Assembly: GCA_022508305.1 (NCBI GenBank)
Contig: JAFLVM010000001.1
Coordinates: 623,347 to 687,346 of the forward strand
DNA: 64,000 bases
Direction: 5' to 3'
From: Clostridiales bacterium
Lineage (GTDB): Bacteria > Bacillota > Clostridia > Christensenellales > CAG-314
The notes under the pieces: model-generated
What the model saw: only the letters and a program-made list of their open reading frames with translations
What the model was told of the DNA's origin: nothing
Database searches by the model: none
Position numbers and translations under genes: made by a program
In this document: positions 1 to 64,000 of the stretch, one piece after another
Position numbering within the stretch: the first letter of the stretch is position 1
How the letters are laid out: the number at the start of each line of letters is the position of its first letter

Positions 1-1334
1 GCAATTTCCTCACGAAGGCGATCGCTTTCCGCCCAGTTCTTTGCCTTGCGGGCGGCGAGTCTCGTTTCGGCAAGCGCTCTGATGTCGTTGGGAATTTCCA
101 CCGCCGCTTTGGGTTCTTCCTTGACCTTGTCGAAGTCAAGCGCAAACACTTTGTCAAACTTGAGCGCCAGGTTGTACACGTCCTTGGACTTGGGGAGCTT
201 CAGCATGGTCCACAGCACGCCCATTGCAAGGGGGATGTTGAGGTCGTCGTTGATAGCTTCCTCGAACTTTGCCTTGTATTCGTCCAAAATTGCCGCGTCC
301 GTCTTGACAGGGCTGTTTTTGTGTGCGACAAGTTGCGAGCAAAGCTTTTCGTAAGCCGTCTTAGCTGCGGCAAGCGCATCCCAAGTGAAGTTTATCTTTT
401 GGCGGTACTGAACGTTCAGGCAGAAATAGCGGAACACCAATGGAGCGAATCCCCTATCTTGCAAATCGCTTAGCAAGTAGTTGTTGCCCAAGGATTTGCT
501 CATCTTGCCGCCGTCCACGAGCAGAAACTCGTTGTGCAGCCAGTAGTTGACAATTTGGTGTCCCAGCCAGCTTTCGCCCTGCGCTATTTCGTTTTCGTGG
601 TGAATGGGAATGTGGTCCACACCGCCCGTGTGAATGTCAAATCTTTCGCCAAGATACTTGACGCCCATTGCGGTACACTCTATGTGCCAACCGGGGAAGC
701 TACGACCCCAAGGGCTGTCCCACTGCTGAATGTGGTTTGGCGCAGCCTTTTTCCACAATGCAAAGTCAATGGGGTGACGCTTGAAGCTGTTGACCTCTAC
801 GCGCGCGCCGTGGCGTTGTTCTTCCAAATTGACACCGGAAAGTTTGCCGTAACTTGGGAACTTCTCTACCGAAAAGTAGATACCGTCCTCCGTTTCGTAA
901 GCGTAGCCCTTGTCGAGCAAGGCTTTGACTATCTCTATCATTTCGGGAATGTTGTCCGTGGCTTTGGGGCAAACTGTTGGACGCTTGATATTCAAGGCGT
1001 CAATGTCCTGCATAAATTGCGCGGTTATTGCGGCGGCAATCTCGAGAGGCGTCTTGCCCGTTTCTTTAGCCGACTTTTGCATTTTGTCCTCGCCCTCGTC
1101 GCCGTCCGACACAAGGTGCCCCACGTCCGTAATGTTCATAACGGATTTGACCTTCATGCCGTCGTACTCCAGCACCCTGCGCAGCTCGTCCATAAACACG
1201 TAGGCGCGCAAGTTACCGATTGTTGCCGGCTTGTAAACGGTAGGTCCGCAGGTGTACATACCTACGAAATTGGGTTTTATGGGTACAAATTCTTCCTTTT
1301 TGCGAGTAAGAGTGTTGAAAACTCTAAGTTGCAT
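1..1334 (-). CDS. cysS: Cysteinyl-tRNA synthetase, C-terminal end beyond window
   Basis: Charges tRNA-Cys with cysteine in the cytosol; class I synthetase. The translation starts [16 protein letters not shown] and shows the zinc ligand motif CGPTVY, the second zinc site around WHIECTAMG and HTGGVDHI, and the [10 protein letters not shown] signature loop. It leaves the window in the usual [14 protein letters not shown] stretch. About 445 codons are visible, so only the last few tens of residues are missing. The start follows GGAG by a normal gap. The HIGH-type motif reads TIGN in the string ATIGNLRAY, i.e. its first His is Thr. It is divergent from serS, and each gene has its own promoter in the 198-bp gap. 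Identification is certain from these motifs. Confidence 0.97.
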
Positions 1335-1362
1335 AAGTTTTTCTCCAATTATTGATATTCGT

Positions 1363-1391
1363 AGTATACCATAAAAGTACAAAGGTAACAA
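1363..1391 (-). promoter_or_regulatory. Promoter of cysS
   Basis: On the minus strand: -35 TTGTTA, 17-bp spacer, -10 TATACT, about 30 bp before the cysS start codon. Confidence 0.7.
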
Positions 1392-1451
1392 GCATTTTGT
1401 AAAGAAGGATTGTTCTAAATAACGTTAACAATACCAATAACTAAAATGTAA

Positions 1452-1480
1452 TTGCAAATATCACCGCGGTGTGATAAAAT
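1452..1480 (+). promoter_or_regulatory. Promoter of serS with palindrome in the spacer
   Basis: -35 TTGCAA, 17-bp spacer, -10 TAAAAT. The middle of the spacer is the perfect 10-bp palindrome CACCGCGGTG (1462-1471), which looks like an operator. No T-box leader (specifier stem plus conserved T-box sequence) could be found between here and the start codon. Confidence 0.65.
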
Positions 1481-1532
1481 ATCTGCGGAATATTTTATTA
1501 TCGCTATAGGTAACAAAAAAGGAGTAATCGAC

Positions 1533-2816
1533 ATGATTGACGTAAATTTAATAAGACAGGACGCGGAAGCAGTACGTCAAAGATATTTAAAGCGCGGCAA
1601 AGACATCGACTTTAGCGAGTTTTTGACGTTGGACGAACAAAGAAAAGCGTTGATTGCAAGTACAGAGGCAATGAAAGCTGAACGCAACAAGGTGTCGGCG
1701 GAAGTTCCCAAGCTGAAAAAGGCAGGCAAGGACGTATCTGCCACCATTGCGGAAATGAAGGCTCTCGGCGACAAAATTGCGCAGCAAGACGCCGAACTTG
1801 CAGTCGTAAACGACAAAATACGGGACTTTTTGCTTCGTTTGCCCAATTTGCCGGACGAGGACCTACTTCCCGGCGGAAAGGAAAACAACGTGCCCATCAA
1901 GACGTTTGGCAAAAAACCGCAATTTGACTTTGAGCCGAAAAATCACGTCGAACTTGCCAAAATCCTTGGACTCATCGACTACGAACGTGGCGCAAAGCTT
2001 GCGGGCAACGGCAGTTGGATTTACACCGGCTTGGGCGCGCGCCTCGAATGGGCATTGCTCAACTACTTTATTGACAGTCACATTGCAAAAGGCTACACTT
2101 TCATGTTGCCGCCCTACATGCTCACATACGAGTGCGGACTTACGGCAGGACAGTTCCCCAAATTTGAGGACGACGTGTACCAGCTTGCCAACGCCGAGGG
2201 CAAAAAGTTTATGTTGCCTACAGCGGAAACGGCGCTCGTTAACCTGTACCGCGACGAGATTCTGCCCGAAAGCGAATTGCCCAAGAAGTTCTTTGGCTAT
2301 TCCGCTTGCTTCCGCAAAGAGGCGGGCAGCTACCGCGCTGAGGAAAGGGGTATGATTCGCGGTCACCAATTCAACAAGGTGGAGCTGTTCCAATACACCG
2401 CTGCCGACAAGTCGGACGAAGCGTTTGAGGAATTGGTGAACATGGCGTGCGGACTCGTGGAAGGCTTAGGACTCCACTATCAACTGTCTAAACTTGCCGC
2501 AGGCGACTGCTCTGACAGTATGGCGCGCACCTACGACATTGAGATTTACATTCCGTCAATGAACATCTACAAAGAGGTCAGCTCGGCGTCCAACGCTCGC
2601 GACTATCAAGCGCGCAGAGGAAATATGCGCTACCGCAGAGAGGCAGACAAGAAGCTTGAGTTCATGCATACATTGAACGCCAGCGGACTTGCAACGAGCC
2701 GCGTGTTCCCTGCAATTTTAGAGCAAAATCAAAACGCCGACGGCTCCGTAACTATTCCCGAGGTACTGCGCAAGTACATGGGTGGACTGGAAAAGCTCGA
2801 ACCTGTCAAAAAATAA
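1533..2816 (+). CDS. serS: Seryl-tRNA synthetase
   Basis: Charges tRNA-Ser (and tRNA-Sec) with serine; class II synthetase, cytosolic dimer. The 427-residue product has the N-terminal antiparallel coiled coil (about residues 25-100, rich in K/E/A) that reads the long variable arm of tRNA-Ser. The catalytic core follows, with motif 2 around CFRKEAGSYRAEERGMIRGHQF and motif 3 near the C-terminus (GLATSRVFPAILEQ). Length is normal for the family. An in-frame start further upstream exists, but AAAGGAG lies 8 bp before this ATG and the protein then begins MIDVNLIRQD, as usual. A tRNA-Ser gene lies 3 kb downstream. The transcript ends at the hairpin just after the stop. Confidence 0.97.
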   Translation: MIDVNLIRQDAEAVRQRYLKRGKDIDFSEFLTLDEQRKALIASTEAMKAERNKVSAEVPKLKKAGKDVSATIAEMKALGDKIAQQDAELAVVNDKIRDFLLRLPNLPDEDLLPGGKENNVPIKTFGKKPQFDFEPKNHVELAKILGLIDYERGAKLAGNGSWIYTGLGARLEWALLNYFIDSHIAKGYTFMLPPYMLTYECGLTAGQFPKFEDDVYQLANAEGKKFMLPTAETALVNLYRDEILPESELPKKFFGYSACFRKEAGSYRAEERGMIRGHQFNKVELFQYTAADKSDEAFEELVNMACGLVEGLGLHYQLSKLAAGDCSDSMARTYDIEIYIPSMNIYKEVSSASNARDYQARRGNMRYRREADKKLEFMHTLNASGLATSRVFPAILEQNQNADGSVTIPEVLRKYMGGLEKLEPVKK

Positions 2817-2843
2817 CAAAACCGTCAAATAAAATTCAAAAAC

Positions 2844-2876
2844 AAAAATCTGCAAACAAACGGTTTGCAGATTTTT
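2844..2876 (+). terminator. Terminator of serS
   Basis: Hairpin with 14-bp arms (AAAAATCTGCAAAC and its complement), 5-nt loop, ending in a T run. Confidence 0.85.
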
Positions 2877-2885
2877 CATATTAGT

Positions 2886-2914
2886 TTGATTTAATCACTA
2901 CTATTTGCTATACT
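2886..2914 (+). promoter_or_regulatory. Promoter of the acetyltransferase gene
   Basis: -35 TTGATT, 17-bp spacer, -10 TATACT, ending 19 bp before the start codon. Confidence 0.65.
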
Positions 2915-2933
2915 GTTGTAAAGGAGCAACGCT

Positions 2934-3551
2934 ATGACGGAAAAAGAAAAAATGATTGCAGGACTCATTTACGACCCTGCCGATGACGAACTGCAAACCT
3001 TGCGTACAAACGCGCACAAATTGTGCAACGCCTACAATAAATTAGACGAGGACGATGCTGCCCGCGGGGAAATATTGTCTAAGTTGCTTCCATTTGGCAA
3101 TGGCGTTTATTTGCAAGGTCCCATTTACTTTGATTACGGCTGTTTTACCACGTTTGGCAAAAACTGCTACGCAAATTTCAATCTTACAATATTAGATTGC
3201 TGTCCCGTCACAATTGGCGACAACGTGTTTATCGGCACGGGAGTGAGCATAGTTACTCCAGTGCACCCCTTCTTACACGACGAACGCAATATGTACACAA
3301 ACGCAAAAAGCATATTGACGGACAAGGAATACGCAAAACCCATTGTAATAGGTTCAAACTGCTGGATAGCAAGCAACGTTACTATTTGCGGCGGCGTAAC
3401 CGTTGGCGAAGGTAGCGTTATCGGAGCCGGCTCGGTTGTGACCCGTGATATACCAAGCGGAGTGCTTGCTGCAGGCAACCCGTGCAAGGTTATTCGCAAA
3501 CTTACTAAAGAGGACAGTATCTACTTAAAGAAAAATCTTTGGGAAAAGTAA
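2934..3551 (+). CDS. maa: Sugar O-acetyltransferase, maltose/galactoside type
   Basis: Member of the left-handed beta-helix acetyltransferases that move acetyl from acetyl-CoA to a hydroxyl of a sugar. The 205-residue product has the N-terminal cap helices of the Maa/LacA group (MIAGLIYDPADDEL). Hexapeptide repeats follow (CPVTIGDNVFIGTGVSI, PIVIGSNCWIASNVTI), and the usual catalytic His lies in TPVHPF. A loop after that His (about residues 115-135) is the usual active-site lid. A short C-terminal tail closes the protein. AAGGAG precedes the ATG. The gene stands alone, convergent with the isomerase gene. The sugar substrate cannot be read from sequence; the gene symbol is the family name rather than proven function. 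Confidence 0.85.
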   Translation: MTEKEKMIAGLIYDPADDELQTLRTNAHKLCNAYNKLDEDDAARGEILSKLLPFGNGVYLQGPIYFDYGCFTTFGKNCYANFNLTILDCCPVTIGDNVFIGTGVSIVTPVHPFLHDERNMYTNAKSILTDKEYAKPIVIGSNCWIASNVTICGGVTVGEGSVIGAGSVVTRDIPSGVLAAGNPCKVIRKLTKEDSIYLKKNLWEK

Positions 3552-3602
3552 AGTCAGTAAAACGAAAATCCAAATCGTCTCGTTGGCATTTTTCTTAGCT
3601 AT

Positions 3603-4343
3603 TTATGAGACGAGCAAAACAACGCCTTGTCCGCTGATAAGGCCTCTACATTCGGACTCAACGAAACAAACGTCGTTTTCAAGCAGCAATTCGTCGTTGA
3701 AACGGAGCTGTCCGCTTGCAACAATTAACCAACTGCCCGCGCTTACCCTGTCTAAACTGAGCTTACCGTTAATCGTTATTTCCTTGATGCTAAACAACGG
3801 ACAGTCGTCTACCGCTTTTACACGATATTCCTGCTCGGCAATGACTGTGCGTGGAACTATTGAGCAAGAGGTCGAATTGAAATTCAGCGATTCCATTCCT
3901 TCCGACACGTGAAGCTGCCTCGATTTTCTGTTGTAATCGTACAGTCTGTATGTAATATCTACGTCGTTTTGAATTTCCCAAACGGTACAACCGCTTTGTA
4001 AAGAGTGAACGGTACCCGGTCTGGTATAGAACCACTCCCCACCACTCACATCATAACTGTTCAACAATTTGTCCAACGTTCCGTATTCAATCGCTTCCGT
4101 AACTGCGGCTCTGTTCGTGTCTTGGTTGAACCCGCCCAGAATTTTTGCGTAAGGCGCTGCGTGTTTAACCCACCAAAATTCGTGCTTCACGTCCTGCGCG
4201 CCGTCAAGATACGGATATCGGGGGTGAACCTGCAACGACAAATTCTCCTCGGCGCAAATCTTTTTTATAACTATTGAACCTTTTGCGCTATAGTCGTAGC
4301 TTACGCCCCATATACTTGTTTTAATAATAGGTGAAATTTTCAT
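3603..4343 (-). CDS. manA: Class I mannose-6-phosphate isomerase-like protein, short form
   Basis: Zinc-dependent cupin isomerase that interconverts fructose-6-phosphate and mannose-6-phosphate. The zinc-site motifs of the family are visible in order: LSLQVHP, KHEFWWV (family GKTEMWY) and GTVHSL. At 246 residues it is shorter than the roughly 310 usual for bacterial ManA. The N-terminus is trimmed and starts close to the IWG motif, so the helical insert is small or missing. It lies 35 bp downstream of the hydrolase gene on the same strand, so the two are probably co-transcribed. A GAGGAG sits about 14 bp before the ATG, rather far. The fold is clear; activity on mannose-6-phosphate is inferred. 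Confidence 0.82.
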   Translation of the reverse strand: MKISPIIKTSIWGVSYDYSAKGSIVIKKICAEENLSLQVHPRYPYLDGAQDVKHEFWWVKHAAPYAKILGGFNQDTNRAAVTEAIEYGTLDKLLNSYDVSGGEWFYTRPGTVHSLQSGCTVWEIQNDVDITYRLYDYNRKSRQLHVSEGMESLNFNSTSCSIVPRTVIAEQEYRVKAVDDCPLFSIKEITINGKLSLDRVSAGSWLIVASGQLRFNDELLLENDVCFVESECRGLISGQGVVLLVS

Positions 4344-4378
4344 CGGTCGTTAAACTTCTCCTCACCGTCACGTAAATT

Positions 4379-5476
4379 CTATTTTTTACTGTTAAGCGGC
4401 TTTGCGCACACCGAATCAAACATTTTTACGATTTCTTCAAACAGCTCTGCATTGACTTCACTGAATAGGCGATGGTCTATTCCGTCAAAAAATGCGACTT
4501 TTTCCTCGTACGTCATTGTTTTACTTTTTTTGACCGATTTTATATCCGATTCCAAGTCGGACTGGTACTGAGCGGATCTTACGCTGTGCCAAACGGTGTC
4601 GTGTCCGCCTTGAACACCTGTCGCGCAGTAATATTGAACGTTGTTTTGGCGTATCTCGTTTTTGTGCGCGTAGATAGCCTGAAGTCCTATGTCTATCACT
4701 TTGTCGCGGTCGCCGTGCGCTATAAGGACGGGAATATTGGTACTGTTTATGCCTTTCACTGCGTCGAACTGGGTATATTTTCCAAAAAGGATTCTTTGAT
4801 AATCGTTTAAAAATTCTTCGGGAATACCCTTGGACGCAAGCTGTCCGCCGTACTGCTCGCCCTTTTCCAATATTAGTGTGTACCCGTTGTTTGGCGCGGC
4901 AATCGTTGCGCATGCCACGACGCTTTTGTGCAGCGGCAATACCGACGCAACCGCGTAACCGCCCCAAGAGTGACCGATAAGCGTTATCGGGAGTTTGTCG
5001 AACTCGCGCATGCTCTCTACGTAATCGAGCGCGTGGTCGAGGTCAACAAGAGATTCACACATTCCAACCGTAGAGTCGCCGTCGGAATCGTACGTTCCCT
5101 TGTAATCAAATGCAAAAACCGAATAGCCCGAGTTGACCATATACTCGATAATAGGCAAATAATCGTCGGCGCCTGCATGAATTCCGTGACAAATCACGGT
5201 TAAGCCTTTGGGCGCATGGGCGCGGTAATAATAGCCTTGAAGCCGCACTCTGTCTGAGTAAAATGACCTGAGTTCTCTGTCAAGACCCGATTTTACACGC
5301 GAAAAACAGTACGTTCCGGCAGTCAAAGCGTAATCGGGGCGCTCGCATCTACTAAACACCGCGTCATAGCCGAATTTAGCTCCGACAACAGCGGTAGCAG
5401 CCAACGCTTTCTTTGCAAAATTCCCCCATTTTTTCTTGGAGCTGTCTTTTGTTTTTTCGTCGTCGCGATTGTCCAT
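4379..5476 (-). CDS. Alpha/beta hydrolase
   Basis: Serine hydrolase of unknown substrate. The nucleophile elbow is GHSWGG; the oxyanion region is VICHGIHAGADDY, the acid is in HGDRDKVI and the catalytic His is in GGHDTVW. This is the arrangement of monoacylglycerol-lipase-like alpha/beta hydrolases. The 365-residue protein starts with a charged Lys/Asp-rich stretch and then a hydrophobic Ala-rich segment (about residues 25-40) that could tether it to the membrane. A C-terminal helical extension follows the catalytic His. AGGGGTG precedes the ATG. It is first in a probable two-gene unit with the isomerase and has a good promoter 54-82 bp upstream. Confidence 0.85.
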   Translation of the reverse strand: MDNRDDEKTKDSSKKKWGNFAKKALAATAVVGAKFGYDAVFSRCERPDYALTAGTYCFSRVKSGLDRELRSFYSDRVRLQGYYYRAHAPKGLTVICHGIHAGADDYLPIIEYMVNSGYSVFAFDYKGTYDSDGDSTVGMCESLVDLDHALDYVESMREFDKLPITLIGHSWGGYAVASVLPLHKSVVACATIAAPNNGYTLILEKGEQYGGQLASKGIPEEFLNDYQRILFGKYTQFDAVKGINSTNIPVLIAHGDRDKVIDIGLQAIYAHKNEIRQNNVQYYCATGVQGGHDTVWHSVRSAQYQSDLESDIKSVKKSKTMTYEEKVAFFDGIDHRLFSEVNAELFEEIVKMFDSVCAKPLNSKK

Positions 5477-5529
5477 AACACCCCTATTTAAAAAATTTGC
5501 TTATTTAATTCGAAAGTCACGTCGCAAGT

Positions 5530-5558
5530 ATTTTAACACATCGTTTTGCTCATTTCAA
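5530..5558 (-). promoter_or_regulatory. Promoter of the hydrolase-isomerase unit
   Basis: On the minus strand: -35 TTGAAA, 17-bp spacer, -10 TAAAAT. Confidence 0.65.
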
Positions 5559-5565
5559 GTACTTA

Positions 5566-5600
5566 TAAAAAAGGAAGTGCATTTCTACACTTCCTTTTCT
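5566..5600 (-). terminator. Terminator of the tRNA-Ser gene
   Basis: Hairpin AAAAGGAAGTG / CACTTCCTTTT with an 8-nt loop. On the minus strand it is followed by a T run, 28 bp past the tRNA 3' end. Confidence 0.8.
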
Positions 5601-5627
5601 TAGGCGACTAAATAGCAAGCTCGCCTT

Positions 5628-5719
5628 TGGCGGAGAAAGAGGGATTTGAACCCTCGCTACGCTAACCACGTACTACACCCTTAGCAGGGGCGCCCCTTCG
5701 GCCACTTGGGTATTTCTCC
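5628..5719 (-). tRNA. tRNA-Ser(GCT)
   Basis: A 92-nt tRNA with the long class II variable arm expected for serine. The acceptor stem starts GGAGAAA and closes with TTTCTCC, discriminator G and encoded CCA. The anticodon loop is CTGCTAA, giving anticodon GCT (codons AGC/AGU). The T arm is GAGGG-TTCAAAT-CCCTC. It has its own promoter and terminator. Confidence 0.97.
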
Positions 5720-5757
5720 AAATTCCGATTGCAAATTGCTATTTTGTTTGCGTGATT

Positions 5758-5786
5758 ATTTTACCACAAACTAAACCGCAAGTAAA
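5758..5786 (-). promoter_or_regulatory. Promoter of tRNA-Ser
   Basis: On the minus strand: -35 TTTACT, 17-bp spacer, -10 TAAAAT, about 40 bp before the mature 5' end. Confidence 0.6.
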
Positions 5787-5845
5787 GTTATTTTGCCAAT
5801 TTAATTGCAAGTTTTGTCAAATGGTTAACAACTGCAGCTTTTTAA

Positions 5846-5874
5846 TTGATTTTTACTAAACAATGATGTATAAT
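5846..5874 (+). promoter_or_regulatory. Promoter of tRNA-Ala
   Basis: -35 TTGATT, 17-bp spacer, consensus -10 TATAAT, 13 bp before the mature tRNA. Confidence 0.75.
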
Positions 5875-5887
5875 ATACCTAAATTGT

Positions 5888-5963
5888 GGGGGTATGGCTC
5901 AGTTGGTAGAGCGATGCGTTCGCAACGCATAGGTCACGAGTTCGAATCTCGTTATCTCCACCA
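5888..5963 (+). tRNA. tRNA-Ala(CGC)
   Basis: A 76-nt tRNA with encoded CCA. The anticodon stem ATGCG/CGCAT encloses loop TTCGCAA, so the anticodon is CGC, reading codon GCG. The acceptor stem GGGGGTA/TATCTCC contains the G3:U70 pair that identifies alanine tRNAs. The T arm is ACGAG-TTCGAAT-CTCGT. Confidence 0.97.
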
Positions 5964-5968
5964 TAGCC

Positions 5969-6009
5969 AACCGGTCGAACCTGATTGCAGTTCGACCGGT
6001 TGTTTTCTT
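5969..6009 (+). terminator. Terminator of tRNA-Ala
   Basis: Hairpin with 12-bp arms (AACCGGTCGAAC and its complement), 9-nt loop, then a T-rich run. It abuts the 3' end of the convergent membrane-protein gene and may serve both. Confidence 0.85.
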
Positions 6010-6468
6010 TTAGGTGTTTTCATTGGACGGTGTAAATTCGTTTGAACCTCGCGATTTGACAATGTAAATTATTGCGGCTATTACCGCTATTGAGCCAAGT
6101 CCGACACAGGCGAAGCCAATGAAATTTGCGGATGAGTCGCCTTTTATGATAAATTGTTCTACGTTGTTCGGATTATAACATATTTCAACTTGTTCGCCCA
6201 CCTTGTATTTAGATGGATACTCTCCCGAATTGCTCATTTGCGTTATTGTTCTATCGCCGACTTGATATTCTATAACGGGAAAATACGAATACGTAAATCC
6301 GGTATCGCTATCATAATATTCTTTACAAACAATGTCTACAACAGTGCCTGTTGTTTGCTCGGTACATTTCATTTGTAAACCGGAGTCAAGAAAAATTACC
6401 ACAATACCTACAATGATAAAGACAACCGCAATACCTATAAGAAGAAGCATACTGCTCTTTGCACTCAT
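6010..6468 (-). CDS. DUF3592-like membrane protein
   Basis: A 152-residue protein of unknown function with one hydrophobic helix at each end (about 7-27 and 116-138). Between them lies an extracytoplasmic beta-rich domain (TGTVVDIVCKEYYDS, YSYFPVIEYQVGDRTI, VGEQVEICYNPNN). This is the layout of the DUF3592 family, in which the middle domain ends in a conserved Y-NP motif, present here as CYNPNN. The start is preceded by GAAAGG. The gene is AT-richer than its neighbours. No partner gene is adjacent on the same strand. The family match is by pattern only. Confidence 0.75.
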   Translation of the reverse strand: MSAKSSMLLLIGIAVVFIIVGIVVIFLDSGLQMKCTEQTTGTVVDIVCKEYYDSDTGFTYSYFPVIEYQVGDRTITQMSNSGEYPSKYKVGEQVEICYNPNNVEQFIIKGDSSANFIGFACVGLGSIAVIAAIIYIVKSRGSNEFTPSNENT

Positions 6469-6558
6469 AAAATAACCTTTCAGCCTGTTTTTATAATAAT
6501 TATATTGATTCTATGCAAAAAAATCAAGCAAAAAGATTACTGCGGGTAAACATATCGT

Positions 6559-6593
6559 ATTCGTTTTAGGTTATCTAATGTCCACCATGAAAA
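6559..6593 (+). repeat. 35-bp direct repeat, left copy
   Basis: Starts ATTCGTTTTAGGTT and ends CCACCATGAAAA, with identical spacing to the copy at 7407-7441. The 9 bp between these blocks differ. It runs straight into a hairpin. The CCACCAT resembles a tRNA 3' end, and GTTATCT before it matches the 3' arm of the tRNA-Ala 600 bp upstream, so this could be a tRNA relic. Confidence 0.75.
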
Positions 6594-6633
6594 CCCAGTC
6601 GAACCCCAAAGGGTTTGGCTGGGTATATTTTTT
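6593..6633 (+). terminator. Orphan terminator-like hairpin
   Basis: 14-bp stem (6593-6606 with 6611-6624, some G-T pairs) followed by a T-rich run. No gene on the plus strand ends upstream of it, so it looks like the remainder of a lost transcription unit. Confidence 0.65.
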
Positions 6634-6733
6634 GTAGAGTATGCTTGGGGGCGTGTTTTTTTGTTGATTATATCATACCAACAATGCCTGCTAGTTGCTG
6701 TTAGTTAATTCTAAAAAATTTTCACAAAAACCC

Positions 6734-6786
6734 TTGACAAGTAAACTTGGCAATGCTATGATGTACTTGACAAGTAAACTTGGCAA
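6734..6786 (+). promoter_or_regulatory. Promoter with two operator copies for the membrane-protein/HTH pair
   Basis: -35 TTGACA (6734-6739), 17-bp spacer, -10 TATGAT (6757-6762). A 21-bp sequence occurs twice, at 6733-6753 and 6766-6786, exactly 33 bp apart. Each copy contains the dyad CAAGTAAACTTG. The first copy covers the -35 and spacer. The second lies on the expected transcription start and touches the ribosome site. This is a typical autorepression layout for the HTH gene in the same operon. It is the only stretch besides the repeat and hairpin in the 330-bp gene-free gap 6469-6798. Confidence 0.8.
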
Positions 6787-6798
6787 GGAGGTTTAGCT

Positions 6799-7170
6799 AT
6801 GGAAGAAGAAAAAATCACAATTACTGAACAAGATGAACAGTCTCTTACAAGGGAAGAAATTTTGGAACGTTCTCGCAAGGAAAACAAACACGGTGATGAA
6901 ATGTATAAACAAAACAATGTGAAAGCTATGATAGTAGGGCTGACTATTTCCATTGCTTTCTTTTTAGCCGTATGCATTCCAGAACTCATTATCAGCAGTA
7001 AGGCAGTCATCACTTATGCTTGTTGTTCCATCCTATGGGCGATAACGGGCGGATACAATTTGCTCAGTGGAATATTTAATAAAAAGAAAATATCGATAAT
7101 TGCAGGCGCAATTGGAATTGCAGCGGCAATTATATTTTATGTAACTTATATATTAAACATGTTTTCATAA
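6799..7170 (+). CDS. Small DUF6442-like membrane protein
   Basis: A 123-residue protein with a charged cytoplasmic N-terminus containing LTREEILERSRKENKHGDE, followed by three hydrophobic helices (about 46-66, 71-90, 97-119). The REEIL-KSRKEN start is typical of small Firmicutes membrane proteins grouped as DUF6442, usually encoded beside a short HTH regulator as here. Function unknown. GGAGG precedes the ATG. The HTH gene follows 19 bp later, so they form one operon under a doubled operator. Strongly AT-rich compared with the flanking genes. Confidence 0.75.
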   Translation: MEEEKITITEQDEQSLTREEILERSRKENKHGDEMYKQNNVKAMIVGLTISIAFFLAVCIPELIISSKAVITYACCSILWAITGGYNLLSGIFNKKKISIIAGAIGIAAAIIFYVTYILNMFS

Positions 7171-7189
7171 AATCGGTAGGAGTTACGAT

Positions 7190-7396
7190 ATGGATGAAAA
7201 GTTAGTGCTAAAAAACCGAGTAAAAGAAGCAAGGCAAAAAGCAGGACTTTCGCAAGAAGGGCTTGCAAACCTTGTGGGGGTTTCTCGCAACACGATATCA
7301 AGTATCGAAACGGGACAGTTTGCGCCTACTGCCAAGCTTGCCTTAGTCTTGTGCATTGCTCTTAACGAAAAATTTGAAAACCTTTTCTATTTTTAA
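7190..7396 (+). CDS. Short XRE-family HTH regulator
   Basis: A 68-residue Cro/CI-like DNA-binding protein, nearly all of it a helix-turn-helix domain (RVKEARQKAGLSQEGLANL, VGVSRNTISSIETGQFAPT). It has no sensor domain, as in the YozG-like regulators paired with small membrane proteins. It probably binds the repeated CAAGTAAACTTG dyads upstream of its own operon. The membrane partner may modulate it, which is an inference from gene pairing. AGGAG lies 8 bp before the ATG. Confidence 0.88.
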   Translation: MDEKLVLKNRVKEARQKAGLSQEGLANLVGVSRNTISSIETGQFAPTAKLALVLCIALNEKFENLFYF

Positions 7397-7406
7397 TGAA
7401 TTCAAA

Positions 7407-7441
7407 ATTCGTTTTAGGTTGGGAATGCCCCACCATGAAAA
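7407..7441 (+). repeat. 35-bp direct repeat, right copy
   Basis: Pairs with 6559-6593: identical 14-bp start and 12-bp end blocks at the same spacing, and again followed immediately by a hairpin terminator. The two copies flank the 850-bp membrane-protein/HTH module. Confidence 0.75.
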
Positions 7442-7475
7442 ACCTCAAACGAATTGTTCGTTTGAGGTTTTTTAA
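7438..7475. terminator. Bidirectional terminator
   Basis: 16-bp perfect stem with a 3-nt loop and A/T runs on both sides. It serves the HTH gene on the plus strand and the lipoprotein gene on the minus strand. Confidence 0.85.
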
Positions 7476-7505
7476 TTAAATCGGTGAAAATAATACTAGA
7501 AACCA

Positions 7506-8033
7506 TTAGTAAACGTAAGTAGTTACTATTTGTACTGCGTTGCCGTTTGCGCTGGTGTAGGTTACCGTAATTGAAACGACATGTTCGCCCTCTGCAACAA
7601 TCTCTATCCTTGCGTCGCCCTTCACGTCGGACGATTGGATTCCGAACATCTCGTCGAGATTTACTCTCGAAACTCTTGCTTTCAAGACTGTTTTCTCTTC
7701 CGTTACTTCCGTCAACAAAGCTCTTGTAATATTTACCGTGGGACCACCTGTAATATCCTTGGTTTCCGTTGTGGTCGTGTACAGCTCATCGGCATCGGAC
7801 GAGTTAATCGTCTTGCGTTCGATTGTAACCTTGCCTGCAGCAAAGTCATAATTACGCGTTTCCTTGGCGAGCTCGCTGTCGCCATTCTTGACGGTAATAA
7901 CTTGTGTAGCACTCTTGGCGTCAGATATACTGTCGCAAAGACTCAATATATTTTTTTGGCGCGCGCAGGCGGAACACAGTAGCGCTACAGCAATCAAAAC
8001 CGCAAATACTGCAAAAATTAACTTCTTTTTCAT
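7506..8033 (-). CDS. Lipoprotein paired with the M60 surface protein
   Basis: A 175-residue predicted lipoprotein: signal peptide MKKKLIFAVFAVLIAVALL and a lipidation Cys in CSACARQ (or the preceding Cys). A single beta-rich domain follows. Its end, VVSITVTYTSANGNAVQI, resembles that of the lipoprotein at 38993-39589 (VQIVMTYVSEGGAEVGI), so the two are probable paralogues. Its ATG overlaps the stop of the 1865-residue gene by 4 bp, i.e. the two are translationally coupled. The alternating polar/hydrophobic strands recall LolA/LppX-like folds, but that is only a guess. Function unknown; its fixed position suggests it acts on or with the surface protein. Confidence 0.85.
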   Translation of the reverse strand: MKKKLIFAVFAVLIAVALLCSACARQKNILSLCDSISDAKSATQVITVKNGDSELAKETRNYDFAAGKVTIERKTINSSDADELYTTTTETKDITGGPTVNITRALLTEVTEEKTVLKARVSRVNLDEMFGIQSSDVKGDARIEIVAEGEHVVSITVTYTSANGNAVQIVTTYVY

Positions 8034-11000
8034 CCTAAAATCCTCCTTTTGAGAATTTCAACTACGGCAAGAGCCGCAAGCGCGACAGAGCTAACAATCT
8101 TTGCGGTAAGTGACTCGCCCACCCTTTCGGCAACCGCAAGGTCGCTAACAGCTTGCGCGGAAAGCGCGTCGAATGCCGCCTTGAGCGCGTTGTATTCGGT
8201 AAGATTCAAAGTTGCAATTTCTTCTTCCGTGTACAGCGCGAGAGTCGCCTCTACTGCCTTGATGGCGTTGAACTTAGCTTGCAATGACGTTGCGTTCTTC
8301 AATGCGTCAATCTTTGCTGCAAGCGACACGGTATCTACCACCCAGCTTGCCGTGAGAACCAAGTCCTCGGCAGGCATTGTCGTAGCGGTAAACAATACGC
8401 CATTGTTCAACCATCCTGCAAACTTGTAGCCTGTCCTGCTAACTGTAGGAGGAGTGAGTTGCGCGCCAAATTCCAATTCTTGACTGCCGAGCAGCGTCTG
8501 TCCGTCGTAGTAGGTAACTGTGTGTTTTGTTTGACGGGATAACATTGCAACCAGTCTCATATTGGTCGTAACAGTCACCTGCTGCCCCGGGGTGTATTCT
8601 ATGTCGCCCAGTTTCCAACCCACAAGCACATACCCGTCTTCCAGTTGAATGTTGCTGATGAGAGTTATGCTTGCGCCGTACTCAACGGTGACACTGCTGA
8701 CGAGCTGACTACTATTGTAGTAAACAACCGTCAACTTGATTTTTTCAATACTTGCAACAAACGTCATTGCCTTGGTGACGGATACGGTTTCACCCACCGC
8801 GTAGAGCACGTCGTCGGCGTACCAACCCAAAAATTCATACCCTTGTTCGATTTGAGACAAGGACGGCATGGTGATTGTTCCATCGTAATCCACGTACGTG
8901 ACGGCAACCAAGTCACCATCAACGCGGAACTCCACTCTTAGCGAGCCTTCCTTGACGGGCAATATTACGATATCCTCGGTAACGTCGATTTCATCACCCA
9001 CGTCGTAATAACTGCCGTTGTACTCCCACTTGATGATATTTCCGTCAACCGCACTTGACGAGGACGGGAACTTGAATTTTTCGCCTGGAGTAACGTAGAT
9101 AATTTCTTCGCTGTCGCCGTAGCTAACCGTTACTTTGAACTTTTGTCCCACTACCACTTGAATGACCGTCATGTCGTCAATAGTAATGGAATCTCCCACG
9201 CGATAAGTGACGCCGTTAACAACAAACGAGATAATATACTTGTCCGGGTATTTAGTTTCAAAGTCATCTGCCGTGAAGGTGTAGGTGGAACCGTTTTCAA
9301 CAGTAAAGGATTCGGTACCTATCTCGCCGTAATCAAGAGTTACTTTGACGCGATTGGGCACGTAGCAAATGGTATTTCCTCTTATCTCGATGCGTCCCTT
9401 GCTCGCGTCCAAATTTAAGAAGGATATATCCATAGCCGTCAGCGCATCTTGTGGGATTTCGAAATCTGCAGTGAAAATTGCCTTTACGCAATCGAAGTCG
9501 TAGCTGTCCAGCGTGATATGGAAAGAGGTGTAGGTTGGATACTTCATAGTGCCCCAATCTATCGGCCCGTAAAACGGTTGTACAGTAAACATGGCCGTAG
9601 TCAGGTGGACGGTAGCGTCTTGCGACAAGAAAATATCTCTCGTTAATTCCGCATCAAGGTTGTGATCACCGCCGGTAGGGGTAGCAGTTCCTGCAATAAC
9701 GACGTTTCCGCTGTTGACGTAAAGAGAATACTTCATTTCATCTTCCGTCGGCATTTTTTCAAAAGTTACGTAATTGAAGAAGAAGCTGATGCTCAACAGG
9801 TGCAAATTGCCACTTACCATATACAGTTCGTAACCTATTGGAGCGGAGTCGTTGTACAATTGAGGCTTACCGCTAATGCTTGTCGAAGTAAATTTCAACT
9901 CACCACGGTCATCTCCCTTGTAATAAATACCGCCGCCAAACTGTGATGCCGTATTCAACGTGAGCATAACATCGTCTTTGAGCCAAGCGCTACCTTCCAG
10001 ATACATTGCGCCACCGTAGTTGGCATTGTTGTATCTTAGCGTTACATTTTGCATTGTTGTTAATTGTGCTCCGCCAATCAATGCAATAGCCCCGCCGAAT
10101 TGCGCTGTATTGTGCTCCATCATCATGCGCTTAAGATAGGACGTATTCTCATCTCCAATAATTTGCTTAATCGTTCCCTCGCATGCGATAGCCCCACCGT
10201 AAACTGAGGCAGTATTGTTCGATAGCGTTGAGAAACTGTTTATTGACACCGACGAGGTAGCGTCGATAAATATTCCACCGCCGTTGTTGTCTGCACGGTT
10301 TTGAGTGAGCGTTACAGCTACAACGTTCACAGTGGACGCATCCGCGGCAAATATACCGCCACCGTCTACCGCCGAGCAAGCCGTTATAGTAGAACTACTT
10401 TGCGCTGTTAAAGTAGCGCCTGCCAAGTAAATTCCACCGCCGTAATTGGCATTACAATCGATTATTGTTGTTCCGTTCAATGTCACGCTTGCGCAGCTTT
10501 GAACGTATATTGCGCCGCCGTTGCTAATCGACTGTCCGCTATTTACCTGAGCGCTGCAATTAGATATTGTTGTTGAGCTGATTGTCACTTTCTTGTTTCC
10601 ACAATCCACCAAACATATTGCGCCGCCGCGCGCATACCCAGACGCGTTGCCTTCCTCCGCGTGACAGTTGTCAAACTTACACGATGTGATGGTCGCCGTT
10701 GTGGAGTTTGCATAGATAGCGCCGCCGTCTGACGCTATGCAATTTACAAATTCGCAGTTTTCCACCGTCAAATTGCCATTGCGTGTAGCAATCGCTCCGC
10801 CTTCGCCACTCGACTTACAATTCGTAAATTGGACGTAGCTACATTTGATGGTTGCTCCGTTGCCGTTTACCAGCGGTCCGCCGCCGAACGAATCGCCATC
10901 CAAAATCAGCTTGCGGGCATCGCTTCCCTGCAGGGTAAAGCTTACGCCGCTACGCACGTCAAACAACACGCCGTTGCCACCCCTGGTAATGGTAATATCC

Positions 11001-13627
11001 CTATTAACACTGTCCGCAATGGCAATAGTCACGTTTACCGTAACCGGTAAGTTAATCTCCCATATATCGTCCAACAGATAAATGGTATCACCTGCAACAG
11101 CGGCATACAACGCCTGCTGCAGACTGCCGTAGCTTAATTGGTTAATTCTGCAAACGGGATTGTCCGTGCTTACTTCAGCTGCAACTGCGTCGCTTTGCGA
11201 AGAGCAATCTAACCTTTTGTCATAGGCAACTATTCTATATGACGGTACGTAACCGCTTTCATATGAGGTTGAGTCAATGAAGCTGTCTCCCTCTGTAAAG
11301 CCTATGACCTTGTAACCGTCATTGGCATTACCTTGAAGGATTTCATAGCCGTAATGCGCGCTGTTAGTTGACGTAGGCAAAATAATCTTGTATCCGCCAC
11401 CAACCTTGACAACGGAGCTTATGGACGGTTTGTAGGCGTCGGTGTACAGTCCTGCACCGCCATTGACTACGTATTTGTACGTGTTGTTGTTTGCGTACCA
11501 TATTTTGTACTGCTTGGCGTCGGTGAATTTGTTATCTAATTTCGCCTGCGCCATAACAGTTTTGTAAGTGTTGGAGGTGTTTGCGTATTTGAAAGGTTGA
11601 TCCGAACCGAAGAAATACCCCCAGCGCTCAAAGTAGTACGACATATCTATGCCCGTTGCAAGCGAGGAAAAGTACGCCATTAGTTCGGTGTTGGCAAGCC
11701 CCTTCCTGTCCTCATACCTGTAGAAGTTTTCAAACTTCGCCCAATAGCCGGGCATAACACACTCGATTTCCCACCAGAAGTCAAAGCAGCCCTTGTGACC
11801 CGACCAGAAATTGGTTGTGTCCGCGAGGTCGCTGGTCAACGTGTTCCTTATCATGTCAAAACTGCCATGATTGCCGGTGTTGTGTGTGGTTTCGTAATAT
11901 TTTGCTATGACGTTATTGGTAGTTTCGGATAGTCTTCGGTCAGACAAATCAAACAAATGCCCGACTTCGTGAGGAATACCCCAACCAAACGTTGTGGATC
12001 GTACAGCTTCGGGAAGGAAGTCTACCAAGCCTATAATTTCCGGGAAGGCATAAGCCGCATACATGCCCATCGCTTGAACGTATCTGACGTTGAAATTTAG
12101 GTGTTGAACCCTTTCGTCATAGCGATATCCGTCGGGATTGAGCGCAACGCCTTCGAAGGTAAGAATATCCTCCACCATAGAGTCCCAAGTTTTCAAAACT
12201 TCCATAGGATCTCTCGTAGCGTAAGCGTCGTTCGCCGAGGATGCGGGAATTGTCAAGATTGCGTGGTTAGCGACAAGCTCGGTTACGTCGGCATAGTAAT
12301 TGGGGTTGGATTTTACAAGCGCTCTGTATTCCGCCAATTTCGCTCTGTATTCCGCAACGTCGGTCTCGTACGTCATCAATGGAAACTCATAGCCACCGTC
12401 GATGTACACCTTGACTCCACCCGGTTGCTGATCGGGCGTGTAGGGATTAGTGATGTAGATAGCGCCACCCGAAACGGTAGACCGATTGTACGTGAAATCG
12501 GAATTGGCACGTACGAAATCGGGTATGGTGATAACGTTTCTTCCTCTGGTAAGAGAATAGCTTTGTTGATAGTTGTAGCAATAGTTGAGATACTGCGCCA
12601 CGTCTATTCCCGGAAGGGGTACTCCATCGGGAGCATCTACCCAGACGGTTATCGTTTGTCCTGCGTTTTGATAAATTCCCGTCGGTTGCTTGTTCGTGCC
12701 GGCGTAATCCATCTTGAGAGTGCGTCTGGCGTAGTTAATTATATTTCCGTACTGAGTTATCTTTCTTAGGTTGGTATCATTCGTGGCAAATTCGCGATTG
12801 GAATCGTACTGCGCCGTTCCTTCCATCAACGCCAGCGCGCGCTCTATTCTCGGACCGAATTCGGTGTCGTAATTGATGTATCCGCTGAGTTGCGTCTTCA
12901 TGTCGTGTAGCATGTCGATGTTTTTGTATTCCGACTTGAGCTGCGTCCATCTGTAGTCCTCAAACAAATCGCCTGCCTTGGCTGCGTACTGGTTTTCCGG
13001 TTGCAAAAACATAAGTTCCGCCGCAGTTGCAACGCTTAACGTACCCGAAACGCTGTTGTTGACAACCGACACGTCGGCAAATTCGAACCTGATTCTGTCC
13101 GTAGTTACGGGGTGATTGAAAGTGAACATCACTATGCCCGTCGGAACATCCCACGTTTCGAGGAGCGTACTTTCGCTGTAATTGTTTCCCCAGGACAGTC
13201 TCAAATACGTGGGAAAACCGCTCGCTTTGCCGTCGTAAGATACGCACTTGTAGATGATTCTGTCCACTGTTGTAGTCTTGTTAAATACGGCGTTGATTTG
13301 AACTGATGAGTTGTAGTTGATTGTCTTTGTTCCCACAAATGCCGTGTCGAAATTTCCGTCAAACGCCCTGTCCAACGCGTAACCGGGGTACGCGGCGCTG
13401 GTGGACGAATAGGAAAAGTGGGTGTTTGGCTTGATTTGGTACAGGTTGAGGTAGTCCCATTGCAAATACTCTTCGTTTACGCTTGTACACGTAACGGACT
13501 CGCCCCACGCGTAAACTTTGTACGTATCTGTTTGGATATTTACCGTAAGCCCCAACACGGCAAGTAACAATATCAAACCGAGACACACAATTAACATTGT
13601 CTTTCTCGCTTGAAAGCTTTTTAACAT
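8030..13627 (-). CDS. Giant M60-type peptidase surface protein
   Basis: An 1865-residue secreted protein. Order of parts: signal/anchor helix (about 9-28); F5/8 type C-like sugar-binding domain (about 50-215); M60-type metallopeptidase domain (about 310-760) with zinc motif HEVGH at 553-557 and the expected downstream Glu at about 568 in LSETTNN. Then come a right-handed beta-helix region of Pmp-like GGAIY/GGGIF repeats (about 820-1240), five InlB-like repeats (about 1425-1760, e.g. GYEFLGWYADD, GYKFAGWLNN), and a C-terminal helical domain with membrane helix and KRRILG tail. M60 enzymes cut mucin-type glycoproteins, so host mucus is a likely target. The last about 95 residues match the end of the nuclease at 39595-41406. 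GAAGGAG lies 13 bp before the ATG. No LPXTG motif. Confidence 0.88.
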   Translation of the reverse strand: MLKSFQARKTMLIVCLGLILLLAVLGLTVNIQTDTYKVYAWGESVTCTSVNEEYLQWDYLNLYQIKPNTHFSYSSTSAAYPGYALDRAFDGNFDTAFVGTKTINYNSSVQINAVFNKTTTVDRIIYKCVSYDGKASGFPTYLRLSWGNNYSESTLLETWDVPTGIVMFTFNHPVTTDRIRFEFADVSVVNNSVSGTLSVATAAELMFLQPENQYAAKAGDLFEDYRWTQLKSEYKNIDMLHDMKTQLSGYINYDTEFGPRIERALALMEGTAQYDSNREFATNDTNLRKITQYGNIINYARRTLKMDYAGTNKQPTGIYQNAGQTITVWVDAPDGVPLPGIDVAQYLNYCYNYQQSYSLTRGRNVITIPDFVRANSDFTYNRSTVSGGAIYITNPYTPDQQPGGVKVYIDGGYEFPLMTYETDVAEYRAKLAEYRALVKSNPNYYADVTELVANHAILTIPASSANDAYATRDPMEVLKTWDSMVEDILTFEGVALNPDGYRYDERVQHLNFNVRYVQAMGMYAAYAFPEIIGLVDFLPEAVRSTTFGWGIPHEVGHLFDLSDRRLSETTNNVIAKYYETTHNTGNHGSFDMIRNTLTSDLADTTNFWSGHKGCFDFWWEIECVMPGYWAKFENFYRYEDRKGLANTELMAYFSSLATGIDMSYYFERWGYFFGSDQPFKYANTSNTYKTVMAQAKLDNKFTDAKQYKIWYANNNTYKYVVNGGAGLYTDAYKPSISSVVKVGGGYKIILPTSTNSAHYGYEILQGNANDGYKVIGFTEGDSFIDSTSYESGYVPSYRIVAYDKRLDCSSQSDAVAAEVSTDNPVCRINQLSYGSLQQALYAAVAGDTIYLLDDIWEINLPVTVNVTIAIADSVNRDITITRGGNGVLFDVRSGVSFTLQGSDARKLILDGDSFGGGPLVNGNGATIKCSYVQFTNCKSSGEGGAIATRNGNLTVENCEFVNCIASDGGAIYANSTTATITSCKFDNCHAEEGNASGYARGGAICLVDCGNKKVTISSTTISNCSAQVNSGQSISNGGAIYVQSCASVTLNGTTIIDCNANYGGGIYLAGATLTAQSSSTITACSAVDGGGIFAADASTVNVVAVTLTQNRADNNGGGIFIDATSSVSINSFSTLSNNTASVYGGAIACEGTIKQIIGDENTSYLKRMMMEHNTAQFGGAIALIGGAQLTTMQNVTLRYNNANYGGAMYLEGSAWLKDDVMLTLNTASQFGGGIYYKGDDRGELKFTSTSISGKPQLYNDSAPIGYELYMVSGNLHLLSISFFFNYVTFEKMPTEDEMKYSLYVNSGNVVIAGTATPTGGDHNLDAELTRDIFLSQDATVHLTTAMFTVQPFYGPIDWGTMKYPTYTSFHITLDSYDFDCVKAIFTADFEIPQDALTAMDISFLNLDASKGRIEIRGNTICYVPNRVKVTLDYGEIGTESFTVENGSTYTFTADDFETKYPDKYIISFVVNGVTYRVGDSITIDDMTVIQVVVGQKFKVTVSYGDSEEIIYVTPGEKFKFPSSSSAVDGNIIKWEYNGSYYDVGDEIDVTEDIVILPVKEGSLRVEFRVDGDLVAVTYVDYDGTITMPSLSQIEQGYEFLGWYADDVLYAVGETVSVTKAMTFVASIEKIKLTVVYYNSSQLVSSVTVEYGASITLISNIQLEDGYVLVGWKLGDIEYTPGQQVTVTTNMRLVAMLSRQTKHTVTYYDGQTLLGSQELEFGAQLTPPTVSRTGYKFAGWLNNGVLFTATTMPAEDLVLTASWVVDTVSLAAKIDALKNATSLQAKFNAIKAVEATLALYTEEEIATLNLTEYNALKAAFDALSAQAVSDLAVAERVGESLTAKIVSSVALAALAVVEILKRRILG

Positions 13628-13660
13628 AGTTGTTTCACAGCTCCTTCAAAGGATATATAT

Positions 13661-13690
13661 ATTATATACTATAACGGAACGCTCCGTCAA
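13661..13690 (-). promoter_or_regulatory. Promoter of the M60 gene with dyad in the spacer
   Basis: On the minus strand: -35 TTGACG, 18-bp spacer, -10 TATAAT. An inverted repeat ACGGA-4-TCCGT (13674-13687) fills most of the spacer and overlaps the -35, a plausible repressor site. Confidence 0.65.
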
Positions 13691-13774
13691 TGCATTTGAG
13701 TTTGGCTTGACAGTTGTTGTAAAGCCTTTTCGTTGTTCGCGCGCGCGTCTTGCTGCCAATTTGTATTTTTTAAC

Positions 13775-13886
13775 TTGCAATTTATACGTATGGTACACTA
13801 TAATGGATTGTAAGATAAACAGTATCTAAATTCTCCTGTAAGTGGGAATTTTTTTGCTTAACTCCACGGAGCGTGGGTGTTTTTTG
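13775..13886 (+). promoter_or_regulatory. Promoter followed by two terminator-like hairpins
   Basis: -35 TTGCAA (13775-13780), 18-bp spacer, -10 TATAAT (13799-13804). Within the leader are two short hairpins, each ending in a T run: AATTCTC...GGGAATT + T7 (13828-13855) and TCCACG-GAG-CGTGGG + TGTTTTTT (13863-13885). The start codon of the downstream HTH gene lies 45 bp further, so the hairpins could attenuate it. This accounts for the 302-bp gap 13628-13929 together with the M60 promoter. Confidence 0.5.
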
Positions 13887-13929
13887 GGGCAAAATAATGG
13901 TATGATGTTTTCAGAAGGAGGTCTGCTTC

Positions 13930-14541
13930 ATGAATCAAGTCAAAATCGGACAGTTTATCAAGGCAATCAGAAAGGAGAAAAACTTAACTCAACGGGAGGT
14001 TGCCGAAAGATTGGGTATTTCCGAAAAGACAATTTCAAAGTGGGAAACTGGCAATGGACTTCCCGAAGTCAGTCTTATGCTCCCTCTTTGCGAATTGCTT
14101 GAAATCAGCGTGAATGAACTGTTGTCGGGTGAAAGACTTGACGAAAAAAAATACTTTGAAAAAGCAGAGCAAAACATTATGTCATTGATGGAAGAAAAGG
14201 CGCAAGCAAAAAAGAAACTTATTATTGCAGCAATTATATGTGTAATTACGTTATTGGCAGGACTAACGTTAGTTCTTGTTGCCGTCTTGTTGGAAATGGA
14301 AACGTGGCTACGCGTTGTTTTGGGCGTTATGGGCGCGGTAATTATCGTTACCGGCATTGGGCTTGCTTGTGTTCTCGAAAGAGATGCGGGAGTGTATGAG
14401 TGCAAGCATTGCGGCGAACGGTTTGTCCCCACGATGACGGCGTACCTTTTTGCGCCGCATACGCCCACCACCAGAAGGCTTAAATGCCCGAAATGCGGCA
14501 AAAAAAGCTATTGCAAAAAACGGTTAAGTAAATCAGAATAA
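13930..14541 (+). CDS. Membrane-anchored HTH regulator with zinc ribbon
   Basis: A 203-residue protein: XRE helix-turn-helix at 6-60 (LTQREVAERLGISEKTISKW), a linker, two hydrophobic helices (about 96-120 and 126-148), then a C-terminal zinc-ribbon-like domain with CKHCGERF and CPKCGKKS. The HTH+membrane arrangement is common in Firmicutes; the CxxC pairs suggest a metal- or redox-sensing tail, but the signal is unknown. GAAGGAGG lies 9 bp before the ATG. It is followed by a strong terminator, so it is monocistronic. Its leader carries two terminator-like hairpins. Confidence 0.85.
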   Translation: MNQVKIGQFIKAIRKEKNLTQREVAERLGISEKTISKWETGNGLPEVSLMLPLCELLEISVNELLSGERLDEKKYFEKAEQNIMSLMEEKAQAKKKLIIAAIICVITLLAGLTLVLVAVLLEMETWLRVVLGVMGAVIIVTGIGLACVLERDAGVYECKHCGERFVPTMTAYLFAPHTPTTRRLKCPKCGKKSYCKKRLSKSE

Positions 14542-14556
14542 AAAATATTACAAAAC

Positions 14557-14590
14557 AAAAGGAAATACGTATTTCGTATTTCCTTTTTTA
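14557..14590. terminator. Terminator after the HTH gene
   Basis: 13-bp stem (AAAAGGAAATACG and complement), 5-nt loop, T run. Probably also stops the convergent membrane-protein gene. Confidence 0.85.
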
Positions 14591-14618
14591 ATATTGGAAA
14601 TAAGGGTGGGGGTTACTG

Positions 14619-15095
14619 CTATACTACGGGCGAAACAACCTCTTCGGGCATCTTTTTGAGTTGGACACTTGCAACGATTTGCGTAATCAAGCTTGCAAGG
14701 TAAGCCAATGCAGTAACGATTGCATATATTACGATGATAATTCCCGTCGCCGAACTTCTAACTATACTACTGCACATGCCAATTCCCAACATAATGAAGG
14801 GCAACAACACACAGGTGGCAATGAGCAAGCTTTTATTGAAAGAAATCAGCTTGTTGCGCGATTGCTGTTTGAGCATTCTAATTCCAAAAACTAACGCAAC
14901 AATAAAAAATGGCACGGAACTTGCGTATAGTGGCAAGAAACCAAATATCAATCCGGCTATTATTAAAGCGATAACCTCTCCAAACTCTAATTGTGTATTA
15001 AGCAGCAACACCGGCAGCAAAATCAGAAAGCCTACAATAAGAACGGCTGTAATAATTGCCAATATCGCCGATGCTTTAGATTTTTTGTTGTACAT
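14619..15095 (-). CDS. Four-helix membrane protein, unknown function
   Basis: A 158-residue protein, very hydrophobic, with four predicted membrane helices (about 10-31, 42-71, 90-110, 117-142) and a short C-terminal tail. No family recognised with confidence; the layout resembles DUF4190/DUF4870-like small proteins. An AAAAGGAGG ribosome site precedes two in-frame-incompatible ATGs; the second opens this frame. Its promoter overlaps a dyad (see next entry). No obvious functional link to the PII genes upstream on the same strand. Confidence 0.7.
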   Translation of the reverse strand: MYNKKSKASAILAIITAVLIVGFLILLPVLLLNTQLEFGEVIALIIAGLIFGFLPLYASSVPFFIVALVFGIRMLKQQSRNKLISFNKSLLIATCVLLPFIMLGIGMCSSIVRSSATGIIIVIYAIVTALAYLASLITQIVASVQLKKMPEEVVSPVV

Positions 15096-15116
15096 ACATG
15101 CCTCCTTTTTGACTGT

Positions 15117-15145
15117 ATTTTACATCACTATTATGTAAAAATCAA
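15117..15145 (-). promoter_or_regulatory. Promoter with dyad operator before the four-helix protein
   Basis: On the minus strand: -35 TTGATT, 17-bp spacer, -10 TAAAAT. An inverted repeat TTTTACAT-7-ATGTAAAA (15118-15140) covers the spacer and -10, suggesting repression. Confidence 0.65.
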
Positions 15146-15153
15146 TACTATTT

Positions 15154-15570
15154 TTATTCGCCTTGGATTGTTTCGGCAATCTCTTCCAAAACAATTTCTT
15201 CCTGCGCTTGGTCGGTAGCTTCTTCTGCCGCCTTTGTTTCCTCGGGTTGTTCTACTTTGCGAGGCGGGGTCAAGCCCACTACGTCGTTTACAGGCAAGGT
15301 GAAAGCAATTCCTTGACAAGCTGTTTTCAGTCCGACTTCACGGTACAAGGTGTGTAGCACCTTTTCCTTGATTTCGCTGTCGATAAGTATCATTATCATG
15401 TCTTTGTTGGGTTCAATGGTCAAGCCGAAGAAACGCTCCGCTTGAGGATTAGCTGTACCTCTTGCGTTCAACACCGTTCCGCCTGTAACGCCCGCTTCAC
15501 GCGCTGCTTCCATTACCGCATCGGAAAATCCTGCGTTTACTATAACAAATACTGCTTCGTACTTTTTCAT
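15154..15570 (-). CDS. PII-like signalling protein with acidic C-terminal tail
   Basis: A 138-residue protein whose first about 100 residues follow the PII/PII-like pattern: MKKYEAVFVIVNAGFSDAVM, then GGTVLNARGT, DMIMILIDSEIKEKVLHTL and GIAFTLPVNDVVGL. Such trimers bind nucleotides and control transporters or enzymes. The last about 34 residues are strongly acidic (many Glu), unlike classic GlnB. It is the last gene of a three-gene unit (DUF1538 protein, basic-tailed PII-like, acidic-tailed PII-like) with 11-bp gaps. Association of DUF1538 proteins with PII-like genes is known from other Firmicutes. Ligand unknown. Confidence 0.82.
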   Translation of the reverse strand: MKKYEAVFVIVNAGFSDAVMEAAREAGVTGGTVLNARGTANPQAERFFGLTIEPNKDMIMILIDSEIKEKVLHTLYREVGLKTACQGIAFTLPVNDVVGLTPPRKVEQPEETKAAEEATDQAQEEIVLEEIAETIQGE

Positions 15571-15581
15571 GCTGTCACCTA

Positions 15582-16001
15582 CTACTGTTTGTTACTCAAA
15601 AATTGATAAGCCAATACTCCTACCATACTGGTAAACGGTATTGTACACGCAATGCCCTTGCCGCCGCGAATGGTCTCGAACTTCTCTTCCAGAGCCGCAA
15701 GCGCCTTCGGAACGTTGTCCTCGCGAATTACGGTAAACAAAGCCTGCTTTTCCATGGCGCTTTCCAAAAAACCAAACGTCTTTGTCGCCGTGCCGAATGC
15801 AGAAACTTCCATTTGCAAATTTACCTCAAACTGTTGCAACAAATCGAGGTAAAACTCCGCTTTGCTACGCGGAACAACCGTAATAAGCAACATCAGCTTG
15901 TGCGGCGCAAGATTTTGAGGCTTTGCCGCCTTGGCTGACGCTGAACGCTTGGGCGTTTTCGTTTTACTTGGTGATTTTGTCTTAGTTTTGTCAGTTGCCA
16001 T
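15582..16001 (-). CDS. PII-like protein with basic N-terminal tail
   Basis: A 139-residue protein. Residues 1-31 are Lys-rich (TKTKSPSKTKTPKRSASAK) and look disordered. The rest resembles a PII-like domain (KLMLLITVVPRSKAEFYLDL, ALFTVIREDNVPKALAALEE, GGKGIACTIPFTSMVGVLAY). It is the second gene of the DUF1538 operon. Its basic tail and the acidic tail of its partner look complementary, which suggests a mixed complex; that is inference. It has no recognisable GlnB uridylylation tyrosine motif. Confidence 0.78.
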   Translation of the reverse strand: MATDKTKTKSPSKTKTPKRSASAKAAKPQNLAPHKLMLLITVVPRSKAEFYLDLLQQFEVNLQMEVSAFGTATKTFGFLESAMEKQALFTVIREDNVPKALAALEEKFETIRGGKGIACTIPFTSMVGVLAYQFLSNKQ

Positions 16002-16012
16002 TGTTTATCCTA

Positions 16013-17563
16013 CTAAAAGTTGATGATTTGGTCGTCATCCGCCGAAATAATACGGCGTTGCGCCACTCTGTTACGAACGTTCTTTGCAACTATTGCCCTG
16101 AAGCCTAACAGCTGAATGGTGATTAGCGGAGTCATTGCCACCATTGCTACGATTCCGAATGCATCGGTCAAAATTTTGCCATCGCCTTGAATTGTAAGAC
16201 ACGCGCCGATAGCGAATGGCAAAATGAAGGTTGAAGTAAGCGGACCTGACGCAACTCCGCCCGAGTCGAACGCTATTGCCGTGTAAAGATTAGGAACAAA
16301 GAAACTTAGTCCAAGTGACAAAATGTAGCCGGGAATTACGTAGTAAAGAATTGAGAAACCAATCCAAATACGCAGCATGGACAGTCCGATAGAAATGCCG
16401 ACGCCGATAGACAGCGCTAACATCATTGATTTCTTGGTGATTGCGCGGTTGGTGACGTCCTCTACCTGCTTGTTGAGAACGTGAACTGCGGGTTCGGCAA
16501 GTACTACGAGCATACCGAGTATGAAGCCTATAACAACCAACAGCCACGGCGTTTCGGCGATTTTGGAACCCAACTTGAAGCCAATGGGTAAAAATCCGAC
16601 GTCAACTGCCGTCAGGAAAATTACCAAGCCTACAAACGTGTAGGCAATACCTACTGCAATACGCTTAATACGCGTAGCAGGCAGCTTTAACACGGTAAGT
16701 TGCAACACGGTGAATGCAATAACAATCAATCCCAATGCCAAACCGACGCTCTTGACGACTTCCCACATCTTGGTGAAAAAGGCGTTTACTACGTTGTCTG
16801 CAATAGCGTAGGTTGAAACGTTTATGATTTCCCCGTCAACACTGCCGTTGGAGGTTATGCCGAGTATCGCAACGATGATGATAGGACCAACCGAACAAAG
16901 CGCAAGCAAACCGAAGCTGTTTTCGCCCGAATCTCTGCCGCCGAGCACTCCTGCTATACCTACGCCAATGGCAATGATAAAGGGCGCGGTTATAGGACCT
17001 GTCGTTACACCACCCGAATCAAATGAGAGTGAAAGGAAATCCTCTTTCTCGTTTACCACCAGCAAGGCAATAAGCGCAAAAATCACCAAATAGAAGAAAA
17101 TGAGCATTGCCGAAAGGTTCTTTTTGAAAAGAATCTTGAGTACGCCCAACAGCAAAAACATACCGACTCCCACGCCAACGACTGCTATGAGTACGGTGGG
17201 ATTTACCATTGTTTCAATTTGTTCCGCCAAAACGGACAAGTCAGGCTCGGCAACGGTTATCAGCACGCCCATAACGAAGCTGACTACCAAAAGCAACCAT
17301 GGTTTTTGGGACTTAGTAAGTCCCGAACCGATATGCTCGCCCATGGGTGACATTGCAAGGTCTGCGCCGAGGCTGAACAATCCTATACCTACGATAAGTA
17401 GCAACGCGCTGACAACGAAAACAAGTATTTCCTTGCCCGAAAGCAGCTCTTCAGAAGCTTGCGGATTGACAAACTGCACAAAGCACAAAATCAGCACCAA
17501 CACGACAACGGGTAGTACTGAAATCAAAGATTCTTTAAGTTTGCTTAGCAGTGAACGTAACAA
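16013..17563 (-). CDS. DUF1538 family membrane protein, two-domain form
   Basis: A 516-residue integral membrane protein with two homologous halves, each with about six helices. Each half repeats the signatures VLITVAEPDLSVL / MLVVLAEPAVHVL and LSFDSGGVTTGP / IAFDSGGVASGP. These internal duplications are typical of DUF1538 proteins, which look like transporters; the substrate is not known. The start codon is TTG, with GAGGG 8 bp upstream; no ATG or GTG fits better. It heads an operon with two PII-like genes, so transport is probably regulated by nucleotide or nitrogen/carbon status. Confidence 0.88.
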   Translation of the reverse strand: MLRSLLSKLKESLISVLPVVVLVLILCFVQFVNPQASEELLSGKEILVFVVSALLLIVGIGLFSLGADLAMSPMGEHIGSGLTKSQKPWLLLVVSFVMGVLITVAEPDLSVLAEQIETMVNPTVLIAVVGVGVGMFLLLGVLKILFKKNLSAMLIFFYLVIFALIALLVVNEKEDFLSLSFDSGGVTTGPITAPFIIAIGVGIAGVLGGRDSGENSFGLLALCSVGPIIIVAILGITSNGSVDGEIINVSTYAIADNVVNAFFTKMWEVVKSVGLALGLIVIAFTVLQLTVLKLPATRIKRIAVGIAYTFVGLVIFLTAVDVGFLPIGFKLGSKIAETPWLLVVIGFILGMLVVLAEPAVHVLNKQVEDVTNRAITKKSMMLALSIGVGISIGLSMLRIWIGFSILYYVIPGYILSLGLSFFVPNLYTAIAFDSGGVASGPLTSTFILPFAIGACLTIQGDGKILTDAFGIVAMVAMTPLITIQLLGFRAIVAKNVRNRVAQRRIISADDDQIINF

Positions 17564-17592
17564 AGTGATCCCTCATTAGATTAGTTACCAAC

Positions 17593-17621
17593 ATAATACC
17601 ATTAAATGACGATTTTTGCAA
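17593..17621 (-). promoter_or_regulatory. Promoter of the DUF1538-PII operon
   Basis: On the minus strand: -35 TTGCAA, 17-bp spacer, -10 TATTAT, about 30 bp before the TTG start. Confidence 0.65.
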
Positions 17622-17673
17622 CAAATAGGACAGCATTTACGCTGTCCTGTCAACTTGTCAACATATATTTGCT

Positions 17674-18093
17674 TTATTGCTCTATCAGATTTATAATACG
17701 CTTTTTCTTTTTTCGAGCATACTCTACCGTAGAGATTGCGCCACAAGTCACCACTACGTCGCATAAATCAATCATTATACAATTTCGCAATTGAGATGAA
17801 ATAACTAACCCTTTCGCCGAAAAATGTACAAAGTCGTAGAATTCGGACATCCAATCGACATACCCATTGTCGTAATCGCAACCACCGTGGTAATAATGTC
17901 GCTCTATGTAAGGATAGCGCTTTTTCAATTTAGATACAACTGTGTAACAGTCGTCGTCAAACTGCCCCGCATTGGAAAACAGGAAAATATGCACGCAATC
18001 CTTTACGACAAGCTTAGTTATTACGTCCTGTAATTTTTCTAATATCTGTGACGTTCGTTCGTATTCCATAGGCTCGATAAATGCAACTACCAT
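17674..18093 (-). CDS. SLOG-superfamily protein, DUF1273/YpsA-like
   Basis: A protein of about 139 residues with Rossmann-like pattern: MVVAFIEPMEYERTS, then VHIFLFSNAGQFDDDCYTVV, LKKRYPYIERHYYH and a final strand-helix VVVTCGAISTVEYARKKKK. This order resembles the DUF1273 branch of the SLOG nucleotide-binding superfamily, often found in mobile or defence-related settings. Function unknown. The ATG start was chosen over an upstream TTG because GGGGAG lies between them, although the 16-bp gap is long. Divergent from the tandem-HTH gene. AT-rich relative to neighbours. Confidence 0.65.
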   Translation of the reverse strand: MVVAFIEPMEYERTSQILEKLQDVITKLVVKDCVHIFLFSNAGQFDDDCYTVVSKLKKRYPYIERHYYHGGCDYDNGYVDWMSEFYDFVHFSAKGLVISSQLRNCIMIDLCDVVVTCGAISTVEYARKKKKRIINLIEQ

Positions 18094-18132
18094 ATTACTT
18101 TGTTTTATTCTCCCCAATTTATTTTATATTAA

Positions 18133-18209
18133 TGTCACATTATGACAAAATTCTCTCGCAACATATTATATATTATTTTTATCATAATGGCAACATTTTG
18201 ACAAAAATT
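18133..18209. promoter_or_regulatory. Divergent regulatory region with repeated TGACA sites
   Basis: Contains a dyad TGTCA-5-TGACA (18133-18147) and two copies of ACATT(A/T)TGACAAAA at 18137-18150 and 18193-18207. A possible plus-strand promoter is ATGACA, 16-bp spacer, TATTAT. It lies between the SLOG gene and the tandem-HTH gene and likely binds the latter. Confidence 0.5.
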
Positions 18210-18233
18210 ACCATACTATTTGCGGAGAAATAT

Positions 18234-18710
18234 ATGGCAAAAAGACCAGATGGAACAGAATACGCTACTTCTGCCAAATTTCAAAAATATTTGAATAAGG
18301 TAATCGATGACCTTGGAATGCAAAAAGTTCAATTCGCAGAAGCTGCCGGCGTAAGCACGAGTGTTATTATTAGGGCAACTTTATATCAAATTGTACCGAG
18401 CATAAAGTCTTTGATAAAAATAGCAGATTATTTGCAAGTTCCAATTTTGTATATGCTTGGGGAAAGTGAGGACGCACATTTCTCACCTGCAAAAGAGTCT
18501 ACGACTTTCTTTGAACGCCTTGAACAATTGACACTTGAAAACGATGAAAAATATTCTGCCCTGTCTCACAAAGCGACGTTTGCACCTAATGCAGTGTATG
18601 AATGGATTAGAACTAACTCTCTACCCTCATTGGACTACTTAAAACAATTAGCTAATCACTTCAATGTATCAGTAGATTATTTATTAGGAAGAACAGACGA
18701 TAGACACTAA
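18234..18710 (+). CDS. Regulator with two tandem XRE HTH domains
   Basis: A 158-residue protein made of two HTH_XRE-like units: about residues 12-75 (FQKYLNKVIDDLGMQKVQFA ... LQVPILYMLGESEDAHF) and about 88-155 (FFERLEQLTLENDEKYSALS ... FNVSVDYLLGRTDD). Each ends in the same hydrophobic DYLLG-type helix, so one arose by duplication or fusion of the other kind. Most XRE proteins have one such domain. GGAG lies 8 bp before the ATG; an upstream in-frame start lacks a ribosome site. Divergent from the SLOG gene; likely regulates the shared region. Confidence 0.8.
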   Translation: MAKRPDGTEYATSAKFQKYLNKVIDDLGMQKVQFAEAAGVSTSVIIRATLYQIVPSIKSLIKIADYLQVPILYMLGESEDAHFSPAKESTTFFERLEQLTLENDEKYSALSHKATFAPNAVYEWIRTNSLPSLDYLKQLANHFNVSVDYLLGRTDDRH

Positions 18711-18730
18711 ATAATAGAAACATAAATCAA

Positions 18731-18762
18731 AAAAATGCAACCGATAATTCGGTTGCATTTTT
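18731..18762. terminator. Bidirectional terminator between HTH gene and tuf
   Basis: Near-perfect hairpin AAAAATGCAACCGA / TTCGGTTGCATTTTT with T runs on either strand; it ends the tuf transcript on the minus strand. Confidence 0.9.
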
Positions 18763-18791
18763 GATTGTGTAATTAAATTTCGTAGACGCTA

Positions 18792-20003
18792 TTACGCAAG
18801 AATCTTGGAAACAACGCCGGAACCTACTGTGTGGCCGCCTTCACGGATAGCGAAACGAAGACCGTCTTCCATAGCGATAGGAGTGATCAACGCTACCTTG
18901 ATGTGGGTGTGGTCACCGGGCATTACCATTTCTACGCCGGGGTCAAGTTCGATTGAACCTGTAACGTCCGTTGTACGGAAATAGAATTGAGGACGGTATC
19001 CCTTGAAGAACGGGCTGTGACGGCCGCCTTCTTCCTTGGTAAGTACGTATACTTGACCTTCGAATTCCTTGTGAGGAGTAACGCTCTTGGGTTTAGCAAC
19101 TACTTGGCCTCTTTCGATTTCTTTGCGGTCTACACCACGAAGAAGAAGACCAACGTTGTCGCCTGCGTATGCTACGTCAAGAAGCTTACGGAACATTTCA
19201 ACGCCTGTAACAACGGAGCTGCGGATTTCGTCCTTCAAACCAACGATTTCAACGGGGTCAGAGGGTTTAACGGAACCACGCTCTACTCTACCTGTAGCAA
19301 CCGTACCACGACCTGTGATGGTGAATACGTCTTCTACGGGCATCAAGAAGGGCTTGTCGGTGTCACGTTCGGGAGTAGGAATGTAGCTGTCTACTGCATC
19401 CATCAAGTCAAGAATGGGCTTGAAGATGGGGTCGGAAAGGTTGGTGTTACCAGCAACTGCTGCGTCCATTGCAACCTTAGCGGAACCGCGGATAACGGGG
19501 ATGTCGTCACCGGGGAATTCGTAACGGCTAAGAAGTTCTCTAACTTCCATTTCAACAAGTTCAAGGAGTTCTTCGTCGTCAACGAGGTCTGTCTTGTTCA
19601 AGAATACTACGATATAAGGAACGCCAACCTGACGAGCGAGCAAGATGTGTTCGCGAGTTTGAGGCATCGGACCGTCGGAAGCAGCAACTACGAGGATTGC
19701 GCCGTCCATTTGAGCAGCGCCGGTGATCATGTTTTTAACGTAGTCAGCGTGGCCGGGGCAGTCAACGTGAGCGTAGTGACGCTTGTCTGTTTGATACTCA
19801 ACGTGAGCGGTATTGATTGTAATACCACGAGCCTTCTCTTCGGGAGCCTTGTCGATTTCGTCGTACTTCATGATTTCTGCTTTACCTTGCATAGCCATAA
19901 CCATCGTGATTGCAGCTGTCAAGGTCGTCTTGCCGTGGTCTACGTGACCGATTGTACCGATGTTGACGTGCGGTTTGCTTCTGTCAAATTTAGCTTTTGC
20001 CAT
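18792..20003 (-). CDS. tuf: Elongation factor Tu
   Basis: GTPase that delivers aminoacyl-tRNA to the ribosome. The 403-residue product has G1 GHVDHGKT (19-26), G2 [14 protein letters not shown]3 DCPGH, G4 NKTD, G5 GSAK, and the two C-terminal beta-barrels ending GSGVVSKIL. There is a small insert typical of Gram-positive EF-Tu. Last gene of the L7Ae-rpsL-rpsG-fusA-tuf series, with its own promoter in the 153-bp gap after fusA. An AGGAGG ribosome site precedes the ATG. Confidence 0.99.
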
Positions 20004-20093
20004 TGTTGTTTTTTCCTCCTGATTTTGATGATGACAAAATTTTATTTTTAATTTTTGGTGTTGCGCTGTCTCGAAACAACGCTCTATAGTTGA

Positions 20094-20122
20094 TTATACT
20101 ATAAATTTCGGTTTAGGTAAAT
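20094..20122 (-). promoter_or_regulatory. Internal promoter of tuf
   Basis: On the minus strand: -35 TTTACC, 17-bp spacer, -10 TATAAT, giving a leader of about 80 nt. Confidence 0.65.
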
Positions 20123-20156
20123 ACTTTTTGCTAAAGTTTTTGCCAAAACGTACATT

Positions 20157-22250
20157 TTACGCCATTCCTTTGGCGATTTTATCTTTGATTGCCTTGGGAA
20201 CTTCCGCAAAGTGGTCGAATTGCATTGTGTAGTTGCCTCTGCCTTGGGTACGGCTTCTGAGGTCTGTTGCGTAACCGAACATTTCCGCTAAAGGTATCAA
20301 CGCGTTTACGACTTGGACGCCGTTACGAAGCTCAATACCGGAAATATTACCTCTGCGGGCAGAAACGTTACCCATAACGTCGCCGAGATACTCCTCGGGC
20401 ATGGTGATTTCCACCTTCATCATGGGTTCAAGCAGTACGGGGTTAGCGATTGTTGCCGCATTTTTGAATGCAAGCGAACCTGCAATCTTAAACGCCATTT
20501 CCGAGCTGTCTACCGCGTGGAAGCTACCGTCGTACACGGTAACCTTGAAGTCCACCACTTCGTAGCCTGCAAGGGGTCCTGTTTTTGCCGCCTCTTGAAT
20601 ACCGTTGTTGATAGGTTGAATGTACTCTTTGGGAATACTTCCGCCAACGGTTGCGTCAACAAATTCGTAGCCTTTGCCCGCTTCTTGCGGTTCAAGACGG
20701 ATTTTGCAGTGACCGTACTGACCTTTACCGCCCGATTGACGAACGTACTTGCCTTCAGCCTCGACGCTCTTGCGGATAGTTTCACGGTAAGATACTTGCG
20801 GTTGACCTACGTTTGCCTCAACCTTGAACTCGCGCAGCAATCTGTCTACGATGATTTCAAGGTGCAGCTCGCCCATACCTGCGATAATGGTCTGTCCCGT
20901 TTCGGAATCGGTGTAGGTCTTGAAGGTCGGGTCTTCCTCGGCAAGCTTTATCAATGCCAAAGTCATCTTTTCCTGACCTGCCTTGGTTTTCGGCTCGATT
21001 GCAACCTTGATAACGGGCTCGGGGAACACCATACTGTCCAACACTATTGGGTGCTTTTCTACACACAGCGTGTCGCCTGTCGTCGTGTCCTTCAAGCCAA
21101 CCAACGCCACGATTTCGCCTGCGTAGGTTTCGTCGATTTCCTCACGTTGAGCGGCATGCATTTGCAGTACCTTGGTGATACGCTCGCGCTTACCCTTAGT
21201 TGAGTTGTAAACGTAGCTGCCTGCTTGAAGCGTTCCGCTGTAAACGCGGCAGTACGCAAGCTTGCCAACGAAGGGGTCGGCGACAATTTTGAACGCCAGT
21301 CCGCAGAACGGCTCGTTGTCGTCCGTCTTGCGAACGATTTGTTTGCTTTCGTCGTCTACGTCGAAACCGACTACGTGGTCGATGTCCACGGGGCTGGGAA
21401 GATAGTCGCAAACTGCGTCAAGCAGCTTTTGAATACCTTTGTTTTTGTACGCCGTACCGCAAAGAACGGGGTTTACTTGAAGATTGATTACGGCTTTGCG
21501 AAGTCCTTTCTTGATTTCGTCGATGGAAAGGTCGCCCTCGGCGAAAAACTTTTCCATTAGCGCGTCGTCGGTGCCTGCAATAAACTCTACGAGCTCTGCG
21601 CGCGCTGCTTCCACTTCGTCAACCATGTCGGCGGGGATTTCGCCCTCGTCAATGACTGTACCCGTCGGGTCGTTGTAGAAGTACGCCTTCTTGGTGATGA
21701 CGTCAATAATTCCACGGAAAGTTTCCTCTTTACCGATGGGTAACTGAATGGGCAACGCGTTAGCTTTGAGCCTTTCGCGCATCATCTTGACGACGTTGTG
21801 GAAATTGGCGCCGTTTATATCCATTTTGTTGACGAACGCAATACGCGGAACGTTGTACTTTGATGCTTGGTGCCACACCGTTTCGCTTTGCGGTTCTACG
21901 CCGCCTTTGGCGCAAAATACCGCTACCGCTCCGTCCAAAACACGCAAAGAGCGCTCGACTTCGACGGTAAAGTCCACGTGACCCGGCGTGTCGATAAGGT
22001 TGATACGGTAGTCTACGTTGTCGTAGCTGTCCACCCAGTGAACGGTTGTTGCTGCGCTTGCAATAGTAATGCCGCGCTCCTGTTCTTGGGCCATACTGTC
22101 CATAACAGCCGTACCTTCGTGCACTTCGCCGAGCTTACGGGTCTTTCCGCTGAAGAAAAGTATTCTTTCGCTTGTCGTTGTTTTGCCTGCGTCGATGTGC
22201 GCCATAATACCGATGTTGCGCACGTTTTGCAGGGGATACACTCTTGCCAT
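20157..22250 (-). CDS. fusA: Elongation factor G
   Basis: GTPase that drives translocation of tRNA and mRNA on the ribosome. The 697-residue product is normal length, with G1 AHIDAGKT (18-25), G3 DTPGHVDF, G4 NKMD, and the five-domain architecture through to the C-terminal [20 protein letters not shown] signature. It lies 32 bp downstream of rpsG with GTAGGTAAACAA before the ATG. Same operon as rpsL and rpsG. Confidence 0.99.
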
Positions 22251-22282
22251 TTGTTTACCTACTTGTTACTAAATTAAAATGA

Positions 22283-22753
22283 TTACCATCTGAAATGAGC
22301 AAACGCTTTGTTTGCTTCTGCAGAACGGTGCATTTCTTCCTTTCTCTTGAAAGCGTTACCTGTTTCGTTGTAAGCGTCCATGAGTTCGCCTGCAAGTCTC
22401 AGATACATGTATCTTTCACTGCGCTTGCGAGCAAACATAACCAACCAACGGATAGCCAACGTTTGACGTCTTTCGGGGCGAACTTCCATAGGAACTTGAT
22501 AGTTAGCGCCGCCGACTCTTCTTGCTTTACATTCGAGTAAGGGCATAAGATTGTTGATTGCTTTTGTGAACACTTCCATTGGGTCCTGACCGGTCTTGGC
22601 TTTGATTTCATCAAACGCGCCGTAAACGATTTCTTGGGCAGTACCCTTTTTGCCGTCCAGCATTACTTGGTTGATAACCTTAGTTACAACTTTGCTGCCG
22701 TACACAGGATCGGGTAGAACGTCCCTCTTGGGAACTCCACTTCTTCTGGGCAT
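22283..22753 (-). CDS. rpsG: 30S ribosomal protein S7
   Basis: Binds the 3' domain of 16S rRNA and nucleates the small-subunit head. 156 residues, standard length, starting [20 protein letters not shown] and ending [19 protein letters not shown], as in Firmicutes. AAAAGGAGG precedes the ATG. An unusually long 198-bp spacer separates it from rpsL. Confidence 0.99.
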
Positions 22754-22951
22754 GTGTTTTTCCTCCTTTTAATGATGTTTTTTAATTTTGTTTTTTACCA
22801 AATACAGCCAACTCGACGCGGTTTTACCACGGAGAAACTTCTGTCTAACACAGGACACAGCCTGCGACATACTGCTTACTCGGCGAAAAGTCAAAATTAA
22901 AAAACTCCGACATTTCACCAATTGAACTGTAAAATTGGGTTGTCCTATTTG
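22754..22951 (-). other. 198-bp rpsL-rpsG spacer, possible S7 leader
   Basis: No gene. On the minus strand it contains a possible weak promoter (TTGACT, 17 bp, TATGTC) and short inverted segments before the rpsG ribosome site, such as CTGTGT...AGACAG. S7 regulates its own operon in other bacteria, so a structured leader is plausible, but no known leader could be matched by eye. Confidence 0.3.
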
Positions 22952-23335
22952 CTATTTCTTAGCAGTCTTAGGACGCTTTGCGCCGTACTTACTACGGGCT
23001 TGCTTGCGGTTTGCAACGCCTGCTGTATCGAGTGTACCGCGAATGATGTGGTAACGGATACCGGGCAAGTCACGAACTCTGCCGCCACGAATCAATACAA
23101 CGCTGTGCTCTTGAAGGTTGTGACCTTCACCGGGGATGTAGCAAGTACCTTCCATACCGTTGGTACGGCGTACACGCGCAATCTTACGGAGAGCGGAATT
23201 GGGCTTTTTGGGTGAAGTTGTCGTAACGTTCAAGCAAACGCCACGCTTTTGCGGACAACTGTCAAGCAAAGGTGACTTGCTCTTTTCAGCTTCACTTCTT
23301 CTGCCTTGTCTGATCAACTGGTTGATTGTTGCCAT
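22952..23335 (-). CDS. rpsL: 30S ribosomal protein S12
   Basis: Part of the decoding centre; site of streptomycin-resistance mutations. The 127-residue product has the invariant [20 protein letters not shown] and [19 protein letters not shown] motifs; the Lys in TSPKKPNSA, the classical resistance position, is wild type. The GAAAGGAGGT ribosome site is strong. A small hairpin (GAACTC-6-GAGTTC, 23369-23386) lies in its leader. Confidence 0.99.
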
Positions 23336-23413
23336 TAAGTTTACCTCCTTTCAATAGTGAATTGTCGGAACTCATTACGGAGTTCATTTGATATATTATT
23401 GCCAAGTTTTGCA

Positions 23414-23653
23414 CTAATTTTTCAGTACACCCACCGCGCCCGACGGTACTTGAATACCGAAGTCTGCGGAAATCTCGTTCATGGTGCCGCTGAGCCTGTA
23501 CGGAACACCGTGAAGCTTGGCGACCTCAATGAGCGATGCGATGTATTGTGTTTCGGCGTCTACGGCGATTGTGATTTCCGCGACGTTGTTTTTCTTCAAC
23601 TCGCGAAGTATCTGCCGCTTGCCAATAACTACGTTGTGCATACTGTTAGCCAT
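23414..23653 (-). CDS. L7Ae-family RNA-binding protein (YbxF-like)
   Basis: A 79-residue kink-turn RNA-binding protein that starts the rpsL-rpsG-fusA-tuf operon, as YbxF does downstream of rpoC in Bacillus. The L7Ae pattern is visible: QILRELKKNNVAEITIAVDA, then IEVAKLHGVPYRLSG and the closing GIQVPSGAVGVLK. There is no good ribosome site before the ATG, and the -10 box ends 15 bp upstream, so the leader would be only about 8-9 nt. Here rpoB-rpoC are not upstream; a lipoprotein gene is. Confidence 0.9.
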   Translation of the reverse strand: MANSMHNVVIGKRQILRELKKNNVAEITIAVDAETQYIASLIEVAKLHGVPYRLSGTMNEISADFGIQVPSGAVGVLKN

Positions 23654-23668
23654 AAAATACCAACGTAC

Positions 23669-23697
23669 ATTTTACCAAAATAAAGCAAAGCAGTCAA
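23669..23697 (-). promoter_or_regulatory. Promoter of the L7Ae-rpsL-rpsG-fusA operon
   Basis: On the minus strand: -35 TTGACT, 17-bp spacer, -10 TAAAAT. The -35 lies inside the second arm of the terminator of the upstream lipoprotein gene. Confidence 0.7.
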
Positions 23698-23723
23698 GCA
23701 TTTTAATTTAACTTGACTGCTTT
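23687..23723 (-). terminator. Terminator of the LRR lipoprotein gene
   Basis: 12-bp stem AAAGCAGTCAAG with its exact complement, 13-nt AT-rich loop, followed on the minus strand by a T-rich stretch. Confidence 0.75.
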
Positions 23724-23769
23724 GTGTTTGCAATTATATCGCGTAATTTATCTAATATATGACAACCGC

Positions 23770-25956
23770 TTACGCGTTGCGCCTCCAATAGTATTGTCTA
23801 TATAAATCCGTTAGATACCGCGCCGCCATTGACGCATTGTTTAGTTCGGAAATCTTAGTGCCACTTGCTGCATCATAACTACTTGAATACCACCAACCAT
23901 CGGGATTTTCGAATGTTACGCTTGTCAGACTGCTACAGTCCCCAAATACTGCGTTGTCTATTGACGTTACGCTCGAAGGTATTGTTATGCTACTAAGACT
24001 ACTGCAACCGAGGAAAGCCCTTGCTCTGAGCGTTGTCAACTTGCTACCAATCTCAAACGTAACTGTTGTTAAACCGGTACAATTTCCGAATGCTGTATCT
24101 TCAAGTGATACCACGTTTTTCGGAATCGTTATACTTGCAAGGTTACTACATCCGCTAAACGCGTATGATGAAATCAACTTGGTGTTCTCGTTGATTACAC
24201 ATGAGGTGATTGCCTTATCTTTCGCACTCACCAAAAGTACGTAAGGGTTGTTTTCGTTGCCCAAGTATAGCGCGTTGTCGTATTCATTGTATCGAAGACT
24301 GCTGCAACGAATGAATGGAGAGTTATTCACCAACTGCAAGGTATCCGGAATTGATATACGTTCAATATTACTGCAATCGGAGAATGCGAACTGACAAAGT
24401 TTGATGCCACGCGTGATAATTACTTCCTTCAATGTTTTAGGCACGTATTTACTGCCGCTGTTATCATAACCTCCAAATATGCGGCAGAAGTAACCGTCGT
24501 TTCCCCCTTCTTCCTGCGATGTTCCTACGAAAGGAATTGTTATGCTTTGCAGATTCGTACAATTTGAGAATGCGCCACGCTCTATCGCAGTAACGTATTC
24601 CGGTACAATTAGTTTAGTAACGGTACTGTCGTAAACACCAGTTACCTCGCAAATTGTAGTTGTAGATGTAAACTTGAGGTTGGACATTTCCGTTGCGATA
24701 TCCCACTTTGCCACGTACGTGACGTTTTTGTCCGTCATGGCGAAGGTGTAGCTTAATTCGTTTGAGAGTTTGTTATCACCGTCATACCAACCATCCCACG
24801 CGTAACCAAGATTGCCTTGCGCAGTGACTGTGACGTTGCTGTCGTAGTTGTAGGTGCCACCACCGCTAACCGTACCTGCGTTGGAATTGTTGGCAGAAAC
24901 CGTCAAGACGTATTTGTTTGGTTGCCAATGCGCGGTTGCGTCTGTGCTACTTTCGTATTGCCATTTGGCAAGACTGCTACCATCGCTATCGGTTATCTGT
25001 GTGTTGCCGACGTACCATCCGGTAAACAAATAACCTCTACGCGTAGGAACTGGTAATGTATACATCTCATCGTAGGTGGCGACCTTGATTGTTTGCTCAA
25101 GATCATCGCCACCGTTTACGTTTAAAGTAATGTTGTATTGATTGGCGGTTTTGTCTGCGTAGAGCGAAAGACTTGACCAAATAGTATCAGTGGTAAATGC
25201 TTTGCCACTGCTATCACGCCACCCATTGAAGGTATATCCGACTATATTGATTGCGTAATCAGCCGTGAAATTCTCGCCAGTATAGACGCTTACATATTTC
25301 AACAGCTCGGTATCATTGTAGTAACTGACGCTTACTTCGTAACTGCGATGCACCATGAGCGTGTAGGTATTGGTTTGTGTTCCGTCATCCGATGTCACCA
25401 CAACGTAAAAAACGTTGTTGCCGTTTGTTAACGAACCGGCAAGACCTGCCGCAACCTTGGTAGGAATTTCCATTTGTCCCATCACATCATAGTACAATTT
25501 CCAAGTAGCGCCGTCACTGCAAACCACTTTGCTTGATAAACTTACGCTGTTGGTGTCACTGCTAACCAAGATAAAAATATCCGAACCGTCTATGCTTGCG
25601 CCATCCACACTAAGTATTGCAGCCTTTTGTTGAGTCCATTGTGCGTAAAGAGTCGTGTCCGACGTAACTGTGTCCTCGTCAAATTTCCACATGTCCGATC
25701 CGATTTTGTTTTTTGCCCAACCCGAAAACGTGTAATTTGTGCGCGTGGGAGAAGCAGGAGCCGTAAGCTTGCTGCCTCCGTCTACCTCTTGCGTATATTT
25801 GCTTCCACCAACAAAACTTCCGCCATTGGCGTCGAAGATAACGGTAAACTTGTTTTGAGAATTTGGCGTGGGATTACAAGCAATGAGCGAGATAAATAAC
25901 GTAGCAACAATAGCTACCAGCAGTACAATCCCTGCTTTTTTTGCGACATGTCTCAT
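23770..25956 (-). CDS. Surface lipoprotein with InlB-type repeats and BspA-type LRRs
   Basis: A 728-residue predicted lipoprotein. Signal peptide ending in lipobox LIAC (Cys about 28); an InlB B-type repeat (about 36-110, YTFSGWAKNK); a beta-sandwich domain of the cadherin-like type (about 112-205). Several more InlB-type repeats follow (about 208-420, YTFNGWRDS, YLFTGWYVG, YAWDGWYDG), then BspA/TpLRR leucine-rich repeats (about 435-690: IERGAFSNCTNLQSITIP, SSYAFSGCSNLASITIP, RAFLGCSSLSSITIP). Such proteins bind host or bacterial partners at the cell surface. It sits between L7Ae and rplL where rpoB-rpoC are normally found, is divergent from a small HTH gene, and has an operator in its promoter. 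Confidence 0.9.
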   Translation of the reverse strand: MRHVAKKAGIVLLVAIVATLFISLIACNPTPNSQNKFTVIFDANGGSFVGGSKYTQEVDGGSKLTAPASPTRTNYTFSGWAKNKIGSDMWKFDEDTVTSDTTLYAQWTQQKAAILSVDGASIDGSDIFILVSSDTNSVSLSSKVVCSDGATWKLYYDVMGQMEIPTKVAAGLAGSLTNGNNVFYVVVTSDDGTQTNTYTLMVHRSYEVSVSYYNDTELLKYVSVYTGENFTADYAINIVGYTFNGWRDSSGKAFTTDTIWSSLSLYADKTANQYNITLNVNGGDDLEQTIKVATYDEMYTLPVPTRRGYLFTGWYVGNTQITDSDGSSLAKWQYESSTDATAHWQPNKYVLTVSANNSNAGTVSGGGTYNYDSNVTVTAQGNLGYAWDGWYDGDNKLSNELSYTFAMTDKNVTYVAKWDIATEMSNLKFTSTTTICEVTGVYDSTVTKLIVPEYVTAIERGAFSNCTNLQSITIPFVGTSQEEGGNDGYFCRIFGGYDNSGSKYVPKTLKEVIITRGIKLCQFAFSDCSNIERISIPDTLQLVNNSPFIRCSSLRYNEYDNALYLGNENNPYVLLVSAKDKAITSCVINENTKLISSYAFSGCSNLASITIPKNVVSLEDTAFGNCTGLTTVTFEIGSKLTTLRARAFLGCSSLSSITIPSSVTSIDNAVFGDCSSLTSVTFENPDGWWYSSSYDAASGTKISELNNASMAARYLTDLYRQYYWRRNA

Positions 25957-25987
25957 GATTGACCTCCAACGAAGAATACTTTGAACA

Positions 25988-26076
25988 ATTATAAACTAAT
26001 CATTGGTTAGATGTCAAGTCTATTTTCTAATCAAGGATTAGAAAAAGGGATTATGCAACTAACCAATGGTTATAAT
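25988..26076. promoter_or_regulatory. Divergent control region with three operators
   Basis: Three 15-bp dyads: CTAATCATTGGTTAG (25996-26010), CTAATCAAGGATTAG (26027-26041) and CTAACCAATGGTTAT (26059-26073), spaced 31 and 32 bp. The first fills the spacer of the lipoprotein promoter (minus strand: -35 TTGACA 26012-26017, 18 bp, -10 TATAAT 25988-25993). The third overlaps the -10 TATAAT (26071-26076) of the HTH gene. The HTH protein almost certainly binds them. Confidence 0.82.
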
Positions 26077-26082
26077 ATCGAT

Positions 26083-26298
26083 ATGAATGAAAAGTTTAAG
26101 AAAAGACTAAAAGAGGAAATAAAACTATCTGGTATGACCACAAAAGAGTTGGGCTCAAAGATTGGCGTATCAAACGAGATGGTTACGCAGTATTACACCA
26201 CCTACAAGAACCCCAGCCTTGAAACTTTTGAGAAACTGTGTAGAGCGTTGGACGTTTCAGCAGATTACCTACTCGGACTAACCGACAGCTCCGATTAA
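26083..26298 (+). CDS. XRE-family repressor divergent from the LRR lipoprotein
   Basis: A 71-residue HTH protein (KRLKEEIKLSGMTTKELGSK, IGVSNEMVTQYYTTYKNPSL, ending SADYLLGLTDSSD). It is likely the regulator of itself and of the lipoprotein through the three dyads upstream. The ATG lies 7 bp after a consensus -10 and has no ribosome site, so the mRNA may be leaderless; in-frame starts further upstream overlap the operators and also lack a ribosome site. A bidirectional terminator follows. Confidence 0.85.
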   Translation: MNEKFKKRLKEEIKLSGMTTKELGSKIGVSNEMVTQYYTTYKNPSLETFEKLCRALDVSADYLLGLTDSSD

Positions 26299-26322
26299 AA
26301 AGAATAACCTTTATTAAATAGC

Positions 26323-26357
26323 AAAACAGCCAAGTGAAGTTCACTTGGCTGTTTTTT
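26323..26357. terminator. Bidirectional terminator between HTH gene and rplL
   Basis: 16-bp arms AAAACAGCCAAGTGAA and complement, with T runs on both strands. It ends the rplJ-rplL transcript, which therefore does not continue into rpoB. Confidence 0.9.
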
Positions 26358-26375
26358 GAAGTTGTTGTAATTAAA

Positions 26376-26744
26376 TTACTTAAGTTCAGCTTCTGCGCCG
26401 GCTTCGGTGAGGGTCTTAACCATACCTTCTGCAGCTTCCTTGGGTTGAGCTTCCTTGATGGTTGCGGGAGCGCTTTCAACAAGGTTCTTAGCTTCAACAA
26501 GTCCAAGACCTGTCAGTTCGCGAACAGCCTTGATAACAGCAATCTTGTTGCCGCCGATAGCCTTCAAAACTACGTCGAATTCCGTCTTTTCTTCAACAAC
26601 GGGAGCAGCTGCTGCTGCGCCGCCTGCTACTGCTACGGGAGCAGCTGCGCTTACGCCGAATTCTTCTTCGATAGCATGTACAAGTTCGTTGAGTTCCAAA
26701 ACAGAGAGAGCTTTAATCTCTTCAATAAATTTCTTTGTATCCAT
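26376..26744 (-). CDS. rplL: 50S ribosomal protein L7/L12
   Basis: Stalk protein that recruits translation GTPases. The 122-residue product has the N-terminal dimer helix ([20 protein letters not shown]), the Ala-rich hinge (about 35-50) and the conserved C-terminal domain ([18 protein letters not shown]). AGGAG precedes the ATG. Follows rplJ by 72 bp; normally rpoB would follow, but here a terminator does. Confidence 0.99.
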
Positions 26745-26816
26745 TGTAATTTTCTCCTATTGATATTTTAATTTAGTGTGTTGCTTCCGTAAGGTGGTAA
26801 GCGTACCGTGTGTGGG

Positions 26817-27335
26817 TTATTGACCCTGTTTTTCAGCAATTGCATTCAAAGCAACTGCCAATCCGCGTACGGGAGCGGACAGTACAGATACCAACATTGC
26901 AAGCAACGTTTCTCTGCCTGGAACCTTGCTCATTGCGTCGCAGGTTGCCGCGTCTGCAAATTTCTTGTCGAACATACCGCACTTGATTTGCATTTTGCCG
27001 TACTTCTTGGCGCCTTCTGCTGCAACTTTAGCAGGAGCAACGGCGTCACTCGTACCAAACGCGAAAGCGCTGGGACCGTTCAAAGCCTCGTCAAACTCGG
27101 TGTAACCAAGTTCGTTCAAAGCCTTTCTTACAAGAGTGTTCTTGAGTACCTTGTATTCTACGTCGTTCTTTCTGAACTCGGCGCGGAATTCGGTATCTTG
27201 AGCAACGGTCAAGCCCTTGTAGTCAATGATAACGAAAGATTGGCTATTTTCAATTGTTTGCTTGATTTGAGCAACAATCTCTCTCTTCTCTTGCTGAGTG
27301 GGGCTGAGATGACCTTCATGACGTACTTTACCCAT
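26817..27335 (-). CDS. rplJ: 50S ribosomal protein L10
   Basis: Stalk base protein that anchors L7/L12 dimers to 23S rRNA. 172 residues, normal length, starting MGKVRHEGHLSPTQQEKREI, with the VIIDYKGLTVAQDTEFRAEF and LKNTLVRKAL regions. AAAAGGAGG lies before the ATG. Translation and transcription are probably controlled by the L10 leader upstream. Confidence 0.98.
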   Translation of the reverse strand: MGKVRHEGHLSPTQQEKREIVAQIKQTIENSQSFVIIDYKGLTVAQDTEFRAEFRKNDVEYKVLKNTLVRKALNELGYTEFDEALNGPSAFAFGTSDAVAPAKVAAEGAKKYGKMQIKCGMFDKKFADAATCDAMSKVPGRETLLAMLVSVLSAPVRGLAVALNAIAEKQGQ

Positions 27336-27362
27336 TTGATTTTCCTCCTTTTAATATTTTTT

Positions 27363-27484
27363 ATAAAAAACCCTTGAACCGCAAACATATCGAAAACGGT
27401 ACAAGGGTAGGAGTCGATTAGACTGAACACCAAGTTGTACCTCGGCAAGATTTACTGTTACTTGCTGTCTTTGGAACGGTTTGG
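27363..27484 (-). ncRNA. L10 leader (autoregulatory rplJ-rplL mRNA leader)
   Basis: On the minus strand between rplA and rplJ. It contains the typical CCAAAGACAGCAAG...CTTGCCGAGG stem with kink-turn-like internal loop, then a hairpin CCCTTGTACCG...CGGTTCAAGGG followed by a T run (27363-27407) that works as an attenuator. In Firmicutes, L10(L12)4 binds this leader and shuts down its own genes. Confidence 0.8.
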
Positions 27485-27509
27485 GGTTTATTATTTAATT
27501 TTTACAGCT

Positions 27510-28190
27510 TTACGGACGGTAATTTACCTTGATGCCGGGCCCCATGGTCGTTGCGATTGCAACGGATTTGAGGTAGGTGCCCTTAGCAGCTGCTGGTTTC
27601 GCCTTGATGATAGCGTCCATGATAACGGTTACGTTTTCAAGGAGCTTGTCCTTACCGAAGGACTTTTTGCCGAAGATTACGTGGCAGATTGCTTGCTTGT
27701 CAACGCGGTATTCAACTTTACCTGCTTTGACGTCGGAAACAGCCTTAGCTACGTCCATGGTAACCGTTCCGCTCTTGGGGTTGGGCATCAATCCCTTGGG
27801 ACCGAGCACTCTACCCAAACGACCTACAAGACCCATCATGTCGGGAGTTGTGATCATTACGTCGAAGTCGAACCAGTTTTCCTTTTGAATCTTCTCGATG
27901 TATTCTTCAGCGCCTACGAAATCTGCGCCTGCAGCTTGAGCTTCGTCAGCCTTTGCGCCCTTAGCGATTACGAGAACGCGAACAGTCTTACCTGTTCCGT
28001 TGGGCAGTACCACAACGCCGCGGACTTGTTGGTCAGCGTGACGGGGGTCTACGCCTAATTTTACGTGTAATTCAAGTGTTTCGTCGAATTTAGCAGTTGC
28101 AACCTCGATAGCCGTTTCGATTGCCTCTGCCATGTCGTATTGCTTCGTTCTGTCGATTTTCTTCAAAGCGTCAACATATTTCTTTCCCAT
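27510..28190 (-). CDS. rplA: 50S ribosomal protein L1
   Basis: Forms the L1 stalk at the ribosomal exit site. The 226-residue product starts [20 protein letters not shown] and contains the family signature region [20 protein letters not shown] and [13 protein letters not shown]. It follows rplK by 10 bp in the same transcript. Confidence 0.99.
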
Positions 28191-28200
28191 TGTGCACCTC

Positions 28201-28626
28201 CTAATCTACAACGGTAACGCCCATACTGCGTGCCGTTCCTGCAATCATAGAGCATGCTGATTCAAGAGATGCTGCGTTGAGGTCAACCATCTTGAGCTTT
28301 GCAATTTCTTCGATTTGAGCCTTGGTAATCTTAGCAACCTTCGTCTTGTTGGGAACTGCGCTACCGCTTTCAATTCCGCATGCCTTCTTGATGAGCACGG
28401 GTGCGGGGGGAGTCTTCAAAACGAACGTGAAGCTGTGATCTTGATAGATTGTTACGATGCAGGGAATGATAAGACCTGCTTTGTCTTGAGTTCTTGCGTT
28501 GAAGTCCTTGGTGAAAGCGGGAATGTTAATTCCGTGAGGACCAAGCGCAGAACCTACCGGGGGTGCCGGTGTTGCTTTGCCGGCAGGAAGTTGAAGTTTT
28601 ACAACTGCCGTTACCTTTTTTGCCAT
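28201..28626 (-). CDS. rplK: 50S ribosomal protein L11
   Basis: Part of the GTPase-associated centre; target of thiopeptide antibiotics. 141 residues, with [20 protein letters not shown], the RNA-binding C-terminal domain and the ending [12 protein letters not shown]. Gene order nusG-rplK-rplA is standard. The 106-bp gap before it (28627-28732) holds an imperfect stem (TGTCA-5-TGACA core, 28667-28681) but no gene. Confidence 0.99.
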
Positions 28627-28732
28627 TGTGAGTTCCTCCTTTTCGTGGTTGTAGCGAGGTTGTCCGTGTCAGATTTTGACAGCCTCTCCCATTGTCCGCC
28701 TGTTAAGCGTCAAGCGGTAACGCAGAAAACAA

Positions 28733-29290
28733 CTACTCCTCTTCGGAAACAACCGTCGTGGGGTTGTTGATTTTTTCCAACTGAATGAAGTCCATATCTA
28801 CGGACATTTCGCGCCCAAACATGTTGAGCACAACCTTCGCCTTTTGATGAGCGGGGTCAATCTCCTTGATGACGCCAACCATTCCCTCAAAGGGTCCGGA
28901 AATTACCGTCACGTTGTCCTCCACAGCCATAGAGAAGTCCACCACGGGGTCTTCAAGGCGCAAGCGTTTGACTTCGTCCTCTTCAAGGGGCCAAGCCTTA
29001 CCGTTTGGACCTACGAAACCGGTCACGCCGCGAGTGTTGGTGAGCATGAACCAAAGCTGTGAAGAATACACAAGCTTGATAAACACGTAACCGGGCATAA
29101 TCTTTGCCTCGTACGCCTTGCGCTTGCCGTTGCGGTCTTCAATAAGCGTTTCGGTAGGAATCTTGGTGTCCAAGATGACGTCTTGCAAATTGCCGTTTTC
29201 CACCATTTGCTCGATGCTCTTCTTCACCAAACTTTCGTAGCCCGAATAGGTGTGGAGAATGTACCACTTTGCTTCGTTTACCTTTGTCAT
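28733..29290 (-). CDS. nusG: Transcription termination/antitermination protein NusG
   Basis: Binds RNA polymerase and couples it to Rho or the ribosome. 185 residues: NGN domain (KWYILHTYSGYESLVKKSIE, PGYVFIKLVYSSQLWFMLTN) and C-terminal KOW motif (VISGPFEGMVGVIKEID). It follows secE by 9 bp. Confidence 0.98.
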   Translation of the reverse strand: MTKVNEAKWYILHTYSGYESLVKKSIEQMVENGNLQDVILDTKIPTETLIEDRNGKRKAYEAKIMPGYVFIKLVYSSQLWFMLTNTRGVTGFVGPNGKAWPLEEDEVKRLRLEDPVVDFSMAVEDNVTVISGPFEGMVGVIKEIDPAHQKAKVVLNMFGREMSVDMDFIQLEKINNPTTVVSEEE

Positions 29291-29299
29291 TATGCTCCT

Positions 29300-29524
29300 C
29301 TACTGGGCAGTACCCGGCAAATCAACAAGAAGGTATGCAAACAAAGCGTCCACACCGAAAATTACCACCGCGAAGAACAAAACTACAAGCAAAACTATCG
29401 CCGTGTTTTTCAATACGGTTGTGATGTTGGGCCAAGATACCTTTTTGAGTTCCGACCAGCTTTTTACAAAAAACGCACCGAGTCTTTTGAAGACGTTGGG
29501 TCTCTTTGCTTTTGTCGCAGCCAT
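29300..29524 (-). CDS. secE: Preprotein translocase subunit SecE
   Basis: Clamp subunit of the SecYEG channel. The 74-residue product has the conserved amphipathic helix FFVKSWSELKKVSWPN and one transmembrane helix (about 43-66), the short single-span form usual in Gram-positives. Located between rpmG and nusG as expected. Confidence 0.97.
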   Translation of the reverse strand: MAATKAKRPNVFKRLGAFFVKSWSELKKVSWPNITTVLKNTAIVLLVVLFFAVVIFGVDALFAYLLVDLPGTAQ

Positions 29525-29538
29525 TACGATTCTCCTTA

Positions 29539-29706
29539 TTACTTAGATTCTCTGTGAACTGTGTGTTTCTTGCAGAATCTGCAATATTTGTGGCGCTCGA
29601 GTCTGTCGGTTGTCGTTTTGCTGTTTTTGAACGTGTCGTAGTTACGTTGTTTGCACTCGGTGCAAGCAAGCACAACCTTGACTCTGTTTCCTTTCTTTGC
29701 TGCCAT
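29539..29706 (-). CDS. rpmG: 50S ribosomal protein L33
   Basis: A 55-residue ribosomal protein: [40 protein letters not shown] and a Cys pair CRFCKKH. Two CxxC pairs show it is the zinc-binding (C+) form. It starts the rpmG-secE-nusG-rplK-rplA series, with AGGAG 8 bp before the ATG. Confidence 0.97.
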
Positions 29707-29793
29707 AGTACTAATCTCCTGTGTTGGGCAGAACGGCGAAAAACCGTATTTTCTGCACGCAAAAAATTACACCCCATAGAGAAGTGCGAGTTT

Positions 29794-29822
29794 ATGATAA
29801 CACAATTGTAAAACGATGTCAA
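29794..29822 (-). promoter_or_regulatory. Main promoter of the rpmG-rplL ribosomal operon
   Basis: On the minus strand: -35 TTGACA, 17-bp spacer, -10 TATCAT, with an 80-nt leader before rpmG. Confidence 0.8.
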
Positions 29823-29895
29823 CGAAAATTGAGGCATTTGGCAACAAAAAATGCCGCGTGATTGCTTCTAGGAACGCGCACAAAGCCCTATTCTA

Positions 29896-29925
29896 TTGAC
29901 TGTTTTGAAAGGAAAGTATTATAAT
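29896..29925 (+). promoter_or_regulatory. Promoter overlapping the start of the 240-residue membrane protein
   Basis: -35 TTGACT, 18-bp spacer, -10 TATAAT. The -10 overlaps the first possible ATG, so transcription should begin close to the second ATG at 29933. Confidence 0.65.
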
Positions 29926-30655
29926 GTTTACTATGATAAACGAAAACGAGCCTTGCTTACGGCTGCGCAACAAAACCAATCGCGCCGAGGAAACGTACTG
30001 CAAGTATTATCTCAAAAACTTTCGCGGATACGTCAAACACGTATTTGTAAATCTTCAAACCATCGGGCTGTTGTTCTTGATGCTAATTTCGGTGTTGGTA
30101 ATTACACTGCTGTTACCCCGTCTAATGGAAGACGACGGCGACGTAATGCCTTGGATAATCGCCTACGCGTTTCTAAGCATATCGGTGTTCTTCCTCATAT
30201 ACCTAACAGCGCAAAAATTGTGGTTTTGGAAATACGCCAAATACGTCGTCGTAACTAACCAAGGCATTTGGATAATGTGGTACAGCACCTTTTGGTGGAG
30301 CAAGGATTTTAGAGGCAAAAAGCATTTTTGGAGTCCCTCTTGGTCGCTGTACACTTGGAACGAGATAAAAATCACCTCTGACGACAGCGTTCGCCCAAGA
30401 AGCCCCGTCAGATTGGGAAACCTTGAAGACGACTTCGACTACAAAGTAGTAAAGTCCGCTCAACTGACAAGCTTGTTCGTAACCCGTTGGGACGGCGTGC
30501 AACAAATACATTTCCTTGAAGAATCGGACGCAAACGAGATACTGTCCTACGCAAAAGAGCAGCAGAAAGGCAAAAAGCGCAAAAAGAAGGACATGGAAAT
30601 AATCGAAGAGGAATACGACAAGATACCTGACGAATATATTGAAGACGACGAGTAA
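29924..30655 (+). CDS. Two-helix membrane protein, unknown function
   Basis: A 243-residue protein (240 if the second ATG, three codons in, is used). N-terminal cytoplasmic part, two membrane helices (about 44-66 and 75-95), then a cytoplasmic beta-rich domain (KYVVVTNQGIWIMWYSTFW ... YTWNEIKITSDDSVRP) of the kind seen in bacterial PH-like proteins. The tail is charged: Lys-rich (KGKKRKKKD), then acidic. No family can be named safely. AAGGAAAG lies before the first ATG, but the -10 box overlaps that ATG, favouring leaderless translation from the second. Divergent from the ribosomal operon. Confidence 0.75.
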   Translation: MFTMINENEPCLRLRNKTNRAEETYCKYYLKNFRGYVKHVFVNLQTIGLLFLMLISVLVITLLLPRLMEDDGDVMPWIIAYAFLSISVFFLIYLTAQKLWFWKYAKYVVVTNQGIWIMWYSTFWWSKDFRGKKHFWSPSWSLYTWNEIKITSDDSVRPRSPVRLGNLEDDFDYKVVKSAQLTSLFVTRWDGVQQIHFLEESDANEILSYAKEQQKGKKRKKKDMEIIEEEYDKIPDEYIEDDE

Positions 30656-30670
30656 CCCCGTCGTCTTTTT
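30642..30670 (+). terminator. Terminator overlapping the 3' end of the membrane protein gene
   Basis: Stem GACGACG / CGTCGTC with a T run; the first arm lies in the last codons. Confidence 0.8.
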
Positions 30671-30710
30671 GTTTGTTGATTTGCCGTCGAAGTAACTTCT
30701 TAATAAGGTA

Positions 30711-30773
30711 TTGACAAATGACTATATATATATTAAAATACAAGCCCCAGTCTCGGCGACGGTCTCGGCGACG
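30711..30773 (+). promoter_or_regulatory. Promoter of cdd and tandem repeat in its leader
   Basis: -35 TTGACA (30711-30716), 17-bp spacer, -10 TAAAAT (30734-30739). Just after the start site lies a perfect tandem duplication of GTCTCGGCGACG (30750-30773). Confidence 0.75.
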
Positions 30774-30834
30774 CCACGTAGGGGAAGTTGATACAAACAA
30801 AAATACAAACAATGAAAGAAAGTGAGGAATAGAT

Positions 30835-31251
30835 ATGATAGATTACAAAAAATTAGTTAAAGAAGCATTTGAAGCGCAAAAGAGAGCGTACGCGCCCTAC
30901 TCGCATTGGGTTGTCGGAGCGGCATTGCTCACTAAGGAAGGCAAGATCTACCGCGGTTGCAACATCGAAAACAACACCTTCACTCCTTCCGTTTGCGCCG
31001 AACGCGTGGCTTTGTTCAAGGCTGTGTCGGAAGGCGAACGCAACTTCGCCGCAATTGCAATTGTTGGCAACGACGTCAACACCCCCGTTGGCGGAGGCGA
31101 TTACCTAAGCCCCTGCGGCGTTTGCAGACAGGTCATGACGGAGTTTTGCACCGCTGACTTCGAGATTATACTGGGCAAAACCTACGACGACTACAAGGTG
31201 TACACACTCGCCGACCTCATGCCAGTGATGAGCCTGCCGCTGAGCAAATAA
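30835..31251 (+). CDS. cdd: Cytidine deaminase
   Basis: Zinc enzyme of pyrimidine salvage that converts cytidine and deoxycytidine to uridine and deoxyuridine. The 138-residue product has the catalytic CAER motif (SVCAERVALFKA) and the second zinc motif PCGVCRQV. The substrate-binding Asn-Glu region appears as NIENNTFTPS, slightly different from the common NASYGLT. The length is that of the tetrameric bacterial form. GTGAGGAA precedes the ATG. Monocistronic. Confidence 0.96.
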   Translation: MIDYKKLVKEAFEAQKRAYAPYSHWVVGAALLTKEGKIYRGCNIENNTFTPSVCAERVALFKAVSEGERNFAAIAIVGNDVNTPVGGGDYLSPCGVCRQVMTEFCTADFEIILGKTYDDYKVYTLADLMPVMSLPLSK

Positions 31252-31261
31252 GCCAAGCATG

Positions 31262-31296
31262 AAAGCTCCCTATTGGATAAACATGGGGAGTTTTTA
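31262..31296 (+). terminator. Terminator of cdd
   Basis: Stem AAAGCTCCC / GGGGAGTTTT with A-T extension and a T run. Confidence 0.75.
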
Positions 31297-31372
31297 TTAT
31301 TTCACAATTATTTCGTTTCTTACCTATATTTCACCAAATATAAATTAGAAATTCAAATAAAAATCATCACAC

Positions 31373-31410
31373 ACAAAAACAACTCTTGGACATTTCCAAG
31401 AGTTGTTTTT
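31373..31410 (-). terminator. Terminator of the 2408-residue gene
   Basis: Perfect stem AAAACAACTCTTGGA with its complement around a 4-nt loop, ending 3 bp after the stop codon, with a T run on the minus strand. Confidence 0.9.
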
Positions 31411-31412
31411 AT

Positions 31413-34400
31413 TTACCAAAGGTAATTGTGTGTGCGCGCGTACTGCTCGGCGATGCCAATGTACAGTTCATGGTCGAAGTTATCCAATGGCGTGTACAAT
31501 GCCAAGTTTAGCTCTGCGCTGATTATGTTTTTAACCATCTTGATGTCGCCGGTCAATTGCGTCAAGGCGTAGTCGCTGTTGTGTTTGATGTGAACGTTGA
31601 GCGTGCCTAACATATCGCTGATAGCAGACAGCTCTGCCACGACGTTGTACTGCATGTTCGCAGCTGAATAGTTGTAATCAGTCAATACGTCTTCTATTCC
31701 GTATACCTTAGACTCGGGATTGTCTATTGCCGTGCGGATTTCCTTTTCGATATCGTAGCCCATGACGGTACCGAAGTTGATCATTTCGAGAATGTAATCC
31801 ATCATATGCTCGGAGAACTCCTGCATGGTGACGGTTACGTCGTAGCTGGGGGTGGGTACGCCCTTCTTGTATTGGTTGTAAGTAGAATCCAACCACGTTT
31901 TTCTGTTTAATGCGTTAATATGGTACCTCGCCTTGTGCAAAGTGTTACCGTCACACAACTCGGTAGGAATGTTTTTGTCCGTACAGAACTGGTACTCTTG
32001 CAGTGAGTCGCGTACTATCTGCACGGAGTTGTCCTTGGAGTTAAGCAACAGGTAGCTGTTACCGCCCTTGTCGTCAAATGCCAAGCTTGAGCCGTCACGC
32101 ACCAGCTTGAAAGCTAAGTATACGTTGTTGTGATTGTCTATGTCCACGTTGAGATAAATTCCGAATTCTACGTTGACCACTTTCAGAATGTTGGCAGGTA
32201 CTTTGCCTTCCACACGGAAGTGTCTATTGCCCGCTGCGTCATGGTCGTTTGCTGTGATAATAAACGAGGACAGCAATTCGCGAATACTGTCAAAGTTCAT
32301 GTGGTTGGCAGTGTCGTAGCTGTAAACGTACTTTTCAACGTACTCGTACTCGCCCGTTGCTTCGTTTTTGTCCGATGCGGTAACAACCAAATTGTTGATA
32401 TTGACGGACACGTTGCCGTACGTCAAGGACAGCTCGTCAAGGCTCAAGCCGTTGTCGCCCGAGTTGGACACTTTGAGAGTAATGATGTCTTTGTTAGCAA
32501 CAAATTTGTTGGAGTCAATTGCCTGACCGTTGATTTGTAGCGTAAAGACGTTCTTGACGTTGTCGCCGTCCGGCTGTTGCTCGTAGGATACGGAATGCAA
32601 GATTTTGGACACGTTTCCGAGAGTCATTTTGCTTTCGGCGTTAGACATCGCATCCTCGAGGTTTTTCTTCAAGTCGCCTATTTGCGGAACTACCTCGATA
32701 AGCGCGGGCAACAGGTTAATCGTGTCATTTATTGCCTCCATCGACACCGTTGCTTTTAGCTCGTTGGTGTTTTCCGTCAATTTGCCCTTGCTGTCCTTGT
32801 CCCATTTGCGCGAGTCGTAGGTTGCGTAAATGCGCCCTTCATTGTACATAACGTCAAGATACAGGAACTCGCCGCCGTCCTTTTGAACTGTGAGGTGAGC
32901 GCGAAGCTTGAAGTCGGCGTCACGGTTTAAATCCTTGCTTGCCTTCAGGTAGTAGAACGCAACGTAGGAGCCTTGAACGATAACGTAGGAGGTTGTCGTG
33001 CCCGTTTCCTCGTCGTAAACGTTGATTTCCGAGTCTGCGTTGAACCAGAACAACCAGCTGTTTGTTTTGATGAGGTTGTAGATAGGTCCGTTGTTGTTGC
33101 TTTCCTCTTCGTCCTCGCCGTAGTAGAAATCTCTGAACACTTGGTCAATGCTCACGTACTTGCTGCTGTCGTCGGAGAAGTGGGAATAGGTGATTTTTTT
33201 GCCGAGCGTCGCAACGAGATTACTTTCAATCAAATCCACGGGGATTGTGACGTTGTCAAGTCCGTTGTTGAAGGACGCCGTGACGTTAAAGCCCATTGCC
33301 GAAAGCTTTGCAAGCACGTTACCGTCCACGCTATCAACGGACAGCGAGCTTATAATTGATTTGAGGTCAACTTCTCCGCCCAATGAGCCGAACAAATCGG
33401 GCAAAGCCTGATCGCCCGCTCCGGCAATTTCGTTTACGATGTCGTTGATGCGGTTGACTATATCCGCAATGCCGTTGATGTCCACCATTACGTTCAAGTC
33501 ATGACCGTTGGTAATCTTCAAAACGTTGTCGTCCAACGTGTACTTTACGTCAAGGATGGATTTGGATTTGTCCTTCAAGGTCGTTTCAATACGTCCGAGA
33601 ATGACTCCCTTCTCCCCTTCCAACAGGTTGATGCTGACGTAAATTACGTTGTGCTCGCCGCTAACGTTGCTTTCGGGGTCGAAGTCCTGAACGTCAATTA
33701 CGAGGTTGGTGCTGAAATCTTCATTGACGGGAGCGTTGACGGAACCGCTGTACGCAAATACGGTTGCCTTGCTGAGGTTGAGCGTTACGCCACCGCACGT
33801 GAAGTTGGCAAGACTTAGTTGCAGCCCCGTTGCTACGTTATTGCCGTCCGCAATCAGTCCGAGAGCGAGCGTAAACTTGCTTAAATCAAATTGATTTCCG
33901 TCAACCGTCAAACTCAATTGTTTGTCGGCAAAGCTCAGTGAGGTCAGCAGTTTGTCAAATTCAACGTCTTGAATTGTGATGTCGAGAATAGACAACACAA
34001 CGTCTATCACTCCGTCAACTGCGGAATTGTAGCCTTTTACGTCAGTCAGCTTTTGCTTGAGGCTGTCAACGGTCAATTCGCCGTCCTCTTGCGCATCTTC
34101 ATCAAGTCTGATTGCAAACTTCAAGTCGCCTGCGTGCAGATATAATACGTTGTCCGCCACCCACAGCTCGGCATCCTTGAACATGTAGATTCCGCCGTGA
34201 GACAGTGAGAATATGACGTGAACGTCGCCGCCAATCAAGGTCAAAGTTGCCTCCAAACCGTACGCCTTGCCGTTAGCGGAAAGAGTACCGTTTACGCTGA
34301 TTGCGTAGCCTTCGGCATTTACTATTTCGTAGACAGGCTCGGCGAACGTCGTTACGAGTTCGGCAACGTCTACGTACTTACCGTTTGTTGCAAGGTCAAC

Positions 34401-37400
34401 GTAGGTCTTACCGCTTACCTGCTCGGCTTTGACAGCAACGCCACCCACGTTCACTTCAACGTTGGCAAGAGTTACGCTGTCAGAGGAGCAAACGAAGTTT
34501 ACCGCTATCGCTATGCCGTCGTAGTTAATTTCAATAGCGTACCCCTTTTCGGTCATTTGTCTGCTGAAACCAATCTTGTCAAGCACGTCACGAATTGTGT
34601 CCGCAACGTTAACGTCACCCATTGACGTGTCGGGAATTTCCACGAACAATCTAATAGCATCCAGTACCGCTTCAACGTCCTCAAGCGCGAATTTGACTGC
34701 GACGTTGTTGTTACCGCCTAACGTTGCGTAAATCACGCCGTCAAAATACTTGAAGTTGACCGTTGCGCCGTAGATTTCCGCTACCCCAAGTACCTTTTTG
34801 TTGTACAAATCCAGTTTTACGTAAGCCGTCAAGTCGCCTACCGTCAGTTTCAACTCGGTGACGTAACCGTTAAGGTCGGGAGCGGTCACTTTCCTGTCGC
34901 TGCGAGCAACCGTAGCGTTTACGTCAAGAGCGAATTTGTCAGTTGCAAAGCCATTAACACTTGCGGTAATTTGGTCGCCCAAACCGACCGTCAAGGTGAC
35001 TGTTTCAAGATTAAATTGTTCAAGATTAAGCTCCAGAGCGAGTATGCCGTCATTGAAGGTCAAGCTTTGAATAATCTTTGAGAATACTTTGCCTTCAAAG
35101 ATTGTAGGTAACTCTGCAACCTTTTGCAAAATGCCGTCCAATGCGTCGTTGTAGCCCTCAAGTTGTGAAAGGATACCTACAATTTGCTCAACGTCGAATT
35201 GTTCAAAGTCAAATTCACCGTCGGACTTTGGCAGTTCTATTGCTTGACGGATACCGTTTACGTCGAAGTACAGCACGTTGTCCACTACGTAGATTTCCGC
35301 AGCTACAACAGCCCTGCCCTCTTCACGCAACAATACCTTTGCGTAAATTCCGCCGTTGACGTTTAATTCAACGTTGGCAAGGTATGTCTTGCCGTTGACG
35401 ATAACGGTGAATTCAGCCGTGACGGACACTTTGCCGTCTAAAAGCGTTTCGACAGAAGTAAGTAGCTGTTCAATCAATGCGTTTGCGTCCACAAATTCGC
35501 CGTCGATGGGCAACTCTTCCGCTTGCTTGGATTGTTTTTCCAATACGGCAGTATATTCTTTGTCGGCAACTTCAAACTGTACCGTAATATTGCTGAATTT
35601 TAACTTTCCGCCGTCATTTACAAAGTTTATCTTGGCAGATACGCCCTTTACGTCAAGTGAAATGTTGGGCGTGTCGCCAGTAAAATCAATGACAACTGCG
35701 GCAAGTATTGCGAATACGTCAAGGCTTGAGGTTACTTCGGATTGCTCCCTGTCGCCTACAAGCTGATTTATTTTACTGATTATTGCGCTCAAGTCGGTTG
35801 TGTCGAGAAGGATATTCGCTCCGCCGTATTGAACGTAAATCTTGCCGTCAACGTAGCGCATCAGCAACACTTCATCGCCGTATTTTAAGCTACCCCATAC
35901 GTTCATTTCCACGAAGTTTGCGGAAATTTCCACCTCTGCGCCCAGTACTTGCAGGTGCAGGTTGAGTATATAATCTTCCACTTGGGGAATTTCAATTGTT
36001 TCAACGTCGGTATTTAACGTAGCCTCAACGTCAAGGCTTACAGTTGCCAACGTCAGTCCTTGAACGGTTACACTAAGGTTGCCGTTGTGGTTTGCAAGTG
36101 TCAAATCTACCGACAAACCGTCAAAGCCGAACGCCGCGCCGTCAACCGTCAGCGACAAAACGTTGTCAACGTAGCCGAAGCGAGTAACAACCGTAGTAAA
36201 GTCGGTGTCAAGCAAATCTTCAAGAGTAATGCTGCTTGCCTTTTCTACTATGCCGACAATTTGCGCTACGAATTCGTCAAGCTGGACGTTGCTCAAAAAT
36301 TCCTTCAGCTGTTCGTTGCCTTCAAGCTTGCTAAGTAGCTCTTCAATGTCAATATCAGCCTCGTTATCTACTGCGAATGCAACGTTGATACCGTTAACCG
36401 TGAGGAACACAGTGCCGTTCGCGTAGATTACTTTAGCGTCGATTATACCTAAGTTGTTGCTGTCGTAAACGGTTGCGTTGACGCTCAAAGTGTTGTATAC
36501 GTCTAAAGCAAAGTTGCCTTGAACGCGGTACGCCTTGCCGTTTACCGTCAAAGTAAGATTAAACTCCGCGCCGAAGCCGTTTGCGTTCAAAATATTCAAT
36601 ATGGGGTCACTGAACTCTTCAATGAGTTGGGTTACGTCCGCGTAAGAGTCCTTATCGGAAGGAACAACAACTTCGCCGAAGCTGTCGGACGGAGCAACGG
36701 TAGCGTCAATGCCGCCTGCAGACACCGCAATGCTGTCAAGCTGCCATCTGCCCTCGATGCTTGCAAGGTAGATAGCCGCGTGTATACCGTCAAGAGCAAG
36801 CTCGAAAGCCACCTTGTCGCCACGTTTAGTCGCTGTGATACCCGTAAGCGCGCCAAGCAAGTCGGAAAGGGACAAAGAGGGAGTATTTACGGAAATTTCA
36901 CCGCCTACGAGCTTCTCGATTTGCCCGATAAGTTCCTCAATATTCGCCGTGTCAAGCTTGACCTTGATTTCGCCGAAAGTGACGTACGCCACGCCGTCAG
37001 CCAACGTTGCGGAAATCTTGCCGTATTTGTCCAACTGCGCGTTGACGCTCAAGTTTTTGGTTGCAAGGTCTACGAGTAGGTCTGCCGCGACCGTAAACTC
37101 GCTGCCGTTCAAGGTCAAGTCAACGTTTGCAGTCAAGGACAGCTTGCCGTTTTCAATTAGGTCTGCAAGTCCCAAAATTTCGGAATATTCGTCTTTCACT
37201 ATTTCGCCAACCGTCCAAGCTTGCGGAGCTATCGTCAGTTCTACGCTACCGATTGCTACGGTCGCGTAGGTGAACGTGTAATTTTCGCCGTCCACGTCCG
37301 CGTACAAATTGGCGTCGATGTCAATACCGCCCAAGCTAATAGGCAGATTTACAACGCACTTGGTGTCGTCGTCGTAAAGTGCAAAGGTGAGGTTTTCAAG

Positions 37401-38639
37401 TAGCGACGCGGGGTCAACGTCTCCCAACGCGCCGAGGTCACCGCCGTCACCACCGCTCACAAGCGGCATGAGGGTGTTTACCAAACCGAGAATACCGTCT
37501 ACCGTGGCACTGCCCTTGAAATCTTGATATTTGAGGTAAATTGCGCCGTCACCGTGCAGGTAGGACAAATTTACGTCGCCGAGCTGAGCCGCAACCTGCA
37601 ATTTGCCAAGGTCGGAAATGTCCAAACCGGAGATACTCAGCAACGCGTCAGCAAAGTGAGCGCCGTTGTTGTCAACGGAAAGCGCAACCTGCAAGTCCTC
37701 ACCGTTCAAGTAAGGAGCAAACATTGACATTAGTACGTCCAAAGCGCTCAAGTCCTTGACGATGCCGCCGCCGCCCTTGCCCAAGTAATCCTTAAAGAAG
37801 TCGGTGTAGGGAAGCTCGCCCTCGTACGGTTCAAAAGTTTCGGTGATGTCTTCCGAGCAGTCGGCTTTGATAAATCCCAAATCTGCCTTGTACTCGCAGT
37901 CGGTTCTCAAAGATTGGATGACGAAATTCGCGTCCATAGTAACGTAAATTTCGCATTTGCTAAAACTCGGTTCACTCTTCAATCCGCCGTTGGTTATCAT
38001 CTCGCGGCGCAAATAGGCGGGAGATTCATTGACATCCAAAACGTAGCGGAAGGTGTACAGTCCGTTGTCAACGCTTGTCAGTTCGCCGCTGTTTACGGTA
38101 TCCCAGTTGAGAATGTAGCCCGTCAGCTTGTCGTTGCGGTGACCGAAGTCATTGTAGAAGGATTCTTCCGTAAGCGGTTGCGCGTCAGTTGCCCAAGCAA
38201 CGTTGTCCAGCGCCTTGACGTTACCCGTGCGGTATATGTAGTTGCTGCCCTTCAGGTACAGTTGGTAACCGTTGCTGACAATGCCTGCCGTTACCATTTC
38301 CTTCAATACGTGTTTGTCGTCAAATTCACCAATAACGTAACGGGTGTTGAGGACGTTCTGCTTTATGCCCGCAGCAGTCGTCGAACCTCTTGACACGCCG
38401 TAAAAGCCCTTACCTTGCAGTAGGACCTTGTGCGCGATAAACAAAAATTCTCTGACGTCGGTGTCGGTATCGGTGATATCAACGTCCTCCGTCAAATCTA
38501 AGTAGGTGTTGGGGTCGGTAGTCGGCTTTTCAAAGGGAGCTATCTCTTCACCGCCGAGAAGATTGCCGATGACGAGTACCGTTCCCACTGCCGCTATCAC
38601 CGCCGCGAGTAAAACGCATAGGATTTTAAACTTGGGCAT
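31413..38639 (-). CDS. 2408-residue repetitive exported protein
   Basis: Very large exported protein without a recognised family. An N-terminal hydrophobic helix (about 6-27) acts as signal or anchor; no LPXTG and no C-terminal membrane helix. After an N-terminal region (about 60-290) come alternating beta-rich modules of about 190 residues. One kind opens with Y-(A/V)-D-V/A-x-x-L-I (about 663, 1046 and 1420) and contains strands such as LTVNGKAY, IYVVDNVLYFDV, LWVADNVLYLHA. The other opens with a Pro-x2-x-Y motif and DGKIYVQYGG / DGVIYATLGG strands. The amphipathic strands with V-x-G-x-x-Y turns resemble LolA/LppX-like lipid-binding folds, hence possibly a groove for a hydrophobic ligand; this is inference. 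GAGGAAA lies before the ATG. It follows the second lipoprotein gene across a terminator. Confidence 0.8.
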   Translation of the reverse strand: MPKFKILCVLLAAVIAAVGTVLVIGNLLGGEEIAPFEKPTTDPNTYLDLTEDVDITDTDTDVREFLFIAHKVLLQGKGFYGVSRGSTTAAGIKQNVLNTRYVIGEFDDKHVLKEMVTAGIVSNGYQLYLKGSNYIYRTGNVKALDNVAWATDAQPLTEESFYNDFGHRNDKLTGYILNWDTVNSGELTSVDNGLYTFRYVLDVNESPAYLRREMITNGGLKSEPSFSKCEIYVTMDANFVIQSLRTDCEYKADLGFIKADCSEDITETFEPYEGELPYTDFFKDYLGKGGGGIVKDLSALDVLMSMFAPYLNGEDLQVALSVDNNGAHFADALLSISGLDISDLGKLQVAAQLGDVNLSYLHGDGAIYLKYQDFKGSATVDGILGLVNTLMPLVSGGDGGDLGALGDVDPASLLENLTFALYDDDTKCVVNLPISLGGIDIDANLYADVDGENYTFTYATVAIGSVELTIAPQAWTVGEIVKDEYSEILGLADLIENGKLSLTANVDLTLNGSEFTVAADLLVDLATKNLSVNAQLDKYGKISATLADGVAYVTFGEIKVKLDTANIEELIGQIEKLVGGEISVNTPSLSLSDLLGALTGITATKRGDKVAFELALDGIHAAIYLASIEGRWQLDSIAVSAGGIDATVAPSDSFGEVVVPSDKDSYADVTQLIEEFSDPILNILNANGFGAEFNLTLTVNGKAYRVQGNFALDVYNTLSVNATVYDSNNLGIIDAKVIYANGTVFLTVNGINVAFAVDNEADIDIEELLSKLEGNEQLKEFLSNVQLDEFVAQIVGIVEKASSITLEDLLDTDFTTVVTRFGYVDNVLSLTVDGAAFGFDGLSVDLTLANHNGNLSVTVQGLTLATVSLDVEATLNTDVETIEIPQVEDYILNLHLQVLGAEVEISANFVEMNVWGSLKYGDEVLLMRYVDGKIYVQYGGANILLDTTDLSAIISKINQLVGDREQSEVTSSLDVFAILAAVVIDFTGDTPNISLDVKGVSAKINFVNDGGKLKFSNITVQFEVADKEYTAVLEKQSKQAEELPIDGEFVDANALIEQLLTSVETLLDGKVSVTAEFTVIVNGKTYLANVELNVNGGIYAKVLLREEGRAVVAAEIYVVDNVLYFDVNGIRQAIELPKSDGEFDFEQFDVEQIVGILSQLEGYNDALDGILQKVAELPTIFEGKVFSKIIQSLTFNDGILALELNLEQFNLETVTLTVGLGDQITASVNGFATDKFALDVNATVARSDRKVTAPDLNGYVTELKLTVGDLTAYVKLDLYNKKVLGVAEIYGATVNFKYFDGVIYATLGGNNNVAVKFALEDVEAVLDAIRLFVEIPDTSMGDVNVADTIRDVLDKIGFSRQMTEKGYAIEINYDGIAIAVNFVCSSDSVTLANVEVNVGGVAVKAEQVSGKTYVDLATNGKYVDVAELVTTFAEPVYEIVNAEGYAISVNGTLSANGKAYGLEATLTLIGGDVHVIFSLSHGGIYMFKDAELWVADNVLYLHAGDLKFAIRLDEDAQEDGELTVDSLKQKLTDVKGYNSAVDGVIDVVLSILDITIQDVEFDKLLTSLSFADKQLSLTVDGNQFDLSKFTLALGLIADGNNVATGLQLSLANFTCGGVTLNLSKATVFAYSGSVNAPVNEDFSTNLVIDVQDFDPESNVSGEHNVIYVSINLLEGEKGVILGRIETTLKDKSKSILDVKYTLDDNVLKITNGHDLNVMVDINGIADIVNRINDIVNEIAGAGDQALPDLFGSLGGEVDLKSIISSLSVDSVDGNVLAKLSAMGFNVTASFNNGLDNVTIPVDLIESNLVATLGKKITYSHFSDDSSKYVSIDQVFRDFYYGEDEEESNNNGPIYNLIKTNSWLFWFNADSEINVYDEETGTTTSYVIVQGSYVAFYYLKASKDLNRDADFKLRAHLTVQKDGGEFLYLDVMYNEGRIYATYDSRKWDKDSKGKLTENTNELKATVSMEAINDTINLLPALIEVVPQIGDLKKNLEDAMSNAESKMTLGNVSKILHSVSYEQQPDGDNVKNVFTLQINGQAIDSNKFVANKDIITLKVSNSGDNGLSLDELSLTYGNVSVNINNLVVTASDKNEATGEYEYVEKYVYSYDTANHMNFDSIRELLSSFIITANDHDAAGNRHFRVEGKVPANILKVVNVEFGIYLNVDIDNHNNVYLAFKLVRDGSSLAFDDKGGNSYLLLNSKDNSVQIVRDSLQEYQFCTDKNIPTELCDGNTLHKARYHINALNRKTWLDSTYNQYKKGVPTPSYDVTVTMQEFSEHMMDYILEMINFGTVMGYDIEKEIRTAIDNPESKVYGIEDVLTDYNYSAANMQYNVVAELSAISDMLGTLNVHIKHNSDYALTQLTGDIKMVKNIISAELNLALYTPLDNFDHELYIGIAEQYARTHNYLW

Positions 38640-38670
38640 AGCTTTTCCTCAATAAAGGTTATTTGTGAAT

Positions 38671-38699
38671 TTGACTGATATGCCCAATTCGGGCATAAT
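38671..38699 (+). promoter_or_regulatory. Plus-strand promoter with palindrome and no gene behind it
   Basis: -35 TTGACT, 17-bp spacer, -10 CATAAT. A perfect inverted repeat TATGCCC-5-GGGCATA (38679-38697) spans the spacer and -10. No plus-strand gene follows. The remainder of the gene-free gap 38640-38992 is AT-rich with repeated TTTTTACAAAT segments (38758-38780) and a minus-strand terminator. On the minus strand the dyad lies 40-58 bp before the 2408-residue gene and may regulate it. Confidence 0.5.
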
Positions 38700-38876
38700 A
38701 TTTCACTTTCCGCTACGATTTTACTTTTCAATTGTAAACTTTTCGTAAACTTATATAAATTTTTACAAATTTTTACAAAAAATTTAGTATATATAATATT
38801 TTGCGCCAAAAAAACAAGAATTTCGCCTCGCTAAGCACGCCGTACGCGGTGAAAATTTGCGATGAGGGTTGAAATA

Positions 38877-38913
38877 AAATAAAAAACCGTCAAGCTGTTA
38901 GTAGCTGACGGTT
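38877..38913 (-). terminator. Terminator of the nuclease-lipoprotein unit
   Basis: Stem AACCGTC / GACGGTT with an inner AGCT pairing, then an A/T run that gives U's on the minus-strand transcript. Confidence 0.75.
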
Positions 38914-38992
38914 CTTGACTGTAATAAAATACCGATATGAACAGGTAAAAATTTAATGCGTTTGCAATACCTGCGTTAAGCTGCAAATGCGG

Positions 38993-39589
38993 CTACGCGC
39001 TAAAAACGTAGGTTATGCCCACTTCCGCGCCACCCTCCGAAACGTACGTCATAACGATTTGGACGAGGGCGGCTGTGCTGTACACCACTTTGACGTGCAT
39101 GTCGGTTCCGTCGAATTGGCTGTTGCCAAGGAAACCCTTGGGGGACGAGACGTCCGCTTCAAATTTGTTGCTGATGGACTTGACGTTTTTGAAATACGCC
39201 TGCTTGAAGGACAGTCCCGTGAAATTAAGGCGCGCAGTGTTCAAATCCGCCTCTTGATTGTCGGAAATCACCACCCCATCTTTCACAACAGCAGTTCCGC
39301 TGACGGTGTGTTTAAATCCGTCGTTACTACCCTCAAAACCAAGTTCACCAAGCTCCTCGTAGCTGAATTCGACGTTGGTTACGTCTCCGTCAAAGGTCAA
39401 AACGTACTCGCCTTTTAGCTCCACGTCGGAAACTTTGGTGGTTACGGTAATTTTCACTCTGGAGTAGCTGACGTCAAGCAGCTTGTTTATTTTGCTTAGC
39501 TGTCCGTTGTTGTCACCGCAAGCTGCAAGGCAAGCAAGTACCAAAACCAGCGCAATCGCCATTGAGATAAGTAAAATTCTCTTTTTCAT
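38993..39589 (-). CDS. Lipoprotein paired with the surface nuclease
   Basis: A 198-residue predicted lipoprotein: signal peptide with lipobox LAAC (ACLAACGDNNG). A single beta-rich domain (VKITVTTKVSDVELKGEYVL, ending VQIVMTYVSEGGAEVGITYV) follows. Its C-terminal third resembles that of the lipoprotein at 7506-8033, and it occupies the same place, 5 bp after the stop of a secreted enzyme with the shared C-terminal domain. Function unknown; the pairing suggests a role in folding, export or retention of the enzyme. Confidence 0.85.
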   Translation of the reverse strand: MKKRILLISMAIALVLVLACLAACGDNNGQLSKINKLLDVSYSRVKITVTTKVSDVELKGEYVLTFDGDVTNVEFSYEELGELGFEGSNDGFKHTVSGTAVVKDGVVISDNQEADLNTARLNFTGLSFKQAYFKNVKSISNKFEADVSSPKGFLGNSQFDGTDMHVKVVYSTAALVQIVMTYVSEGGAEVGITYVFSA

Positions 39590-39594
39590 TTCCG

Positions 39595-41406
39595 TTACCT
39601 CCCCACCGTACGCTTGATTACGATTAGCACCAACGCCAAAAACGACATTGACACTGCCTTTGCGATTGCTTGCGATGCAACGTTGGTCGCCTCTTGAAAT
39701 TCTTGGTTAATCTTGCCAACTTCTTCGTTGTAAGCGGCAATTGCTTGGTCTAACGTTGCTTTGTCCGCCGCGTGAGCAGCTTTGTCGCTTTGTGACATCT
39801 GATTGTAAGCGCTTATCGCCTCGGCAATTGCTTCGTAACGTTCCTGTAACGTATTTGCATTGTTTAGCGCTTGCATTTTTTCATTGAATATGCCTTCCAT
39901 GTCCGATTCTTCAACGACGGTGACGGAAAGAGTAGCCTTAATTGACGAGTTTTCCCTACTCGTCGCGGTAATCGTCGCGTTGCCTTTTCCCACTGCCCTA
40001 ACTACGCCGTTAGTGACGGTTGCAACAGCCGAGTTGCTCGTAGACCAGTTAACGCTGTTGTCCGCGCCCATAGGAGTTGCCGTGACCGTTACCGTTTGCG
40101 TCGCGCCTACTGCAAGAGTAAGGGAACTGTGCGAAAGAGTAATTCCCGTAAGCGTAGGTGGCAATTCCTGTTCAGCCACCGTAACAGTAAGCGAAGCCTT
40201 TATGTTTGTGTTGACGGTACTCGTTGCCGTAATTGTCGCCGTACCTGCCTTGACCGCCTTGACCGTTCCGTTAGTTACCGTCGCAACGCTCGAGTTGCTT
40301 GTAGACCAAGTTACGCTGTTGCTTGCCGTAGACGGAACAGCCGTAACGGTGACAGTTGATGATTGTCCCACTTCAAGGCTGAGCGAACTATGTGAGAGTG
40401 TCAAACCTGTAAGCGTAGGAGTGTCGCCGCCGCCGTTGTCGTTGAGATAGCTACCGTACTGAGCTACGACGTTTTTAAGCGAGTTGTTGTAACTGTTACC
40501 GTCGTTGCAGTAAATCATCTCGGCGAATTCGGGGTGATCAATGAAGGGATTGCGGTTGCCTTGAACAGTTTCAACCAAGCTGTTACGGCGGATTTCCTCC
40601 TCTGTCGGCGGTTCTTGAAGGTGCCATTTCAACAAAATATCAACGTTGCTCATCACCTTTGCCGAGCCGCTGCCAAGAGTGAAGGAAAGATCGCTCGTTT
40701 TACCCCAACGCGTTTGCACGTAAAAGAGAATACGCGCCGTTGCTCCGCGGTAGCCTGCGGCGGGATAGAAATACTTAACGCCGCTTACCGTAGCTTGGTA
40801 GCACCACGAATCGAGGTCGTCCGTACCGTAGTTGGAGTAGGTTCCGCTCTGATACACTCTGTTGGCAGTAGTTTTCGGCACTTCGCCGAAATGGTTGTTG
40901 CTGCGGGTATTGTTGAGACCGGTATTCAGCGGACGAACGTGGTGAGCGTCGCTACCTGCTTGCGATTTCTCGGGGAAAGCTGCGCCACCCATCTTGGGCC
41001 AAACGTGCTCGCGGTTTGTAGGATAATTACCGCTGTCCATTGCGCCTGTGTAAGGAATGGAGTCCCCTGTGTAAAACCAAATAACGTTGCCGCTTACGTT
41101 AGGGTCAACGTCCGTGATCTTGTACTTAGACTTCAAATCGTCGTATGAAATTTGCGTCTTGTGCGTATTGGTTATCAACGCCGCCAAATCATCGTAAAAC
41201 GAACTGCCCGTTTGATTGGTGTTGAGATTTTTGTAGTAAGTGCCGTTGTACGGATTGTCCCAAGTGCTTGCCGCGCTGATAGTTGCAACGGATGCGCTTG
41301 CAACGTTGGCGTTGTCGCTTGTGTACAGCGGAAATACGCACATACAAACAAACAGGAATATTAACGCGAATGCAAGTGATATTCCAATTTTTCTGCCTTT
41401 TGTCAT
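39595..41406 (-). CDS. Secreted endonuclease I-type nuclease with Ig-like domains
   Basis: A 603-residue exported protein. Signal peptide/anchor (about 5-28); endonuclease I (EndA/NucM) domain (about 50-320) with catalytic His in NREHVWPKMGG (His about 134), followed by DAHHVRPLN and NNTRSNNHFG; two Big_2-like Ig domains (LTLSHSSLSLEVGQSSTVTV; ITLSHSSLTLAVGATQTVTV); then the helical C-terminal domain with membrane helix and KRTVGR tail shared with the M60 protein. It probably degrades extracellular DNA or RNA at the cell surface. The ATG was chosen because GAGGAG lies 7 bp before it; a TTG five codons upstream overlaps that site. Confidence 0.9.
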   Translation of the reverse strand: MTKGRKIGISLAFALIFLFVCMCVFPLYTSDNANVASASVATISAASTWDNPYNGTYYKNLNTNQTGSSFYDDLAALITNTHKTQISYDDLKSKYKITDVDPNVSGNVIWFYTGDSIPYTGAMDSGNYPTNREHVWPKMGGAAFPEKSQAGSDAHHVRPLNTGLNNTRSNNHFGEVPKTTANRVYQSGTYSNYGTDDLDSWCYQATVSGVKYFYPAAGYRGATARILFYVQTRWGKTSDLSFTLGSGSAKVMSNVDILLKWHLQEPPTEEEIRRNSLVETVQGNRNPFIDHPEFAEMIYCNDGNSYNNSLKNVVAQYGSYLNDNGGGDTPTLTGLTLSHSSLSLEVGQSSTVTVTAVPSTASNSVTWSTSNSSVATVTNGTVKAVKAGTATITATSTVNTNIKASLTVTVAEQELPPTLTGITLSHSSLTLAVGATQTVTVTATPMGADNSVNWSTSNSAVATVTNGVVRAVGKGNATITATSRENSSIKATLSVTVVEESDMEGIFNEKMQALNNANTLQERYEAIAEAISAYNQMSQSDKAAHAADKATLDQAIAAYNEEVGKINQEFQEATNVASQAIAKAVSMSFLALVLIVIKRTVGR

Positions 41407-41463
41407 GGAGTGTCTCCTCAAAATTCAATGCCTCGTAGCATTGACTAATAGCGATTACTGTTT

Positions 41464-41492
41464 AGTATACACCTATTTAATGGTTAAGTAAA
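41464..41492 (-). promoter_or_regulatory. Promoter of the nuclease gene
   Basis: On the minus strand: -35 TTTACT, 17-bp spacer, -10 TATACT. The leader contains a small hairpin, CAATGC-6-GCATTG (41426-41443). Confidence 0.7.
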
Positions 41493-41532
41493 TAGCTTTT
41501 GAAAATTTTGACGGATTGCCGCCAATATTATT

Positions 41533-42735
41533 TTACTGCTTTTGCTTGTATTGTGGCAACGTCGCCGTAAAGGTTATTCGACCGTCCAAGTAGGTTGCGG
41601 TAATTTTGCCGCCGTGAGTTTGGCAGATGACCTGCGCTATGGACAACCCCAAACCGTTACCGCTGCTTGTGCGCGATTGGTCCACGGTGTAGAACCTGTC
41701 GAAAAGATGCTCAAGCTGTTCTTCCGTCAAAAAGTCACAGTCGTTGCTGACGGAAAATTCGACGTTTTTGCCAATTATTCCAACGTTTAATTTGATGTTT
41801 CCAACGCCACGCGAATACTTGTTGGCGTTGTCTAAAAGTATCGTTGCAAGCTGTTTTAACTGTCCTTCGTTGCCCCTAATTTGCAAATGGGGTGCGATTT
41901 CGTAGTCGAAACTCTTGCCGTTTTCGTACAGCACCGCCTCGTAAGTTAGCACCGTCCTTTCTATGCATTCCGACATATCCACAACTTCCACCGTTGTTTT
42001 TACGCCGTCGTCGCTTTTGGCAAGAAACAGCAAGTCGTTGACCAACTCCGCCATACGCGCAGTTTCCGCGCGGGCGTTTTCAATCCATTGCATTTGACTT
42101 GCCACGGTTTCATTGGGGTGAGACGCCACGAGGTCGGTGTTTGCCATGATGACGGAAAGAGGCGTTTTCAACTCGTGCGAGGCGTCGGCAACAAACTGTT
42201 TTTGCATTTTCCAGCTTTCTGCTACCGGTCTAATTGCCACGTGCGACAAAATTACGCTTATGAACAAATAGCTCGCCAATCCCGTCGTCAAAGCAATGAC
42301 GGTTATAAGAACGTACAGTATTATGCTGGCAAGGTTGGAATCTCTGTCGAAAAGCGCTATTCGCGTAACGCCGTTTCCCACACGCTTGGCGTACAGCACT
42401 CTTAGTCCAATCCAACCGTTGCTGTTTTCATTAGCAACGATTTCTTTGACCATGCCCTCGAATACGTCGGGGTCAAAGTGCACGTTTTCGCCGTGAGCAA
42501 GCCAGGTTATTTCCGACGTGTTGTGGTCATATTCCGCCACGACCATGCCGTTGAGGTTTTCCGCATCAAGATTTTGCCAAGCTTCCAAAGCAAGCGCGCC
42601 GTTCAGTCGCATTACGCGTTCGTCGTTCAGGCGGGTGTAACCGAAAGCAAAAATAAACGCTATCGCTATTACGTAAACGATGCTGATGGAAATGATGTTG
42701 ATTGCGAATATTTTTCTGCGAAGCTTACTAATCAC
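41533..42735 (-). CDS. Sensor histidine kinase
   Basis: A 400-residue membrane kinase: first helix 11-32, extracytoplasmic sensor region about 33-135, second helix about 136-160. Then HisKA with phospho-acceptor His187 in DASHELKTPLSV, and HATPase_c with N box LLDNANKYS and G box GNGLGLSI. EnvZ/OmpR-class layout without a clear HAMP domain. It overlaps its response regulator gene by 4 bp. The signal is unknown; no adjacent transporter or target gene stands out. Confidence 0.93.
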   Translation of the reverse strand: MISKLRRKIFAINIISISIVYVIAIAFIFAFGYTRLNDERVMRLNGALALEAWQNLDAENLNGMVVAEYDHNTSEITWLAHGENVHFDPDVFEGMVKEIVANENSNGWIGLRVLYAKRVGNGVTRIALFDRDSNLASIILYVLITVIALTTGLASYLFISVILSHVAIRPVAESWKMQKQFVADASHELKTPLSVIMANTDLVASHPNETVASQMQWIENARAETARMAELVNDLLFLAKSDDGVKTTVEVVDMSECIERTVLTYEAVLYENGKSFDYEIAPHLQIRGNEGQLKQLATILLDNANKYSRGVGNIKLNVGIIGKNVEFSVSNDCDFLTEEQLEHLFDRFYTVDQSRTSSGNGLGLSIAQVICQTHGGKITATYLDGRITFTATLPQYKQKQ

Positions 42736-43406
42736 GCCTGTATCTCCAAGTAGTAACCAAGTAGGCGTTTGGTGCTTATCGTCACCTTGCTACCGACAAA
42801 ATGCAATTTTTTGCGCAAAAAAGACATGTACGCCTCTACGTTGTTTTCGGTGATGTCGGAATCCAATCCCCACACCTTAGAAATGATTGCGTCCTTGCTG
42901 ATAACCTGCGTGGGGTTGGAAAGGAACAAACGCAGAATTTCGTATTCCTTTGCGCCGAGAGACACCACCTTTTGTCCGCAGACAAGCGAGTAGTTGGAAG
43001 TGTCAAGCGAAATGTCGCTGAAGCTGAGCGTGTCGAAAATCATTTCCGACTGACGGCGTGTTAGCGCGCGAACGCGGGCAAGCAGTTCTTCACTGGCGAA
43101 GGGCTTGGTGAGGTAGTCGTCCGCTCCGCAGTCCAAGCCTTTTACACGGCTTTGCACGTCGTCCTTGGCGGTGAGCATAAGCACAGGCACTCCGATTTTG
43201 TTTTGACGCAAACGGCGCACCACTTCGTAGCCGTCCATCTTGGGCAGCATTACGTCCAACACAACCACGTCGTAGTCGCCCTTTTGAGCGCAAAAGTAAC
43301 CGTCCTCACCGTCGTACACAACGTCGGCAAGTAGCTTGTGTTGCCTAAACAGTTCGCCGAGAGCGTCAGCAAGCTTTACTTCATCTTCTACTACAAGTAC
43401 TTTCAT
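42732..43406 (-). CDS. OmpR-family response regulator
   Basis: A 224-residue DNA-binding regulator. Receiver domain with acidic pocket EDE (8-10), phospho-acceptor Asp51 in VVVLDVMLP and conserved Lys in YLTKPF. C-terminal winged helix (about 125-222: GAKEYEILRLFLSNPTQVIS, ENNVEAYMSFLRKKL). First gene of the two-component pair; GAGAG before the ATG. Confidence 0.95.
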   Translation of the reverse strand: MKVLVVEDEVKLADALGELFRQHKLLADVVYDGEDGYFCAQKGDYDVVVLDVMLPKMDGYEVVRRLRQNKIGVPVLMLTAKDDVQSRVKGLDCGADDYLTKPFASEELLARVRALTRRQSEMIFDTLSFSDISLDTSNYSLVCGQKVVSLGAKEYEILRLFLSNPTQVISKDAIISKVWGLDSDITENNVEAYMSFLRKKLHFVGSKVTISTKRLLGYYLEIQA

Positions 43407-43427
43407 TTTTTCTCTCCATATTTGCGT

Positions 43428-43443
43428 AAAAACACGTGTTTTT
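43428..43443. repeat. 16-bp perfect palindrome before the response regulator gene
   Basis: AAAAACACGTGTTTTT in the 51-bp gap between sdaA and the response regulator. It may be an autoregulatory operator, or a weak hairpin terminator of sdaA. Confidence 0.5.
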
Positions 43444-43457
43444 CTACCCCAAGTAAA

Positions 43458-44648
43458 TTATTTGTACACTTTCGCAAGCCCGCCGACGGAAGTTTCGCGG
43501 TAGTTTTCCGAAATGTCGCGACCCGTTTCGTACATTGCCGCAACCACCGTGTCGAAGGAAATTTTGCGACTGTCCGCAAGGAAAGTTGCAATGCTCACGG
43601 CGTTGATTGCGCGCATTGCCCCTACGGCATTACGCTCGATACAGGGTATTTGCACAAGTCCGCCTACGGGGTCGCAGGTAAGTCCCAATTGATGCTCCAA
43701 AGCCACCTCTGCGCTGTATTCTATTTCGTCAAGCGTCATTCCGTACAGCTCTGCAAGCCCTGCCGCCGCCATTGCGCAAGCGGTACCTATTTCCGCCTGA
43801 CAACCGCATTCCGCGCCGGAAATGGATGCGTTGGTCTTTACCACGTTGCCCACTATTCCCGCTGTCAGTAGCGCCTTGCAAATTTGTTCGTCGGTGAAAT
43901 CCTGTTGGTGCTTTGCGTACATGAACACCGCAGGCAACACTCCCGATGCTCCACAGGTGGGCGCAGTTACGACCTTGCCTCCCGCAGCGTTTTGTTCACC
44001 CGCAGCAAACGCATAGGCGGACACAATCCTGTCCTTTCGCGTTTGACTGTTTACGTCGTTACGGTCTGTCAGTAGCATTTTTGCGCGGCGTTGAACGTTC
44101 AGTCCGCCCGGTAAAACGCCCTCTTGCTGCAATCCCTCGTTGACGCAAGATTGCATAGTCAGCCAAATTTCCCGCATGTAGTCCAGCACGTCCTCGCCCT
44201 CACGCTGCGCCGCGTATTGCCAAAAGCGCAGTCCGTTTTCCCGACAGTAACGTTTGACCTGTTCAAAGCTGTTATGCTCGTATACGTCAGTGTGCTCGCT
44301 CGGAATTTCGCCGTCTATTGCTATTTCGCCACCGCCGATACTGGTTATCATGACCGTTACGGGCTGCCCGTTCGCCTTGAAAGCTACAAACTTCATGGTG
44401 TTGGGGTGAGCGCATTTGGTTGCAGTATCGAACTTGACTTCCGCGCGTCTACTTCCGAAAGCGCCGAGAATTGCCCTGTCCGTACCGTGCCCCTTGCCCG
44501 TCATGGCAAGCGAACCGTACAGAGTCACCTCGTAGCTGTCGTAACCGTCGTACTTTTCCAAAAAACGTTCGCACGCCCTAACGGGACCCATTGTATGCGA
44601 ACTGGAAGGACCTATTCCGATTTTATACAATTCTCTTAGACTTCTCAT
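43458..44648 (-). CDS. sdaA: L-serine ammonia-lyase (iron-sulfur type)
   Basis: Converts L-serine to pyruvate and ammonia using a 4Fe-4S cluster. The 396-residue product has the beta-type N-terminal domain (GIGPSSSHTMGPVRACERFL) and the alpha-type catalytic part with cluster-region cysteines in APTCGASG, SGAECGCQAEIG and LTCDPVGG. It is a fused single chain, somewhat shorter than the E. coli enzyme (about 455). There is no clear ribosome site before the ATG. It follows an FGGY kinase gene by 55 bp on the same strand. Confidence 0.94.
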   Translation of the reverse strand: MRSLRELYKIGIGPSSSHTMGPVRACERFLEKYDGYDSYEVTLYGSLAMTGKGHGTDRAILGAFGSRRAEVKFDTATKCAHPNTMKFVAFKANGQPVTVMITSIGGGEIAIDGEIPSEHTDVYEHNSFEQVKRYCRENGLRFWQYAAQREGEDVLDYMREIWLTMQSCVNEGLQQEGVLPGGLNVQRRAKMLLTDRNDVNSQTRKDRIVSAYAFAAGEQNAAGGKVVTAPTCGASGVLPAVFMYAKHQQDFTDEQICKALLTAGIVGNVVKTNASISGAECGCQAEIGTACAMAAAGLAELYGMTLDEIEYSAEVALEHQLGLTCDPVGGLVQIPCIERNAVGAMRAINAVSIATFLADSRKISFDTVVAAMYETGRDISENYRETSVGGLAKVYK

Positions 44649-44671
44649 TTTTCAATAGGTTTTACCGCAAT

Positions 44672-44694
44672 TTTTTTGCGAAATTTCCACCCCA
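44672..44694 (-). repeat. ATGGGGTGG motif, diverged copy
   Basis: Begins ATGGGGTGGAAA just after the stop of the FGGY kinase gene, same orientation. Related copies lie at 50222-50244 and 63429-63450. Confidence 0.35.
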
Positions 44695-44703
44695 TATTCA
44701 TTT

Positions 44704-46227
44704 TTACATGTTTTTGTACAATTTGCGTAGATTGTTGTACATTTTGAGATACACGTTTTTGTAAATGTCGTCGTATTGTTTGGCATTGTCGGCGTTGGGC
44801 GTAAAGGTTTCGGTGTAGCGTACCATTGACTTGACAGCATCACGTTCGTCCTTGAATACGCCTTGCGAAATAAAGGTCACTATTGCCGCGCCCAAACCGC
44901 TGCTTTCGTAGGTCTGCACACGCTTTACAGGCTTGTTGAACACGTCTGCGGCAATCTGGCAAATCACGTCGCTTTGCGAACCGCCACCGGAAATTGCTAC
45001 GTACTCTATGTTGTGGTGACCGCGCCTTTCCATGCGTTCCAAGCCTTCGCGCAAAGCAAAGTCAATGCCTTCGATAATCGCCCTGCAAACGTGCGCGCGG
45101 GTGTGGTAATCTCTGAAACCGACCATTGCGCCACGCATAATTGGGTCGGCAATGGGTCCTTGCCAATAGGGTTGTAAAATCAAACCGCCGCACCCCGCGG
45201 GAATATTGCTTAGTTCCTCATCCATCACCTGTTCAAATCGCAAGCCCTTTTCTGTTGCGCGTTGATCCAATGCCTCGGCAAAGTTCTGCTTAAACCAGCT
45301 TATCATCCAGTAACCGCGGAAAACCTGCACTTCGGGATTGTAGTATTCCTTGAGTACGGACGGGTAGGACGGCATGAAAGGCTCCGGTTCAAAGTAGTGC
45401 TTTGTAGAAAATTGCACCGAGCCTGCCGAACCCAAAGACACGCTTGCGGCGTTCTTGTCAATGACGCCGTTACCCAACGTTTCGCACCCCTTGTCTGAAC
45501 CCGAGGCAATAACCTTTAATCCAACGGGCAGTCCACTTTCTGCAGCAACTTCCGCGGAAATTACACCCATTTCGTCACCGGGGTTGCAAATTTCAATCAT
45601 TTTGTCGAGAGACAAGTCGTACACGGGGTACTGAACCGAGCGTTTGCTAAGCCAAGTCTTGCGTTTGTGGTCAAATGGGAAATGTCCAATCGTGGACGCG
45701 TAGGAGTCGGTGAGATTGCCCGTTAGGCGGTAGTTGAGATAGGCGGAAATGTGCACCACCTTGTGAACCTTACTCCACAGCTCGGGTTCGTTTTGCTTAA
45801 TCCAACGCGTTTTGGTGATTTGACGAATACCGTAGATGCTTTCCCTAACGCCAGCCAGTCCAAACGCCATACGGTTGAACAATGGAATTTTGCCGTAGTT
45901 TGCCTCCGCTAATCTTTGGTCGCTCCACAGTATGCAGTCGCGAAGGACGTTGTTGTTTTCGTCCAGTAGCACAGCCGTGTCGCGGAAGGTGTCCACCGAC
46001 ATGGCAATTACGCTGTCCAGCAATTCGGGATTTTTAGCCCTAAGCGCCTTGGTAATGTCACACAATGCTTGCCAGTAGCTGTCGGCAGAACGCTCGGCGT
46101 AACCGTCTTTTACCGATTTGTACGGAGTGTACTTCACCTGTTCTTTTGCAAGGGTGTTGCCCCTGTCGTCGAAAATAATGCCGCGAATACTCTGCGAACC
46201 TACGTCTATTACCAAAACGTTGCTCAT
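44704..46227 (-). CDS. FGGY-family carbohydrate kinase
   Basis: A 507-residue sugar kinase (ATP-dependent phosphorylation of a pentose, hexose or related polyol). Phosphate 1 motif VIDVGSQSIRGIIFD at the N-terminus; SVDTFRDTAVLLDENNN and LWSDQR in the first domain; the nucleotide-binding C-terminal domain has SLGSAGSVQFS and SGGGSQSDVICQIAADVF. It resembles the xylulokinase/LsrK branch; substrate unknown. GGAGG lies 5 bp before this ATG; a GTG two codons upstream was rejected because it overlaps the ribosome site. Not next to a transporter or isomerase gene. Confidence 0.9.
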   Translation of the reverse strand: MSNVLVIDVGSQSIRGIIFDDRGNTLAKEQVKYTPYKSVKDGYAERSADSYWQALCDITKALRAKNPELLDSVIAMSVDTFRDTAVLLDENNNVLRDCILWSDQRLAEANYGKIPLFNRMAFGLAGVRESIYGIRQITKTRWIKQNEPELWSKVHKVVHISAYLNYRLTGNLTDSYASTIGHFPFDHKRKTWLSKRSVQYPVYDLSLDKMIEICNPGDEMGVISAEVAAESGLPVGLKVIASGSDKGCETLGNGVIDKNAASVSLGSAGSVQFSTKHYFEPEPFMPSYPSVLKEYYNPEVQVFRGYWMISWFKQNFAEALDQRATEKGLRFEQVMDEELSNIPAGCGGLILQPYWQGPIADPIMRGAMVGFRDYHTRAHVCRAIIEGIDFALREGLERMERRGHHNIEYVAISGGGSQSDVICQIAADVFNKPVKRVQTYESSGLGAAIVTFISQGVFKDERDAVKSMVRYTETFTPNADNAKQYDDIYKNVYLKMYNNLRKLYKNM

Positions 46228-46398
46228 TTGCACCTCCTATCGCGCTTTGTGTTGCGACGACTACCGTCGAAACGTCACACGCGAAAACTATATATCGTAA
46301 AAATTTATATATAGGCTAATTATATACTGAAATTGAGAATAAATCAACGCTATTTTCAGTTTTGCCACAGTTTTGACCTTGGTCGCATACATTAGAAG

Positions 46399-46427
46399 TT
46401 GACAAAAACGATAAAAATACCTATCAT
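46399..46427 (+). promoter_or_regulatory. Promoter of the MATE transporter gene
   Basis: -35 TTGACA, 17-bp spacer, -10 TATCAT. Confidence 0.75.
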
Positions 46428-46451
46428 TGACTTGATAACGGGAGCAGCACA

Positions 46452-47897
46452 GTGAACAGCGCGGAAATTTACTACAAAAAAATGACGGAAACGCCCGTCA
46501 CAAAGTTGGTTGTCAGGTTGGGAATACCGACCACTATTTCCATGCTCATTACAAGCATTTACAACATGGCGGACACCTACTTTGTCGGAACCTTGGGCGA
46601 AAGCGCGCAAGGCTCCATTGGCGTACTGTTCACACTGCAATCAATAATTCAAGCTATCGCTTTTATGTTAGGGCACGGCTCGGGCACATACGTTTCCAAA
46701 GAGCTTGCCAACAAAGACGTGAAAAAGGCTTCAACCTACGTGTCGTCGGCGTTTTTCGTAGGCGGAGCAATAGGTCTGATAATGACGGCTCTCGGGCTTA
46801 TTTTTCTAACGCCGCTCATGCGCGCGTTAGGCTCAACGGAGACCATGCTGCCCTACGCCAAGGACTACGGATTGTGGGTGCTCGTCTCCTGTCCGTTCAT
46901 GATTTGTTCGCTGATACTGAACAACAATTTGCGTTACGAAGGCAAGGCTCTCTACGCCATGATTGGTCTTGTTTCCGGCGGTTTTTTGAACATGGGGTTG
47001 GATTTTGTGTTCATTTCCCTCTGCAACTTGGGCGTTTTCGGAGCGGGAATGGCAACGGCAATCTCGCAAATAGTGAGCTTCACGATACTGCTCGTACTTT
47101 TCTTCAAGACGGCGCAAAGCAGAATTTCCTTCCGCCACGTGAGCAAGGAATTTAAACTGTACCTTAGCGTATTCAAGAACGGCTTGCCCAGTTTGATACG
47201 GCAAGGACTCAACTCCATTTCCAGCGGAGTACTCAATCACCTTGCGGGCGTGTATGGCGCCAATCTTCCCGTTGCCCCCGAGCTGAAACCCGCCGACGCC
47301 ACTATTGCCGCAATGAGTATCGTCAACCGTATTGCCAGCTTCGTAATGTGCGTGGGAATGGGCATCAGTCAAGGCCTGCAACCCGTTGCTTCCTTCAACT
47401 ACCAAGCGAAAAAATTTAAAAGAGTAAAGCGCGCCCTTGCTGTAACCTGTATTATCAATTTGGGTTGTATAGCGGTACTGGCAATCCCCGAGCTTGTCGC
47501 GCCGGAATTTATGATTTCGCTGTTTCAGAACCAACCGCTTGTAATTGAGATTGGCGCGCCTGCATTGAGGTACGCTATGATTGGCATGCTGTTCATGCCG
47601 CTGTTTATTCCGCTCAACTTGATGCTGCAAAGCATACGCAAGGCGGGAATGGCGTCGTTTTTGGCGCTTTTGCGGTCGGGACTACTGTTTATACCGATAC
47701 TTGTCGCCTCTACCGCGCTGTGGGGTGTGACGGGCGTACAAATTTCGCAACCCGTCGCCGACGTTCTGACAGGGCTTGTCAGCCTGCCGATACTCATTCA
47801 CTTCTTCAAAACAACTCCAAGCGTGGACGAACCCGACGAGCAACAAGACGCGGAAGAAACGTCAACTGAGAGCGAAGAAAGCAAAACAGAAAGTTAA
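46452..47897 (+). CDS. MATE-family multidrug/metabolite exporter
   Basis: A 481-residue polytopic membrane protein with twelve predicted helices. The MATE pattern is visible: PVTKLVVRLGIPTTISMLIT and YFVGTLGESAQGSIGV in the first half, GLPSLIRQGLNSISSGVLNH and GISQGLQPVASFNYQAKKFK in the second. A Glu/Asp-rich cytoplasmic tail of about 30 residues ends the protein. Such proteins export cationic drugs or metabolites in exchange for H+ or Na+. GTG start, with GGGAG 8 bp upstream. A small PH-like membrane protein gene follows 42 bp later. Confidence 0.95.
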   Translation: MNSAEIYYKKMTETPVTKLVVRLGIPTTISMLITSIYNMADTYFVGTLGESAQGSIGVLFTLQSIIQAIAFMLGHGSGTYVSKELANKDVKKASTYVSSAFFVGGAIGLIMTALGLIFLTPLMRALGSTETMLPYAKDYGLWVLVSCPFMICSLILNNNLRYEGKALYAMIGLVSGGFLNMGLDFVFISLCNLGVFGAGMATAISQIVSFTILLVLFFKTAQSRISFRHVSKEFKLYLSVFKNGLPSLIRQGLNSISSGVLNHLAGVYGANLPVAPELKPADATIAAMSIVNRIASFVMCVGMGISQGLQPVASFNYQAKKFKRVKRALAVTCIINLGCIAVLAIPELVAPEFMISLFQNQPLVIEIGAPALRYAMIGMLFMPLFIPLNLMLQSIRKAGMASFLALLRSGLLFIPILVASTALWGVTGVQISQPVADVLTGLVSLPILIHFFKTTPSVDEPDEQQDAEETSTESEESKTES

Positions 47898-47939
47898 ACA
47901 GTAATTTAGCACATTAAAAAAGAAATCAAGGAGCAGAAT

Positions 47940-48422
47940 ATGGAATTAACGCTCAAAACAAATAGAATGGGAATAATAAAGTTTTTAATGCCTTTATTTG
48001 CTATACTTTCAGTGTTTTTTACACTAATGGTAATAGCGTATATTACGCATTACGAAGATATGAAAGAGCAAACATTTGCTGGTATAACTATCAGCGCATT
48101 AGAATTTCTGTTTGTCGTTGGTTTTATTGTTACAAGGCTTATATGTAGAAAAACTTACACATTTACTTCGGACACAATAGCGGTATGCAGAAAGAACAAG
48201 CAAGTAAATCAAATTAGTATAGATGATATTGTTTATATGAAATATGTCAAATTTCACTTCCGTTATTTTCTTACAATATTTACGGGCGAATTGCGTGATG
48301 GCGGTTGTTGGAAATTATATGTCTATTTGACAAATGGCAATAAAATCACATTGGATATGTTTGACGATAAAGATATTAAAAAGATTAAAGAATTATACGG
48401 CGAATTAGTCCAAATTACCTAA
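47940..48422 (+). CDS. Small membrane protein with PH-like cytoplasmic domain
   Basis: A 160-residue protein with two N-terminal membrane helices (about 13-35 and 46-66). A beta-rich domain follows (YTFTSDTIAVCRKNKQVNQI, IDDIVYMKYVKFHFRYF, WKLYVYLTNGNKITLDMF) and a closing helix, the order seen in bacterial PH-like (YdbT/YdbS-like) proteins. Function unknown. AAGGAG lies 8 bp before the ATG. Clearly AT-richer than the MATE gene in front, so possibly acquired separately; same transcript. Confidence 0.72.
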   Translation: MELTLKTNRMGIIKFLMPLFAILSVFFTLMVIAYITHYEDMKEQTFAGITISALEFLFVVGFIVTRLICRKTYTFTSDTIAVCRKNKQVNQISIDDIVYMKYVKFHFRYFLTIFTGELRDGGCWKLYVYLTNGNKITLDMFDDKDIKKIKELYGELVQIT

Positions 48423-48473
48423 TAGCAATTATCGAACGACAAATTTCAATTTATAATACGAATTATCACAAAC

Positions 48474-48508
48474 AAAAACAACCGCAGAAAGCTCTACGGT
48501 TGTTTTTT
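48474..48508 (+). terminator. Terminator of the MATE transcription unit
   Basis: Stem AAAAACAACCG / CGGTTGTTTTT with a 12-nt loop. Confidence 0.8.
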
Positions 48509-48582
48509 ATTGTATACGTCTATTATTTCTTGTATTTGATTCTCTATGTTGTACTAAGATATTACCTTAATTGTGCTGAATA

Positions 48583-49149
48583 TTATCTTGCTTTGAACCA
48601 ACTCATAAATTCAGCGAATTGTTGTTTCAATTCTTGCTCCGTACCGTTGTTCAGTACGTAATAATCTGCCTTGGCGATAGGTCCGCCTTTTTCGGAATTT
48701 TCTATTTCCGCAACGTCGCGGCTGTCTACCATTTCCGCCGAAAGTGGGCGAATGGGGCGGGAATTTAGCCTCTTTTTGCGTATTTCGCTGTTGGTTACCA
48801 CCGCCAAAATGATGAGGTCGTCGCCAAGCAGTTCCTTCAAAATTACGTATTCCGACCAGCTGTACAAGCCGTCCAAAACGACGTTGCCCTTGTTGAGCTT
48901 TTCGAGAATTTCATCCTTCAAAATTACGGCGAAAGCACCCATTCCGAGGTCACGGCGCAATTGCTCGCGAATCTGGCGTTCGTTGGCTTCCGTTACGGGA
49001 ATTCCGTTCTTTTTGAGTTGCGACACCGCCACTCCGCCGAAATACACGCTACTCCAACCCAAATCGGTGAAATAACTGCACAGTACGCTCTTTCCGGAAC
49101 CGCACATGCCGACTACCGCCACTGCCTTGTTAGTTAGACCACTGCCCAT
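48583..49149 (-). CDS. P-loop nucleotide kinase-like protein (UPF0200-like)
   Basis: A 188-residue P-loop protein: Walker A GMCGSGKS, then VYFGGVAVSQLKKNGIPVTE, QLRRDLGMGAFAVILKDEIL, NVVLDGLYSWSEY and the LID-like RLNSRPIRP. The order resembles the UPF0200/dephospho-CoA-kinase-like proteins best known from archaea, in which an R-x-L-R-x-x-x-G-M-x-A motif follows the first helix. Probable small-molecule kinase; substrate unknown. AAGGAG 7 bp before this ATG fixes the start; an in-frame ATG 31 codons upstream lacks a ribosome site. Promoter TTGCGC-17-TACAAT lies just upstream. Confidence 0.78.
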   Translation of the reverse strand: MGSGLTNKAVAVVGMCGSGKSVLCSYFTDLGWSSVYFGGVAVSQLKKNGIPVTEANERQIREQLRRDLGMGAFAVILKDEILEKLNKGNVVLDGLYSWSEYVILKELLGDDLIILAVVTNSEIRKKRLNSRPIRPLSAEMVDSRDVAEIENSEKGGPIAKADYYVLNNGTEQELKQQFAEFMSWFKAR

Positions 49150-49331
49150 AAAATTCTCCTTGGTTTTTGTATATTGTACAACAAAACACAAATCTGCGCA
49201 AGTGAACGGCGTTCGTTGTCCTAAAATTGTTGCATAAATCAAACTTATATCCGCAAACTTAGGGTAAAGGTGGATTTTGTGTGGCTTTCACACCGATAAA
49301 CGCAAATTAGTATACTAAAACGAGGGAAATT

Positions 49332-50171
49332 GTGGCTTGCAAGGTAATTGTCAACCGTGATAGCGGAAACGCGTATCGGTTGGACTTGGAAAAATTGCTA
49401 TGTATGCTCGGGTGCATGGACGCCGAGGTGGAAACTGTTGACGGCGCAACCGATTGGTCGGCAGACGGCTGCGACACCGTTATTGTTTGCGGTGGCGACG
49501 GCACGTTGCATAGCGCTATAGAAAAGTGTTCGGACAAACGTATCATCTACGCGCCATGCGGCACTTTAAACGAGACGTCGCGAACGGAAAAGACGGTAAA
49601 AACCGTTGGCAAAGTAAACGGAAATTTGTTCAGCTACGTTTGCGCGGCGGGTAGCTTTACGGAAATCGGCTACACGGCCAAGACGAGAGCAAAACAAATT
49701 TTCGGTAGCGTTGCCTATTTGCCCGAAGTGTTCAAGCACTACAAAAGTCACCAAATCCACGCCGAGCTAAACGTGGACGGCGTAACTTTCGAGGACGAGT
49801 ACACGTTACTAATGGTTCTCAAAAGTCACCGCTGCTTTGGATTTCGCTTCAACAAAAGTTACCGCAAACACAAGGGCTTGTACCTGCTTGCCATCAAATC
49901 ATGCGGCGAGGACAATCTTTTCAACAAGGCAAAAATGTTCTTTCCGTTTTTCAGAGTTTTCTTTTGCGGGGTGAGTAAGCCGTGTTGTAACAAGCAATTT
50001 ATGTTGCTGCCTTTTGACAAACTGACGATTGATTTACAAGAGCCGCAAGACTTTTGCGTGGACGGCGAAAAACAACGGCTTTTCGGACGTTTGGAGTTTT
50101 GCGAACAACGGCTTGACAAGGAAATCACGATAATCAAAACGCCCTTTTGCAGACGCAAAAAGACGTTGTAA
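49332..50171 (+). CDS. Diacylglycerol kinase-family lipid kinase
   Basis: A 279-residue protein with the DAGK catalytic signature VIVCGGDGTLHSAI near residue 58 and the two-domain layout of DgkB/YegS proteins: an ATP-binding Rossmann half, then a beta-sandwich half ending CVDGEKQRLFGRLEF. Likely phosphorylates a lipid at the membrane. The conserved PxGTxND motif appears as PCGTLNETSRT, with Asn kept and Asp replaced by Glu. GTG start with GAGGG upstream; a possible promoter is TTCACA-18-TATACT. Substrate unproven. Confidence 0.86.
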   Translation: MACKVIVNRDSGNAYRLDLEKLLCMLGCMDAEVETVDGATDWSADGCDTVIVCGGDGTLHSAIEKCSDKRIIYAPCGTLNETSRTEKTVKTVGKVNGNLFSYVCAAGSFTEIGYTAKTRAKQIFGSVAYLPEVFKHYKSHQIHAELNVDGVTFEDEYTLLMVLKSHRCFGFRFNKSYRKHKGLYLLAIKSCGEDNLFNKAKMFFPFFRVFFCGVSKPCCNKQFMLLPFDKLTIDLQEPQDFCVDGEKQRLFGRLEFCEQRLDKEITIIKTPFCRRKKTL

Positions 50172-50179
50172 ACTTAATA

Positions 50180-50225
50180 TTTGTTTTAAAAATTTGACAT
50201 GGTTTGTTTTAAAAATTTGACATGG
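50180..50225 (+). repeat. 23-bp perfect tandem repeat carrying TTGACA
   Basis: Two identical head-to-tail 23-bp copies (50180-50202, 50203-50225), each containing AATTTGACATGG. In the second copy the TTGACA (50217-50222) with a 17-bp spacer and TATTTA (50240-50245) makes a promoter-like pair. Confidence 0.8.
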
Positions 50226-50244
50226 GGTGGGGAAAATCGTATTT
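50222..50244 (+). repeat. ATGGGGTGGGGAAAA motif copy
   Basis: Nearly identical to 63429-63450 (one inserted G and one C/T difference over 23 bp). It lies about 50 bp past the stop of the lipid kinase gene, same strand. Confidence 0.6.
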
Positions 50245-50245
50245 A

Positions 50246-50433
50246 AAGACGAAAGTGACCTCTTTTTTAGTATAGTTTTTCGATTGTCACGCAGAATACA
50301 ACCGACATTTTTTTATTGGCAACGTTGAGTATTTTTACTGCCGCAACGTTAAGCTAAGAATAAAACTGTTTTAGCTAAATTGAGTATTGATTTTACTCCC
50401 GAAATTTGTTACAATACAAAAAGCCCGTATACT
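50246..50433 (+). promoter_or_regulatory. Leader region and promoter before the PI-PLC gene
   Basis: Promoter -35 TTGTTA (50406-50411), 16-bp spacer, -10 TATACT (50428-50433). Upstream are two similar segments, TTGAGTATTTTTACTGCCG (50325-50343) and TTGAGTATTGATTTTACTC (50380-50398), each an imperfect dyad, and an inverted repeat AGCTAA...TTAGCT (50353-50376). These could be operators. No coding region was found in 50172-50543. Confidence 0.45.
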
Positions 50434-50543
50434 CCATTCAAAACGGCTTCATTTCATTGCAGTTTGTTTTGAGTGAAACACGCGCTTGCTTTTGTGTGTT
50501 ACGGTAGAAATTATTATCTTGGTTGAAACACAAGGAGAAAATT

Positions 50544-51560
50544 ATGTCAAAGAAAAGAAAGATAACGTTGATATGCCTGTCCGCAGTTTTGTTGTTGATA
50601 CTGTGTACTGTTGGTGTCATAGCTATTGTGGCAAATAGCCAAAACGACAAAAGCCAACCGACGGCAGAGCTTTCCGAATGGATGAGCATGATAAAGGACG
50701 ACACGTTGCTGAAAAAGGTGGTAATCCCCGGCGCGCATGACGCGGGAACGAAGGAGCTGTCCTACCTTGCAAGAACTCAGGACAGAGGAATCGCCGACTT
50801 GCTTGCATGCGGAACGCGGTACCTTGACTTAAGAGTGTCTAAGACGAAGAATGGCGAACTCAAAATTTACCACGGACCCTTTAAAGGCGTGACGTTGGAC
50901 AGCGTATTAAACGACGTGACGCAGTTTTTGGACGGGCACCCCACCGAAATGCTTATTTTGGACTTCCAGCATTTTGAAAACGATGCAGAAGAAGCCACAA
51001 AAGACGCAGTTTTGAATACATCTTTGCAAGTTGTCACAGCCCAAGGTGACTTCATTCAATTCGTAGACAACCTCACTCTCGGTGAAGTTCGCGGAAAATG
51101 CCTGATACTTTGGGGCGACGAATCGGCGGACGGCGAAACCTTCCTGCGCAGAAACAATGACGATGGTACGGTGGCTGAAAGCGCGTTGCACTCCTACTAC
51201 GAGGGCAGCCGCAACAAAAAGAGTTCAGCTAACTACGTAGAGAATGCTTTGCCCTACTACATTAACAGATACAAAGAGCAGGGTAGCGGACTGTTTGTGT
51301 TGCAGGGACAGCTGACGGACGGACTGTTTGTGTTTGGACCGCATTTCAGAGAGGCAACACACACCAAAAACATGAACGCATACGTTGAAAATTTGAAAGA
51401 CAGTGCAGACTTGAACATTATCAACATAATAATGCGCGATTTTGTCACCCCGCACAAAAACTGCCTTGCATTGCAGCTGAATTTAACAAAAGGCATTGTA
51501 AAAACCGAATGCGCCGCGGATTTCCAAAAGATGATTGCAGACAACTTAATAACCGACTAA
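50544..51560 (+). CDS. PI-PLC X-domain phosphodiesterase, membrane-anchored
   Basis: A 338-residue protein with an N-terminal membrane helix (about 8-30), then the PI-PLC X domain: VVIPGAHDAGTKEL (first catalytic His), GTRYLDLRVSKTKNG, KIYHGPFKG (second catalytic His), PTEMLILDFQHF. Bacterial members cleave phosphatidylinositol or GPI anchors; the substrate here is untested. The domain faces outside if the helix is an uncleaved anchor. AAGGAG 8 bp before the ATG fixes the start; a TTG seven codons upstream was rejected. Confidence 0.88.
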   Translation: MSKKRKITLICLSAVLLLILCTVGVIAIVANSQNDKSQPTAELSEWMSMIKDDTLLKKVVIPGAHDAGTKELSYLARTQDRGIADLLACGTRYLDLRVSKTKNGELKIYHGPFKGVTLDSVLNDVTQFLDGHPTEMLILDFQHFENDAEEATKDAVLNTSLQVVTAQGDFIQFVDNLTLGEVRGKCLILWGDESADGETFLRRNNDDGTVAESALHSYYEGSRNKKSSANYVENALPYYINRYKEQGSGLFVLQGQLTDGLFVFGPHFREATHTKNMNAYVENLKDSADLNIINIIMRDFVTPHKNCLALQLNLTKGIVKTECAADFQKMIADNLITD

Positions 51561-51603
51561 ATAATAAGATATTTCAAACATTCACCTCTCGTTCTTATAA
51601 AAT

Positions 51604-51635
51604 AAAACGGCAAGAAATTTTCTTGTCGTTTTTAT
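51604..51635 (+). terminator. Terminator of the PI-PLC gene
   Basis: Stem AACGGCAAGAAA / TTTCTTGTCGTT with a G-T pair, then a T run. Confidence 0.8.
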
Positions 51636-51679
51636 TTAAGTGGTTTCAATAGAGAATTTAGAAGGAAATTTTTTGACCT

Positions 51680-53077
51680 CTATCCTATTTCTATAAGCTC
51701 GGTGTCGGTGAACTTAGCGAACAGTCTAATATCTTCCACTGTCAATGCAGTTGACACTACGGCGTGGTGAGCGCCACCTGCGTAAATCCAGGATTCCGTA
51801 CCTGTTGCAAAGTCGGGCAATATCTTCCACATTACGCGCGCGACGGGCAATTTGGGCATTGTCTCAGGCTGCTTCACCAACTCGATATTGGCGCAAATAA
51901 GCCTAAAATGCGACCCCATGTCCACCATTGACACTGCCACGCCCTTGCCCTCTATGCCGTCAAACACAAGGCGCGCGGGCGGTTCTCTGTCGCCAATACC
52001 AAGAGGATGCGCTTCGATTTTGGGTTTTGTAGCGGCAAAAACAGGCGAAACTTCCAACATGTGTGACGCAAGCTCAAGTTCTTCCCCTTCCGTCAAGTCG
52101 TAGGTGTAATCTTCCAAAAATGCCGTAGCGCCCTTTTTTCCTTCTGCCATTTTGCAAAGCACTGCCATCAATGCGCTTGTCTTGTAGTCGCCCTCCGGTC
52201 CAAAGCCTATTCCCTTCGCCATAACGTCCTGTACCGAAAGCCCGAGCAGCTGTTTTAGCCCGTGAAGGTCTTGGAATGTGTCCGTGAATGCCGATACGCC
52301 CTTCTTTTTAAGAAACTTTTCAAGCGCGACCTGATACTTAGCCTGTTCGCGTACTGCCGCAACGTCGTCGGTGTTTAGGTCGTACTTTTCCGAGTAGTAC
52401 GCCATCATCTCGTCCACTTCGTGGGGCTTCACTTTCTTGATTAAGTCAACCAGGTCGCCAATACCGTAGTAATTGACGTTCCAACCGTAGCGGATTTCGC
52501 TTTCAACTCTGTCGCCGTCGGTCACTGCAACGTCGCGCATGTTACTACCGAACATAGCAACGCGCATACCGTCGGAAAAGTCGATTGCCTTACAAACCTC
52601 TGCAAAACGGCGAATACGCTCAATTACCTTTTCGTTTTGATAGTAACCGGAAACGACTTCCCTTTTTACGCCTAAACGGGTGCAAATAAAGCCGAATTCC
52701 CTGTCGCCGTGCGCTGATTGGTTGAGATTCATAAAATCCATGTCAATGGAAGCGTAGGGCAATTTTCTGTTGTATTGTGTGTGAAGGTGCAGCAGAGGTT
52801 TTGTCAGCGCCTTTAATCCTCTAATCCACATTTTGGCAGGGGAAAAGGTGTGCATCCAAGTTATTACGCCAACGCAGTCCTTGTCCGCCGATGCCGACGT
52901 AAGAACGTCCTTTGCGCCCTCGTTTGTCAGTACGGTGGGCTTCCACTCTATCGTTACCGTGTCGCCAAGTTTTTCGTTTAGGAACGCCACCATTTCCTTG
53001 CTGTCTATTGCAACTTGCTTCAACGTCTCATTTCCGTACAAATCTTGACTGCCTGTAATAAAATACAACTTATTCAC
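51680..53077 (-). CDS. araA: L-arabinose isomerase
   Basis: Converts L-arabinose to L-ribulose (Mn-dependent). The 465-residue product has the family N-terminus (YFITGSQDLYGNETLKQVAI), VGVITWMHTFSPAKMWIRGL, LHLHTQYN, SAHGDREFGFI and GDREPPARLVFDG. Slightly shorter than the 470-500 common for AraA. Last gene of the arabinose operon, 11 bp after araD. Confidence 0.97.
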   Translation of the reverse strand: MNKLYFITGSQDLYGNETLKQVAIDSKEMVAFLNEKLGDTVTIEWKPTVLTNEGAKDVLTSASADKDCVGVITWMHTFSPAKMWIRGLKALTKPLLHLHTQYNRKLPYASIDMDFMNLNQSAHGDREFGFICTRLGVKREVVSGYYQNEKVIERIRRFAEVCKAIDFSDGMRVAMFGSNMRDVAVTDGDRVESEIRYGWNVNYYGIGDLVDLIKKVKPHEVDEMMAYYSEKYDLNTDDVAAVREQAKYQVALEKFLKKKGVSAFTDTFQDLHGLKQLLGLSVQDVMAKGIGFGPEGDYKTSALMAVLCKMAEGKKGATAFLEDYTYDLTEGEELELASHMLEVSPVFAATKPKIEAHPLGIGDREPPARLVFDGIEGKGVAVSMVDMGSHFRLICANIELVKQPETMPKLPVARVMWKILPDFATGTESWIYAGGAHHAVVSTALTVEDIRLFAKFTDTELIEIG

Positions 53078-53088
53078 TTTACACCTCT

Positions 53089-53775
53089 TTATTTTTGACC
53101 GTAGTATGCGTTCTTGCCATGCTTACGGAAATAGTGTTTGCCCAACAAACGTTGATCCACGCGCGCCGTCTTGCTATTGAGTTTTTCGGTGAGCGTTGCC
53201 ATTTTTGCGACTTCCTCTAATATTACGGCGTTTTCCACTGCCTTTTCGGGTGTTGCGCCCCAAGTAAAAGGTCCGTGATTTTTAACCAAAATGGCGGGAA
53301 TTGCGTTGTAATCCGTCACCGTTTCTACAATTACCTTGCCTGTGCTGAGTTCGTAGTCACCATCTATTTCTTCCTTTGTCAAGGCTCTTGTGCAAGGCAC
53401 GTCACCGTAAAAAGCGTCAGCGTGCGTCGTTCCGTACGCCGTAATACTTCTTCCCGCTTGCGCCCAAGCCGTTGCATAAGTTGAATGCGTGTGAACAATG
53501 CCGCCAATTTCAGGGAAAGCTTTGTACAGTTCCAAATGAGTTGAAGTGTCGCTTGACGGACGGTATTTACCTTCTACAACCTTGCCGTTAAGGTCTACTA
53601 CCACCATATCTTCCGCTTTCATCGTAAAGTAATCCACTCCGCTTGGCTTGATAACGACCAAACCTGTCGCTCTGTCTATCGCGCTGACATTGCCCCAAGT
53701 GAGCAGGACAAGTCCGTGTTTGACAATAGCAAGATTTTGCTCAAATACCCGCTGTTTCAAATGTTCTAACATCAC
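53089..53775 (-). CDS. araD: L-ribulose-5-phosphate 4-epimerase
   Basis: Zinc enzyme of the class II aldolase family that converts L-ribulose-5-phosphate to D-xylulose-5-phosphate. 228 residues; substrate and metal motifs [57 protein letters not shown] and a later Asp/His region ([11 protein letters not shown]). Overlaps the kinase gene by 4 bp. Confidence 0.97.
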
Positions 53776-55316
53776 AACACCTCCGAAGAAGTCTTTTCTA
53801 TTGGTAAGCCTTGTTTGTAAAGCTGCAAAAAGCGCGCAAACTTCTGTTTTTCCTGTTCGCTTGCGTCAACGGTGGTTTTTGCGGTGTTTGCAAACAACTT
53901 TTGCAAAAATTCGTGTAACGGCGCCTTGCTATCAAGCGCACACAACGCCAAAATTGCCATACCCCAAGCGCCGCCTTCGCCTGCATTACTCAACACGGTA
54001 ACAGGCGCGCCGACCGCCGCCGACATGGCGTTTTGTCCAACGAATTCCGTTTTGAAAAATCCGCCGTGCCCGCACACGCTATCTAATACGACGTTTTCGC
54101 CGTAAAGTATTTCCATGCCCATTGCAAGAGAGCTGAGAGCGGAATAGATTTGCATTTGCATAAAGTTGGCGAGCGTAAGCTTACCGTCTGGCAATCGAGT
54201 AAACAGCGGTCTGCCTTTTTCCACCCGAGCAATAGGCTCACCAGAAAGGAAATTGTAGCCGACAAGTTTACCTACGTCAACATCGCTTGAAAGCGAACTC
54301 TTGAACAACTTTTCAAACAACTCGCCCTTGTCTATTTTTCCGCCCCCAAGTGCGATAACCTCTGCAAAAATCCCACCCCATGTGTTAATTTCGTTAGTAA
54401 AATTGTTGACGTGCACCATGGCGACAGGTTCACCGGTAGGGGTGGTTACCACGTCTATTTCCTTGTAGTGACGGGCAAGCGGCTTGTCGAGTACCGCCAT
54501 CAGAAACGCGCTTGTGCCTGCAGAAACGTTTGCAGTACGAGGCAGTACGCTGTTTGTTGCAACCATGCCCGTTCCCGCGTCGCCTTCCGGTGGACACATT
54601 ACTGCGCCTGCCTGTAGCTTTCCTGTTTGGTCAAGCAGTTTTGCGCCTTCAACTGTTAGACGACCTGCAATTTGTCCTGCAAGTAAAACTGTGGGCAAAA
54701 TATTTTCAAAATTATTATTAATGCCCTTTTTATATAATAAGTCATTAAACTTTGAAAGCTTTGTCTTGTCAAATCCGACGTTATCGCAAGGGAACATTCC
54801 CGACGCGTCGCCTATGCCAATGACCTTGTTGCCCGTCAAACGGTAATGGACGTAACCTGCAAGTGTTGTTAAGAATGCAACGTCTTTTACGTGCGGTTCA
54901 TTGTTCAGTACAGCCTGATAAAAGTGCGCGGCGCTCCAACGCATAGGAACGTTGAATTGAAACAACGTTGACAACTCCTCCGCAGCAGTTGCCGTATTGG
55001 TGTTGCGCCAAGTACGGAAGGGCACAAGCAAGTTGTCATCTTTGTCAAGGGCAAAATACCCATGCATCATTGCGGAAATTCCTATCGAATCAACGCTTGT
55101 CAAACCCTTGCCATATTTGGCGGTGTAATTAGCGGAAAGACTTGCAAAACTGCGCTGCAAGCCGCTCCACACCTCTTCAAGCGAGTACGACCACAGTCCG
55201 TCAACAAGTTGATTTTCCCACTCGTGATCGCCTTGCGCTAATACCTGCGCGTGTTCATCTATCAGTACGCTTTTTATTCTTGTCGAGCCAAGCTCTATTC
55301 CTAAAATCTTTTTCAT
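53772..55316 (-). CDS. FGGY-family kinase of the arabinose operon (probable ribulokinase)
   Basis: A 514-residue sugar kinase placed between an aldo/keto reductase and araD. By position it phosphorylates L-ribulose. N-terminal phosphate motif [36 protein letters not shown] and RTWRNTNT; C-terminal nucleotide region [16 protein letters not shown] and [18 protein letters not shown]. By pattern it is closer to the xylulokinase-like FGGY kinases than to E. coli AraB, which Clostridia often use in this role. Start overlaps nothing; 28 bp after the reductase gene. Confidence 0.88.
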
Positions 55317-55344
55317 ACTTATTTAAAAGCCGTGCCTTCGATGA

Positions 55345-56157
55345 CTAAAAGCCATGATTGTCCGGATCGCGGTACTGACGCGCGTTTTGATTGAGTGCGT
55401 TGATCTCCCGCATGTGTTCCGAAGCTATTTCAAAGTTGAAAATATCAAAGTTTTCAATCATTCTTCCCTTGTTGGTGGTCTTGGGAATTGTCGCTATTCC
55501 CTGTTGCACGTCCCACCGCAAAATAAGTTGAGCGGCGCTCACACCGTAGTTAGCAGCCAATTCGTTCAGCTTGTCAATCTCTAACGCCTTGTTACGCATA
55601 AGTGGCGACCACGCCTGCAACACTATTCCGTTAGCCTTGCAGTACGCTTGTAGCTCGGGCTGTTGAAACAGGGGGTGAAATTCCACTTGATTGACTGTCG
55701 GAACGACACCGCTTGCTTGTACTATCTCATCAACGTGGTGTTCCTTGAAATTGGACACTCCGACGGAACGGACCAAGCCGCGTTGTTGCAGTTCAAGCAT
55801 TGTTTGCCACACGACTTTGTTCGCCGCAGTTGGCCAATGTATCAAAAGCAAATCCAAGTAGTCCGTTTTGAGATTTTTGAGCGACTCGTCAACGGTTTTC
55901 CGCACCTTGTCTCGGCTTGTGACGTCCGTCCACAATTTTGTTGTAATAAACAACTCATTTCTTGGCAAGCCGCATGAACCGATCGCCTGTCCTATCGCTG
56001 CCTCGTTGTGGTAAAACGTAGCGGTGTCAATAAGCCTATACCCGACTTCCAATGCTTCCAAGACGCATCTCTTAGCCTCAATTTGATCGGAGATTTTGTA
56101 AGTGCCGTAGCCGAGAAGCGGCATTTTGTTGCCGTCATTTAATTTTGCATAAATCAT
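55345..56157 (-). CDS. Aldo/keto reductase
   Basis: NADPH-dependent oxidoreductase, TIM barrel, 270 residues. The catalytic tetrad is visible as Asp44 (GYRLIDTATFYHNE), Tyr49, Lys74 (ITTKLW) and His107 (LLLIHWP), followed by VGVSNF and the C-terminal cofactor loop (IPKTTNKGRMIENFDIF). First gene of the arabinose operon; may act on a pentose, glyoxal or xylose-like aldehyde. The ATG is only 9 bp after the -10 box and has no ribosome site. Confidence 0.92.
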   Translation of the reverse strand: MIYAKLNDGNKMPLLGYGTYKISDQIEAKRCVLEALEVGYRLIDTATFYHNEAAIGQAIGSCGLPRNELFITTKLWTDVTSRDKVRKTVDESLKNLKTDYLDLLLIHWPTAANKVVWQTMLELQQRGLVRSVGVSNFKEHHVDEIVQASGVVPTVNQVEFHPLFQQPELQAYCKANGIVLQAWSPLMRNKALEIDKLNELAANYGVSAAQLILRWDVQQGIATIPKTTNKGRMIENFDIFNFEIASEHMREINALNQNARQYRDPDNHGF

Positions 56158-56166
56158 AGTTTACTA

Positions 56167-56195
56167 ATTATAACACACCCCACAAGATTACACAA
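56167..56195 (-). promoter_or_regulatory. Promoter of the arabinose operon
   Basis: On the minus strand: -35 TTGTGT, 17-bp spacer, -10 TATAAT, ending 9 bp before the ATG. No AraR-like dyad could be recognised. Confidence 0.65.
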
Positions 56196-56252
56196 CCAAA
56201 GCGGTTGAAGTGGAAAACCCATTTTGTGACTTAGTAAAGTAAAATTTCGGCA

Positions 56253-56293
56253 TAAAAAAGGCATTTCCAACGCTTAGTGCTTGACAATGCCTT
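56253..56293 (-). terminator. Terminator of the restriction-modification operon
   Basis: Outer stem AAGGCATT / AATGCCTT with an inner loop; T run on the minus strand. It lies about 230 bp past the last gene. Confidence 0.65.
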
Positions 56294-56522
56294 ATTTTAT
56301 AATTAATTTCGTTTGAGACAAATTAGAATTTAGATTTGGCACAATACTACAAAGAGTCTCAAAATGCCCAAAATCAAAGGTGGAAACTACAAAAAGTCTT
56401 GATATTAAAAATTATCTTATATAAAGTATGATCATTTTAGCATAGTTTATTGTTGTGATTTAGTTGTTATATACGAGTTTCCTCAAAATATCAATACTCG
56501 CTTCTTTTGATGCATCACTATA
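56294..56522. other. AT-rich gap downstream of the restriction operon
   Basis: No gene seen. It holds two similar segments, ACTACAAAGAGTCT (56346-56359) and ACTACAAAAAGTCT (56386-56399), 40 bp apart. The rest is very AT-rich and could be the edge of the acquired segment. Confidence 0.4.
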
Positions 56523-57401
56523 TTAAAATCCAAACTTCATGGCTAAAAAAGCAGCCAATACTCCAGATCCTGTTGCTTTTGCGAAATCCCAAATTTCTCT
56601 CAAGACAGATTTAACAATCCCTCCTTTTCTCATTTTACAACTCTGGCTTGCTAACTCAATAAGCTCCGATAACTGCTCTTGCTGTTCATCAGTTAGTTTG
56701 AGAGACTCTATTTCATTTCTCAACTCCTTGAGATGTTCTTCGAATTCAGCGTAGTTAATATTTTGAGTATTGTTATCTCCAATTTGAACTTGAGAATCGG
56801 ATATTGATGCTCCATTAAACGAATTGTTAAACTGTTTCTCAATATTATTCACAACCAATGCCTCATCACTCATAATTAAAATTTCCTCAATGCGTCGTTC
56901 TTTTTCATCAAAATATATCTTACCTCTTTGAGTCAAACTAACTAACGCTGTGAATCCGCCCTGCAATGATTTATATATCTTGCCTTCAAGTTTCAAGTAT
57001 CCGCATTCAACAAGGTGATTTAAAACCTGTAGCGAAGTAATTGTGCTGTCAATTTTCAAAATAACATCTTTTACACAAAGTAAAGAATATAAAACATTTT
57101 CCGATTCATCATCCAACAATGAGAAAAACGGATCTTGTCTTAATTTAGCACGGACATAAACGTTCTTGTCGAGAAAATAGTTATATGCCTTCGGTTCAAT
57201 CTTGCCAATATAAGGTATGTTATCTGCCCAAGTAATCTTTATCAATCCATGTTCAATTAAAATTTCAATCTGACTTCTGAGTCGAACATCATCAGCATAT
57301 GAAATCCCACGAAACTTTTCAATCAAGACTGCTGGGAAGTCGCAATCTCGATCTAAACACTCTTTCAATATCTTCTCTGTTTCTTTATCTAAAAGATCCA
57401 T
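56523..57401 (-). CDS. Unknown protein of the restriction operon with amyloid-like motif
   Basis: A 292-residue protein, no family recognised. The N-terminal two thirds are helical, with winged-helix-like segments (ILIEHGLIKITWADNIPYIG; VLNHLVECGYLKLEGK; VSLTQRGKIYFDE). Then Asn-rich NNSFNGASISDSQVQIGDNN and TQN (about 192-214), a pattern close to bacterial RHIM/amyloid signalling motifs. A Glu/Leu coiled coil follows (about 218-256), then a C-terminal amphipathic or membrane helix (about 263-290, GSGVLAAFLAMKFGF). Its ATG directly abuts the methyltransferase stop, with AGGAG inside the end of that gene, so it is co-translated with the R-M system. It may be a backup or abortive-infection protein; inference. 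Confidence 0.72.
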   Translation of the reverse strand: MDLLDKETEKILKECLDRDCDFPAVLIEKFRGISYADDVRLRSQIEILIEHGLIKITWADNIPYIGKIEPKAYNYFLDKNVYVRAKLRQDPFFSLLDDESENVLYSLLCVKDVILKIDSTITSLQVLNHLVECGYLKLEGKIYKSLQGGFTALVSLTQRGKIYFDEKERRIEEILIMSDEALVVNNIEKQFNNSFNGASISDSQVQIGDNNTQNINYAEFEEHLKELRNEIESLKLTDEQQEQLSELIELASQSCKMRKGGIVKSVLREIWDFAKATGSGVLAAFLAMKFGF

Positions 57402-58379
57402 TTAATTTAATCTCCTGATTAGTTCAGTTGCCACACAAAAAGCCAATTCGACAGGCACAGCGTTTCCAATCATTTTATACGCATCAGATATGTTGGTGTA
57501 CACAAATTCAAATGTGTCAGGAAATGTTTGAATCCTTGCACACTCTCTCACACTCAATCTACGATACAAGTCCTCTTTACCTTTTACGAATTCACGTTTA
57601 TTCTTTTCAACAAAAATCATTTTCGGTGCTTGAGGATGTATCGGAGCATGACGCCCACCTGCCTGAATGGTAAAAGAGGGCTCGTCCCAAGAGCGTACTC
57701 TATTTCTGGACATATAAATTGTTGAAAATCCGCCTATCATATATTCATGATTAGACACCTTGCAAGCAGCACCATTTGTCTTATTCGAATTTAATGCAGG
57801 AATTGCCGTTTCTCGCAAATCCCATATTGCATCACGTAAAGTATATTTGGTATTATGTGGCTCAGGAAAGACAAATTTTTTATTTAAGTCTTTACGAATT
57901 CCGACATAGAATACCCTCTTTCTATCTTGTGGAACATTATAATTAACAGCATTAGCGAGAGTCACAGATACATTATATCCCGCGTCCTCGAAATTTTTTA
58001 TTATATTTTGAACTGCTTCACGATGTATATCGGCTAACATGCCCGAAACATTCTCAGCAACAAAAAATTTTGGTTGCTTGTCCTTCAATATACGAATATA
58101 CTCATAGAACAATTTACCACGTTCATCATTTATGCCACGCAAAGAACCAGCTTCGCTCCAACTTTGACAAGGTGGACCACCGATTATACCGTCGCATTCT
58201 GGTATTTGTTCAGACGGAATAAGACGAATATCTCTTTTATCAAGCGGAGCTGTATGATTTTTTTCATAGGTTGCCCATATTGCTTTATCAAACTCGTTGG
58301 CAAAAATGATTTCAAACCCTGCTTTTTCAAAGCCCAAGTCCATACCGCCAGCACCAGAAAATAAGCTCACTATTTTCAC
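57402..58379 (-). CDS. DNA cytosine-5 methyltransferase, HaeIII type (GGCC)
   Basis: Protects host DNA by methylating cytosine. The 325-residue product follows C5-methyltransferase motifs: [34 protein letters not shown] (catalytic Cys), [39 protein letters not shown]. Target-recognition and flanking segments ([43 protein letters not shown]) closely resemble M.HaeIII, so GGCC is the likely site. GTG start with GAGGT 6 bp upstream gives the family-typical MKIVSLFSG; the TTG further upstream has no ribosome site. It lies 4 bp past the endonuclease stop. Confidence 0.94.
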
Positions 58380-58383
58380 GTTA

Positions 58384-59226
58384 TTACCTCGCAAATGTTA
58401 TTACTACTACATTTTTCATAATGGCAGGATTATTTGGATCTTTAATTGTTTTATAATTGATGTTAATTCCTTGTTCACTCTCAATTTTCTTTCTGTCTTC
58501 TTGCGGAAAAGATTCGTACTTTTCAACACCAATAATAGCGAGAAAATTAAAATCTTTTGTTGCATTGAATTTGTATGCATATTTAAAAACTCGGAATGGA
58601 TTCTCTATATGCCACATCCCGCGCAATCTCAAATATGTGATTCCTAGAGGATCTACATGATTAACTCTACCAAGTTCATTAGTCTCCGCAAATTCTATAT
58701 CAGGTATCTCAAGCACGCCATTTTTGATTTGAGTACGGATTCTCTCATATATATCACGACCTGCAGCATAATCTTCGCCATATACAAAACATAATTGTTT
58801 AATATTGTCATTTTTTACAACACCAACGGCGAAAATTAAATCCTTTTCTTTCCATGTACCACCATCACAATTTTTACAAGCAGTAGTGATCATAGTACTA
58901 TCACGATAGAGTTTTGATTTTGGATAAGAACTATTTAAAGCTAATGCCGAGTTGAATGATTCTATTTTTTTGACTTCAATAGCATCTCCACCTCTCAATA
59001 TAGCATCAGGTGGATTGTTTTGATTTCCAAGATAGGCAAAAGTTTCAGAGTGTGCTTTCATGGCATCAGCTTCATCAAATCCGTAAGAATTTGCAAAAGA
59101 ATCCTTTATAAAATGCTCCAAAGCCTCCCCCATGTTGTTCGCCCTGTTTTTGGCATGGTAATACTTACCAGTATTGTAAACGGGACATTTATAAATATTG
59201 TAAATTGCTTGAATGATATTACTCAT
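58384..59226 (-). CDS. Type II restriction endonuclease, NgoPII type (GGCC)
   Basis: Cuts unmethylated DNA, likely at GGCC. The 280-residue product resembles R.NgoPII-family enzymes: [16 protein letters not shown], then the PD-(D/E)xK core [38 protein letters not shown]-x2-C (KNCDGG variant) and LIFAVGVVK. Start at the second of two nearby ATGs, because AAAGGAG is then 7 bp away. First gene of the R-M operon, 30 bp after rlmD; no separate promoter was evident and no controller (C) protein gene is present. Confidence 0.9.
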
Positions 59227-59256
59227 GTTCATTCTCCTTTGTTTGTTTATAAATCT

Positions 59257-60603
59257 TTAGTTTTGTTTTCTTTCGAGGCAGACGAGGGTTTCGACTTGGT
59301 CGGTGTGGGGGAACATGTCGTAGGGTTCGACGTAAGTGACGGTGTATTTGGTGGAGAGTAGTGACAGGTCGCGGGCGAGAGTTGCCGAGTCGCAAGATAT
59401 GTAGACAATGCTGTCGACGTTTGCTTGGAGCAGCGTGTTGCATATTGTTTCGCCAAGTCCCTTTCTCGGCGGGTCGACTACTAATGACAGTCGTTTGCCG
59501 TTGTTTGCCGCAACAATTTTCGGTAGTTCTACCGTTACGTCGCCGCAAACGTTCGTCACTCGAGGCGAATTGTTCAGTTCCACCATTTCGTTGGCGTCCC
59601 TGACCGCAGACGGCTCAATCTCGATAGCGAACGTGTCGTAGCGTTCATTGGCAAGAATATTCGTCAAAATTCCCACGCCTGAAAAGCAGTCAACGAGTAC
59701 TTCCGTCTTGGACAGGTCAAGCAGTTCCTTCACTTTTAGATAAATTGCGTCCTTCACACCGTCGTTGACTTGGAAAAAACTGTTGGGGCGCAGACGATAT
59801 TTTACGCCCAAATGCTCGCCCTCAATATATTGCAAGCCGCAAACGTGTTGGGTCACTTTACCCAGTATCACATTGTTTTTCAGTGTGTTTACGTTTACGA
59901 AAAGTCCGAATTTGTCAAAGGTTGCACTAAGCATTTCTACAAAGGGTTGCAAGTCGTGTTTAAACTCGCCGTTTGACACAACAGTGACGAGCAGCTGTCC
60001 GTCAATATGTCGCGCAACCAAGTGCCTAACTTCACCCGTGAAGGTTCTTTCGTTGTATGGCTCAACGTGTTGCTCGTTGCAGTATTTTTTGAACATGGAG
60101 ACAAGTTTTGTTGCAAAATCTCCACCCAGGTCGCATTTTTCTACGTTAACGACGCTGTGAGAGTTGCGGCGGTACATTCCAATCTTGACGTCGCCCTTCC
60201 TTCCCGACACAGGCAGACTAAGTTTGTTGCGGTAGCCTACGGTTTTTGGCGACGGTACGCATGGCAACACTTCAACGTCCAACTTGGCTATCTTTTTGAG
60301 ATTTGAAGTCACCTTGTTACGCTTAAATTCCAGTTGCTCGGCATAATTCATATGCGAAAGCGCGCAACCGCCGCACCTGCCGAAGTGAGGACAGGCATTT
60401 TTCCTCCGTTTTGCCGACGGAGCAAGCAGTTCCACCACGTCGCCGTACGCCACGTTGCCCTTGACATAATTTATCTTGACGCGCGCCGTTTCGCCCACTA
60501 TCATAAAAGGCACGAAAAGGGTATAGCAGTCCACTACGCCAACCGTTTCGGAATTGGCGTAGCTTTGCGCAGTATAGATAACGACGTCATTTACTTTAAG
60601 CAT
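59257..60603 (-). CDS. rlmD: 23S rRNA (uracil-1939-C5) methyltransferase RlmD-like
   Basis: SAM-dependent RNA methyltransferase, 448 residues. N-terminal TRAM-like domain (MLKVNDVVIYTAQSYANSET); a 4Fe-4S-type cluster CPHFGRCGGCALSHM; Rossmann domain with LVDCFSGVGILTN; VVDPPRKGLG; and the catalytic Cys in YISCDSATLARDL. The closest pattern is RlmD/RlmCD, so the target may be U1939 and/or U747. No ribosome site precedes the ATG, which lies only 4 bp after a -10-like TAAAAT. Upstream of the R-M operon on the same strand. Confidence 0.92.
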   Translation of the reverse strand: MLKVNDVVIYTAQSYANSETVGVVDCYTLFVPFMIVGETARVKINYVKGNVAYGDVVELLAPSAKRRKNACPHFGRCGGCALSHMNYAEQLEFKRNKVTSNLKKIAKLDVEVLPCVPSPKTVGYRNKLSLPVSGRKGDVKIGMYRRNSHSVVNVEKCDLGGDFATKLVSMFKKYCNEQHVEPYNERTFTGEVRHLVARHIDGQLLVTVVSNGEFKHDLQPFVEMLSATFDKFGLFVNVNTLKNNVILGKVTQHVCGLQYIEGEHLGVKYRLRPNSFFQVNDGVKDAIYLKVKELLDLSKTEVLVDCFSGVGILTNILANERYDTFAIEIEPSAVRDANEMVELNNSPRVTNVCGDVTVELPKIVAANNGKRLSLVVDPPRKGLGETICNTLLQANVDSIVYISCDSATLARDLSLLSTKYTVTYVEPYDMFPHTDQVETLVCLERKQN

Positions 60604-60607
60604 ACTA

Positions 60608-60636
60608 ATTTTAACAAAAGTACGAAAACACGACAA
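60608..60636 (-). promoter_or_regulatory. Promoter-like pair directly before rlmD
   Basis: On the minus strand: -35 TTGTCG, 17-bp spacer, -10 TAAAAT, four bases before the ATG. It implies a leaderless mRNA, or else the real promoter lies elsewhere. Confidence 0.45.
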
Positions 60637-60673
60637 AAGATATAATGTTCTTCTGCCCTACTTGCCCCGCTGG

Positions 60674-61714
60674 CTAAGCGCCCTTCAATAGCAGTACGGT
60701 AAAGGTGCTGCCAACTCCCAATTTGCTCTCTACAAAGATTTGACCGCCAAGCAGTTCTACTATTTTCTTCACTATGCTCAGTCCCAAACCGTTGCCCTGC
60801 GTGGTATGCGATTTGTCGCCTTGGAAAAATTTGTTGAAAATGTTGCCCTTGGTTTCTTCGTCCATTCCGCAGCCTGTGTCGGAGACGGTTATGACGGCGT
60901 TCAGCCCCATTGATTTGAGTGTAACGTCGATTTTTCCGCCCCCATTTGTAAATTTTACTGCGTTAGACAGCAAATTCATAATGACCTGCGACATAAATTT
61001 GTAGTTGCTGTTGACGGTAACTTTTTCCAAATCCACGTTAAGTTCGATGCCCTTATTCTCGCACTGCTGTTCGAACATAAGCACGCATTGCCGCAGCTGT
61101 TCGTCCAACAGATATTCCTCTTTTACAATTTCCTCTACGGAGTCCAGACGGTTCAAGGTCAGCACGCTTTCGGACAGTTCTACAAGACGGTTGGATTCGT
61201 CTACTATGACGTCCAAATATTCGTTGCGTTGCTCGGCAGTCAACGTTGGGTCCTTCAAAAGCTTGGCAAAGCCGGAAATGGAAACTATCGGCGTCTTAAA
61301 TTCGTGGGAAAAGTCGGACACGAAATTTTCGCGCAACGTTTCAACGCTGTCAAGCTGCGTTACCATGTGATTGAAGTTCTTGGCAATGTCAAGATTGGAA
61401 AAAACAAGACTATCCTTGATTCGCACGGAGAAATCCCCCTCGGCAACTTTTTGCAGCGCGTCGAGGTAGGGACGGCTTGCGCGAATTATTATCGCCGAAT
61501 ACGCAAAGGACAGCACCACGCCCAAAACGACGCTTATAGTCAAAACGATTACGCCGTACATCCAAACGTTGTCCTCGTCCACGTGCCAGTTGCGTACGAT
61601 AAGGGTACTTATTCCTGCCGTCAACAGTAACGTTAGCGTCAGCATCACAAACAGCAACGCCACGATAATGACGGTTATTCTGCTAAAAATGTTCCTTTTC
61701 CTTCTATTCATCAT
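60674..61714 (-). CDS. Sensor histidine kinase with HAMP domain
   Basis: A 346-residue membrane kinase: helices about 13-38 and 52-76 with only a short external loop; HAMP about 77-128; HisKA with His137 in DFSHEFKTPIVSI; HATPase_c with NLLSNAVKF, DTGCGM and GNGLGLSIVKK. The tiny external part suggests sensing within or near the membrane, as in antibiotic-response kinases. Its gene overlaps the response regulator by 11 bp. An ABC exporter gene lies 1.7 kb away and is a possible target; inference. Confidence 0.95.
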   Translation of the reverse strand: MMNRRKRNIFSRITVIIVALLFVMLTLTLLLTAGISTLIVRNWHVDEDNVWMYGVIVLTISVVLGVVLSFAYSAIIIRASRPYLDALQKVAEGDFSVRIKDSLVFSNLDIAKNFNHMVTQLDSVETLRENFVSDFSHEFKTPIVSISGFAKLLKDPTLTAEQRNEYLDVIVDESNRLVELSESVLTLNRLDSVEEIVKEEYLLDEQLRQCVLMFEQQCENKGIELNVDLEKVTVNSNYKFMSQVIMNLLSNAVKFTNGGGKIDVTLKSMGLNAVITVSDTGCGMDEETKGNIFNKFFQGDKSHTTQGNGLGLSIVKKIVELLGGQIFVESKLGVGSTFTVLLLKGA

Positions 61715-62381
61715 GTCTCACCGCCTTGTAGCCTAAACCGCGCACGGTAACAATCTCAAAATCATTTGTGTCCTGAAAACGGGTGCGCAGCCTGTTGATA
61801 TGGACGTTTACGGTATGCTCGTCGCTTTCGGCGTCCATGCCCCAAATTTCATCCATTAGTTGTAGCCGCGTGAACACCACGTTGGGGTAGGAAAGTAGCT
61901 TGAACAATAGCAAAAATTCCTTTTGAGGGAGTTGCTCGCTAAATTCGGGAGTAGTGACCGTGTAGGAATTGTAGTCCAATTCCACCTTGCCCACCGTAAG
62001 CTTGTTTTCCGTGACAATTTTCGAACGCCTTAAAAGCGCCTTGATACGCAAAAGCAACACGTCAAAGTCAAACGGTTTGGTGAGATAGTCGTCAATTCCC
62101 ACCAAAAAGCCTTGCTTGATGTCCATGACCGTTTGCTTAGCGGACAGTATTAGTATCGGCAACTGGCTTCCGCTTGCTCTAAGCGTTTCCGTTAGAGTAA
62201 AGCCGTCCATATTGGGCATCATGACGTCCAACACCATCAAATCGACGTGATTGTGCTCCAACACCTCGAGAGCCTCGTTGCCGTCGCCCGCTTCGAGTGT
62301 GTTGTAGCCGTGGTTCTTCAAGATGGTGGTAATAAGTTTTCGCGTGTTTTTGTTGTCTTCAACTACTAAAATATCAAACAT
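61704..62381 (-). CDS. OmpR-family response regulator
   Basis: A 225-residue regulator: receiver domain with EDN acidic pocket, Asp52 in LMVLDVMMPNMDG and the DYLTKPF lysine; winged helix with LTVGKVELDYNSYTV and DEHTVNVHINRLRTRF. The ATG follows GGAG by 5 bp; an in-frame ATG 30 codons upstream would sit before the promoter-like pair TTTACT-17-TACACT. Partner of the HAMP kinase. Confidence 0.95.
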   Translation of the reverse strand: MFDILVVEDNKNTRKLITTILKNHGYNTLEAGDGNEALEVLEHNHVDLMVLDVMMPNMDGFTLTETLRASGSQLPILILSAKQTVMDIKQGFLVGIDDYLTKPFDFDVLLLRIKALLRRSKIVTENKLTVGKVELDYNSYTVTTPEFSEQLPQKEFLLLFKLLSYPNVVFTRLQLMDEIWGMDAESDEHTVNVHINRLRTRFQDTNDFEIVTVRGLGYKAVRHDE

Positions 62382-62623
62382 ATTTGCTCCAAATTTTAGG
62401 CTGCTAGTGTATATTTTATAATAAAAACAGTAAAAGGTAAATAGTTTGGGGCAAAATATACCCGTCAGCAAATAAATTTGGTTTACATATCGCGAAAAAA
62501 GTGGTATTATATTTCAAAATTGGAACCCCAATTTTCAAAACTCACTAAAAAATTTGATTTGAATTGCATAAGTACGGTAACTTATTGCAACAATTTGTAC
62601 GGAAGCGTACTAACGTATACACA

Positions 62624-63368
62624 TATGGCAAAGGAAAAGAATAACAACGAAATAAAAAAGAATCAACCCGTGTGGAGACGCACGAAAAGGATTCTCAAAC
62701 TGATATTCAAAAAGCCCGAGATAGTAAGCCTGTCCGGAGAACTGCCGAGCAGAGCGCTGTACGTGGCTAATCACGCCGCAATGTTCGGACCTGTGATGTA
62801 CAACTTGTACATGCCTGTACCCATTGCTCCTTGGGGCGCGTATCCCATGACGGAAAACTACGCGTCGCGCTACGACTATCTGAGAAACGTTTACTTTATT
62901 CAAAAGCGTCACAAGACAAAGTTTGCAGCGACCCTCCTTGCAAGCTTCGAGGCGGCGCTGTCCATCTACTTCTACAGGGGTTTGCGCGTGATACCCAGCT
63001 ACAACGACAATAGGTTCATCAAGACAATACGCCTGAGCATGAACATGTTGGACAACGACGTTGGCGTGATGGTTTTCCCCGAGGACTCGGACGAAGGATA
63101 CCACGAGGTTCTGACCGATTTTCACGCAGGCTTTGTGGAACTTGCCAAATACTACGGCAAAAAGAAGGGAGAGGACATACCCATTTACCCCGTGTACTAC
63201 CACGCGAAGAAACGCGTAATCATCATTGGCGAACCCAGTAAGCTGACCGAGTACACCGACAGGGGAATGAACCGCAAAGAGATTGCAACGAATTTCTGCC
63301 AACAGGTAAACGATTTGTTCTTCAAATATATCAAAGACAGACCCAAGCTACAACCTGCAAAAAGCTGA
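62624..63368 (+). CDS. PlsC-like acyltransferase
   Basis: A 247-residue protein of the lysophospholipid acyltransferase superfamily. It has the acceptor motif NHAAMFGP (a variant of NHxxxxD, with Gly at the Asp position), then VGVMVFPEDSDEGYHE in place of the common FPEG-T/S motif, and YPVYYHAKKRVIIIGEPSKL near the C-terminus. The Asp of motif I is therefore not conserved in the usual position, so catalysis is uncertain. Basic N-terminus (KEKNNNEIKKNQ) and basic tail. No ribosome site precedes this ATG; a TTGCAA-17-TACTAA pair ends 10 bp before it. Confidence 0.8.
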
Positions 63369-63386
63369 CATTATTAACATAAAATA

Positions 63387-63425
63387 AAAAGTACCTAACA
63401 ATTTGAGTTAGGTACTTATTTTTTA
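63387..63425. terminator. Bidirectional terminator between acyltransferase and ABC exporter
   Basis: Stem AAGTACCTAAC / GTTAGGTACTT with an 7-nt loop and A/T runs on both sides. Confidence 0.85.
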
Positions 63426-63428
63426 AAT

Positions 63429-63450
63429 ATGGGGTGGGAAAACCGTATTT
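63429..63450 (+). repeat. ATGGGGTGGGAAAA motif copy
   Basis: Nearly identical to 50222-50244, located just after a terminator and at the 3' edge of the ABC gene. Confidence 0.6.
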
Positions 63451-64000
63451 TAGCTCAACTCAAACATACCCGTGTAGAGTTGGTAGTACTTTCCCTTTTG
63501 TTTTATCAAATCGTCGTGGTTGCCACGTTCGATGATTACGCCGTTCTCCAACACCATTATCGCGTCGCTGTTGCGAACGGTGGACAGACGGTGCGCAATT
63601 ACGAACGTCGTGCGGCCTTCCATCAACGCGTCCATACCTTTTTCAATCAACCATTCGGTACGCGTGTCAATACTGCTTGTCGCCTCGTCCAAGATGAGTA
63701 CGGGTGGGTCTGCAACCGCGGCTCTTGCTATGGCAAGCAGTTGGCGTTGTCCTTGAGATAAGTTCTCGCCGTCGCGCGTTAAAAGCGTGTCGTAGCCCTC
63801 GGGTAGGTGCATAATGAACTGGTGCGCGTTAGCCGATTTCGCCGCGGCGATACATTCCTCGTCGGTAGCGTCCAAACGACCGTAGCGAATGTTGTCCATT
63901 ACGGTGCCTGTAAACAGGTGCGTGTCCTGTAACACCATCGCCAACGACCTACGCAAATCGGCTTTCTTAATCTTGTTGATATTGATACCGTCGTAGCGTA
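63450..64000 (-). CDS. ABC transporter ATP-binding/permease protein, C-terminal part
   Basis: Only the nucleotide-binding part is in the window; the gene continues past the right edge, where the reading frame is open. Visible in order: YDGINI before LRRSLAMVLQDTHLFTGTVM (Q loop), signature LSQGQRQLLAIARA, Walker B VLILDEATSSID, and the H loop VIAHRLSTVRNSD. The Walker A lies outside. It is typical of half-size exporters (lipid, peptide or drug) with an N-terminal membrane domain. The neighbouring two-component system may regulate it. Confidence 0.95.
   Translation of the reverse strand, partial: RYDGININKIKKADLRRSLAMVLQDTHLFTGTVMDNIRYGRLDATDEECIAAAKSANAHQFIMHLPEGYDTLLTRDGENLSQGQRQLLAIARAAVADPPVLILDEATSSIDTRTEWLIEKGMDALMEGRTTFVIAHRLSTVRNSDAIMVLENGVIIERGNHDDLIKQKGKYYQLYTGMFELS

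Follow-up and report, generated by a model that had tools for sequence, protein, structure and literature searches.

Two loci with a common layout

The window, i.e. the whole stretch of 64,000 nucleotides that was analysed, contains two loci on the reverse strand, each comprising an enzyme gene that ends in a C-terminal tail and a small lipoprotein gene directly behind it (Table 1). A previous sequence-only reading had given the genes, their coordinates and the four-base overlap at the M60 locus, all of which were correct. The peptidase M60 domain scored above its Pfam cut-off (51.3 vs 25.8 bits), with the HExxH motif present as HEVGH, as did the endonuclease I (EndA) domain of the nuclease (112 vs 25 bits). 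For the latter protein, the first ATG is a more likely start than the TTG.

At the M60 locus, the stop codon of the enzyme and the start codon of the lipoprotein share the bases ATGA, and the ribosome-binding site of the lipoprotein gene, AGGAGG, lies inside the last codons of the tail. Its counterpart at the nuclease locus, GGGAGG, is likewise found inside the last codons of the tail, which ends in KRTVGR. Embedded in the coding sequence, these sites partly dictate the ends KRRILG and KRTVGR, a point on which the earlier description needs correction.

Table 1. Features of the two loci in the window.
Feature	Coordinates	Strand	Remarks
M60 surface protein, 1865 aa	8030..13627	(-)	signal peptide, M60 peptidase, repeat region, three List_Bact_rpt stretches, tail
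Peptidase M60 domain, residues 443-670	11618..12301	(-)	HEVGH at 11957-11971
M60 protein C-terminal tail	8033..8332	(-)	helical stretch (putative hairpin), membrane helix, KRRILG end
Partner lipoprotein of M60 protein, 175 aa	7506..8033	(-)	lipobox CSAC
EndA-type nuclease (Endonuclease_1, two Big_2, tail)	39595..41421	(-)	TTG start at 41421; first ATG at 41406
Endonuclease_1 domain, residues 71-298	40528..41211	(-)	Pfam
Nuclease C-terminal tail	39598..39897	(-)	profile comparison
Partner lipoprotein of nuclease, 198 aa	38993..39589	(-)	start 5 nt past nuclease stop

The tail family

Pairwise BLASTP gave no match between the M60 and nuclease tails, and this relationship was settled by profiles. 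A hidden Markov model built from 29 tails, with the M60 tail left out, yielded a single match in the M60 protein, namely its C-terminus (18 bits); a later profile that included the M60 tail, and is hence not independent, scored 53 bits on the same protein. Alignment of M60-type tails (three sequences) with EndA-type tails, kept separate, using hhalign gave 97% with an E-value of 1.1e-10 over 94 columns. Reversed and column-shuffled hhalign controls covered the comparison of the T3 and T1 tail types, and all six were below 1%. The shared tail claimed by the sequence-only reading, for which profile comparison had been set beforehand as the refutation test, was thereby corroborated.

The tails consist of a helical domain of about 100 residues, which probably folds as a hairpin, usually followed by one membrane helix and zero to ten residues; the latter two elements are present in 83 of 88 tails. 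The nearly invariant columns of alignment A1 (29 tails: the earlier set of 29 minus L019, with the M60 tail substituted) are F6, A29, Y33, Y58, N59, N66 and A90. Almost all of the conserved positions fall within the helical stretch, and no short motif is conserved where a cleavage site would lie.

Neither the tail nor the partner lipoprotein is represented by a Pfam or NCBIfam model. Weak matches of the tails to helical Pfam models, such as TcdB_N (9 of 29 tails, best E-value 1e-4) and FlgK_D1, were scattered over 101 families and were read as helical composition. Single-sequence tail searches retrieved no third tail in the genome from which the window derives; one weak match (L004, E-value 0.04), within an unrelated-looking open reading frame (ORF) of 195 residues, was rejected.

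The lipoprotein family

Direct comparison of the two window lipoproteins gave a weak C-terminal match (E-value 0.08) and a better N-terminal one that was mostly signal peptide. Profiles of the EndA-associated and M60-associated types, in turn, matched at 89% across 66 C-terminal columns in hhalign, which bears out the earlier remark that the two proteins are alike at their C-termini. Single linkage of the mature parts joined 64 of 65 lipoproteins at E<1e-4 and all 65 at 1e-2, and hhalign of the two main types gave 97.7%. An N-terminal signal peptide with a lipobox cysteine was found in 86 of 88 partners (62 of 65 by a slightly narrower pattern), the other two retaining an N-terminal helix that looks uncleaved. 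Matches to the lipoprotein profile weaker than about E 1e-9 were excluded; among the matches listed, these mostly covered only the signal-peptide half.

Searches of the 65 lipoproteins against Pfam and NCBIfam returned weak, scattered matches to 45 and 87 families, respectively (25 of each listed). Among the matches listed, the best E-value was 2.5e-6, for one member, and LolA3 reached 0.0016, with four members; sub-cut-off status refers to the first lipoprotein, for which cut-offs were available, and the others were judged by their weak E-values. The best hit of a PDB profile search was a designed helical repeat protein (E-value 0.002). The giant protein P0005 was considered as an array of lipoprotein domains and rejected, its best domain scoring about 0 bits.

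Pairing of tail and lipoprotein genes in related genomes

A family lipoprotein gene was found at -4 to +21 nt behind 65 of 76 tail-profile matches read in related genomes, with repeat matches within one ORF counted once, as anticipated by the earlier reading for homologous tails elsewhere. The background frequency was 1 in 156 for all ORFs of at least 250 residues in fetched loci longer than 4 kb, some of which are probably not genes and some of which come from Bacillus or other named records, the sole positive among them; this test demands a lipobox, which the partner test does not (62 of the 65 have one). Conversely, a tail-like protein was encoded just upstream of all 23 testable lipoproteins among 27 further ones, the remaining four (L166, L169, L220, L222) having upstream DNA too short for an ORF of 100 residues; the 222 bases upstream of L222 code for a tail. 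Neighbouring genes overlapped by one or four bases in 43 of 88 pairs, and the lipoprotein start lay within 25 nt in 87. The pairs leave out the lipoprotein matches G363, G122:C4, G199 and G377, as well as contig-end fragments of G025 and G015, in which the upstream region is cut; near-identical cassette copies (93-97%) occur at six contig ends of G025.

Eleven of the 76 matches were partnerless. Eight of these begin 113-958 residues before the protein end and thus outside the last 100 residues or so (G009b, G010d, G248a, G167, G248b, G248c, G298, G272b); the G167 ORF ran beyond the fetched stretch, and its downstream region lies outside the data of the count. The other three are located at a C-terminus. 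One, within a 232-residue ORF (L078, G004x), is probably a chance match. The other two (L082, G003b; L144, G154b) have tail-like ends with a longer Lys/Arg terminus, and tblastn with the 88 lipoproteins found no partner; they are either real exceptions or altered tails.

Heads, matching types and fusion

The "two unrelated enzymes" of the sequence-only reading do share the tail, which understated the case, as seven head clusters carry it. Heads include EndA, M60, S8 subtilase with LRRs, InlB-type, beta-helix and MBG. Many of these client proteins are very large (2200-3200 residues); the smallest one cited, G166a, has 396 residues and keeps its lipoprotein.

Types were clustered at thresholds of 0.86, 0.88 and 0.9, with figures tabulated for 0.88. 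The T3 tail was accompanied by the L2 lipoprotein in 40 of 40 cases and the T1 tail by L6 in 31 of 31. Among the 88 pairs, none of the lipoprotein types goes with two tail types; the T4 tails form a loose cluster (15 pairs) that is spread across five lipoprotein types. In one head cluster (nine proteins, four with Pfam S8), three tail types occur, and the lipoprotein type tracks the tail. Similarities correlated with r = 0.88 for tail and lipoprotein, compared with 0.66 for head and lipoprotein, a level of agreement between tail and lipoprotein that none of 1000 within-genome shuffles reached, and a nearest neighbour was shared slightly more often by the tail than by the head (44 vs 37 of 88). 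The tail-lipoprotein correlation is partly raised by adjoining DNA, through co-inheritance alone, and the one point that argues for function instead is that no break between tail and lipoprotein is visible, compared with several on the head side.

In one genus, five genomes carry a single open frame that runs from the hairpin through its helix, a loop and a second helix into the lipoprotein domain. Moreover, 5 of the 88 tails, all from family f15, lack the membrane helix and retain a lipobox-bearing partner.

Distribution of sortase

Sortase (PF04203) was not detected in the genome of the window (94.5% complete) and was found in 1 of 41 genomes of the family, with 3 of 14 control genomes positive. 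Across the genome survey, it was present in 1 of 62 module-bearing genomes vs 123 of 334 others, a contrast with clade-wise clustering (p 0.005 at the level of families); the survey scored at most eight candidates per genome, and absences in it are not firm. The module spans eight families at great divergence, in clades mostly without sortase.

Proposed mechanism and alternatives

The existence of both families, their reciprocal adjacency, matching types and fusion, the loss of the tail helix with the partner kept, and the near-absence of sortase from module-bearing genomes are best explained by a two-subunit, sortase-free membrane anchor, in which the lipoprotein probably docks on the tail hairpin. 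A modular surface-display unit would then occur twice in the window, each time composed of a swappable secreted head (M60 peptidase or EndA nuclease), a conserved tail and a cognate lipoprotein. Each lipoprotein would bind the hairpin of its own tail at the external surface of the cytoplasmic membrane, in a one-to-one complex, with the head kept at the membrane by the lipid and usually by the tail helix too, and the close or overlapping genes would yield matched amounts of both proteins. We infer the physical binding, the anchoring role and the orientation from sequence. As a counterpoint, most tails have a membrane helix of their own, so that an extra lipid anchor is not obviously needed. Of the dedicated export, anchoring or release system outside the LPXTG/sortase route that had been suggested, the dedicated character is backed by reciprocal pairing, matching types, fusion and the fact that no sortase was found in the genome itself, and the helix-less tails favour anchoring by putative docking; export and release are unsupported.

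Alternatively, the lipoprotein might be a dedicated assembly factor, absent from the final anchor, that holds the emerging tail or aids folding or insertion at the translocon. The translation order of head, tail and lipoprotein from overlapping genes fits this role, as does one partner per client where many clients are so large, but a lipoprotein synthesised after its client, retained with the 396-residue one, placed behind the client in the same open frame in five genomes and persisting where the tail helix is gone makes it unlikely. The tail could also be a cleaved sorting signal, with the lipoprotein serving a processing enzyme encoded elsewhere in the genome as its receptor, its docking factor or a regulator of release. 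The helix and short terminus of most tails do resemble the tripartite tags outlined in the excerpts of PMC3237569 and PMC11980579, and the module occurs in clades mostly without sortase; yet conservation is concentrated in the helical stretch rather than at a cleavage position, and the tags in those excerpts use a protease, while the adjacent lipoprotein convincingly matches no enzyme family, which renders this option distinctly improbable.

Spread of the cassette as a single block of DNA, with proteins that never meet, would agree with the close linkage and the near-identical copies in G025, but such a neutral pair would hardly be retained across eight divergent families, with no lipoprotein type common to two tail types and a single open frame in one genus, and we regard it as very improbable. 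Scarcely probable, finally, is a lipoprotein that restrains or senses its enzyme as inhibitor, self-protection or signalling partner: heads do include nucleases and proteases, but the same lipoprotein types accompany heads having no Pfam enzyme (InlB-type, MBG), and their type tracks the tail more than the head.

Under the preferred docking model, the shared tail and matching lipoprotein suggest a hitherto undescribed sortase-free mode of surface retention for many unrelated large surface proteins in a group of Clostridia. The chances appear evenly balanced that this is a general display system of one order of Clostridia, in which any secreted head may acquire a docking tail, each copy has its own lipoprotein receptor, several heads are displayed per cell through private pairs, and sortase is replaced in clades without it. 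If true, it would explain how large proteases, nucleases and adhesins are retained on bacteria without sortase, and displayed proteins of these poorly studied bacteria would become recognisable from sequence alone. Two protein families are hereby named, the fusion and the helix-less tails render docking directly testable, and the private tail-receptor pairs might serve as display parts.

Comparison with known systems

In Gram-positive bacteria, the LPXTG/sortase system displays extracellular heads on C-terminal tails. The present heads are likewise carried by C-terminal tails, but these have no conserved LPXTG in the A1 consensus, and the genome has no detected sortase. Generic C-terminal membrane-anchored proteins (L073, L075, L153) similarly combine a C-terminal helical stretch with a membrane helix but differ in their long Lys-rich cytoplasmic end and in having no partner lipoprotein. 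The A1 consensus has no PEP motif as in PEP-CTERM.

Csc/WxL clusters are also Gram-positive operons, whose secreted products have been proposed to assemble into complexes at the surface, but they comprise four fixed families, and the abstract describes them as absent from streptococci, staphylococci and clostridia (PMC1534035); the swappable heads with a common tail set the present module apart by description, not by sequence. MYXO-CTERM shares the tripartite layout of a surface-sorting tag and, according to the excerpt of PMC11980579, requires an invariant cysteine in the tag and the CPBP protease myxosortase; no conserved cysteine is found in A1. The GlyGly-CTERM, as presented in the excerpt of PMC3237569, is likewise a C-terminal homology domain with a membrane helix and a basic end on otherwise unrelated surface proteins, and it has a co-distributed partner, rhombosortase, which is adjacent in most single-target genomes. 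Rhombosortase acts as a membrane protease on many targets, and the tag carries a short motif, with no Gly/Ser motif in the A1 consensus; the tail described here is instead a helical domain of about 100 residues, and its partner is a lipoprotein, one per target, encoded beside nearly every target.

The two cassettes

The genes of both cassettes and the neighbouring features are summarized in the table. The M60 protein ends in a helical-looking stretch, putatively a hairpin, followed by a membrane helix and KRRILG; we call this C-terminal region the tail, the secreted part before it the head, and the tail with the lipoprotein gene directly behind it the module. The host genome assembly (1.47 Mb, 46 contigs, 94.5% complete) contained two strong matches to the lipoprotein profile, both within the window. 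An uncultured Clostridia bacterium (locus L111) was one named relative recovered with the nuclease.

Features of the two cassettes and their surroundings
Feature	Position	Strand	Description
M60 protein	8030-13627	-	signal peptide, M60 peptidase domain with HEVGH, repeats, List_Bact_rpt domains
M60 partner lipoprotein		-	175 aa; start overlaps M60 stop
EndA-type nuclease	39595-41421	-	layout as in M60 protein
Nuclease partner lipoprotein		-	198 aa; 5 nt behind nuclease
tRNA-Ser and tRNA-Ala	5628-5963	- and +	~1.5 kb past lipoprotein end of M60 cassette
P0005 (window protein)	31413-38639	-	2408 aa, N-terminal helix, apparent repeated beta-rich units

The tRNA site is a possible integration site. 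P0005 matched no Pfam family at E<=0.001, and an HMM comparison found no kinship between it and the lipoproteins. The nuclease-lipoprotein pair of seven relatives (L008, L009, L010, L011, L013, L016 and L017) has ORFs with MPKFKI.. or MSKIKI.. starts behind it.

Homology of tails and lipoproteins

The sequence-only reading had claimed a common tail for the M60 protein and the nuclease. BLASTP found no match between the two tails, but a profile of EndA-type tails built without the M60 tail found the M60 protein C-terminus (18 bits), and the M60-type and EndA-type tails agreed as separate profiles (97%, E 1.1e-10), which bears the claim out. EndA-type tails also matched the giant-protein type, T1, profile to profile (97%, E 1e-10), while T1 controls, one reversed and five column-shuffled, all stayed below 1%. 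The mature lipoproteins formed one family under single linkage. The C-terminal likeness proposed for the two window lipoproteins was likewise recovered between their type profiles (89%, 66 C-terminal columns), and profiles of the M60 and EndA types matched the giant type at 99.1% and 97.7%, respectively. The f6-type lipoproteins were the weakest links, with 92% to the EndA type and 39% and 4% to the remaining types. Neither tail nor lipoprotein was convincingly covered by a Pfam or NCBIfam family, and no solved structure was close to either by sequence.

Generality of the pairing

Used as a single query, the nuclease tail matched in 26 of 41 family genomes, namely in 24 of the 25 that share its genus and in two from a different genus. 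All 29 matches (own nuclease counted) lay at the protein end, directly followed 3' by an ORF of 177-217 aa, with a lipobox in 28. Tail-profile searches were run at E<=0.01 in family genomes and at E<=1e-5 in 396 genomes of the order, and 76 matches were read together with their flanks, both window tails among them. Whether homologous tails have a lipoprotein directly downstream could thereby be answered in the affirmative for 65 of the 76, where a gene of the lipoprotein family lies at -4 to +21 nt. Among the 11 matches lacking a partner, eight fell outside the last ~100 residues (one of them unreadable downstream), one was a 232-aa ORF, and two (L082 and L144) resembled tails but finished in a longer basic stretch. 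As background, a lipoprotein-like gene followed 1 of 156 other ORFs of at least 250 aa in the fetched DNA, some of which are probably not genes. Over 63 residues, the hairpin of L082 (genome G003), at the end of a 694-aa ORF, shares 62% identity with that of G005b. The membrane end behind it differs (..KRKKNLTK), and no lipoprotein follows; the partner was perhaps lost along with the gain of a new anchor.

In the reverse direction, another 27 genes, complete or almost so, were followed up from the lipoprotein profile, 23 of them with enough upstream DNA. A long ORF with a tail-like C-terminus was present at -4 to +39 nt upstream of all 23, these tails being judged by layout and clustering and least certain in G040 and G029, which are single-member clusters. 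The total was 88 pairs from 55 genomes. Across 391 genomes from the class, with no more than eight candidates scored in each, the lipoprotein profile matched at E<=1e-10 in at least two, both of this order. In genome G025, six contig ends (L171, L172, L173, L174, L176 and L177) fall inside a lipoprotein gene, and identity among its 3' parts is 93-97%; the module therefore appears to have multiplied recently in this genome, where the assembly breaks within it.

The lipoprotein start lay within 25 nt of the tail-protein stop in 87 of the 88 pairs, and 43 pairs overlapped by 1 or 4 bases. The ribosome-binding sites of both window lipoproteins (AGGAGG, GGGAGG) lie within the final tail codons. The residues of the tail ends (KRRILG and its counterpart) are indeed alike, as had been remarked, but part of this likeness reflects the overprinted ribosome-binding site and not protein function.

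Head exchange and co-inheritance

Heads from the 65 pairs found with the tail profile fell into seven clusters. Pfam scans of 21 of the 88 tail proteins identified EndA nucleases, M60, List_Bact_rpt and MBG proteins, one beta-helix protein and subtilases of type S8 that carry PA and LRR_5 domains, and several heads gave nothing above the cut-off. Types were clustered by average linkage at 0.88, one of three thresholds tried. Lipoprotein type L2 accompanied tail type T3 in 40 of 40 pairs and L6 accompanied T1 in 31 of 31; T4, a loose cluster of 15 pairs, was spread over five lipoprotein types, and two tails remained unclustered. No lipoprotein type occurred with two tail types among the 88 pairs. 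A single head cluster of nine (S8 by Pfam in four) carried T3 once, with L2, T1 four times, with L6, and T4 four times, with L5 or L7.

Similarity correlated at 0.88 between tail and lipoprotein versus 0.66 between head and lipoprotein, and the former was 0.82 with head and genome held fixed. Lipoprotein shuffles among paralogues within genomes (20 genomes, 53 pairs) averaged 0.36 and reached the observed value in 0 of 1000; by nearest neighbour in common, the tail was only slightly ahead (44 versus 37 of 88). Because tail and lipoprotein are adjacent DNA, co-inheritance accounts for part of their match. The telling point is that breaks were found on the head side and none between tail and lipoprotein.

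Natural fusions and helix-less tails

In genus g82, the C-terminal half of the lipoprotein lies within ORFs of 1908-2107 aa, where a single open frame encodes the hairpin and then two helices joined by a Lys-rich loop, the first a membrane helix, with the lipoprotein domain behind the second. This frame was present in five of six genomes, of which two were almost identical, and unread bases break it in the sixth; since it is uninterrupted in the five, the product is presumably a single chain. The second helix still resembles a lipoprotein signal peptide, with the lipobox-like Cys of this former signal peptide retained (L207-L211), and the helix order would place hairpin and lipoprotein domain together on the outer side. 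Five EndA-cluster proteins of family f15 (Endonuclease_1 by Pfam in the one scanned) stop after the hairpin and lack a membrane helix, with a maximum hydropathy of 0.5-1.1, whereas the remaining 83 tails reach 1.6 or more. A lipobox partner still follows them; the tail's own helix is thus dispensable, and what stays constant is the hairpin with its lipoprotein. Two of the 88 partners have an N-terminal helix and no lipobox. The common rule is a predicted hairpin beside a small membrane-held domain.

Sortase distribution

The host genome yielded no sortase, and one of the 41 family genomes, G023, has one (L178, G023:C119:311-817). The contig that carries it, 3155 bases long and possibly foreign, belongs to the largest family assembly, which has 4% contamination. 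Among the 396 genomes of the order, the module (E<=1e-10, at most eight candidates scored in each genome) was found in at least 62 and a sortase (E<=0.001) in 124. They coincided in one genome, G023, versus 19.4 expected, with a p of 3e-10 that treats clade members as separate, genomes of one clade being not independent; by family, the overlap was 1 versus 4.6 expected (p 0.005). This pattern is compatible with replacement of sortase and is no proof of it.

Comparison with known systems

Judging from sequence, the module is probably a two-subunit surface anchor made of a docking tail and a private lipoprotein. Among open-licence PMC papers, no description of such a module was found, a weak negative. 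Tripartite sorting tags (PMC3237569, PMC11980579) resemble the module in that one tail is common to unrelated proteins. They differ from it in that the tags are a short motif, whereas the module tail is a helical domain of ~100 residues with a one-to-one partner that convincingly matches no enzyme family.
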